Assembly (NCBI GenBank): GCA_029555085.1
Contig: JAKPTO010000013.1
Location: 1-41,263 of the forward strand
Origin: a bacterium
GTDB taxonomy: Bacteria > Patescibacteriota > Patescibacteriia > UBA1558 > S5-K13
Reading direction: 5' to 3'
DNA length: 41,263 nt
This document shows, piece by piece, positions 1 through 41,263 of this stretch. Under the pieces are notes generated by a model. It ran no database searches and was not told where the DNA came from. It saw nothing but the letters and a program-made list of their open reading frames with translations. Made by a program: the position numbers and the translations under genes. Positions within the stretch are counted from its first letter, which is position 1, and each line of letters starts with the position of its first letter.

Positions 1-132
1 CCATCTACTTATTGTACTTGGATTAAAACCATAATACCTTGCAACATGTCTAATACTTTTATGTTCATTAATAACCATATTAACTGCTTTAGCTCTTAAT
101 CTTGGTAAATTAGGATTAATAGTATATGCCAT
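1..132 (-). mobile_element. Partial transposase/integrase N-terminus (HTH, IS481-like), truncated by window edge
   Basis: Reverse-strand open frame from ATG at 132: MAYTINPNLPRLRAKAVNMVINEHKSIRHVARYYGFNPSTISRW; helix-turn-helix start typical of IS481-like transposases; no stop before the edge. Confidence 0.6.
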
Positions 133-220
133 ACACTTTAAGGATTAATAATTATTATATTATATATATTTAATTATTACACTTAAAGTGTTGCCAAGCT
201 ATTGGGCTATTACGATGCAC

Positions 221-248
221 TTGATTAATATGAAAAATTATGTATAAT
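221..248 (+). promoter_or_regulatory. Promoter for tRNA-Leu
   Basis: TTGATT (221-226), 16-nt spacer, TATAAT (243-248). Confidence 0.6.
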
Positions 249-263
249 ATTCTATATATACGC

Positions 264-350
264 GCCGTGGTGGCGGAATTGGTATACGCGACGGACTTAA
301 AATCCGTTGAAGGCAACTTCTTGTGGGTTCAAGTCCCACCCACGGTACCA
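264..350 (+). tRNA. tRNA-Leu(UAA), CCA encoded
   Basis: gccgtgg...ccacggtacca acceptor, anticodon loop cttaaaa, T-arm gggttcaagtccc, long variable arm. Confidence 0.93.
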
Positions 351-355
351 CATTT

Positions 356-384
356 AAAAATACTCTGAGGTCGGGGTATTTTTT
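356..384 (+). terminator. Intrinsic terminator after tRNA-Leu
   Basis: aaaaatac...gtattttttt stem with T-tract. Confidence 0.7.
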
Positions 385-457
385 ATATATAAAACAACTA
401 AAAAACACCCTATGAATTTGTTTCTATGTCGCATTTGACCTTAGAGAGAACGAGCTA

Positions 458-486
458 TTGACAAAAAAATTTAGATATGCTATACT
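458..486 (+). promoter_or_regulatory. Near-consensus sigma70-type promoter
   Basis: TTGACA (458-463), 17-nt spacer, TATACT (481-486). Confidence 0.8.
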
Positions 487-490
487 CCTA

Positions 491-710
491 GGTTAGCTTA
501 AAAAGCTAATTTCACAAATCCGTATATTTCTGCATCCACGACAAGCATGAAAATTCCTAAAAGATCTCTGCAGGCTGTGTCCTAGATATTCGCTCGCATA
601 GTTCTTAGAGAAATTTTCTTGGGTGCAGTAATATATGGATTTATTATTTGACTAAATACTTTATAAATGATATTGTTAATTCAAGCTAGTATATTATACT
701 AGTTTTTTTA
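491..710 (+). ncRNA. Structured non-coding RNA candidate (6S-RNA-like architecture, identity unproven)
   Basis: Own promoter; 5' hairpin ttagctt-aaa-aagctaa (493-509); long-range stem 516-537 / 621-642 with 19 WC pairs, 2 G-U and 1 mismatch; inner stem GAAAATT/AATTTTC (549-555/612-618); terminator ctagtat-att-atactag-TTTTTTT at the 3' end; no ORF. Confidence 0.7.
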
Positions 711-742
711 AAAAATAATTTTGGGAAACCAAATACAAAAAT

Positions 743-1936
743 ATGTTTCAAAATACAGACGAAATAAAACAAGCAATACAAGATATTTGTGAAGAAAAAA
801 ATATCTCAATTGATTCTGTTATAGACGGAATTGAAGCTGCTCTTGCTGCGGCATATAGGAAAGATTTTGGTAATAAGAATCAAAACATAAAGGTAAATTT
901 TGATATTGACACGGGAGAAATTGAAGCATTTGATATAAAAACTGTTGTAGAAGATCGAGATATAGAAAAAGAAGCAGAGGAATATCAAAAAATTAAGGAC
1001 TCATTAAAAGATGGCGAGGAAATGCCAGAGGGAATCGTAAGATTTAATCCTAAAACCGAAATATTGCTATCAGAAGCAAAAGAAATTGATAAAAAAATAA
1101 AAATAGGTGAAGAATTAAGAGTTGAGCTTGAAACTCCAAATGACTTTGGAAGAATAGCCGCTCAAACCGCAAAACAAGTTATAATTCAAAAAATTAGAGA
1201 AGCAGAAAGAGAGACAATTCTATCAGAATTCAAACAAAGAGAAGGAGAGGTCGTAAACACAACAGTTCAACGCAGAGAAGGTCCAAATGTGTTAGTTGAT
1301 TTAAATAGAACAATAGGAATAATTCCACCTGAAGAACAGGTAAGAAATGATAATTACATGCCTGGATCTAGATTAAAGGTTATAATTCTTCGCGTTGAAG
1401 AAACTGTAAAAGGACCAAGAGTAATAGTTTCTCGCGCTCATCCTGAAATAATAAATAAGGTATTTACATTGGAAGTGCCTGAAATATCAAACGGAATTGT
1501 AGAAATAAAGGCAATAGCCCGCGACCCAGGTTCTAGAACAAAAATCGCTGTTGCAAGCAAACAAGAAAACATCGACCCAGTTGGTTCTTGTGTTGGGCAA
1601 AAGGGATCAAGAGTACAAGCAATAATATCAGAACTTGGCGGAGAAAAAATAGACATAATAGAATGGAACAAAGATCCGGAGATATTTATAAAAAATTCTC
1701 TCTCTCCTGCAAAAATAATAAATATAGAAATAAATAAAGAAGAAAAAACATCTATTGTAAAAGTAGCAGAAGATCAACTGTCTTTAGCTATTGGACGCGA
1801 TGGACAAAATGTAAAACTTGCTACAAAACTAACTGGTTGGAAAATAGATGTTGAGGGAATAGAAAACATTGAAGAAAAAATAGGAGAAGAAGAAAAAATT
1901 CAAGAAGAAACAGAAGAAATTCAAGAAGAAGAATAA
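743..1936 (+). CDS. nusA: Transcription termination/antitermination factor NusA
   Basis: NusA N-terminal domain, S1 and KH regions (SCVGQKGSRVQAIISELGGEKIDIIEW; LAIGRDGQNVKLATKLTGWKIDV). Confidence 0.96.
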   Translation: MFQNTDEIKQAIQDICEEKNISIDSVIDGIEAALAAAYRKDFGNKNQNIKVNFDIDTGEIEAFDIKTVVEDRDIEKEAEEYQKIKDSLKDGEEMPEGIVRFNPKTEILLSEAKEIDKKIKIGEELRVELETPNDFGRIAAQTAKQVIIQKIREAERETILSEFKQREGEVVNTTVQRREGPNVLVDLNRTIGIIPPEEQVRNDNYMPGSRLKVIILRVEETVKGPRVIVSRAHPEIINKVFTLEVPEISNGIVEIKAIARDPGSRTKIAVASKQENIDPVGSCVGQKGSRVQAIISELGGEKIDIIEWNKDPEIFIKNSLSPAKIINIEINKEEKTSIVKVAEDQLSLAIGRDGQNVKLATKLTGWKIDVEGIENIEEKIGEEEKIQEETEEIQEEE

Positions 1937-2073
1937 GAAAGATTATACACTATAACCCTATTTTATGTTTTTGTAACAAGAGTTGATTTATTTAAAAATA
2001 AGCCTTAAAATTACAATGCACAATAAATAACTCGCTGAATTAAACTAAATAATAAAAAATTAAATTAAAAAAT

Positions 2074-2481
2074 ATGTTTAAAAAAGAGATGCCTCAAAAT
2101 ATAAAAAATACGGAAACCGTAATAGGCGAATCAGTCGTCTTAGAGGGAGAATTTAATAGTCACGGAAATATAGTATTAGAAGGAAAACTAAATGGAAACT
2201 TATCAACAGATGGCCATGTCTTAATAGGAGACAAAGCAGAAGTAGTTGCAAACATAAAAGCAGGAAGTGCTTTTATATCTGGTAAGGTAATTGGAAATAT
2301 TACATTATCTGACTCTATAGATATCGCAAAAACAGCAAACATTCAAGGCGACATAAAAGCTAGCTCAATTGCTGTTGAATCTGGTTGTCAAATAAATGGA
2401 AGAGTTTCCGTAGGATCGAAAATTATTGAAAATCCTAAAAAAACCACAAAACAAGAATTACCACTAGAAAGAGGCGAATAA
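2074..2481 (+). CDS. Bactofilin (polymer-forming cytoskeletal) family protein
   Basis: Beta-helix motif GESVVLEGEFNSHGNIVLEGKLNGNLSTDGHVLIGDKAEVVANIKAG...GKVIGNI. Confidence 0.9.
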   Translation: MFKKEMPQNIKNTETVIGESVVLEGEFNSHGNIVLEGKLNGNLSTDGHVLIGDKAEVVANIKAGSAFISGKVIGNITLSDSIDIAKTANIQGDIKASSIAVESGCQINGRVSVGSKIIENPKKTTKQELPLERGE

Positions 2482-2534
2482 TTAATAGCCCAAAATTATA
2501 TTAAATTCCTAAAATAATAAATTACTAACTTGGT

Positions 2535-3284
2535 GTGAGTAAAATTATGTATCTTTATATATACGATTCATGTTTAAAAGAAAAAAAATTTGAAAATATT
2601 CTTACAAAAATAGAGAGTAGAATTATTGATTTAGATATAAAAGGCGAAATATTAAGAATGAATCTGCTAAAAAATGTTTCGCAATTTATCAAAGATGGAA
2701 TTAAAAAAGGAGCACATACTGTTGTTGTTATAGGAAACGATAAAACATTCAGCACAGTGCTTGAAAGCGCGATGTCAGAAAATATAATAATGGGATATAT
2801 TCCTATTGATAAAAAAAGTAAATTTGCTCAAATTTTTGGAATTCCATATGGAGAACTCGCTTGTGCGATTCTTGGCGGAAGAATTATAGAAAAAATCGAT
2901 ATAGGAAAAATCAATAATAAATTCTTTCTCGGCTCTATTGTAATAGATGACTGTCAAAATGTAGAATTAAAAATAGATGATTTTAAAGTGCGAGTTGGTC
3001 GTGGAAATAAAATAATAATTAAAAATATTGATTTCGAAGAAGAAGATTCTAAAATATCAAATCCAACAGATGGATTGTTTGAAATTTTTGTAGAAAAAAG
3101 TGGTGGTTTTATGAGTAAAAATTCAAAACATACACTCATAAAAACAAATAATATTTTGATAAATTCAAGAGATACTTCAACTCCACTTATTTTCGATGAG
3201 ATCCAAACTATAAACACTCCCGCTCAAATTAGCATAGCAGATGAAAAACTAAATATTATAGTTGGTAGTAATAGAAAATTTTAA
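2535..3284 (+). CDS. Diacylglycerol/lipid kinase-like protein with degenerate nucleotide-binding motif
   Basis: GTG start; HTVVVIGNDKTFSTVLES..MGYIPIDKKSKFAQIFGIP resembles the DAGK-cat fold, but GGDGT reads GNDKT. Confidence 0.6.
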   Translation: MSKIMYLYIYDSCLKEKKFENILTKIESRIIDLDIKGEILRMNLLKNVSQFIKDGIKKGAHTVVVIGNDKTFSTVLESAMSENIIMGYIPIDKKSKFAQIFGIPYGELACAILGGRIIEKIDIGKINNKFFLGSIVIDDCQNVELKIDDFKVRVGRGNKIIIKNIDFEEEDSKISNPTDGLFEIFVEKSGGFMSKNSKHTLIKTNNILINSRDTSTPLIFDEIQTINTPAQISIADEKLNIIVGSNRKF

Positions 3285-3297
3285 ACTATTTTTATAT

Positions 3298-3340
3298 AAA
3301 AAATCGCCATTGGCTTGATGCTGAAAGGCGATTTTTATTT
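3298..3340. terminator. Bidirectional terminator between converging genes
   Basis: aaaatcgcc...ggcgattttt, between + gene ending 3284 and - gene ending 3357. Confidence 0.75.
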
Positions 3341-3356
3341 TATATAAAACTAATAT

Positions 3357-4106
3357 CTAATTTATAACCTCGACTTGATTGTTTTGTTTTTTGTTTATTG
3401 GTTTTGTGAAAAACATTGCTTCGAGAATTCCTAAAAGCGTTATTACAAAAAAATACAAAGCAAGTCCACCGGGAAGAGATAAGCTGATTAATACTGTTAC
3501 AATCGGCATAGTATAAGTCATTTGTTTTGTCATTGTTTCTGTTAAAGAAAGCTCTTTAGATTTGTTATCTGTGTTAATTTCTTGTTTGTCTTTTTTCTTT
3601 TGCATTAATAATCTACTTTGAAAAAATTGAGCCGTGCCAGCAAATACACCTAAAATCCATTGTGGTTTAGATAAATCTAAAATATTAAACATCATCGGAT
3701 TTATTGTTCCTGGATTTTTCACAAAACTATATAAAAAATCAAAATTTGTATTTACAAGACCATTTCTAAAAGCATAAAAAACGGAAATCATAATTGGAAG
3801 CTGTATCAAAGGCGTCAAACACGATGAAAAAGGGCTAATGTCTTCTTGCTTGTATAATTCCATTGTTGCTCTGGCGAGCGCTTGCTGATCTCCCTTATAT
3901 TGGGTTTGTAATGCTTCTAATTTTGGCTGAATTGTCTGCATTGCTTTCTGAGATCTCATTGACTTTTTTGATAATGGCCAAATAATAATTTTTATAATTA
4001 TTGTTACGAAAATTATTGCTATCCCTATATCCGGAATTAAATTGTAAAAAAATACTAATAAATTAAATATTGGATAATACAGGACTACTTTAAAAAATGC
4101 GATCAT
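3357..4106 (-). CDS. yidC: Membrane protein insertase YidC/Oxa1
   Basis: IIIWPLSKKSMRSQKAMQTIQPKLEALQTQYKGD...ISPFSSCLTPLIQLPIMISVFYAFR. Confidence 0.95.
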   Translation of the reverse strand: MIAFFKVVLYYPIFNLLVFFYNLIPDIGIAIIFVTIIIKIIIWPLSKKSMRSQKAMQTIQPKLEALQTQYKGDQQALARATMELYKQEDISPFSSCLTPLIQLPIMISVFYAFRNGLVNTNFDFLYSFVKNPGTINPMMFNILDLSKPQWILGVFAGTAQFFQSRLLMQKKKDKQEINTDNKSKELSLTETMTKQMTYTMPIVTVLISLSLPGGLALYFFVITLLGILEAMFFTKPINKKQNNQVEVIN

Positions 4107-4146
4107 ATTTTTATTTTACCTGCCTACAAAAAGCAGGAATTATTAA

Positions 4147-4380
4147 TTATTTCAATGGATCTAATCCTCCTTTTGATAGGGGATTACACTTAATTATTCT
4201 TTTTATTGAAAGAAAAGCTCCCTTTATAATACCATATTTTTCTATAGCTTGATAACTATAATTTGAACAAGTCGGATAATACTTACAAAATCCATACGGA
4301 TGTTTATATGAATTCCAGCCAGTATCTGGTGATATTGTTTTCTGGTAAAGCCTAATTAAATATAAAAGTATTTTTTTCAT
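4147..4380 (-). CDS. yidD: Membrane protein insertion efficiency factor YidD
   Basis: [69 protein letters not shown]. Confidence 0.95.
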
Positions 4381-4718
4381 TGCATTGCTTTTGCTTTTTT
4401 AAAAATATATAACAAATCTTTTTCAATATCGGAATAACTTAATTTTAACACGCTTAATTTTGCAAAAATCATAAAATCAAATCCTGGTTTTATTTTATCA
4501 TAATTTAACCTTAATGCCTCATAAGTTCTTCTTCTGATTCTGTTTCTATCCACGGCTCGTTTAGAAATTTTTTTTGAAACAACTACACAAAAACGACTTT
4601 TTGAAAGTTCGTTTTTAGAAAATCTTAAAATAAAATTATTACTATAAAATTTTGATTTGGATTTTAAAATTCTATCAAAATCTTTTTTCCTGCTAATTCT
4701 AATTTCTTTAGCAATCAT
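4377..4718 (-). CDS. rnpA: Ribonuclease P protein component
   Basis: RnpA motif [18 protein letters not shown]; position between rpmH and yidD. Confidence 0.93.
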
Positions 4719-4723
4719 TACTA

Positions 4724-4861
4724 TTAAACTGTTAGTTTTTTTCTACCCTTTGCTCTTCTTCTTGCTAAAACCTTTCTTCCACCAGCAGTACTCATTCTTT
4801 CCATAAAACCATGAGTTTTTGCTCTTTTTCTTTTCTTTGGTTGATATGTTCTCTTTGGCAT
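4724..4861 (-). CDS. rpmH: 50S ribosomal protein L34 (45 aa, absent from the ORF track)
   Basis: Read on the minus strand: [45 protein letters not shown]. Confidence 0.97.
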
Positions 4862-5013
4862 ATTTTTATAAGACTTAAAATAATAATAGATATAGAATAG
4901 CAGTAAATATGGATTCAGTCAATAAAAAACGATTAAAAATAATTAAAAATTTATTTTGACAAATTAATACAAACTTGATATATTCATAAATAATTAAAAA
5001 TGGGAGGAATAAA

Positions 5014-5271
5014 TTGAAAAACTATTTATTAATAGCTATTACTATCCGCGGAACAACAATTATCCAACAAATGGGAAATCTGGAAGAATTCAAAAGTGTT
5101 GTGAAAGAACTTGTAAACAATGAAATAGTGGTATCCGCTGTTATTATTGAGGCGTCTCTGGAAAAAGTAAGAGTCCAGAGATTAAAAGGGGAGGTTGAAA
5201 AGGTCGAAAACTTCAAAGAAATCCTTGATGAAACCTGTCCCGACTGGGAACATACTGAAAACATAATATAA
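5014..5271 (+). CDS. Hypothetical small protein
   Basis: TTG start preceded by strong SD gggagg; 85 aa; followed by terminator. Confidence 0.75.
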   Translation: MKNYLLIAITIRGTTIIQQMGNLEEFKSVVKELVNNEIVVSAVIIEASLEKVRVQRLKGEVEKVENFKEILDETCPDWEHTENII

Positions 5272-5281
5272 TAATAGATTA

Positions 5282-5308
5282 GGGGGTTAAACCATAAACC
5301 CCTTTTTA
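5282..5308 (+). terminator. Intrinsic terminator
   Basis: gggggtta aacca taaacccc ttttt. Confidence 0.75.
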
Positions 5309-5319
5309 TATTTTAAAAA

Positions 5320-5378
5320 TTTTCCACAGGATCTAAAATCTAAAATTTGATAAAAAAGTTATCCACAATTCATCCACA
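5320..5378 (+). promoter_or_regulatory. DnaA-box cluster upstream of dnaA
   Basis: TTTTCCACA (5320-5328), TTATCCACA (5359-5367), TCATCCACA (5370-5378). Confidence 0.8.
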
Positions 5379-5453
5379 GTTTATAGACATTACACTATTT
5401 ATTAATTATAATTAATAAGCTAAAATATGATTATTAATAATAAATTTTAAAAT

Positions 5454-6830
5454 ATGAACTTTGAGGAGATATGGCAAAGTGTGCTGGGTGAACTTGAACT
5501 TACAATTTCAAAAGCAAGTTTTACAACCTGGTTTAAAAACACAAGCATCATGGACATAGAAGATGATTGTGTTTATATTTCTGTTCCAAATGGATTTACA
5601 AAAAGATGGTTAGAAGATCGTTATTACAAAAATATTTTATCAGCAGTTACCAATGTATTAAAAGAAGATAGAATAAAAAAATTAATTTTTAAAATTTCTC
5701 ACACTCCAACAAAGATTAATATTTCTGGAAATACTAATTCTGTAAAATTAGAAGACATACAAAAAGACAACTCCCCAAAACTAACTCAGAGTGGCACTGT
5801 TCCTCTTGTTATAAATCCAAAATATACTTTTGAAAATTTTATAACTGGAAAACAAAACGAACTTGCAAAAGCTGCGTCAATGGCTGTAGCAAAAAACCCT
5901 GGAAAAGTCTATAATCCTTTATTTTTATATGGTGATGTTGGTCTTGGAAAAACTCATTTAATGCAATCTATTGGAAATTATATTAAACAAAAATTTCCAA
6001 AATACAAAATGCTTTATACGAGTAGTGAAAATTTTACAAATGATTATGTAAAAGCGATTCAGTCAGGAAAAATAGATGATTTTAAGAAAAAATATAGAGA
6101 ACTTGATGCTTTACTTGTTGACGATATTCAATTTATGAGAGGACAAGAAAGAACTCAAGAAGAATTTTTTCATACATTTAATGTACTTTATCAAAACAAC
6201 AAACAAATTGTAATAAGTTCAGACCGCCCACCAAAATCACTTCCAGCAATTGAAGAAAGATTAACATCTAGATTTGAAAGTGGAATGATTGCGGATATTG
6301 GATCTCCTGATTTTGAAACGAGAATTGCAATCTTAAAATCAAAAATAAAAGAAAAAAATATACAAATGGAAATCTCAGAAGAAGTACTATCTATTATTTC
6401 AAATTCAGCAAAGAAGAATGTAAGAGAATTAGAAGGAGCATTAAATAGAATAGTTGCTATTCATCAACTAAATAATCAGAAAATAACCATTGAGTCAGCT
6501 CAACTTACACTAAATTCTACAAATGCAAAACCAAAAGAAGTTGGTCTTAATGCAAAGTCTATAATTCAAGCAGTTTCAGAATATTTTGATGTTGATTATG
6601 AAAAAATTATAGGAAATTCAAGAAAAAAAGAACTTGTAATACCAAGACAAATCTGTATGTATCTTATGAGAGTAGAATTAAATTATTCTTATCCTGGAAT
6701 CGGGGCTGAAATGGGTGGACGAGATCACACAACAGCAATTCACGGTTACAACAAAATAGAAGAAGAATTAAAAACAAATGAAAAGTTAAAAAGTGATATA
6801 AATAATATAAAACAAAAATTATATAATTAA
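5454..6830 (+). CDS. dnaA: Chromosomal replication initiator DnaA
   Basis: NPLFLYGDVGLGKTHLMQSIGN; LLVDDIQFMRGQERTQEEFFHTFN; C-terminal GGRDHTTAIHGYNKI. Confidence 0.98.
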   Translation: MNFEEIWQSVLGELELTISKASFTTWFKNTSIMDIEDDCVYISVPNGFTKRWLEDRYYKNILSAVTNVLKEDRIKKLIFKISHTPTKINISGNTNSVKLEDIQKDNSPKLTQSGTVPLVINPKYTFENFITGKQNELAKAASMAVAKNPGKVYNPLFLYGDVGLGKTHLMQSIGNYIKQKFPKYKMLYTSSENFTNDYVKAIQSGKIDDFKKKYRELDALLVDDIQFMRGQERTQEEFFHTFNVLYQNNKQIVISSDRPPKSLPAIEERLTSRFESGMIADIGSPDFETRIAILKSKIKEKNIQMEISEEVLSIISNSAKKNVRELEGALNRIVAIHQLNNQKITIESAQLTLNSTNAKPKEVGLNAKSIIQAVSEYFDVDYEKIIGNSRKKELVIPRQICMYLMRVELNYSYPGIGAEMGGRDHTTAIHGYNKIEEELKTNEKLKSDINNIKQKLYN

Positions 6831-6839
6831 TTATATATA

Positions 6840-7117
6840 GTAGATGTTAGTAGTTTGTTAATAAGTATAGTTTTTCTAGAAAATTTTGTGGATAATTTTT
6901 GTGGATAAACTATTAAAAACTTTTTACAAAAAATTGTTACACAAAAAACTACAACTTATCAACAGTTTAGAATATTAAAAAATAGGTTAAAATAGATAAA
7001 TAATTAACTTATCAACAAAATTCACAGCATTATTATAATTAGTATTTATATATAATAAATTATTAATAAATAAGTTATAAATTAAATTTTAAAATTTAAA
7101 ACTTAAAATCTAACAAT
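6840..7117 (+). other. Probable oriC segment (dnaA-dnaN intergenic)
   Basis: TGTGGATAA at 6887-6895 and 6900-6908, TTATCAACA at 6956-6964 and 7009-7017, followed by an extremely AT-rich tract. Confidence 0.8.
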
Positions 7118-8227
7118 ATGAAAATAATTTGCTTACAAGAAAATTTAATAAAAGGACTTCAAGTTGTAAGTCACTTAGCTGGTAAAAATTCAAATTTACC
7201 AATTTTAAACAATATTCTTATAACAGCTGATGATGGAATAATAACATTAACAACAACAAATTTAGAAATAGGAATAAGTTGTAAAATTAGAGGTAAAGTT
7301 GAAAAAAAGGGACAATGCACTGTTCAAGCTAGACTTATAACTGATTTTATATCTTTACTCCCAAAAGATAATATTGTTTTAGAATATGGAGATAATAAAT
7401 TAAAAGTAAATTGTGATAATAATACAAGTTTTATAAATACATTAAATCCAGAGGATTTTCCGCTTCTTCCGAAAATAAATAAAGAATCAGAATATGTAAT
7501 AAATATACAGGATTTAAAAAATGCATTGAAAAAAGTTTCATTTGCAGTTTCGTATGATTCAGTAAGACCAGAAATTTCAGGAGTGTTGATAAGTTTAGAA
7601 AATGAACGCGCAACTTTTGTAGGAACTGATTCATATAGATTAGCAGAAAAATCTATTAACACAAACAAACTTCCAGACGAAAAACATGTTATAGTTCCTC
7701 TTGATACAATTCAAGAAATTTCAAGAATTATAAATTATGAAACAGAAAATGAAGTTAAATTGTATATAGATGAGAATCAAATTTTATTTGGAATAAATGG
7801 AATTGAACTTGTATCTCGATTAATAGAAGGATCTTATCCAGATTATAAACAAATTATTCCAAAAGAATCAAAAACAAAAGCAGAAGTTAATACAATAGAA
7901 TTAACTCAAGCTATAAAAAGAACAAGTTTGTTTTGCAAACCAGGGATAAATGATATAAAACTAACTTTTGTTTCTGAAAAAGGAGAATTTGTTATAAATT
8001 CAATGAGTGATCAAATTGGTGAAAGTATGACAGTTGTTAAAGCAAATATAGATGGAGTTGATAATGAAATAGTTTTTAACTATAAATATATATTAGATGT
8101 ACTTTCAAATATTGATAGCTCTACAGTAAGTTTTGAAATGATTGATAATAAAACATCAGGAATTATAAAAACAAAGGATGATGAAGAGTATTTATATATT
8201 ATAAGTCCAATTAGACAACAAAATTAA
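7118..8227 (+). CDS. dnaN: DNA polymerase III beta subunit (sliding clamp)
   Basis: Adjacent to dnaA; LPILNNILITADDGIITLTTTNLEIGI; FVGTDSYRLAEK; C-terminal YLYIISPIRQ. Confidence 0.97.
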   Translation: MKIICLQENLIKGLQVVSHLAGKNSNLPILNNILITADDGIITLTTTNLEIGISCKIRGKVEKKGQCTVQARLITDFISLLPKDNIVLEYGDNKLKVNCDNNTSFINTLNPEDFPLLPKINKESEYVINIQDLKNALKKVSFAVSYDSVRPEISGVLISLENERATFVGTDSYRLAEKSINTNKLPDEKHVIVPLDTIQEISRIINYETENEVKLYIDENQILFGINGIELVSRLIEGSYPDYKQIIPKESKTKAEVNTIELTQAIKRTSLFCKPGINDIKLTFVSEKGEFVINSMSDQIGESMTVVKANIDGVDNEIVFNYKYILDVLSNIDSSTVSFEMIDNKTSGIIKTKDDEEYLYIISPIRQQN

Positions 8228-8336
8228 TCAATCAAATAAGGAGTGTTAATATGTATGTAAATAGAGTTTAGGTATCGTAAATGTAATGGTTTTGGTAGAA
8301 CCTAATACCTCCAAATAAAATAGAGTAAAACTTCTC

Positions 8337-8364
8337 TTGACAAATAAATTAAGTTTGGTATACT
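8337..8364 (+). promoter_or_regulatory. Promoter upstream of rpoB leader
   Basis: TTGACA (8337-8342), 16-nt spacer, TATACT (8359-8364). Confidence 0.75.
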
Positions 8365-8644
8365 TCTTTATGAAAATGTATATAAAGTAATTAAATAGTG
8401 AAACAGAGACTCCCTTCTGAAAGGGTGTGTTTTCTTATTTATTTACTATAAAAATCCCTATTTTAAGGCAAAAATTTAAAATCAAAATAGAAAAAATATT
8501 GACTTTAATTATAAAATAGATCCCAAAACAAACATTCTTAAAAGTAATTAATTTTTTGATATTATTTACATAATAAAAATTTTAACAAGTTGTAATTATA
8601 TAATGAGACAAAACTTTATTAAAATTTATAAGAATTAAATATAG

Positions 8645-8673
8645 GCAAATGCTTTTTAGTATTTGCTTTTTTG
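8645..8673 (+). terminator. Terminator/attenuator-like hairpin in the rpoB leader
   Basis: GCAAAT-gctttttagt-ATTTGC-TTTTTT, ~75 nt before the rpoB ATG. Confidence 0.6.
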
Positions 8674-8747
8674 TTTATCCTGCCTCTATATGATTTATAT
8701 TGTTGCGGGATCCTGCTTTGCGGGGTTAATATTTTTAAAATAACAAT

Positions 8748-11700
8748 ATGGCGAAAAAGACTAATAGAAAATATTTTACACAGTCAATGAATGCAATACC
8801 ACTTTTAGATTTAATTGAGATACAGAAAGAATCTTATTTATGGTTTTTTAAAAAAGGATTAAAGGAATTGTTTGAGGAGATTTCTCCTATTAGAGATTTT
8901 TCGGGACGTGATTTGGAGTTGTATTTTTTAGATTATAGATTGGAAGACCCAAAGTTTGATGAAGTTTACGCAAGAGAAAGAAATACAACTTATGAAGCAC
9001 CTCTTAGAGTTAAAACAAAATTAAAAAATACAAGAACAGGAGAAAGCAAAGAACAGGAAATATATTTAGGAGACTTTCCGCTCATGACAGATAAGGGAAC
9101 TTTTATTATAAATGGAGTAGAACGCGTGGTTGTATCTCAACTTGTGAGAAGCGCTGGTGCTTTTTTTACATCCCAGAACTATTTAGGTAGAAATTATTAT
9201 GGGGCAAAAATTATTCCAAATCGCGGAGCTTGGCTTGAAATAGAAACAGATCCAAAGAAAAAGGTTTTATATGTTTCTATAGATAGAAAAAGAAAAGTTG
9301 CAGTTACATCACTACTTAGAGCATTTGGTTATTCAGAGGAAAAAGAAATAATTGATTTATTTAAAGATATAGATAATCATCCAGAAGTAAGTTTTATAAA
9401 AAATACAATTGAGAAGGATTTAGCAAAAAATCAAGATGAAGGTCTAATAGAGGTTTATAAAAGAATAAGACCAGGTGATTTAGCAACAGCTGATAATGCT
9501 AAATCACTTATTTTTTCAATGTTTTTTGATTTTAATAGATATGATTTAGCAACTGTTGGTCGTTATAAATTAAATAAAAGATTCAACAGAGATTATCCAA
9601 TAACAAATGAAAATAGAACATTGAAAAAAGAAGATTTAATAGATGTTGTAAGAGAAATTATAAGATTAAATTTAACTCAGGAAGCAGCCGATGATATTGA
9701 TCATTTGGGAAATAGACGCGTAAGAGCAGTTGGCGAGCTAATTCAAAATAGATTTAGAATTGGACTCGCAAGAATGGAAAGAATTATAAAAGACAGAATG
9801 TCTACAGCTGATATTGAAACCCTTACACCAAACTTACTTATAAATGCAAAACCAGTTATTGGTGCAATTAGAGAATTTTTTATGTCATCTCAACTTTCAC
9901 AATTTATGGATCAGATAAACCCACTTGCAGAATTAGAACACAAGAGAAGATTATCAGCGCTTGGTCCAGGTGGACTTTCAAGAGAAAGAGCTGGATTTGA
10001 AGTTAGAGATGTGCATCGTAGCCACTATGGAAGAATTTGTCCTATTCAAACACCTGAGGGACCAAATATTGGTCTTGTTGGACATCTAGCTTCTTATGCG
10101 CGAATAAATGAATATGGATTTATTGAAACACCATTTAGAAAAGTAATTCATGATGTAAAAGTTAGCGACACCGAATATTTAATTGGAGAAACAACAAGAT
10201 CTGATGTTTTAGATCCAAAAAATAAAAAAATTATTTTAAAAAAGGGAACAAAAATCGATAATAAAATAGTAAAAGAACTTTCCAAATATAACGATCTAAT
10301 CATTCCTATTATTCCAAGAGTTACAGATGAAATAATTTACATTGATGCATTTGAGGAGGAAAAAGGAACAACAACTGCCGCAACAACTCCAATTGATAAA
10401 GATGGATATTTTATAAACGAACAATCAGAAATGAGAATACATGGGCAACCTTCTTTTGATGATGTGTCTCGTATTGATTATATGGATGTTGCGCCAAATC
10501 AAATTATTTCAATTGCAACATCGCTTATTCCATTTTTAGAACATGATGATGCTGTTCGTGCTCTTATGGGATCAAATATGCAGAGACAAGCAGTTTCACT
10601 TATTCATCCAGAGGCCCCAATTATTGGAACTGGTGTCGAGAGACATGCGGCTGAAGACAGTGGTCAGGTTGTAAGAGCTAAACAAGACGGAAAAGTTAAA
10701 TTAGTTCAATCAGATCAAATAATTATTCAAGGGAAAGATGGAGCAGAATATTGTTATAATTTATCAAAGTTTGCAAGATCCAATGCCTCAACTTGTATGA
10801 ATCAACATCCCATAGTAGATAAAGGTGAAGATGTAAAAAAGGGAGATGTTATAGCAGACGGAGCCGCAATTGATAATGGAGAGTTAGCTCTTGGAAAGAA
10901 TGTTTTGGTTGCATACATGCCTTGGGAAGGTGGAAACTTTGAGGACGCTGTACTTATTTCACAAAGATTAGTGAAAGATGATTTATATACATCAATTCAT
11001 ATTGAAAATTATTCAATAGAAGTTAGGGAAACAAAACTTGGGCCAGAAGTTGTAACTCGAGATATTCCAAATATTGGAGAGGAGAGATTAAAAAATCTTG
11101 ACAGAGATGGAATTATAAGAATTGGAGCAACAGTTAAATCCGGAGATATATTAATTGGAAAAATTACACCAAAAGGAGAAACAGAATTATCAGCTGAGGA
11201 AAAATTACTTAGAGCAATTTTTGGTGAAAAAGCAAAGGATGTAAAAGATTCGTCTTTGTATCTTGAACATGGGGAAAATGGAAAAGTTGTTGATATAAAA
11301 TATTTTACAAGAAAGAATGGAGACAAGCTCCCAGCAGGAGTAATTCAGACAATTCAAGTTTCAGTTGCTCAACTTAGAAAGGTTCAGATAGGAGATAAGA
11401 TGGCTGGACGTCACGGAAATAAGGGAGTCATATCAAGAATTATTCCTGAAGAAGATATGCCATTTATGGAAGATGGTACTCCTGTTGATATGATTTTAAA
11501 TCCACTCGGAATAATTTCTCGTATGAATTTGGGGCAAGTTTTGGAAAATCATTTGGGTTTAGCTGCAAAGAAATTGGGATATAAAGTGGCTACACCATCT
11601 CTAAACGGAGTAACGATAGAACAGATAAAAGAAGAACTTAATAAAGCGCAAATGCCAGAAAATGGTAAGGTCCAATTGTATGATGGAAAAACAGGTGAGC

Positions 11701-12200
11701 CATTTGACAATAAAACAACAGTCGGAATTTCATATATGTTAAAACTTAATCACTTAGTTGAAGACAAAATTCACGCAAGATCAATTGGCCCATACTCGCT
11801 TATTACACAACAACCACTTGGTGGAAAAGCGCAATTTGGAGGTCAACGTTTTGGAGAAATGGAGGTTTGGGCACTTGAAGCATATGGCGCAGCACATATA
11901 TTACAAGAAATTCTTACAATAAAATCAGATGATGTAAATGGAAGAAGTAGAGCTTATGAAGCAATTATTAAATGTGAGGAAATTGAAAAAGTAAGCGTTC
12001 CAGAATCATTTAATGTATTAATAAACGAATTAAAAGCTCTCGGTATAAATGTTGAGATGTTAAACAACAATGAAGTTGTAAAAATTTCTGACAGAGAAGA
12101 AACAAAAGAACAAGAAGAAAAACAAGAGGAGCAAGAGGAAGAAGAAAATCGCGAAGTAGAGAAATTAAAACAACAAGAAACAAAAGCAGAAACAGAATAA
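8748..12200 (+). CDS. rpoB: DNA-directed RNA polymerase subunit beta
   Basis: [64 protein letters not shown]. Confidence 0.99.
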
Positions 12201-12241
12201 ATAATTTTATAATTTTTTAATATTTTAATTTTAACAATATT

Positions 12242-15200
12242 ATGGCTACTCCCTCATCAACAAAAACAACTATAGTGCCAGGTGATTCAGGAATAAAACT
12301 ACCTCAGTTTGATTCAATAAAAATTACACTGGCTTCACCAGATCAAATAAAGCAATGGTCTCATGGAGAGGTTTTAAAACCAGAGACGATTAATTATAGA
12401 ACACAAAAACCAGAAAAAGACGGATTATTTTGTGAAAAAATATTTGGTCCAACTAAGGACTGGGAATGTTATTGTGGAAAATATAAAAGAATAAGGTACA
12501 GAGGAATTGTTTGTGACAAATGTGGTGTTGAGGTTACGAGAAAAAATGTAAGACGTGAAAGGTTTGGACATATTGAGCTTTCAGCGCCAGTTTCTCATAT
12601 TTGGTTTTTACGCGGTGTTCCTTCAAGAATTGGAATAGTTCTTGATTTATCAATTCAACAACTTGAAAGAGTTGTCTATTTTGCAAATTTTATTATTACT
12701 GAAGTAGATGAAGAATTAAAGAAAGAAACATTACTCCAAATAAATCAAGAATTAAAACAAAAAACCAAAACAATTACTAAAAAATGTGAAACAGATATTT
12801 TAGAGATTGATCAAAAATTGGAAGAAGCCAGTAGCTCAAAAGACACAAAATTAATTGAAAAATTAAATAAAGACAAGGAGAACATTTTAGCTGTACACGA
12901 TAAAGAACTCGCAAAATTAAACGATGCTGGTGAGTTAGCGAAAAAAGAATTGAAACAAATAAAAGTAATGAGAATTATCTCAGAAAGTAAATATAGAGAA
13001 TTGTCATTAAGGTATGGACATGTATTTACAGCAGACATCGGGGCAGAGGCCATCAGAAAATTACTTCAAAAAATTAATTTAGAAGAGTTACTTCAAGATA
13101 TAAATGAAAAGGCAAAATCAGCTCCAGCTTCAAAACAGAAAAAATTAGTAAGACGCGCAAGATTAATCCAAAATTTTATAAAAAATAATATTAGACCAGA
13201 GTGGATGATACTTACATCTATTCCTGTTATTCCTCCAGATTTAAGACCAATGGTTCAGCTTGATGGTGGAAGATTTGCAACATCTGATTTAAATGATTTA
13301 TACAGAAGAGTTATAAATAGAAATAATAGATTAAAAAGATTAAGAGATTTAAATGCGCCTGAGGTAATACTTAGAAATGAAAAAAGAATGTTGCAAGAAG
13401 CAGTTGACGCTTTAATTGATAATAATGCAAGACATGGGAAAACAGTTACCGCCTCAACTGGACAAAAAAGAATGCTTAAATCTCTCGCGGATATGTTAAA
13501 AGGAAAACAAGGAAGATTTAGAAGAAATTTATTAGGCAAGAGGGTTGATTATTCTGGTCGCTCGGTAATTGTTGTCGGGCCAGATTTGAAATTGCACGAA
13601 TGTGGTCTTCCAAAAATAATGGCACTTGAACTTTTTAAACCATTTGTAATTGCAAAATTAATACAAAGAGAAATTGTTCATAATGTAAGAAGCGCAAAAA
13701 GATATATTGATATGGGATATGATGAGGTTTGGGATATTTTAGAGGAAATTACAACAGATGCATACGTGCTTTTAAATAGAGCTCCAACTCTTCATAGATT
13801 AGGTATTCAGGCATTTAAACCAAAATTAATTGAAGGAAAAGCTATTAGAATTCATCCAATGGTTTGTACTGCTTTTAATGCTGATTTTGACGGAGATCAA
13901 ATGGCTGTTCATGTTCCGCTATCTAAGGAAGCGATATATGAAGCTTCTGAAATAATGCTTTCATCAAAGAATTTATTAAAACCAGCAACAGGGGATCCTA
14001 TTATTACCCCAACGCAAGATATGGTTTGGGGAGGAAATTATTTGACATGTATACCAGAAGAAGACCTAGAGGACGATAAGATAAAAACCTTTGCAGACAA
14101 AGAAGAAGCTCAAACAGCTTATGATTTAGGAAAAATTGGATTAAGAGAATTGATAAAAGTTAGAATGAAAGATGGAATTATAAAAACATCTGTTGGTAGA
14201 ATTATATTTAATAAAATTTTACCTGAGAAGTTAAGATTTTTTAATAGCGAAACGCAATCAGGAACATTGAAAGATTTAGTTGCAAAAACACTTGAAATAT
14301 ATGGCGATGAAAAAACAATTGAATTTTTAGATAGGCTTAAAAAATTAACACTTAAATTTATTACAAAGTCTGGTTTGTCTTGGAGTATGTTAGACATCCC
14401 AGTTTTAGAGGATAAAAAAGAAATAATAGAAAATGCAAATAAAGAAGTTATGAAAATTCAGGAATTATATGAGGATGGATTTTTAACAAACAGAGAAAGA
14501 TACGTAAAGGTGGTGGAAATTTGGACCGGAGTAAAGAATTTAATTACTGAAAAAGGAAAGGGAGTTTTTTATAAGGACAATTCAATATATTCAATGATTA
14601 ACTCAGGAGCTAGAGGTTCTTGGAGTCAAATGATTCAAATTATGGGTATGAAGGGTCTTGTAATTAATCCAGCTGGTGAGATTATAGAACTTCCAGTTAA
14701 AGCAAATTTTAATGAAGGACTTGATGTTTTAGAGTTCTTTATATCAACTCACGGTACTAGAAAGGGACTTTCAGATACAGCTCTAAGAACTGCTAGTGCA
14801 GGATATTTAACAAGAAGATTGGTGGATGTTTGTCAGGACATTTTAATTTTAGAAGAAGACTGTAAGGATAAGGAAGGAAGAATAATTACAAAAGAAGAAT
14901 CAGAAGACATGGGAAAAACACTTGGTCAGAGAGTGCTTGGCAGAACAACAATTGACGAAATAAAAAACCCAGAAACCAAAGAAGTAATAGTTAAAAAAGA
15001 CACAATTATAGATAAACAGACGTCAGTATTAATTGATAAATTGGGAATAAATGAAGTAAAAATAAGATCCTTATTTACTTGCAAGGCAATAAATGGTGTT
15101 TGTCAAAAGTGCTATGGTTGGGATTTGGGACAAAATAAGTTGGTCAAAAAAGGAACAGCAGTTGGAATTATCGCAGCTCAATCAATCGGTGAGCCAGGAA

Positions 15201-16141
15201 CTCAACTTACAATGAGAACTTTTCATACCGGAGGTATTGCTGGTGGGGATATTACGCAAGGTTTACCAAGAGTTGAAGAAATTTTTGAAGTTAGAACTCC
15301 AAAGATGCAAGCTGTGATAAGTGAAGTTTCTGGAAAAGTAAAAATAACAGATGTTGAAGCGGATGGAAAAAAGAAATCAAAATTAATACAAATATTTTCA
15401 GAGGAAAATGTATTAGAAACATACGAAGTTCCAGAAGGAGCAAAATTATTAGTTGAGGATAAAAAGAATATAAAGAAAAAACAAGAACTTTATGAAGTGG
15501 ATGGTGAGAAGGTAAAATCTCTAAACGAGGGAATTGTTAATATCAAGAAAGGAAAAGTAATCGAGATAATTGCGACAAAGCCAATAGTCGCAGAATACAT
15601 TGTTCCGAATGAAATTAATATTTGGGTAAAAGATGGTGAAATAGTTCCAGAAGGAACACAATTAACCGAGGGAAGTATTAATTTGAAAAAATTATACAAA
15701 ATAAAGGGAGAAGAGGAAGTTCAAAAATATATTATAAAAGAAATCCAGCGTATTTATTCTTCTCAAGGACAAAAATTAAATGATAAACATATTGAACTTG
15801 TATGTAAGCAATTGTTTTCAAGAGTATATGTTGATGATTCTGGAGATACTGATTTTGTTCCAGGTGAAATTATTACAAAAGCGCAATTCGCTATATCAAA
15901 CAAAGAAATGAAAGAAGCTGGTAAAAAACAATTAAAAGGCAGAGTACTTTTACTTGGTATGACAAAAGCATCTCTTACATCTGATTCATTTTTGTCAGCA
16001 GCATCATTCCAGGAAACAGCAAGGGTATTAATAGGTGGTTCTCTAAAAGGACAAGTGGATCATTTAAGAGGATTAAAAGAAAATGTAATTATCGGAAGAT
16101 TAATTCCAGCCGGGACAGGTTATGGACTAAAAGAAGAATAG
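12242..16141 (+). CDS. rpoC: DNA-directed RNA polymerase subunit beta'
   Basis: [24 protein letters not shown] zinc site; [16 protein letters not shown] catalytic motif; [21 protein letters not shown]. Confidence 0.99.
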
Positions 16142-16159
16142 ATAGATTTTTGTATATAG

Positions 16160-16192
16160 AAACATCTCTCTTTTGAGGGATGTTTTGTTTTT
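16160..16192 (+). terminator. Intrinsic terminator after rpoC
   Basis: aaacatctctc tttt gagggatgtttt + T-rich tail. Confidence 0.75.
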
Positions 16193-16309
16193 GTTTTAAG
16201 TTCGTTGTGTTATAATAGTTTCTAATAAAGACGGATAAGTTCAAGATTGAAATAAACAAGAATATGAAAAAATTCAAAAGTGTTATTTATTAACTATTCT
16301 ATTAGAAAT

Positions 16310-16384
16310 GCGGGTGTCGTATAGTGGTTATTACGCCAGCTTCCCAAGCTGAAAACGGCGGTTCGATTCCGCTCATCCGCTCCA
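16310..16384 (+). tRNA. tRNA-Gly(CCC), CCA encoded
   Basis: gcgggtg...catccgctcca; anticodon loop ttcccaa; T-arm gcggttcgattccgc. Confidence 0.92.
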
Positions 16385-16392
16385 TTTAAAAG

Positions 16393-16417
16393 AACCTATT
16401 TTCATTGGGTTTTTTTG
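16393..16417 (+). terminator. Terminator after tRNA-Gly
   Basis: aacctattttcattgggttttttt. Confidence 0.6.
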
Positions 16418-16503
16418 ATGCTTCTAAATATAGGTTAGAATTGAAATATGTTTTTGTTAAGATTAATGATATAATTATTATACATAATTAATATATAAAA
16501 AAT

Positions 16504-18354
16504 ATGAAAAAATTGAATATATTTTTGTTTTTTACAATTTTTGTAATTGTTTCATTTTGTTTTGTAAATAAATCTCTCGCCGATACAATTTTAACAGATG
16601 AGGATATTAGTAATTTATTAAATACTTTATTAAGTAGTAATGGACCCATTCTATCAATGATTGCGCAACCCGACGGAAAAATATTGTTAGGAAAAGATCC
16701 AGGCATATTAGATGTAGTAGATATGCTAGATGATGATGTAGATGATGATACTAGAAAAGATCTAATCGTAAGGTTGAATGCAGATGGCTCACCTGATACA
16801 AGTTTTAAACTACAAGGACTGTATGATTTTAAGGAGTATATTTTTGATTTAGCAATTCAACCAGATGGAAAAATAGTGGTAGTAGGGGATTTAGGTATTG
16901 ATAATGCATACGGTATTATGAGGTTGAATTCGGATGGTTCTTTGGATACCGATTTTAAACCCCAAACAGATATTTCTTATAGATTCATAAAAGCATTGTC
17001 TATACAACAAAATGGGAAAATAATAATAGGGGGAGATCTACCATGGCGTGGTATTGGTGGTATTGCAAGATTGAATACTGACGGCTCGTTTGATACAAGT
17101 TTTGATATTGGAACGGGAACAGATCATTCTGTCCTTGATTTAGCAATTCAACCAGATGGAAAAATAATTATTGGAGGTTATTTTGAACAATACAATGGTG
17201 TATCAAGAAGCGGTATTGCAAGATTGAATACTGACGGCTCGCTTGATACAAGTTTTAATGCACTTTTAGATAGAGACGAAAATATGTTGCGCGCAGGTGT
17301 TGAGCATATAGTTTTTGGCCCAGATGGAAAAATAATTATTGGAGGTTACTTTACAACATGTAGTGACATAGAGAGGAATAACATCGCAAGACTTAATTCA
17401 GATGGTTCGCTTGATACAAGTTTTGACCCCGGAGTTGATATAAATTTTAATTCTATAAAGGCGTTAGCTGTACAACAAGATGGAAGGGTAATAGTAACCG
17501 GGTATGATAATAAGAAAAATTTAGATTATATTATAAGACTTAATTCAGATGGTTCGCGTGATACAAATTTTGATTCAGGAATAATGGTTAATGGTGATAT
17601 TAATAGCCTAATTATTCAACCAGATGGAAAAATAATTATTGGAGGTGATTTTGTATTATATGGTTTTTCATTAGCAACAAAGTATCACTTCGCAAGACTT
17701 AATTCAGATGGTTCGCTTGATACAAGTTTTGGAATGGAAATGTTAGATGATCCAATTATTAGTACAGTAGCCCAATCAATAGAATCCTCAACAAGCAACG
17801 ATATAGTAACTCAATTAGCACCAACAAGACTAAAAGGACAATTATTATTAGCAGTAGAAGATAAAGGAAGAATATGGTATGTAAATCCAGATGATTCAAA
17901 AAGATATGAAGTAACATTTGCTAATGCGCTTCCTTTATTTGAAAAACTATCTTTAGGAATATCTAATAAAGATTTAAATCAAATATCAGAAACAAAATCA
18001 ACAACCTTAGGAAATAGACTAAAGGGAAAATTACTTCTACAAGTAGAAGATAGAGGAAGAATATGGTATATAGATTTAAAAGGTATGAAACACGAAGTAA
18101 CATGGGATAATTTAATGGATTTATTCACTAAACTTTCTCTTGGGATAACAAATAAGGATTTGAATAAAATTACTAAAGTTGATATTCAAATAGATGTTAG
18201 TTTAGATACAGATGGAGATGGTTTAACAGACACTCAAGAGGCAATATATGGGACAGATCCAAATAATCCAGATACAGATGGAGATGGATACTTAGATGGT
18301 GATGAAGTAAAACATGGTTATGATCCAACAATAGCAGGTGATGCGAGATTATAA
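16504..18354 (+). CDS. Secreted delta-60-repeat (beta-propeller-like) surface protein with two 'GRIWYV' modules and a C-terminal DTDGDG Ca-binding-like tail
   Basis: Signal peptide; repeated [12 protein letters not shown]...[68 protein letters not shown]. Confidence 0.88.
17829..18185 (+). repeat. Duplicated 'GRIWYV' module, copy A
   Basis: ~350 bp nearly identical to 18649-19006. Confidence 0.9.
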
Positions 18355-18443
18355 ACACTAAAATAGAATAAGTTATTAAATAATTTTAATATTCTTTATA
18401 ATCATATTTTTAACCTCTATAACTAAGGAGTTTTAAATCAAAG

Positions 18444-18468
18444 AAAGCCCACTTCTGGCGGGTTTTTG
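18444..18468 (+). terminator. Intrinsic terminator
   Basis: aaagcccacttctggcgggttttt. Confidence 0.65.
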
Positions 18469-18562
18469 GTATTTTTAGGTATGGGTTAGAGGGGGAATGG
18501 TTTTTGTTTTATTAAATTATTGATATAATTATTGTAATGATTAAGAATTAAAATAGAATATT

Positions 18563-19666
18563 ATGAAAAAAATATTTATATGTATAATATTAGTATTGTT
18601 TAGTTTTAATTGTGCTATTGCAGCAAGTACAGATAATAATTTATCAAACAAACTAAAAGGACACTTGCTTCTACAAGTAGAAGACAAAGGAAGAATATGG
18701 TATGTAAATCCAGGTGATTTAAAAAGATATGAAGTAACATTTGCTAATGCACTTCCTTTATTTGAAAAACTATCTTTAGGAATATCCAATAAAGATTTAA
18801 ATCAAATATCAGAAACAAAATCAACAACCTTAGGAAATAGATTAAAAGGAAAATTACTTCTACAAGTAGAAGATAAAGGAAGAATATGGTATATAGATTT
18901 AAAGGGAATAAAACACGAAGTAACATGGGATAATTTAATGGATTTATTCACCAAACTTTCCCTTGGGATATCTAATAAAGATTTAAACAAAATTACTAAA
19001 GTTGATATCTTAAAAGTAGATAAAGAATATTTTTTGGTGACAAATGTAGTTGATGGTGATACTTTTGATATTGATATAAACGGAACAATAGAGAGAGTTA
19101 GGGCGATGGGCATTGATACACCAGAAACAAAGGACCCGCGTAAACCAGTGCAGTGCTTTGGTCAGGAAGCGTCTAATAAGGCCAAGGAGTTTTTATTGAA
19201 TAAAAAAGTTGTTTTAGAAAAAGATCAAACACAAGCTAAAGATAAATATGGTCGTTTATTACCATATATATTTTTAGGAGATGGGACCTTCTTTAATAAA
19301 TGGATGATTGAAAATGGTTATGCCTACGAATATACATATGATAATATTGCATACAAATATCAAAGCGAATTTAAAAACGCTCAGAAGTATGCAGAGGATA
19401 ATAAATTAGGATTGTGGTCTGACAACGCCTGTGGTGGTGATACTACAAAGTCAATTATTGTTCCAACGGATGTATCTAAGCCAATTATAACACCAGAGCA
19501 AAAACAAAATGCGGTGTGCGATTGCTCCTCTAATATATATAATTGTACAGATTTTAAAACTCAAGCAGAAGCTCAAGCCGTATATGAATGCTGTGGAGGC
19601 GTAAATAATGATATACATGGATTAGATGCGGATAGAAATGGTTGGGCATGTGAATCATTACCATAA
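18563..19666 (+). CDS. Secreted thermonuclease (SNase)-like protein with two N-terminal GRIWYV modules and a C-terminal Excalibur-like Ca-binding domain
   Basis: Signal peptide; [67 protein letters not shown]-term [26 protein letters not shown]...[18 protein letters not shown]. Confidence 0.92.
18649..19006 (+). repeat. Duplicated 'GRIWYV' module, copy B
   Basis: Near-identical DNA to 17829-18185. Confidence 0.9.
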
Positions 19667-19982
19667 TTTACATTAAAAATATTGTGAAAAAATTTGTTAT
19701 TAATTTTTTAACAATTACTATTCTAGATCTCAAAATTAAAGAACCCACCCAAAAGAATCCATCTCTATTAATTTTTTGTTACATATAAACAGGGGTTTTG
19801 TTTTTTAAATAAATTTAAATAAAAATATTGTAAATAATAATTTTATATTATAAAAATAGAATTTTTAATTGGAATTTTTTTGGTGAGTAAGAAAAATGTA
19901 GTATTGACAAAATGTTAAATATTATACTAAAATTCTACATTAGTTAAGTAATTAACTGATAATAAATAATCCAGGAGGATTT

Positions 19983-20537
19983 ATGTTGACATTAATTTTA
20001 TGCGGACTCGTTGGATCGGCTGTTAGCTATTTATTGACGCGTAAAACCGTCGATAAGGCTGGTATGTTTCTTTTGATGATCTTGGCATTTGCTGTAGGTT
20101 TAATAGTCGGTTGTTTGTTAGTTTTTGTTTTACGTGGTGAAGGCAAGACAATCGAGTATGAATCTACTACTAAAACTAAGATTGTCTCTCTCGTTGATGA
20201 GAGTCGAATTTTTGGTAAATTATCCGGAGGGTTTTTCGTAATTACCGGATCCCTAGGTTCTGAGGAGTACTACAAATTTTATGTAGAAACCCCAGATGGA
20301 GGAAAGCAATTCCGCTCTCTTCCAGCTAGAAAGGTGGTTATATACGAGGAGAATACAAAAAATGCGTATATCTCCGAGTTAATGAAAAAAGTAGTATATC
20401 CGATAAGAACAAGAAATCGTTTGTTTATTCCGGAGTTTTTTGTTAATATCCCCGGCTCTCCAACCGGGAGATATGCTATACACGTCCCCAGTGGGACGAT
20501 CAGGGTGGAAGAAAATTTCCATCTTGATATGAAGTAG
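19983..20537 (+). CDS. Hypothetical membrane protein, two N-terminal TM segments
   Basis: SD aggagg; upstream TTGACA...TATACT-like promoter; downstream strong terminator; no recognised family. Confidence 0.8.
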   Translation: MLTLILCGLVGSAVSYLLTRKTVDKAGMFLLMILAFAVGLIVGCLLVFVLRGEGKTIEYESTTKTKIVSLVDESRIFGKLSGGFFVITGSLGSEEYYKFYVETPDGGKQFRSLPARKVVIYEENTKNAYISELMKKVVYPIRTRNRLFIPEFFVNIPGSPTGRYAIHVPSGTIRVEENFHLDMK

Positions 20538-20547
20538 TCTTTACAAC

Positions 20548-20577
20548 AAAGGAGCTGATATAAATCAGCTCCTTTTC
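20548..20577 (+). terminator. Intrinsic terminator
   Basis: aaaggagctga tataaa tcagctccttttc. Confidence 0.85.
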
Positions 20578-20825
20578 TAATATTTTTTAACATATATTCA
20601 TTATAAAATATTTTTTGTTTTGTAGTTTTTTATAGTCACATTTATAAACTCCATCCACGTTTAAAAATACGGAAAGAACCAAGGATTTTCAATGACAACG
20701 AATTATCTGCCAAAAGATCAGTATTGTTTTTTTAATCAAATTCGTGATATTTTCTACATTATTCAAAAAGCTTCAAAAATGCTATAATACTTGTATAAAT
20801 TATTTAAAATAATTATTTTTTATTT

Positions 20826-23189
20826 ATGCCAAGACGAAAATATAAGAGAAGGATCCAGAAAGAAACTGGACGGAATCCAGAAAAAGATATTATTTCAAAA
20901 ATAAGCCCGGAAACCAAAAAAGCAATACTGGTTTTTTGTCTTTTGATACTTGGTTTTTTGAGCTTTTTAGCACTTTTTAATTTATCTGGAAAAATAGGTC
21001 AAATTATGTTAAAAGGCATGAAATTAATTATGGGTTGGTTATATTTTTTTGTTCCTATTCTATTGTTATTTTTTGGTATTATATTTTTAAATCCAAAAAA
21101 ATATACAATTCATCTTAGGCATTATCTTGGTATTGTGTTATTCTTTTTATCAATAACTGGTTTTTTAAATTTAATAATCAGTTCAAAAGATGTATTTAAG
21201 CAAATTGCAGAAGGTCGTGGTGGCGGATATATTGGAGTTCCTTTTTATTTGGCATTTTCAAAACTTGCTGGATTTTGGGGAGCAATTGTTATTCTAGTTG
21301 GATTATTAATTATTTCTATTTTTTTAACATTTAATTTAAATTTGTCTCACCTGAGGATTGGAGAAAGAATTAGAGAATTATTAAATCCGAAACGTGAGAA
21401 AATCGATGAAGACGAAACAGATGAAACAGTTTTAAAAAGTGCAGATCAAGAAATAGAAAATAATTTTGATGACGAAGTGCAACAAAAGAGCGAAGATATA
21501 TCACCTGATAATTCTAATAAGTCAAATAAAAAATCAAAAGTATTATTTCCAACGGTTAAAAAGAAAATATACAAAGATATAAAAATTCCACTTGATTTAT
21601 TAAGTGACGAGAAAGATGTTCCTATAAGTCGTAACATAGAAGAAAGTAAAGAAATAATCAAAAGAACCTTTTCAAATTTTGGTATTAGGGTAGAAATGGG
21701 AGAGGCAAATGTTGGTCCAACCGTTACGCAGTTTACTCTAAAACCAGATGAAAACATAAAACTATCTAAAATTTTTGAATTACAAAGTAATTTAGCCCTG
21801 GCTCTTGCAGCAACACATCCACTAAGAATTGAAGCGCCGATTCCCGGAAAATCTTTAGTAGGAATAGAGGTTCCTAATAAAGTTATCTCAATAGTAAGAA
21901 TAAAAGAGGTTTTATCGGATAAGTGTTTTACAAGAAATGAGGGGCATCTTGTATTTGCTCTTGGAAAAGATGTGTCAGGAACTAATCATGTTGCGGATTT
22001 AGCAAAAATGCCACACCTTCTTATTGCTGGGTCTACAAATACCGGTAAATCAGTATGTCTTAATGTTCTTATAGTTAGCCTATTGTATAGATTAAATCCG
22101 AATGAGTTGAAATTTATAATGATTGACATGAAGAGAGTGGAATTATCACCATATAATGGAATTCCACATTTATTAACTCCAGTTATAACAAAAATCGATA
22201 AAATAGTAAATGCTCTCAAATGGTCTGTCAGTGAAATGGAAAGAAGATTGGATTTGCTTTCCAAGGTTAATAAAGTAAATATTTTTGAATACAATTCCTA
22301 TGTTTCAAAAATAGAAGATAGAATCCCTCAAATTGTAATAATAATTGATGAGTTAGCGGAGTTAATGGCTTTAGCTGGATCAGAAGTAGAAAAAGCAATT
22401 ATAAGATTGGCTCAGATGGGTAGAGCTGTTGGATTTCATTTAGTTTTAGCTACACAGCGTCCCTCAGTAAATGTAATCACTGGACTCATAAAAGCAAATA
22501 TAACATCTCGTATTGCTTTTTCTGTTGCATCTAATGTTGATTCAAGAACAATACTTGATACTTCTGGAGCAGAAAAGTTATTTGGAAGAGGTGATATGTT
22601 ATATGTGTCTTCTGAATCCTCAAAGCCACGTAGATTACAAGGAGCATTTGTATCTGGAGAAGAAAAAGAGAGGGTTATAGAATTCTTGAAAAAACAAGCA
22701 GAGCCAGATTATTTAGATGAAGTTACGGAGTTCGAAGATCGTTCTGCCGGATTTACATCTACTGGTGGTCAAGCAGATTCATTACTTGAAGAAGCAAAAA
22801 AAATAGTTGTAAAGCATGAAAAGGCCTCGTCAACATTGCTTATGCGACGACTTAGTGTGGGCTATGCAAGAGGTGCTAAAATTTTAGATCAACTTGAGGA
22901 ATGTGGTTTTGTAGGACCAGCAAATGGACCAAGACCAAGAGATGTTTTAATAACAGAAGAAGAATTTATGAGAATGGGCACTGATATTTCACAAGCGCAT
23001 GGTATTTTGCCATATTCCCAACAAGACGATAAATCATATGATGAAGACGACTTAGATGATTTATCTGAAGAAAAAGATTTTGATGAAGTATTAGATGATG
23101 AAGAAGATATAGATAATGAAGAGCTTACAGAAAACATAGAAGAAGAACAAGACGAATTTGAGGTAGATGATGACAAAACAGATGAATAA
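20826..23189 (+). CDS. ftsK: DNA translocase FtsK/SpoIIIE
   Basis: N-terminal TM helices; HLLIAGSTNTGKSVCLNVLIVSLLYR; IVIIIDELAELMALAG; C-terminal gamma wHTH RRLSVGYARGAKILDQLEECGFVGPANGPRPRDVL. Confidence 0.96.
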   Translation: MPRRKYKRRIQKETGRNPEKDIISKISPETKKAILVFCLLILGFLSFLALFNLSGKIGQIMLKGMKLIMGWLYFFVPILLLFFGIIFLNPKKYTIHLRHYLGIVLFFLSITGFLNLIISSKDVFKQIAEGRGGGYIGVPFYLAFSKLAGFWGAIVILVGLLIISIFLTFNLNLSHLRIGERIRELLNPKREKIDEDETDETVLKSADQEIENNFDDEVQQKSEDISPDNSNKSNKKSKVLFPTVKKKIYKDIKIPLDLLSDEKDVPISRNIEESKEIIKRTFSNFGIRVEMGEANVGPTVTQFTLKPDENIKLSKIFELQSNLALALAATHPLRIEAPIPGKSLVGIEVPNKVISIVRIKEVLSDKCFTRNEGHLVFALGKDVSGTNHVADLAKMPHLLIAGSTNTGKSVCLNVLIVSLLYRLNPNELKFIMIDMKRVELSPYNGIPHLLTPVITKIDKIVNALKWSVSEMERRLDLLSKVNKVNIFEYNSYVSKIEDRIPQIVIIIDELAELMALAGSEVEKAIIRLAQMGRAVGFHLVLATQRPSVNVITGLIKANITSRIAFSVASNVDSRTILDTSGAEKLFGRGDMLYVSSESSKPRRLQGAFVSGEEKERVIEFLKKQAEPDYLDEVTEFEDRSAGFTSTGGQADSLLEEAKKIVVKHEKASSTLLMRRLSVGYARGAKILDQLEECGFVGPANGPRPRDVLITEEEFMRMGTDISQAHGILPYSQQDDKSYDEDDLDDLSEEKDFDEVLDDEEDIDNEELTENIEEEQDEFEVDDDKTDE

Positions 23190-23853
23190 ATTTAAAGTTA
23201 AAAAATTAAATACTGGTTCTCTTGGGGAAAAACTTCGATTAGCAAGAGAAAGTAAAAAATTTAGTATTTCTAGTGTATCACGAGTATCTGGCATACCGGT
23301 GAAGTATTTAGAATATTTAGAGAATGAAAATTGGAAAGCATTACCAGGGGAAATTTATTTAAAAAATTTTTTAAAAAAGTATTGTAAAATTTTAGGATTA
23401 AATCAAAAACTTTGTATTGCTCAGTACGAAAAAGAAAAAAGTCTAATTCTAGAAAGGACTCCAAAAAGAATAAAAAAATTTAATTTATTTAAAAAAATTA
23501 AAGAATTTATAACACCAAGAAGGATTACTTTAATTTTAATATATTTAGGGGTAGCGTTTTTTGTTTCTTATATAGCTTTTGGGATAATGAACTATATAAA
23601 GCCACCAGAAATAAAAATTATTTACCCTGAGAAAAATTTTGTTACTATTGAAAATTCAATAGTAATTCACGGTAAAACAGAACCGGAGTCAATTTTGTTT
23701 GTAAATGATGAAGCCGTAGGCGTCTCTGAAACTGGGGATTTCTTCATTGACATTAAATTAAAACCAGGATTAAATACACTTGATATTGTTGCGCAAAAAA
23801 AACACAGTAGAAAAAATTTTGAACAAATAATTATTTATAAAAAAGATTATTAA
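23167..23853 (+). CDS. RodZ-like HTH membrane protein
   Basis: [59 protein letters not shown], one TM segment, C-terminal Ig-like region; overlaps ftsK end. Confidence 0.8.
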
Positions 23854-23863
23854 TAGTAAATTT

Positions 23864-24895
23864 ATGGCAAAAAAAGAAAAAAGCAAGACAACTGCTATTA
23901 ACGACAAAAGAAAAGCAGCTGATCAAGCAATTGAACAAATTAGAGAAAAATTCGGTCAGGGTTCTATTATGAAAATGGGAGCAATTCAGTCTCTCGATGT
24001 TGACTCTATAAGTACAGGATGTTTGTCTTTGGACATTGCTCTTGGTGTGGGCGGTGTTCCACGCGGAAGAGTTATAGAGCTTTTTGGACCAGAATCATCC
24101 GGAAAAACAACCCTAGCACAACATATAGTTGCGGAAACACAAAAAAAGGGTGGCGTGGCTGCTTTTATAGATGTAGAGCACGCACTTGATCCGGTTTATG
24201 CAAAAAAAATAGGAATAAACATAGACGATCTAATTCTTTCTCAGCCAGACGCTGGAGAACAAGCACTTGAAATATTAGAAACCTTAATTAGATCAAACGC
24301 AATTGATGTTATTGTTGTTGATTCTGTCGCGGCCTTGGTTCCTCAAGCAGAAATTGATGGAGAAATGGGAGATCAGCAAATAGGATTGCAGGCAAGACTT
24401 ATGAGTAAGGCGCTTAGAAAAATTACTCCAATAGTTTCCAAGAGCAGGACAGTGGTAATATTTATTAATCAAATAAGGATGAAAATTGGAGTATTTTTTG
24501 GAAATCCAGAAACAACTCCAGGCGGAAAAGCTCTCAAATTTTATTCATCAGTAAGAATAGAAGTTAGAAGAGCAGCTGTTATAAAAAGAAAAGAAGAAAT
24601 AATAGGCAATCGTGTTAATTGTAAAATTGTTAAAAACAAAGTCGCAGCCCCATTTACAGATTGTCAGTTTGATATTTTATATAATGAAGGAATTTCAATG
24701 GCTGGCGACATTCTCGATGTTGGAATGAAATATAATATTTTAAGCAAAACTGGAAACACTGTTTTTTTTGGAAAAACAAAATTAGGAGTCGGAAGAGAAG
24801 ATACTAGATTATTTATTAAGAACAACAAAGACATTGCAAATCAAATCAGGGAAGAGGTTTTGAAAAAAGTTAAAGAACAACGAGAATTAGAATAA
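23864..24895 (+). CDS. recA: Recombinase RecA
   Basis: [61 protein letters not shown]. Confidence 0.98.
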
Positions 24896-24932
24896 TTTAC
24901 CTTTATTTAGATTTCAGAGGATATAAATATAA

Positions 24933-26357
24933 ATGTCTCAAGCTAAAAAAATAGCGTATAATTCAATAGTACAAATCATCGGAAAGGGAATAAATGTATT
25001 GCTTGGTGTTTTGGCTGTATCGTGCTTAACAAGATATTTAGAACCAGCTGGATTTGGAATGTATACAACGGTTCTTACATTTCTACAAATTGTTTTTATA
25101 TTTTTGGATTTTGGTTTATATATAATTTTACTTCAGGAATTATCAAAAGAAGATATAGATAAAAATAGCGCCTTTAATAATATAGTAAGTTTAAGAATTG
25201 TATCTGGACTCTCTGTTTTTATTATAGCGCCGGTATTAGGATTGTTTTTTCCATATCCAGCAATTGTTAAATGGGGGATATTTTTAACATCGCTTACTTT
25301 TTATCTAAATGGAATTGTTCAGGTTTATTCAGCTGTGCTTCAGAAGGAAATGAAAATGCATAAATTTGTATTATCTGAAACAATTTCAAAAATAATTTTT
25401 CTTGGACTTATAATATTTTTTGTAAAAATAAAAGCAGGGCTAATACCAATACTTCTTGCAAATAACATTCATGCCATTATATTTTTTATGATGATGCATT
25501 TTTATGTTTCTAAATATTTTAAATATAAATGGGCTTTTGATGTTTTATATATAAAAGAAGTTCTTCGTATGTGTTGGCCAATTGCAGTCACAACAATTTT
25601 GAACTTAATATATTTTAAGGCAGACACATTAATTTTATCTTTATACAGATCTCAGGCAGATGTAGGACTCTATAGCGCGCCATATAAAGTTTTAGAAGTA
25701 ATAACAACTTTGCCACACATGATTCTTGGATTAGTATTGCCAACATTTGTTTTGCACTTTACTTCAAAGAAAAAACAGGAACTTCACAATTCTATACAGA
25801 AAGTTTTTGATGCGTTTGTGGTATTTACTTTTCTACTTGTTTTTGTTTTTACAATTGAAGCATCTGGAATAATAAAATTTATTGCCGGAGCTGATTATGG
25901 CGCTTCGGTTCCACTTTTGAAAATTTTAATTTGGCCAGCTATTATAATATATTTTAGCAACTTGTTTAATTATGCGATAATCGCAATTGGAAAACAAAAG
26001 CAGACAATTGGATATTTTTTAATATGCGCGGTTTTAGGATTTGCGGGGTATTTAATATTTATACCAATTTATGGTTATTATGGCGCGGCCTACATGACAT
26101 TATTTATAGAATTATTAATAGCTGTGTTTTCATATTGTTTACTTAGAAAAAACATTGATTTTAAATTAAATTTCAAAACCCTCTTTAAGGTTTTAATTAT
26201 ATCAATTTTGTCTCATTTTATTCTTTATATTATAAAGTTACCATTTTTAATACATACTATCTTGGCATGTTTTATATACATTTTTTTAATAATAATTTTC
26301 AAAGTAGTTCCGATTGATTTTATAAAAGAATTATTAAACATGAAAAAAAATGTTTGA
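24933..26357 (+). CDS. Polysaccharide flippase (Wzx/MATE-like oligosaccharide exporter)
   Basis: AKKIAYNSIVQIIGKGINVLLGVLAVSCLTRYLEPAGFGMYTTVLTFLQIVFIFLDFGL; polytopic. Confidence 0.88.
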   Translation: MSQAKKIAYNSIVQIIGKGINVLLGVLAVSCLTRYLEPAGFGMYTTVLTFLQIVFIFLDFGLYIILLQELSKEDIDKNSAFNNIVSLRIVSGLSVFIIAPVLGLFFPYPAIVKWGIFLTSLTFYLNGIVQVYSAVLQKEMKMHKFVLSETISKIIFLGLIIFFVKIKAGLIPILLANNIHAIIFFMMMHFYVSKYFKYKWAFDVLYIKEVLRMCWPIAVTTILNLIYFKADTLILSLYRSQADVGLYSAPYKVLEVITTLPHMILGLVLPTFVLHFTSKKKQELHNSIQKVFDAFVVFTFLLVFVFTIEASGIIKFIAGADYGASVPLLKILIWPAIIIYFSNLFNYAIIAIGKQKQTIGYFLICAVLGFAGYLIFIPIYGYYGAAYMTLFIELLIAVFSYCLLRKNIDFKLNFKTLFKVLIISILSHFILYIIKLPFLIHTILACFIYIFLIIIFKVVPIDFIKELLNMKKNV

Positions 26358-27666
26358 GTTAATATTATTATTTTCAATTTTATTTTTTATTTTTTCGTGG
26401 AGAAATTTTGAGCTATCTCTTTATAGTGTATTTTTACTTCTTCCTACATACAGAATTCAATTTAATATTTTTAATTTACCATTTAATTTATTGTCTTTAA
26501 TAATTTGGATAGTTGTTCTAGTTTTTTTTATAAAAAATATTAAAAAAATTCCAAATATTTTTAAAGATTTTAAAACTAAAATAAAATCTCCGAATATTTT
26601 TTCACCATTTAGATTGCCAATTATTTTAATATTAATTTCGTCTTATATTGCTATATTTTTTTCAAGTAAAACCGTAAAAGCGTTTGGAATTTTTAAATCA
26701 TATTTTTTAGAAAGCCTATTTTTGTTTGTGATTTTGGTTTTTACTATTAGAACAAAAAGTCAGTTTAAAAAAATTATATATTCGTTGGGAATTTTAAGTA
26801 TTTTAATTTTCTTTTTGGGATTATATCAGAAATTGACAGGTGATTTTGTTTACAACACAACAAATATAATAGAATCAAGTAGAATCACAACATTTTTTGG
26901 TTATCCAAACGCAAATGGATTAATTTTATTACCAATATTTTTCTTAACCCTTTTAAATTTATTTGAAGACAAAAAAATATATTTAAAAATATTTAATATT
27001 TTAGTTTTGGTTTTATCAGTTATCACAATTTTTTGGGCAAAATCAGAAAGCGCTATTGTTGCTATAATTGCAGGAATTTTAATATCTATAAGTTTTAAAC
27101 TATTTAATAATAAAAAGTTTTTTATATTTGTTTCTTCTTGTGTGATAATAGTTGCGTTTATATTCCCATTTACTATAAGAGCGCCTTATAAAATTGATGA
27201 ACCCGGAACAAAAGTTTATTCAGTACAAGAAAAATTATTGTTAAAAGATTTGTCAGGACAAGTCAGGCGACAAATGTGGAAAGAAACAATTGATTTTATA
27301 AAAGATAATCCAATTACTGGCGCTGGGCTTGTTTCTTATCAAGACAAAGTTGCGAGCTATCATAAATTTAATTATATAGAAATATTTTTATATCCACATA
27401 ATATATTTTTAAATTTTTGGGTAACTCTGGGATTATTAGGAGTGATTAGCTTTTTTTGGCTTATAATAGCCGTTTTTAGAGTGTGTATTAAAAGTTATTT
27501 TAATTCTTCAAAAGAGCAAATTTTTATACTTCTTACAATGTTAGTCACAATAATTCAGGGAATAGTCGAGGTTCCGTATTTTAAAAATGATTTAAGTATT
27601 ATTTGGTGGCTAATTATTTTAGGCGCTATTTTATTTAAAAAAGAATCATTTGGGAAATCATACTAA
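26350..27666 (+). CDS. O-antigen ligase-like membrane protein
   Basis: Polytopic; ITTFFGYPNANGLILLPIFF; TIDFIKDNPITGAGLVSYQDKV; YPHNIFLNFWVTLGLLGVI. Confidence 0.85.
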   Translation: MFELILLFSILFFIFSWRNFELSLYSVFLLLPTYRIQFNIFNLPFNLLSLIIWIVVLVFFIKNIKKIPNIFKDFKTKIKSPNIFSPFRLPIILILISSYIAIFFSSKTVKAFGIFKSYFLESLFLFVILVFTIRTKSQFKKIIYSLGILSILIFFLGLYQKLTGDFVYNTTNIIESSRITTFFGYPNANGLILLPIFFLTLLNLFEDKKIYLKIFNILVLVLSVITIFWAKSESAIVAIIAGILISISFKLFNNKKFFIFVSSCVIIVAFIFPFTIRAPYKIDEPGTKVYSVQEKLLLKDLSGQVRRQMWKETIDFIKDNPITGAGLVSYQDKVASYHKFNYIEIFLYPHNIFLNFWVTLGLLGVISFFWLIIAVFRVCIKSYFNSSKEQIFILLTMLVTIIQGIVEVPYFKNDLSIIWWLIILGAILFKKESFGKSY

Positions 27667-27706
27667 TATCTGCTATAATAGAAATATAAACATTGATTAA
27701 ACAATA

Positions 27707-29917
27707 ATGAAAAAAATAATATTTTTTATATTTTTATTTATCCTTGTAACATTTTTTGCTTCACCTGTTTTTTCGCAGGACTATGATTCTGATTTTAATA
27801 AAAACAATATCATTTCCGATTATCAGATGTTTGACTACAATTCAATGAATCAAACTCAGATTCAGCAATTTTTACAAAGCAAGAATTCTTATTTAGCAAA
27901 TTATTCGACAGAAGATTTTGAGGGTATTGTGAAACCAGCTTCGCAGATTATTTATGAGGCAGCATTGCGTTATAGAGTTAATCCAAAATACATTTTAGTT
28001 ACACTTCAAAAAGAACAAAGCTTGATTCAGTGGGAAGGTACTCCTCCACAGAAAAGATTGGACTGGGCTTGTGGATATGGAGTGTGTGATTCTTGTTCTA
28101 TGGCGGATGAAAAAATTCAAAAATACAAAGGATTTGGAAAACAAATTGATAACACAGCTGGAGCAATGAGGTTTTATTATGACAACGCAAATGTTTATGG
28201 TTTTATAAAAAAATCAAATACTCAAATTGAAATAGATGGAGAAGTTTTGGTTCCCATTAATCAAGCGACTGCAAATTTATACACATATACTCCTCACATA
28301 AGAGGCAATTATACTTTTTGGAGAGTTTGGCAGAGGTATTTTGGAGATCCACTTTCAGGTAGTAGAGAATCTATTGCGAGTATTTCAACAGAGTATATGT
28401 TACAAATAATTGGTTCAGCTGAAAGCGAAGTATCAGCAAAAGAGGGAGAATTAGCTTCATATTGGGTTGAATATTTAAATATTGGAACGGCAACATGGAC
28501 AAATGAAGATTTAAAAAAATTATATTTAATAGACACAAAATACAAAACAAAGATTCCAATAATTTCAAAGACCTCTACATTTACAGCGGATGATGCAACA
28601 AGAAGCGATATAAAAGTTTATTCACAGAGACAGTCAGTTGCTCCAGGAGAAGTACTAAGAATTACTGTAACAGAGCCATCAACCTATGAAGGAATAAAAT
28701 CATATTCTTACATGTTGGTTTATGATGGTCGTGGTTGGTTTACTGATAGTGATATTAATTTTAATGTGAAAACTCAATTTAGATACGAGGGATCTTATCA
28801 GGGAGGAGTTCCAGAACAAATGGAGCCATTAAAAAAATATACAATGAAAATAAAATATAAAAATACAGGAATTTCAACATGGACAAAAGCTGATGTAAAA
28901 ATGAAATATATAACTCCAGACGGCAAAGAAGGTTATGCATCCATGGTTCAATCATCAGTTTCGCCAAACAAAACAGCAGAATTTATTATAACAGATACTC
29001 CAAAAAGCGTTGGGGCGAGAGCTTATGAATTTTCTTTGTATAAGCAGGTTGATAAAACAAAAATGAATAAATTTCCATCAGGAGATTATAAAGCAAATAC
29101 AAATGTTTCTGTAAAATTAGGCGCGCAACTCATAAGTCATGATATTCCCAAAACAATGCTACCGAGCGAAACAAAAACTATTACAGTAAAATTTAAAAAT
29201 GCCGGAACCGAAAAGTGGGACAAAAATTTGGTTCTTCGTGCTTATGATAAAATTAGTCCATTTACAAGAAGTATTTTTAAAGGAAGTGATTGGGAATCAT
29301 CTTATGCTGTAAAAACCATAAAAGGAACAGTTAATTCAGGAGAAGAATATATTGCTACTTTTGATATAAAAGCCCCTAAAAAAGTTGGCAAGTATCCATT
29401 TTATTTACAATTAGAGTGGGGTAAGGGTTATAAAGAAATTATAATTGACGATGTAATGTCAAAGAAATTTATAATTGATGTTACAAAGGAATCTGTCGCT
29501 ACACAAACAAATAGCGCAAATACACAATCAGACAGCACAAAAACAAAATTAGCTCAAGGAATTAGTATTGATCGTCCTTTGACAATGAGTCCAGGAGAAG
29601 CAAGAACAGTGACTCTAATTTTGAAGAATTCCGGAACTGAAAAGTGGGATTATCGTTATGTTCTTCGTGGATACAAAACATTGAATCCGTTTTCTGGAAG
29701 TAATTTTCGTGATTCATCTTGGATATCTGCAATGGCAATTGATAAAGTAAGGGCTACTGTAAATCCGGGAGAAAAATATGCTTTTACTTTTAAGATAAAA
29801 GCACCAACAACCCCAGGTATGTATAAATTATATTTGCAATTTGAATATGGCTCTAAGTATGAGGAAATTGCAATTGATGGAGAGGAAACAAAAGAGTACC
29901 CTATTGAAGTGAAATAA
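27707..29917 (+). CDS. Secreted protein: lysozyme-like/hemagglutinin-type domain plus tandem NBR1-like (Trp-rich) Ig-like domains
   Basis: Signal peptide; YRVNPKYILVTLQKEQSLIQ...DNTAGAMRFYYDNANVYGF; repeats MLPSETKTITVKFKNAGTEKWDKN and MSPGEARTVTLILKNSGTEKWDYR. Confidence 0.75.
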   Translation: MKKIIFFIFLFILVTFFASPVFSQDYDSDFNKNNIISDYQMFDYNSMNQTQIQQFLQSKNSYLANYSTEDFEGIVKPASQIIYEAALRYRVNPKYILVTLQKEQSLIQWEGTPPQKRLDWACGYGVCDSCSMADEKIQKYKGFGKQIDNTAGAMRFYYDNANVYGFIKKSNTQIEIDGEVLVPINQATANLYTYTPHIRGNYTFWRVWQRYFGDPLSGSRESIASISTEYMLQIIGSAESEVSAKEGELASYWVEYLNIGTATWTNEDLKKLYLIDTKYKTKIPIISKTSTFTADDATRSDIKVYSQRQSVAPGEVLRITVTEPSTYEGIKSYSYMLVYDGRGWFTDSDINFNVKTQFRYEGSYQGGVPEQMEPLKKYTMKIKYKNTGISTWTKADVKMKYITPDGKEGYASMVQSSVSPNKTAEFIITDTPKSVGARAYEFSLYKQVDKTKMNKFPSGDYKANTNVSVKLGAQLISHDIPKTMLPSETKTITVKFKNAGTEKWDKNLVLRAYDKISPFTRSIFKGSDWESSYAVKTIKGTVNSGEEYIATFDIKAPKKVGKYPFYLQLEWGKGYKEIIIDDVMSKKFIIDVTKESVATQTNSANTQSDSTKTKLAQGISIDRPLTMSPGEARTVTLILKNSGTEKWDYRYVLRGYKTLNPFSGSNFRDSSWISAMAIDKVRATVNPGEKYAFTFKIKAPTTPGMYKLYLQFEYGSKYEEIAIDGEETKEYPIEVK

Positions 29918-29937
29918 TTTTTTATTAAAATTATGTT

Positions 29938-30990
29938 ATGAGAGAGAAGACACATTATGAAAATATCGTAGGGGGTACGGAAGCAGAAAAGAAAAAAGCA
30001 AGAGAAGAACTTCAGAAATTTTTTGATGGCGACGGTGGATTTTTTAAATACGAAATTGAAAAGTCTCCAGAAGATTTAGAAATAATAAAAAAAACAGAAT
30101 CAATTGTTGATAAAATAATTTCTCAATATGGAGGGGATATTAGAAAACTTCCATTGGATAATATACACATTTTAAAAGAAGGGAGCGTTGACCAAATGAC
30201 GGACGGAGAATTGGCGGTGGGTCTGCATAAGCCACTTTGTTTGCACATTGGCATAGAGAAGCAAAAATCAAAATTAGTATTTGCAAGCTTTGTAGCACAC
30301 GAATTATTTCATTTAAAATCTTATAAATCTGCTAGAGTCGGTAATTCAGGAGAAGATGTGCGTCTTTATAGAAGCGGATTTTCAATGGTGGATAAAAAGG
30401 ACACTTCAAAAGAGTGTGGAGCCGAGATAGAGTATTTTTCAAAATTAGAAGAAGCAATTGTATCAGAATGTGTAAAAAAATTTTTGGAAGAAATTGAAAA
30501 AGAAGATCTTTTTATGGATGAAATTAATGCAATAAACAAGATAAAGAATTGGGTAGCTGGATTTTGTATAAAAAATGGTAAAACCCCAGATCAGGTTAAG
30601 GAGTTGATTATTGAAGAAGTAAAGTATATAGATGATCCACAAAGTATAGTCAATTCTGTAATTTCTTTTTCTAGGAAAGAATCAGAGAGACAAGCGTATG
30701 CAGCCGGCATATTCAGTGCTTATTTAGAAGAAAATGGTGTTGAGTTTTTAGAAAGAAGAAATGAAAGAATAATGCTATATAAATTGTTAGATTATTTAGT
30801 TAAAAATTCAAATGGAAGATTTAAAGATAGGGACGAAATTTTTGATGAATTTGCAAGAGCTAATTTTTCTGGGAATTATTTAAAGATAGCAAGAATTATT
30901 GAAAGTATTTTAGGTAGTGGTTCTTTTAGAAAACTAGCAGAAGATTTTAGCAATGTTAATCAAGAAGAATATTCATTGGATGCTAAATAA
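29938..30990 (+). CDS. Putative zinc-metallopeptidase-like protein (HExxH)
   Basis: FVAHELFHLKSYKS; otherwise unrecognised. Confidence 0.6.
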   Translation: MREKTHYENIVGGTEAEKKKAREELQKFFDGDGGFFKYEIEKSPEDLEIIKKTESIVDKIISQYGGDIRKLPLDNIHILKEGSVDQMTDGELAVGLHKPLCLHIGIEKQKSKLVFASFVAHELFHLKSYKSARVGNSGEDVRLYRSGFSMVDKKDTSKECGAEIEYFSKLEEAIVSECVKKFLEEIEKEDLFMDEINAINKIKNWVAGFCIKNGKTPDQVKELIIEEVKYIDDPQSIVNSVISFSRKESERQAYAAGIFSAYLEENGVEFLERRNERIMLYKLLDYLVKNSNGRFKDRDEIFDEFARANFSGNYLKIARIIESILGSGSFRKLAEDFSNVNQEEYSLDAK

Positions 30991-30996
30991 TTTTTT

Positions 30997-31086
30997 GGAG
31001 AGTTGCCAGAGTGGTTGAATGGGACGCTCTCGAAAAGCGTTGTCTCGTTTACGGGACCGGGAGTTCGAATCTCTCACTCTCCGCCA
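30997..31086 (+). tRNA. tRNA-Ser(CGA), CCA encoded
   Basis: ggagagt...actctccgcca; anticodon loop ctcgaaa; long variable arm. Confidence 0.93.
31041..31085 (+). repeat. att-like direct repeat, copy 1 (variable arm to acceptor of tRNA-Ser)
   Basis: tgtctcgtttacgggaccgggagttcgaatctctcactctccgcc; 44/45 identical to 32792-32836. Confidence 0.9.
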
Positions 31087-31155
31087 AGTTTCACTTTTTG
31101 CGATAATGAAGATGGATTAAGTTTATTTAAATATTTTTAATTAATTTAAAAACAC

Positions 31156-32406
31156 ATGGTAAACAAACAAACAAGAAATATACTTCTACTCCTTTGCGCA
31201 ATCCTAATAATTGCAATCGGAGTGTATGCAGGAGCAAAGTATATATGTCATACATATTGTAATGACAATAGTTCCTCTGATATGGTTTCCAATAAAAAAG
31301 TTAAGCCCAAAGGAATGATGTTGTTAATAGAATTTAACAATACTGATGGTTTAGCAAATATGGTAAGTGATATGAGAGATAGAAACATAAAGGGTTTGTT
31401 GATGGTAAATGCAGATTTCATTAAGAAACATGCTGATGAACTCAAAGAAATACTGAAAACAGGAGTTGTCGAACTCTGTCCATCATATGACCCAGAACCT
31501 TTCTGGGGAATGTCATATGACAAACAGTATAATATAATTAAGGAGATGTTAGAGAATTCAAAAAAGTATCTAGGTGTTACACCAAGAGTAATTAGTTCTA
31601 GATACATGGCGTCTGACGAGACAACCATAAAAGTAGCTGATGAGCTAGGAATTGAATATATTACAGCAAGAGGTACTACAGAATTAAGAACAACTATCTA
31701 TAAGCCAGAAGAATACAATACAAAAATTATCTCTGTTTCAAATATAGATATTCCTGAATTCAAATACGGAAGTTTCTGTGACTACAGCTTCTATGAAAGA
31801 GCTGGAGAACCTAAGGACATGGAGGATCAGTTTAAGAGAGCAATTCAAAACGAGAAGATTATGGCTGTATCACATACATATATTGGAGGATACAAGGAAA
31901 GATGGAATGAGATGTGGCATAGATTGTGGGATAATTATAATGTTGAGTGGGTTGGTTTAGATACACTTGGAACAATAGATAAGACTATGCCAATGTGGCA
32001 GATTCCTGTGAACAAGAATGCTCCGTATACTCCGGAGAAAATTAGACCAAAGTTAGAGTTCCAAGACGAGGCTAATGTTATTAATCCATGCAAGGTAGAA
32101 GATCTTAATGAGGGTACATCATATGTTCCAAAGAAAAAGGACAGAGTTGTAATATTCCATAATGGAAGTGGGAATATGTGTTTAGACTTATTAGCTTACC
32201 TTAGGGAAAACAATATTGAATATGAGGAACACAAGACAACAGATACTGATTTTGTCTCTCAATTAAATTCCTATAAGAAAGGAAAGAGTGAGGGTGTTTC
32301 AGATTCATACGGATATTATCCAATAATCTTTATTGGCGACAGAGCATTTTCAGGATTTAATGAAAACATCAAGAATGAGATAAACGGATTGGTTGGGATC
32401 AAATAG
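31156..32406 (+). CDS. Membrane-anchored polysaccharide-deacetylase (NodB)-like protein fused to a glutaredoxin-like domain
   Basis: N-terminal TM; LGVTPRVISSRYMASDETTIKVADELGIEYITARGTTELR; C-term RVVIFHNGSGNMCLDLLAYLRENNIEYEEHKTTD...YYPIIFIGDRAFSGFNENIKNEI. Confidence 0.65.
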   Translation: MVNKQTRNILLLLCAILIIAIGVYAGAKYICHTYCNDNSSSDMVSNKKVKPKGMMLLIEFNNTDGLANMVSDMRDRNIKGLLMVNADFIKKHADELKEILKTGVVELCPSYDPEPFWGMSYDKQYNIIKEMLENSKKYLGVTPRVISSRYMASDETTIKVADELGIEYITARGTTELRTTIYKPEEYNTKIISVSNIDIPEFKYGSFCDYSFYERAGEPKDMEDQFKRAIQNEKIMAVSHTYIGGYKERWNEMWHRLWDNYNVEWVGLDTLGTIDKTMPMWQIPVNKNAPYTPEKIRPKLEFQDEANVINPCKVEDLNEGTSYVPKKKDRVVIFHNGSGNMCLDLLAYLRENNIEYEEHKTTDTDFVSQLNSYKKGKSEGVSDSYGYYPIIFIGDRAFSGFNENIKNEINGLVGIK

Positions 32407-32411
32407 AAAAA

Positions 32412-32472
32412 TGGTTACGATGGTTGGATTCGAATCAACGACCTTTAAGTTATGAATCTAACGAACTTCCAT
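32412..32472 (-). pseudogene. Orphan tRNA-Met-like 3' half (CAU)
   Basis: Reverse strand: ttcgttagattcataacttaaaggtcgttgattcgaatccaaccatcgtaacca; anticodon loop, T-arm and CCA but no pairing 5' acceptor found. Confidence 0.55.
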
Positions 32473-32637
32473 TCTACTCTGTTTAATATTTTTACAACCA
32501 TTCATCTTTAAAACACTAAGTCCCATAGCTTTCAATGTTGATATTATCTTTGGAGACATTCTAACCTTGCTCTTGTCTTCTTGGAGGGAACTATCTAGTA
32601 CTTTATTATAACTATTCTTTATCTTCTGATGACTACG

Positions 32638-32669
32638 AATGATTGCGTGCTTCGCGCACAATCATTCAG
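32638..32669. repeat. Strong hairpin inside the tRNA-Ser island
   Basis: GAATGATT-GCG-tgcttcg-CGC-ac-AATCATTC. Confidence 0.7.
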
Positions 32670-32791
32670 AGCTTTGTTCATTCCCATTGTGTCTATTCTC
32701 TGTAGTTACATGCATATTAATATCTCTGTATGAATTAGTATTAGAAATTGTTGCAATTATGCATAGTATTAGTATGTGCGGAAGGTCGTAC

Positions 32792-32836
32792 TGTCTCGTT
32801 TACGGGACTGGGAGTTCGAATCTCTCACTCTCCGCC
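32792..32836 (+). repeat. att-like direct repeat, copy 2 (orphan tRNA-Ser 3' end)
   Basis: tgtctcgtttacgggactgggagttcgaatctctcactctccgcc, no 5' tRNA half upstream. Confidence 0.9.
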
Positions 32837-32907
32837 TATAGAATTGAAATATTTAAGAAAATTGTCTAGGGGTTAAATATAGACATTGATGATTTAATCG
32901 AATAAAT

Positions 32908-34083
32908 ATGAAAAATTTTGAAAAAATTGAATGTAATCAAAAACAGGAAACACCAGTTTTTCGTTTTGAAGATTTTAGGGGTAGAAATTTATCTGATCAA
33001 AATTTTTCAAATATTCCTGCTGATGTTTTAAGAACAGTAGAATTTGATACTGAAACAGTTTGGCCAGAAAAGGAAAAATTGCCACAAGATTTTAATCCAG
33101 AAAAATTTTTAGAGGAAAGTAAAAATCCTGGACTTGGAATTAGAGAATTGCATGAGCAGGGGATAACTGGTCAAGGAATTGTCGTTGCAATTATTGATCA
33201 AAGATTAGATATAAATCATCCAGAGTATAAAAATTCGGTTTCAAGTTATCATGAATATGGAGAGACCGAAAAAGAAGGGATAAGTATGCATGGCCCAGCC
33301 GTAGCGAGTTTACTTGTTGGAAAAGATTGCGGTGTATCACCTGGGGCAAAATTAGTTTATAAAGCCGTTCCATCTGGCAGAGAGTTTCTTTTAAGGGCAG
33401 AGGCATTGATGGACATTGTTGAGGAAAATAAAATTTTACCTGCAAACGAGAAAGTCAAAATCGTCAGTTGTTCAATTGGCTATGTAAAGGAAAAACCAGA
33501 GCCGGGTCTTGATGAATGGCTTGAAGCATTAAAGATCGCCAAAGAAGCTGGAATTTTTGTAGTGGATGTGGGCGGTGATCAAATTGATATTCCGTTTAGT
33601 GGTGGTGGAAGCCCTGAAGATAAAGACAATTTTGAAAATTATTTTCCTTGGTTGTCTCAAAACAACAACAACGAAGAACTAGATAAGCTTGTCGCTGAAG
33701 GAAATATTGATGGGGTATTAAAAAAACTAAGAGAAACCAGAAAAGACGAGTTATCAAGTATTTCCGATTTAGAATTACGAAAAAAGATCGAAACTCGTTT
33801 AGAAGAAAAGAGAAGTGAAATAATTGTTCCATCTGATTATCGCACCATGGCGTCTTCGTGGAGAAAAGAGGGGCAATATATGTACAACGGAAAAGGTGGA
33901 ATTAGTTGGTCTGTTCCTTATCTCGCTGGACTTTTTGCTTTAGCTTTACAAGTAAATCCAAATCTTCAAAGAGGGGAAATAGCAGAAATTGTAAAAGAGA
34001 GCACAGTAGTAAATAAAAAAGGTTTGAGGATTGTAAATCCAAAAGGTATTATTGATTTAGCAAGAGAAAGAATTAGAATTTAG
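32908..34083 (+). CDS. Subtilisin-like (S8) serine protease, no signal peptide
   Basis: VVAIIDQRLDINHPEY (Asp), SMHGPAVASLL (His), GGISWSVPYLAGLFALALQVNP (Ser). Confidence 0.85.
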   Translation: MKNFEKIECNQKQETPVFRFEDFRGRNLSDQNFSNIPADVLRTVEFDTETVWPEKEKLPQDFNPEKFLEESKNPGLGIRELHEQGITGQGIVVAIIDQRLDINHPEYKNSVSSYHEYGETEKEGISMHGPAVASLLVGKDCGVSPGAKLVYKAVPSGREFLLRAEALMDIVEENKILPANEKVKIVSCSIGYVKEKPEPGLDEWLEALKIAKEAGIFVVDVGGDQIDIPFSGGGSPEDKDNFENYFPWLSQNNNNEELDKLVAEGNIDGVLKKLRETRKDELSSISDLELRKKIETRLEEKRSEIIVPSDYRTMASSWRKEGQYMYNGKGGISWSVPYLAGLFALALQVNPNLQRGEIAEIVKESTVVNKKGLRIVNPKGIIDLARERIRI

Positions 34084-34465
34084 TTGTAGACGAGGAATAT
34101 TTTGAATTCACCCGGAATTTCTCTGTATTTTTACATAGAGCACCTTTGTGAGTGGGAAGAAAGTATAGGTAAGGTAATTCTACTTCTCCAGAAAAATAGT
34201 TTGCTCCACCGAGTCCGCATTAGTATTTTTAATTATTTGGATTTTACTCGAAATAGTTTCGAGCTTCGTCCAAAAAACATTGCTACGACAATTTTTTGTA
34301 GCGCAGATTTGTATATCCCACTATTGATAGAATTTTTGTTAAATTTTAACAGTATTCTTAATCAACTATACATTGGATATGTTAAAATTAATATGTTTAC
34401 CATTGTATTTTGGTCTAAAATATAGTAATATAATAGTATCGTATTAATTATTTAACTATAAAATT

Positions 34466-35911
34466 ATGGGTAAGTTTGAATGGGCGGATAATTTTCAAAA
34501 AAAGCAAGGGTCTGACAAGGGCAAATCTGGTAAATCATACGTTGGCGTTAAAATAAATCCAGACGGCACTTATGATTATAGTCATGCACTAGAAATAAGA
34601 GGCGTAGAATCTAATAAGGTTTTAAACGAATATGTAGAAGAAAAACAGAGTAAATTCGAAAAACAATTACAATCCTCGGGAGCCTTAGAGCAGGGAAATG
34701 CTAGAGCAGTTTGGTATTCTATGCAAGAAAATATAAAAAGAAATAAAGAGATTCTAAATAAGGCCAAAGAATCTGGAAAATCAGATACACGTTTAGAAAA
34801 AAGAATAGAAGAACATGAAATGCAACAAAAAATCTTTGAGGACATCATTAATAGATTTGCCCAAGATTTAATTGTAAAAAGTATTGATACGAATGAGAGC
34901 TTTACATCTGAAAAAGCAGAAGAAATTGCGAATAATATTACTGCCGATGAAATGCTGGGTATAGTACGCACATATGTAGAGGTTTATGATAAAAAAGTAC
35001 TTGAATATAAAAATGGTAATAAAAATAATATTGGTAGCGATGATAAAGAGTATGAAAAACTTAAAACCATGCTTCGAGCAGCAAATAATTTAGAAAGTCA
35101 ATTACTGAACGAATCTTTAAGAATTGAAGATTTTGATGAGAGACTTGATAGAATAGAGGAAAAAACTAATAAAAATGAACAATTATCTATTAATGAAATT
35201 CGTTTACTATACGATTTAGACCGAAGATATCAACTATATCCAAAAGACCCAGCTAGATATGATCAAAAAGAAGACACAGTTATTGCAAATAGAAAATGGA
35301 GAATCGGAAATATTATTGAAGACAGAAATCCCATAGTTGATTTATCTAGAATAACTGGCTATAAAGAAGAACAGATTAGTTCAACTGTTCTTGCTTGTAG
35401 GGCCCTTAATTATCAAGATAAAAATGTTGGCGCTGATGGAGTTCAAATTCATTGTGGAGACATATATCGGGGTTTTGATTTACCCCAGAAAAAAGTAATT
35501 GGAAATATCAGATTAGATGACTATATACTATCTAGAGAAGAAATAAATTTTCCAGAAGAAGAAGTAACAGGTACGCTTCAGTTGAAGGCAGGGATTATAG
35601 AAGGTTCAATAAAATTTCCTAAAAAAGTAGGTGCGCTTTTTATAGATAACATAGAAACATCCGAACAGTTAATTATTTTACCAGAAGAAGTTCGTTCATC
35701 GCTATTCCTTTCCAATCTCAAATTTGCAAAAAATATAAAATTTCCTAAAAAAGTTGGTGGTAATATTTTTCTCGGGAGTCTTACCTCAGTAGATGGTCTA
35801 GAATTACCAGAAAAAGTTGGTGGTATAGTCGAACTTCCTAGTCTTCCGGACGATGAAAAAGAACAATTGAAACTAAAATATCCCAATCTAAAATTTGAAT
35901 TGCCTGAATAA
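34466..35911 (+). CDS. Coiled-coil protein with C-terminal LPEKVGG-type repeat domain
   Basis: Repeats IKFPKKVGALFIDNIETSEQLIILPEEVRSSLFLSNLKFAKNIKFPKKVGGNIFLGSLTSVDGLELPEKVGGIVEL. Confidence 0.75.
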   Translation: MGKFEWADNFQKKQGSDKGKSGKSYVGVKINPDGTYDYSHALEIRGVESNKVLNEYVEEKQSKFEKQLQSSGALEQGNARAVWYSMQENIKRNKEILNKAKESGKSDTRLEKRIEEHEMQQKIFEDIINRFAQDLIVKSIDTNESFTSEKAEEIANNITADEMLGIVRTYVEVYDKKVLEYKNGNKNNIGSDDKEYEKLKTMLRAANNLESQLLNESLRIEDFDERLDRIEEKTNKNEQLSINEIRLLYDLDRRYQLYPKDPARYDQKEDTVIANRKWRIGNIIEDRNPIVDLSRITGYKEEQISSTVLACRALNYQDKNVGADGVQIHCGDIYRGFDLPQKKVIGNIRLDDYILSREEINFPEEEVTGTLQLKAGIIEGSIKFPKKVGALFIDNIETSEQLIILPEEVRSSLFLSNLKFAKNIKFPKKVGGNIFLGSLTSVDGLELPEKVGGIVELPSLPDDEKEQLKLKYPNLKFELPE

Positions 35912-36131
35912 AATTAAATAAAAGATGCTAAAATATTTTTGTGGCATTTACTATTGTGGGTATCTAACTAGATTTGTTTACTAAAATTTAACTACATAAT
36001 TAATTTATAGTTATATAATTGTATACAATTTGAAGATTTTGATTACAAGTATTGAATATTTGAAAGAAATGAATAAACTCCCCAAAGATTAAAAATCGTA
36101 ATAATTTAATTTTTTATATAAAAACAAAAAT

Positions 36132-36371
36132 ATGAAAATAGATAAAGCAAAAAATATTTTATTAATTATTTGTTTATTGATCGTTTTGATTGTCCCAATA
36201 TTTAGTTTTGTGATTGCATTTTATGTGTCCTTGTTTTTTATAATTACTGGCGGAGTATATATAATGAGTAAAAAACATTTAACTTTAAAAAATGATAGAA
36301 CAATTTTACTTGTTCTATTTTCTCTTCTTATTGCAATAATTACATCTTTTTTTGTAAGATTTTTTTATTAA
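36132..36371 (+). CDS. Small membrane protein
   Basis: 79 aa, hydrophobic segments, ATG start. Confidence 0.55.
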   Translation: MKIDKAKNILLIICLLIVLIVPIFSFVIAFYVSLFFIITGGVYIMSKKHLTLKNDRTILLVLFSLLIAIITSFFVRFFY

Positions 36372-36601
36372 TCAAAATCTTTTATTGCTATAAGTAATTG
36401 ATTTAAATACTTTTCATCGACTTCGCTTATTTTAAACTCATCTCGTAGCTGTTTTATAACAAGTTTGAATTCATCGTATGTTAATTTATTATCCATGAGA
36501 TGTTTTTTTATTTCCGATAAAACAATATTTTTTTGTTTATAATCCAAGTATTTTATTTTATTTATCTGTTTTTCAATGTCTTTGTACTTATAAAATTTCA
36601 T
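36368..36601 (-). CDS. Small hypothetical protein
   Basis: 77 aa charged helical protein, convergent overlap with the previous gene. Confidence 0.5.
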   Translation of the reverse strand: MKFYKYKDIEKQINKIKYLDYKQKNIVLSEIKKHLMDNKLTYDEFKLVIKQLRDEFKISEVDEKYLNQLLIAIKDFD

Positions 36602-36841
36602 AGGCTTGTATTATTTATGTACATTTTTGTATGGAATATTGTATTGCAAAATTTAAAGATATAAAAATGTACAAATTTAATTATTATCTATATATATAAT
36701 ATATTTATTTTTTGATTTTGTGAATATGCGAATAGATAGTAAGAAAGGCGGAAATTCTGCTTTATGTTTATATAAGTAATTTTTTGGTTAAGCGATAATT
36801 AGTATTTTTTTGATTTTTTAATTATAATTGCTACATGGCTT

Positions 36842-38854
36842 ATGAAAAAAATTGACTTTAAAAAACAATTAAATGACGAACAATATCGTGTTGTTTCTTC
36901 CGGACAAGGGACTAAGTTAGTTTTAGCTGGAGCTGGAAGCGGAAAAACCAGAACTCTTGTTTATAGAGTTGCGTGGCTTGTTAGTAATGGCGAGAAAGCA
37001 GAAGAAATATTGTTATTAACATTTACAAATAAAGCAGCAAATGAAATGCTTGAACGTGTAAATCAATTAATATTTGACGATAAAAATAAAAAGCTACATG
37101 TTTGGGGCGGAACATTTCATGCCACAGCGAATAGATTATTAAAAATGTATGGAGATAGTATTGGAATTCCAAAAGATTTTACAATAATGGATTCAGATGA
37201 TTCAAAGTCGCTCATAAATCATATTTTAAAAGACAACTTTTTAAATTTACCAAAAAAACAAAAACCATCCGTGGGTCTTGTTCGGGAGGCAATTTCATTT
37301 TCAAAAAATTCTGGAATTGAGTTAAGTGATGCTCTGGAAATAAAATTTCCACAGTGGCGGAAATTTTTAATTGAGTTTGAAAATATAGAAATTGAATATA
37401 GAAAACAAAAAAAAGAATCAAAATTTTTAGATTTCGATGATTTACTTTTTTATTTTTTAGAACTTGTGAGAAATAAAAAAACAGGAACCATACTAAAAGA
37501 AAAATGGAAACACGTTTTAATAGACGAGTATCAGGATACTAATTATTTACAGGCTGAAATTATAAAAGAATTATGTCTTAAAAAAAATAATATTTTAGCA
37601 GTCGGTGATGACGCGCAAAGTATTTATTCCTTTCGTGCCGCGGATATAAATAATATAATTGAGTTTCCGAAAATATTTAAAAATTGTGAAATTTATAAAT
37701 TAGAGAAAAATTATAGATCAAGTCCTGAAATTTTAAATTTAGCAAATCGTGTGATAAGTGAAAATCAAAATCAGTTTAGTAAAAATTTAAAAGCAGTTTT
37801 AGGTCCACACATAAAACCATATTTAATAGCACTAAATGACAATAGAGAAGAAGCGCGGTTTATAGTTGATAAAATAAGGGATTTTTTACGTGATGGTAAG
37901 AAGCCGAATGACATCGCAGTTTTATTTCGCGCAGGAAGTCATGCGCAGACACTTGAAATGGAATTAAATAAAGCAGGAATTCCCTATGAAATGAGAGGTG
38001 GGCTTAGATTTTTTGAACGATCACATATAAAGGATGTAATTGCATTTTTGAAAATATTAAATCATTTAAATGATTATGTGTCGTTGTTTAGAGTTTTAAA
38101 TTTTTATGATGGAATAGGAGAAGTCACTGTAAAAAATATATTTGAACAAATTAAAAAAGTTAAAAATATAGAAGAATTAATTAATGAAGAAATAAAAATT
38201 CCAAACAAAGCCAGGGATGGATGGAAACATTTTACAATGTTTTTGAAAAAAATATTAAAATATAAAAATGAAAATCCGGGAAAATTAATTAATATTATAG
38301 TCGAAGAATATTATTTTTATTTGTCCTTAAAATATGAAGATTTTAAAGAAAGACACGAAGATTTAATTCAATTATCATATTTTGCGGGCAGTTTTACAGA
38401 TTTAAAACACTTTCTAGACGAAACAGCATTACAGGAAAGCTTTAATTTAAATAAAAATATTGATAAGCGTGATTGCATAATATTAAGCACTATTCATCAA
38501 GCAAAGGGATTGGAGTGGGAGGTGGTGTTTTTAATAAACTTAACAAGCGATTCTTTGCCACATCCATTGTGTGTGTCGCAAGCTGAGATAGAAGAAGAGC
38601 GAAGATTGTTTTATGTTGCAATTACACGCGCGAAGAAATACTTATATATGACTTATCCGCTTTATTTGTTTAAATATGGAGAATTAAAAAATACAGAAAT
38701 TTCAGAATTTATAAAAGGAATTGATGAAAAATTATTGAATTTTAACGAAGAATCGTATTTAAATATTTTATCAGGCGATGATATAACTTATGAGCCAGAT
38801 GACGCAATTTACTACAAGAAAAAATCATACTTACCAGAAATAGAAGATTTATAG
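36842..38854 (+). CDS. UvrD/PcrA/Rep-type superfamily 1 helicase
   Basis: LVLAGAGSGKTRTLVYRVAWL; VLIDEYQDTN; AVGDDAQSIYSFRAADINNI; STIHQAKGLEWEVVFLI; RRLFYVAITRAKKYLYMTYP. Confidence 0.95.
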   Translation: MKKIDFKKQLNDEQYRVVSSGQGTKLVLAGAGSGKTRTLVYRVAWLVSNGEKAEEILLLTFTNKAANEMLERVNQLIFDDKNKKLHVWGGTFHATANRLLKMYGDSIGIPKDFTIMDSDDSKSLINHILKDNFLNLPKKQKPSVGLVREAISFSKNSGIELSDALEIKFPQWRKFLIEFENIEIEYRKQKKESKFLDFDDLLFYFLELVRNKKTGTILKEKWKHVLIDEYQDTNYLQAEIIKELCLKKNNILAVGDDAQSIYSFRAADINNIIEFPKIFKNCEIYKLEKNYRSSPEILNLANRVISENQNQFSKNLKAVLGPHIKPYLIALNDNREEARFIVDKIRDFLRDGKKPNDIAVLFRAGSHAQTLEMELNKAGIPYEMRGGLRFFERSHIKDVIAFLKILNHLNDYVSLFRVLNFYDGIGEVTVKNIFEQIKKVKNIEELINEEIKIPNKARDGWKHFTMFLKKILKYKNENPGKLINIIVEEYYFYLSLKYEDFKERHEDLIQLSYFAGSFTDLKHFLDETALQESFNLNKNIDKRDCIILSTIHQAKGLEWEVVFLINLTSDSLPHPLCVSQAEIEEERRLFYVAITRAKKYLYMTYPLYLFKYGELKNTEISEFIKGIDEKLLNFNEESYLNILSGDDITYEPDDAIYYKKKSYLPEIEDL

Positions 38855-39011
38855 AGATTTTTTATTCATTAAATATATGATGCAAGAGAATTATTATATT
38901 TGAATTTATTTTTTTTATTTTTTTATTTTTTCAGGATTGTTTATTTGATTCCCTTGTCTAGTATTAGAGGGTCCTATTTTGCAATTTTAGTAATTTGATT
39001 ATCTGGAATGC

Positions 39012-39182
39012 TCATTGGTAAAAAATAGTTTGCTGTTTTTGAATAAGTATTTTTTGCTGTTTGTGCTCTGGGGCTATATTTGCATATATTAAAATTCCAA
39101 AAAATAACAATAAAAAAAACACAAAGTAATATTTTTTTATTGCTAGACGCGGTGTTTTATAATTGTATAAAAAATCCCTCAT
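39012..39182 (-). CDS. Possible 56-aa single-TM protein
   Basis: MRDFLYNYKTPRLAIKKYYFVFFLLFFGILIYANIAPEHKQQKILIQKQQTIFYQ; below ORF-track cutoff. Confidence 0.35.
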   Translation of the reverse strand: MRDFLYNYKTPRLAIKKYYFVFFLLLFFGILIYANIAPEHKQQKILIQKQQTIFYQ

Positions 39183-39271
39183 AATGATTAATTTAATAGC
39201 ACATTTTATATTATTTTTTATGTTTTGTCAACCCCTAAGTGTTTCCAGAAAACATCTTTGAATAATTTCAG

Positions 39272-39323
39272 ACATATTGGACTCATAAATGGAAAATAAC
39301 TATTTGTCCAATATGTGTTGGAC
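39272..39323. promoter_or_regulatory. Inverted-repeat operator/hairpin candidate upstream of trx promoter
   Basis: ACATATTGGAC (39272-39282) / GTCCAATATGT (39306-39316); overlapping GTCCAA-tatgtg-TTGGAC (39306-39323). Confidence 0.6.
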
Positions 39324-39335
39324 TAATACAATTTT

Positions 39336-39364
39336 TTGACATCGTTGTAAATTCAATATATTAT
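39336..39364 (+). promoter_or_regulatory. Thioredoxin promoter
   Basis: TTGACA, 17-nt spacer, TATTAT. Confidence 0.7.
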
Positions 39365-39397
39365 ATAGTTATATTATTATTAAAAGTTAATAACAAA

Positions 39398-39715
39398 ATG
39401 GAATATTTAAACGAATCAACATTTGAAAATTTTATAAATAATAACAAAAATGTTGTTGTTGATTTTTTTGCAGATTGGTGTGGTCCATGTAAAATGTTGG
39501 CTCCAATATTGGAAGAATTAAGTAATGATTATAAAGATAAGGATATAAAAATAGTGAAATTAAATGTCGATGAGGCGGGTAATATTGCTCAAAAATTTGA
39601 TATAATGAGCATACCAACAATAATTTTTTTTCAAAATGGAAAAGTAAAAGATACTACAATTGGTTTAGTTTCAAAAGAAGTGTTAAATAATAAAATACAA
39701 GATTTAATAAAATAA
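39398..39715 (+). CDS. trxA: Thioredoxin
   Basis: VVDFFADWCGPCKMLAPILEEL; FDIMSIPTIIFFQNGK. Confidence 0.96.
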   Translation: MEYLNESTFENFINNNKNVVVDFFADWCGPCKMLAPILEELSNDYKDKDIKIVKLNVDEAGNIAQKFDIMSIPTIIFFQNGKVKDTTIGLVSKEVLNNKIQDLIK

Positions 39716-39760
39716 ATTAAACAATTTCATTATAATTTATAATTATAAGGCGGGAAAAAT

Positions 39761-40822
39761 ATGAGTACAAAAATAGAAAAAATTCTAATTCCACAAGATA
39801 TAAATTTTGATTCCATAGTAACGCTTTGTTTTTTGTATAATTATGGAACTGAAATTTTTTCAAATTTATCTAAAGCAGAAATAGAGTTTAGAGCATCTTT
39901 GCCTAGTGATAAAGAAATATCTACTTATATAAAAAATGGTATTTTACCAGTTATTCCAATTACAAAAGAATTCGCTCTTCAGGAATTAATGTCGTATGAA
40001 GATTTGAAATTAGATGATCATGTTATTGTGAATCATTTTTTATCATCTTTAAAATATTTTAAAAAAGATAAACTAGGAGAAAACAAGATTTTTTTATTAG
40101 AAAATATAGTGGAAATTTTCAAGAATAATAAAAATCCAGAAAAAGTAATAAAGATTTTTTTACCAATAATGAAAGAGCTTATAGAATATGGAGAGAAAAA
40201 TGAAAAAACTTTTTTTGAGTATTGTAAGGAGGCAGTAAAGGATGGTTTAATGACAAGTTTTATTGTTTCGCAAGACAATAAAGAATTAAAGGTTGTTTTT
40301 ATAGAATATAAAGAAAAAAATCCAGATTATTTAATAGAGTATCTTTTTTTTAAAAAAGAAGTTATGGCTGATGTTGTTGTTGTTTTTGGAGATAGGGGGA
40401 GTATTATCATCAAAGCTAAGATTGAAAAGAATATAGATTTATTAGATGTTATTGCGATTCTTAGAGTTGAAACAGCGAGAAAGAACAAGGTTCCATTTGA
40501 TAAAATTAATAAACATATTTTAAATCGCGCTGGAGTAATGTCCGGAGTGGAACATTGGGAATTTAATATAGATTCATTTACTATAACATCCCTAAAACCA
40601 ACACGTTTAGATAAATCTAATATAAAAAGAGCGCTATTGATTGGTATTGATTTGAATAAAATGGCAAAGGGAATGTGCCCATCGAAAGAAGGTTGCATAG
40701 GCAAGAAATGCGATTTTTATTCATACAATATGTTAAGGTGTCGCAAAAGAAGAGCTGGTGTGTCGGATAATTTCGAGCAAAAAAGTTCAAAAATTAATAA
40801 CATTAGAGTTTATAAAAAATAA
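39761..40822 (+). CDS. Hypothetical protein, weakly DHH/DHHA1-phosphoesterase-like, with C-terminal Cys cluster
   Basis: ILIPQDINFDSIVTLCFLYNYG; FGDRGSIIIKAKI; CPSKEGCIGKKCDFYSYNMLRC. Confidence 0.6.
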   Translation: MSTKIEKILIPQDINFDSIVTLCFLYNYGTEIFSNLSKAEIEFRASLPSDKEISTYIKNGILPVIPITKEFALQELMSYEDLKLDDHVIVNHFLSSLKYFKKDKLGENKIFLLENIVEIFKNNKNPEKVIKIFLPIMKELIEYGEKNEKTFFEYCKEAVKDGLMTSFIVSQDNKELKVVFIEYKEKNPDYLIEYLFFKKEVMADVVVVFGDRGSIIIKAKIEKNIDLLDVIAILRVETARKNKVPFDKINKHILNRAGVMSGVEHWEFNIDSFTITSLKPTRLDKSNIKRALLIGIDLNKMAKGMCPSKEGCIGKKCDFYSYNMLRCRKRRAGVSDNFEQKSSKINNIRVYKK

Positions 40823-40840
40823 AAATATTTGGAGGTTCTT

Positions 40841-41068
40841 GTGTTTAAAATTTTAAGAAGTGGTTTTTCCGATTTTGTTTGTCAGTGTGGCAGACAAATA
40901 ACAAAAGATGGAAAATATATTGGTGGATCTCTAAAATTAGACGAGAAAAGTCAAATAGGGGATTTTACCATAACTGGACAGTGTAACAATTGTGATTTTG
41001 TGCACACAATAAACACAGATGAATCGGGGAATATAGTCGCTATTCTGACAAGTCAATCAATCATTTAA
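40841..41068 (+). CDS. Small zinc-ribbon-like protein
   Basis: GTG at 40841 preceded by GGAGG (preferred over the ORF-track TTG at 40829); CxC...CxxC cysteines. Confidence 0.65.
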   Translation: MFKILRSGFSDFVCQCGRQITKDGKYIGGSLKLDEKSQIGDFTITGQCNNCDFVHTINTDESGNIVAILTSQSII

Positions 41069-41070
41069 TA

Positions 41071-41099
41071 AAAAAGAGGGGCAATTAATGCCCTTTTTG
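41071..41099 (+). terminator. Intrinsic terminator
   Basis: aaaaagaggggca attaa tgcccttttt. Confidence 0.8.
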
Positions 41100-41209
41100 T
41101 TGTGTTAATTAATCTTTAATTATGTACAGTTAACACTAATAGGTAACACTTGGTATACTTAGGGGTAACACTGTTAACTAAGAAAAATATATAAATAAAA
41201 AAAACATAT

Positions 41210-41263
41210 ATGCCTTTAAAACCAAGTTATCCAAAAGAAAAGCGAGTATTATGGTATTTAGGA
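41210..41263 (+). mobile_element. Partial CDS start, possible transposase-type HTH protein, truncated by window edge
   Basis: ATG at 41210: MPLKPSYPKEKRVLWYLG...; preceded by GGTAACACTT repeats similar to the left edge. Confidence 0.35.

Follow-up and report, generated by a model that had tools for sequence, protein, structure and literature searches.

We identified a conserved RNA that is nearly universal in a class of the candidate phyla radiation (CPR), the one that GTDB calls ABY1, and that is previously unclassified and absent from Rfam. The case examined lies in a 41,263-nucleotide contig from a patescibacterial genome (JAKPTO010000013.1; this whole stretch is hereafter the window), for which a preliminary description made from the sequence alone had proposed an unannotated, structured non-coding RNA with its own promoter. 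That proposal is borne out. In the window, the RNA gene begins at 493 and ends at about 660, or else reaches the T-run at 709; we regard it as almost certainly real and conserved. The gene and its surroundings comprise the following features, all on the forward strand.

458..486 (+), promoter of the RNA, TTGACA-N17-TATACT: -35 hexamer at 458-463, 17-nt spacer, -10 hexamer at 481-486, with TG preceding the -10 (extended -10)
493..509 (+), perfect 7-bp 5' hairpin, found at the genus level only and outside the conserved family
514..644 (+), conserved core of the RNA
514..538 (+), 5' strand of the closing stem, pairing with 620-644; its conserved inner part, 530-537, is CTGCATCC
539..548 (+), asymmetric bulge of 10 nt, CGACAAGCAT, almost invariant in the class
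549..572 (+), 5' strand of the apical arm, with a lower helix at 549-555 and then 557-571 with internal loops
573..575 (+), 5' half of the apical motif, GGC
576..591 (+), variable apical loop, 3-35 nt across the family
592..594 (+), 3' half of the apical motif, GCU
595..618 (+), 3' strand of the apical arm, exactly 24 nt from GCU to the bulge
619 (+), single unpaired U opposite the bulge
620..644 (+), 3' strand of the closing stem
648..676 (+), second promoter, TTGACT-N17-TATTGT, probably for nusA, conserved in two relatives (G001 and G004)
686..709 (+), terminator-like hairpin CTAGTATATTATACTAG (686-702) followed by T7 (703-709), kept in three species
743..1936 (+), nusA (NusA_N, KH_5), the downstream neighbour in the window's lineage only and outside the RNA

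Most of what had been read from the letters of this locus proved exact. The promoter hexamers and their spacing, the perfect 5' hairpin, and the asymmetric bulge and inner stem are all present where they had been placed, and the long stem joining 516-537 to 621-642 contains precisely the 19 Watson-Crick pairs, two G-U pairs and one mismatch that had been counted. The region had also been described as lacking an open reading frame, and none of at least 40 amino acids overlaps 458-710. Its predicted fold has an energy of -63.7 kcal/mol (z = -6.2), and 0 of 200 shuffled sequences were as stable. By eye, the 5' hairpin has a weaker form in the sister species and was seen in none of the other family members; it is no part of the conserved RNA. 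Estimated from the positions of promoters and stems, the RNA is about 150-170 nt long at most loci and up to about 217 nt in the window.

The 3' end of the gene is more intricate. The terminator that had been proposed there stands insofar as the hairpin and T7 are present; a generic scan, which picks up the promoter at 458-486, did not flag them, missing the hairpin because it is A+T-rich. Within 648-709 of the window, the second promoter, conserved in the same two relatives, comes directly before the hairpin and T-run; the hairpin lies 3' of this promoter and may in the window's lineage also be nusA's. A nusA transcript initiated here would open, at about +1, with a hairpin resembling a terminator; this could represent a nusA attenuator or a form of autoregulation.

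A DNA search of relatives found the region to be 75-87% identical within the genus and family. Many genomes of the order, and a single one of the class, also contain two short stretches of it: the 3' stem strand and the CTGCATCCACGACAAGCA part. The first 13 sequences, aligned with MAFFT and folded with RNAalifold, gave a starting structure in which 26 of 42 pairs show a compensatory change. When the alignment was extended to 89 sequences (A5), 37 of the 42 base pairs had changes on both sides. Standard pairs filled 93.0% of cells in A5 versus 63.7% after shuffling, the covariation score was 0.767 versus 0.21 for shuffled and 0.13-0.16 for slid alignments, and 0 of 500 shuffles reached any of these measures; A5 was aligned with the model and so leans towards the structure, the structure itself coming from the 13-sequence MAFFT and RNAalifold analysis. 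The preliminary description had named a lack of stem conservation in relatives as one of two outcomes that would count against it, and homologues with compensatory changes have now been shown.

The conserved fold is a rod. Its closing helix comprises 24 pairs, 23 of which have changed on both sides among the 89 sequences. In the bulge that follows, CGACAAGCAU, 88 of the 89 have 10 nt, and 76 of 89 share the identical context CACGACAAGCATG. The strand opposite the bulge has one or two unpaired nucleotides (one in 89/89 under the aligned structure). Above the bulge, the lower apical helix is rich in conserved G-U pairs and wobble-rich in most relatives, with two short helices beyond it. At the apical GGC/GCU motif, 88 of the 89 sequences have the G-U pair 573:594. 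Exactly 24 nt separate GCU from the bulge in 73 of the 89 and 25 nt do so in another 13; the apical loop, by contrast, ranges from 3 to 35 nt. In the modelled fold, the bulge and apical motif resemble two points of one recognition surface, set apart by a fixed ruler.

To map its distribution, a covariance model, R1, was built from the alignment of 13 sequences. Of 193 sampled class genomes, 172 match R1, mostly with E values of 1e-10 to 1e-30 and usually once each; the genomes lacking a match may hold diverged copies, possibly missed because large genome scans use stricter filters. A pattern scan of named genomes identified Uhr-, Komeili-, Buchanan-, Magasanik-, Kerfeld- and Falkowbacteria as carriers. 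A second model built from 89 sequences, R2, matches 32 of 35 class members versus 4 of 348 genomes from the other classes of the phylum, these four weakly. All four out-of-class loci (L241, L242, L243 and L244, near 2001-2164) have a consensus-like promoter upstream, and three keep GGC..GCU, with a spacing that is similar by eye and a bulge of about 4-5 nt. These CPR loci are likely to be distant relatives of the RNA.

Promoters were scored as hexamer matches out of 12 plus small bonuses, and a score of at least 10 was found upstream of the core in 74% of 88 loci versus 4.6% of shuffles. The -35 element of the homologues is mostly TTGACA, and TG precedes the -10 in 60 of 67 (extended -10). A T-run of at least 5 marks the 3' end, or lies close to it, in 58 of 88 loci, a raw count taken without a control. 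The genes upstream are varied (ClpP in 14/63 loci, RuvB in 9/63, NusB in 5/63). The setting between tRNA-Leu and nusA that had been described is true of the window and is a local one, other neighbours being found in most relatives. The conserved convergent neighbour on the 3' side of the RNA in many loci, L062, L070 and L071 among them, is a VanW-domain protein of about 600-690 amino acids where complete.

A cis-acting leader of nusA, whether riboswitch or attenuator, would agree with what is seen in the window and two relatives, where nusA follows the RNA on the same strand, beyond a terminator-like hairpin. Across the family, however, 57 of 77 loci have a convergent gene downstream, and the gene there most often encodes a VanW-domain protein (35 of 59 loci, versus only 3 of 59 for NusA), and in the window the second promoter sits between the RNA and nusA. 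We consider such a leader very improbable, and a cis-regulatory leader was rejected for the family as a whole, there being no fixed same-strand position upstream of one gene family. Judged from its promoters and varied surroundings, the RNA is a stand-alone gene.

None of the 4227 Rfam models matches the RNA. The preliminary suggestions that the genome is a CPR one and that the RNA is either 6S-like or a new family were right. On the 6S side, there is no score with the 6S model, and the 3' strand of the bubble is short. The 6S model (RF00013) has no match in the window's own genome, and none at the RNA at any threshold tried, with E up to 10 and 5 in two scans. Across the class it gave one hit in 193 genomes, which was sub-threshold, not above chance, and on a contig other than that of the genome's R1 match. 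The missing 6S is weak evidence, because the same model detects only 5 of 14 control genomes and misses 9. The RNA does not score with the RNase P model RF00010, and the RNase P RNA of this genome sits elsewhere, on contig C48. In the open-licence literature covered, we found no report of the RNA, nor of a 6S RNA in Patescibacteria. A phage origin was rejected: viral contigs gave no pattern match and annotated phages no BLAST match.

The most serious rival was an extremely diverged signal recognition particle (SRP) RNA, because the class has none that is recognisable: RF00169 matches 0 of 193 class genomes and RF01854 0 of 54. Like bacterial SRP RNA, the RNA described here is single-copy, hairpin-shaped and of a housekeeping type. 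Unlike it, the RNA matches neither model and lacks the SRP domain IV motif (no CAGG/GNRA/AGCAG core), which is no more frequent in the genomes than in a reversed control. Furthermore, the RNA-binding M domain of Ffh (PF02978) was found in 0 of 58 class genomes versus 14 of 14 controls, and with that domain missing an SRP RNA is therefore not expected. ABY1 appears, from these searches, to be a class without an SRP pathway. On these grounds the SRP assignment was rejected, and we hold it to be exceedingly unlikely.

An invariant single-stranded element might alternatively act by base pairing, making this a trans-acting antisense RNA whose bulge pairs with targets such as helix 34 of 16S rRNA or mRNAs. 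The bulge motif is complementary to 16S rRNA (CATGGTTGTCGTC) at 11 of 13 positions in many ABY1 genomes, a level that about 1% of shuffled motifs also reach. The 16S site is generally conserved in bacteria. We examined the complementarity to helix 34 across 79 genomes; in 20 of them (8+1+11) the 16S site is changed and the RNA does not follow, and pairing of the bulge with helix 34 was rejected for this lack of co-variation. A bulge within a stable rod would also be an unusual seed, and an antisense role in general seems improbable to us.

We are left to consider what a trans-acting RNA of this form might do. The molecule we picture is a rod in which a long closing stem leads to a 10-nt asymmetric bulge and an apical arm carrying a second motif at fixed distance, and it would be a trans-acting, housekeeping-type RNA of the CPR class ABY1. 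It is probably transcribed at a high level, as an abundant RNA would fit the near-consensus promoters, and a single protein may bind it at both the bulge and the apical motif. The likeliest partner would be RNA polymerase, in which case the RNA would serve as 6S RNA does, or as Ms1 does in Actinobacteria. This is the simplest reading of a near-universal, strongly promoted rod with a central single-stranded element in a class without a recognisable 6S RNA. We put the possibility that the RNA is a functional counterpart of 6S or Ms1 that binds RNA polymerase only a little short of an even chance.

The comparison with 6S, an RNA of about 160-200 nt that binds sigma70-type holoenzyme and templates pRNA, cuts both ways. 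According to PMC8876501, 6S RNA folds into a rod that opens into a central bubble; it carries a -35-like element in its apical arm and a '-10'-like one in the 3' strand of that bubble. The ABY1 RNA resembles them in being a stand-alone RNA of about 150-220 nt with a strong promoter, a very wide distribution and usually one copy, and in its covariation-supported fold of closing stem, central single-stranded element and apical arm. As regards a -35-like element, what was seen in the apical arm is a conserved motif 24-25 nt from the bulge. In contrast to the two-sided bubble of 6S, with its -10-like 3' strand, it has a 10-nt bulge opposite 1-2 nt. Sequence conservation among 6S RNAs is poor, but this bulge is invariant. 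We did not file the RNA as 6S because the 3' central bubble is missing. A candidate -10 element picked out by eye in the 3' strand (AAUYUU) was rejected, because the start site would fall inside the conserved closing stem.

Ms1 provides a precedent: throughout a whole group, 6S can be replaced by a 6S-like RNA that has diverged (PMC9130861). The ABY1 RNA is likewise 6S-shaped and fills a whole group in which 6S was not found. The two differ in that Ms1, which binds the RNA polymerase core, is about 300 nt long and has extra terminal hairpins (PMC9130861); any relation in sequence was judged via Rfam only.

Alternatively, the RNA may serve as scaffold or cofactor to a different conserved protein, one that acts in translation, ribosome assembly, RNA decay or the envelope and recognises it through the bulge and the apical G-U motif. 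The invariant bulge and fixed spacing are consistent with such a ribonucleoprotein, as are the conserved non-Watson-Crick features (the G-U pair in 88/89 sequences and the G-U-rich lower helix) and the lack of a match among 4227 Rfam families. Against it, no partner protein emerged, and the neighbourhood holds no universal gene. We treat this tentatively, as a possibility well short of even. A broader formulation, to which we lend rather less than even credence, is that a new class of housekeeping RNA in bacteria, functionally unrelated to 6S, has its founding member here; it would partner a CPR protein through the invariant 10-nt bulge and the fixed-distance apical motif and may reach other classes of Patescibacteria with a shorter bulge.

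A structured RNA that about 90% of the sampled species in an entire class carry, usually as a single copy, is absent from Rfam: a basic gap in CPR annotation. If it is a counterpart of 6S, it would show how far a polymerase decoy can diverge, with one side of the bubble being dispensable; if not, it would be a new housekeeping ribonucleoprotein in bacteria with very small genomes. The covariance model from this analysis allows others to annotate the RNA, and the invariant bulge offers a direct handle for pull-down work.

Elsewhere in the window, ARAGORN places a tRNA-Ser (cga) at 30997-31086 that the Rfam tRNA model does not list at the gathering score. The motif also occurs at L138, on a contig titled Lysobacteraceae bacterium isolate OTbin.42, an assembly that is probably mislabelled or contaminated. 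In family f37, the RNA is duplicated in several genomes, the two diverged copies lying in tandem at a distance of about 200 nt (L079, 2501-2848; L106, 2501-2853).

What the first reader, a model, noticed from the sequence alone, without database searches (positions are those of the whole stretch)
30997..32836. Small tRNA-Ser-bounded integrative island without an integrase
A complete tRNA-Ser(CGA) is followed 1,751 bp later by a 44/45-nt direct repeat of its variable arm/T-arm/acceptor with no 5' half. This is the standard footprint of tyrosine-integrase insertion at a tRNA 3' end. The interval carries one clear gene and no recombinase, implying a non-autonomous or decayed element mobilised in trans.
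Basis: partly seen in the sequence, partly recalled or inferred. Interest (0 to 1): 0.7.

Follow-up and report, generated by a model that had tools for sequence, protein, structure and literature searches.

The report
Integrase-less tRNA-Ser island, foreign cargo
A short stretch of DNA carrying one gene from a distantly related class of ultra-small bacteria (Dojkabacteria) sits between a serine-tRNA gene and a copied piece of that gene's end, the usual scar of a mobile element slotting in there, but it has no enzyme of its own and looks like a patched-together leftover rather than a new kind of element.

Summary
A complete tRNA-Ser(CGA) at 30997-31086 is followed 1,751 bp later by a 44/45-nt copy of its 3' end (32792-32836); these are the only copies in the 1.02-Mb genome. 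The interval is foreign. Its one gene (31156-32406, divergent polysaccharide deacetylase plus thioredoxin-like domain) nests inside Candidatus Dojkabacteria (78-82% identical, while host and donor RpoB are about 45% identical) and keeps donor GC3. Donor homology runs into the donor's neighbouring tRNA-Met and breaks at 32471 against an unnoticed ISAs1-transposase C-terminal fragment. So the island is a mosaic: intact gene, tRNA-Met stump, IS fragment, about 145 bp of unknown DNA. It has no integrase, and the genome's only tyrosine recombinase looks like housekeeping Xer. A same-genus relative has one tRNA-Ser copy joined to sequence that in the window lies at 34287; relative to it 3.2 kb is extra here, so a second insertion (subtilase gene) probably lies behind the first, and the locus is a hotspot. 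Best reading: a decayed, CIME-like island at a tRNA-Ser hotspot. Mobilisation in trans is possible but not shown. New member of a known kind; the inter-class gene transfer is the interesting part.

The parts
30997..31086 (+). tRNA-Ser(CGA), complete; its 3' half (31041-31085) is the proximal repeat (attL-like)
31087..31155 (.). 69-bp leader between tRNA and cargo start; no significant donor homology
   Evidence: shuffle p = 0.38
31156..32406 (+). cargo gene, 416 aa: N-terminal membrane anchor, divergent polysaccharide deacetylase domain, C-terminal thioredoxin/glutaredoxin-like domain; of Dojkabacteria origin
32412..32471 (-). last 60 nt of the donor's tRNA-Met gene, truncated at its 5' side and drifted (10 of 60 positions changed); pseudogene
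32470..32646 (-). fragment coding for the C-terminal part of an ISAs1-family transposase; both IS ends missing
32637..32667 (.). 31-nt hairpin-forming inverted repeat; role unknown
32647..32791 (.). 145 bp without recognisable relatives; holds two copies of TAGTATTAG (32736, 32764) near the distal repeat
32792..32836 (+). displaced 45-nt tRNA-Ser 3' fragment (attR-like), 44/45 identical
32837..34286 (+). probable second, outer insertion carrying a subtilase gene (32908-34083)
   Evidence: absent behind the tRNA of G001; no third tRNA relic recognisable
34287..34349 (+). ancestral downstream flank of the tRNA-Ser gene (terminator-like in G001), displaced 3.2 kb from the tRNA

Best explanation
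A decayed, integrase-less integrative island (CIME-like remnant) at a tRNA-Ser(CGA) 3'-end hotspot of a Patescibacteria genome. Shown: a complete tRNA and a displaced 45-nt 3' fragment bound a foreign mosaic made of an intact gene plus part of the adjacent tRNA-Met from a Dojkabacteria-like donor, fused to an ISAs1 transposase fragment. Inferred: a site-specific recombinase acting on the tRNA-Ser 3' end integrated an element holding this DNA; the recombinase was encoded on a part since deleted or came from another element. Also inferred: the cargo gene is kept by selection while its surroundings erode, and an earlier insertion with a subtilase gene was pushed outward by this later one (tandem accretion).
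For: Repeat geometry and uniqueness. Cargo absent from 52 relatives and from all same-class genomes of a phylum draw, nested in Dojkabacteria with strong support although RpoB of the two lineages is about 45% identical; donor-like GC3. Donor homology to 32471 abuts the ISAs1 fragment from 32470. Sister genome has one tRNA copy, and its post-tRNA flank lies at 34287 in the window. Different genes follow this tRNA in G001 and G002. No integrase in the genome but a Xer-like one shared with G001.
Against: No relative with the exact predicted empty junction. No integrase remnant was found in the island. The repeat core has this species' own variable arm, so it did not come straight from Dojkabacteria with the cargo. 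Homologous (Campbell-type) insertion would leave the same repeats.
Confidence: 0.62

Rival explanations
1. A compact non-autonomous element that is still mobile: the two repeats are functional att sites, and an integrase from other strains or elements excises and integrates it in trans, carrying the gene between hosts.
For: Near-identical repeats (44/45) while the tRNA-Met stump has drifted at 10 of 60 positions (p = 0.022) suggest that the last event at this tRNA is younger than the cargo's capture. Tyrosine integrases and a large serine recombinase occur in the same family.
Against: Seen in one genome only. No integrase of matching specificity was found. Content is broken and mosaic. p rises to 0.064 if the changed CCA end is counted, and gene conversion could keep the repeats alike.
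Confidence: 0.15
2. Homologous, Campbell-type insertion: a DNA circle holding the 45-nt tRNA-Ser end recombined with the chromosome through host recombination after uptake of foreign DNA, with no site-specific recombinase.
For: Gives the same repeats; explains the lack of an integrase and the match of the core to this species' tRNA.
Against: 45 bp is short for homologous recombination, and a repeat that ends at the tRNA 3' end is the known mark of site-specific integration (PMC4383910). A foreign circle would still have to gain this species' tRNA end first.
Confidence: 0.13
3. A large serine recombinase, as in the ssrA islands of Dehalococcoides, rather than a tyrosine integrase, made this and other insertions behind tRNA-Ser(CGA).
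For: In G001 a 440-aa large serine recombinase lies about 1.1 kb behind the same tRNA-Ser, pointing towards it. The Dehalococcoides islands insert in the T-loop of ssrA, leave direct repeats, form tandem arrays and include members without an integration module (PMC3146451).
Against: No second tRNA copy was found in the G001 contig. Serine integrases were not known to target tRNA genes (PMC4383910). The 45-nt identity is long for this class.
Confidence: 0.08
4. Assembly or binning artefact: a Dojkabacteria fragment joined wrongly into the contig.
For: Fragmented 53-contig assembly.
Against: The tRNA-Ser variable arm of Dojkabacteria differs, so it offers no shared 45-nt join. The insert's tRNA-Met is broken by an IS fragment, unlike the identical functional donors. 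Host-lineage DNA is found on both sides in one contig.
Confidence: 0.02

Closest known systems
CIME, cis-mobilizable element (PMC5704250)
   Same: att-like repeats kept at both ends, no integration or transfer genes, sits in a probable tandem array behind a tRNA gene
   Different: Only 1.75 kb; descent from an ICE or IME is not shown; mosaic with an IS fragment and a foreign chromosomal piece
tDNA-targeted genomic island (Islander, PMC4383910)
   Same: Complete tRNA gene and displaced 3' fragment in the same orientation mark the ends
   Different: No integrase gene, which the Islander definition requires
Dehalococcoides ssrA genomic islands without integration module (PMC3146451)
   Same: Tandem islands bounded by 3'-end repeats of an RNA gene; members without integrase; strain-specific cargo
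   Different: There 20-bp repeats of tmRNA and CcrB-like serine recombinases; here 45 nt of tRNA-Ser and no recombinase identified
ISAs1 family insertion sequence
   Same: 177-bp fragment codes for the C-terminal part of the transposase
   Different: Truncated on both sides; does not explain the tRNA repeat

Membership tests
tDNA-targeted genomic island | Complete tRNA gene plus displaced 3' fragment downstream in the same orientation | tested here: met
tDNA-targeted genomic island | Integrase gene inside the island | tested here: not met
   no recombinase match in the interval; only a Xer-like one elsewhere in the genome
tDNA-targeted genomic island | Insert foreign to the host lineage | tested here: met
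tDNA-targeted genomic island | Relative with one tRNA copy joined directly to the island's right flank | tested here: inconclusive
   G001 has one copy, joined to sequence that matches window 34287-34349, not 32837
CIME | attL and attR retained | tested here: met
   44/45 repeat; function of the sites not tested
CIME | Integration and transfer genes absent | tested here: met
CIME | Descends from an ICE or IME | not testable with these tools
   no remnant of conjugation or integrase genes and no related full element found
CIME | Can be mobilised by an element in cis | not testable with these tools
   needs reads or an experiment
Dehalococcoides-type ssrA island | Serine recombinase module of the same specificity | tested here: inconclusive
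   a large serine recombinase lies near the same tRNA in G001; no repeat found there, and the window genome was not searched for one

The most novel reading that the evidence does not exclude
A minimal integrase-free cassette that still moves by using recombinases of other elements and carries single genes between classes of Patescibacteria, with tRNA-Ser(CGA) as docking site.
Probability: 0.12. Interest if true: 0.65.

Novelty: new member of a known kind. Interest (0 to 1): 0.38.

Why it matters
It is a physically bounded case of a gene passing between two deeply separated classes of Patescibacteria (RpoB about 45% identical) and staying intact while the DNA around it decays. It also marks tRNA-Ser(CGA) as an insertion hotspot in this family. 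If the repeats prove active, it would show how such reduced genomes take up genes without integrases of their own.

Tried and rejected
Tandem tRNA duplication: rejected, the insert is Dojkabacteria DNA. Viral or plasmid origin: no match to the insert in phage or plasmid records; one weak viral-contig hit covers only the thioredoxin-like part. L061, the single viral contig with a 28-nt match to the tRNA end, is an unrelated tRNA-Ser gene. Short matches to the tail in five genomes are chance or shared hairpin stems. A third tRNA-Ser relic before 34287 is not significant, nor is one behind the G002 tRNA (p = 0.13). Donor homology upstream of the cargo start is not significant. An early reading that the whole tRNA-Met was present (note 2) was dropped when the ISAs1 fragment was found to abut it at 32470/32471. 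Structure prediction of the cargo gave pLDDT 53, so no fold search was made.

Full report
Observation. The tRNA-Ser(CGA) at 30997-31086 and the 45-nt partial copy at 32792-32836 (44/45, same strand, spacing 1751) are real. No other copy with up to three mismatches exists in the 1,024,725-base genome, and no other place in the window comes near the copy's score. The interval has one substantial gene and no recombinase gene.

What lies between. The gene 31156-32406 (416 aa) has a membrane anchor (sequence), a Pfam Polysacc_deac_1 match (2.8e-7) and a C-terminal match to a phage thioredoxin-domain family (5.6e-4). The usual NodB metal ligands (TFDDG, HxxxH; from general knowledge) are not visible in the corresponding stretches (FNNTDG, LCPSYDP), so enzymatic activity is uncertain. 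The gene is missing from 52 relatives and from every same-class genome of a 380-genome draw of the phylum; the 12 other genomes with a match there are all outside the class. Its nearest kin are Dojkabacteria genes, 82, 82 and 78% identical (the record of the third, L035, is titled only 'uncultured bacterium'), and a maximum-likelihood tree nests it inside them with strong support. The host is not a Dojkabacterium: its RpoB is 63-73% identical to order and class members in most comparisons and 45-48% to the Dojkabacteria genomes. GC3 of the gene is 0.312, against 0.08-0.22 for the other window genes and 0.29-0.31 for the donors. Change is concentrated at third codon positions (42%, against 11% at positions 1 and 2, compared with L036), as between the donors themselves, so the gene has stayed under purifying selection.

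The joints. In three distinct Dojkabacteria genomes (L035, L036, L037; L082 and L083 appear to be the same sequences again) the gene is followed by a tRNA-Met on the other strand, identical in all. Window DNA stays 79-82% identical through the gene end into that tRNA and stops at 32471, after 60 of its 75 nt. Directly abutting, 32470-32646 on the minus strand codes for the C-terminal part of an ISAs1-family transposase: NCBIfam NF033564 at its last 48 positions (2.3e-4), PHROG families near their C-termini, tblastn to annotated ISAs1 transposases, and those transposases back to the whole window at E = 6e-12 and 2e-11. Neither IS end is present. A 31-nt hairpin (32637-32667) and DNA without relatives complete the island before the distal repeat. 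The island is therefore a mosaic with at least one illegitimate junction.

Order of events. The tRNA-Met stump differs from the donors at 10 of 60 positions, the distal tRNA-Ser copy from the proximal one at 1 of 45 (p = 0.022; 0.064 if the altered CCA end is counted). Both should drift freely after insertion, so capture and breakage of the tRNA-Met probably came before the last event at this tRNA-Ser. Gene conversion between the repeats would give the same picture. The core carries this species' variable arm, unlike G001 of the same genus and unlike Dojkabacteria, so the attachment core was not brought straight from Dojkabacteria.

The site in relatives. In G001 (same genus) the same Ig-domain gene (71% identical) lies 7 bp from a tRNA-Ser(CGA), with one tRNA copy only in that contig. 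The sequence directly behind that tRNA matches window 34287-34349 (score 65; background maximum 41, shuffle maximum 49). Relative to G001 the window thus has 3.2 kb extra behind the tRNA, of which the finding covers the first half. The second half, 32837-34286, carries a subtilase gene and has no recognisable tRNA relic at its far end; whether it is a separate older insertion or part of one unit is open. Further on, G001 has a cassette with a large serine recombinase, and G002 has other genes behind its tRNA. The locus behaves as a hotspot.

Who did it. The genome's single tyrosine recombinase sits among housekeeping genes on another contig and has a counterpart with an open frame of equal length in G001, so it is taken as the host Xer. 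Candidates are a lost or foreign tyrosine integrase (G003 has one directly behind tRNA-Gly) or a large serine recombinase as in the Dehalococcoides ssrA islands (PMC3146451). Position and length of the repeat favour the tyrosine class (PMC4383910), but this is inference.

Classification. It works like a tRNA-bounded genomic island. By content it fits a CIME (PMC5704250) in the sense of att-like sites without movement genes, though descent from an ICE or IME is not shown, so it is called CIME-like only. It fails the Islander definition for lack of an integrase. The interest lies in the inter-class transfer and the hotspot, not in a new mechanism.

Noticed in passing
window 29938-30990: A 350-aa gene with an HExxH-like motif sits between the Ig-domain gene and the tRNA-Ser; in G001 those two are 7 bp apart, and G002 has a CorA-like gene there, so the upstream side of the tRNA is variable too.
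   Followed up: partly
window 32837-34286: Subtilase gene (PF00082) in DNA that is absent behind the tRNA of G001; probably an older insertion or part of a larger one.
   Followed up: partly
L050 3868-6205: Large serine recombinase and an unknown gene about 0.1-2.5 kb behind the same tRNA-Ser(CGA) in the sister genome.
   Followed up: partly
L120 5991-8824: A tyrosine recombinase (369-aa ORF) and a large serine recombinase-like ORF (542 aa) lie side by side in a genome of the same family.
   Followed up: no
L119 6750-7935: Tyrosine integrase directly behind tRNA-Gly(GCC), pointing towards it, in a genome of the same family; its far repeat was not found within the 12 kb read.
   Followed up: partly
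L125 and L126, around position 1500: Two genomes of other families share a stretch of about 100 bp with a hairpin (TTGCGCGCTTCGCGCGCAA) like the one at window 32637-32667.
   Followed up: no
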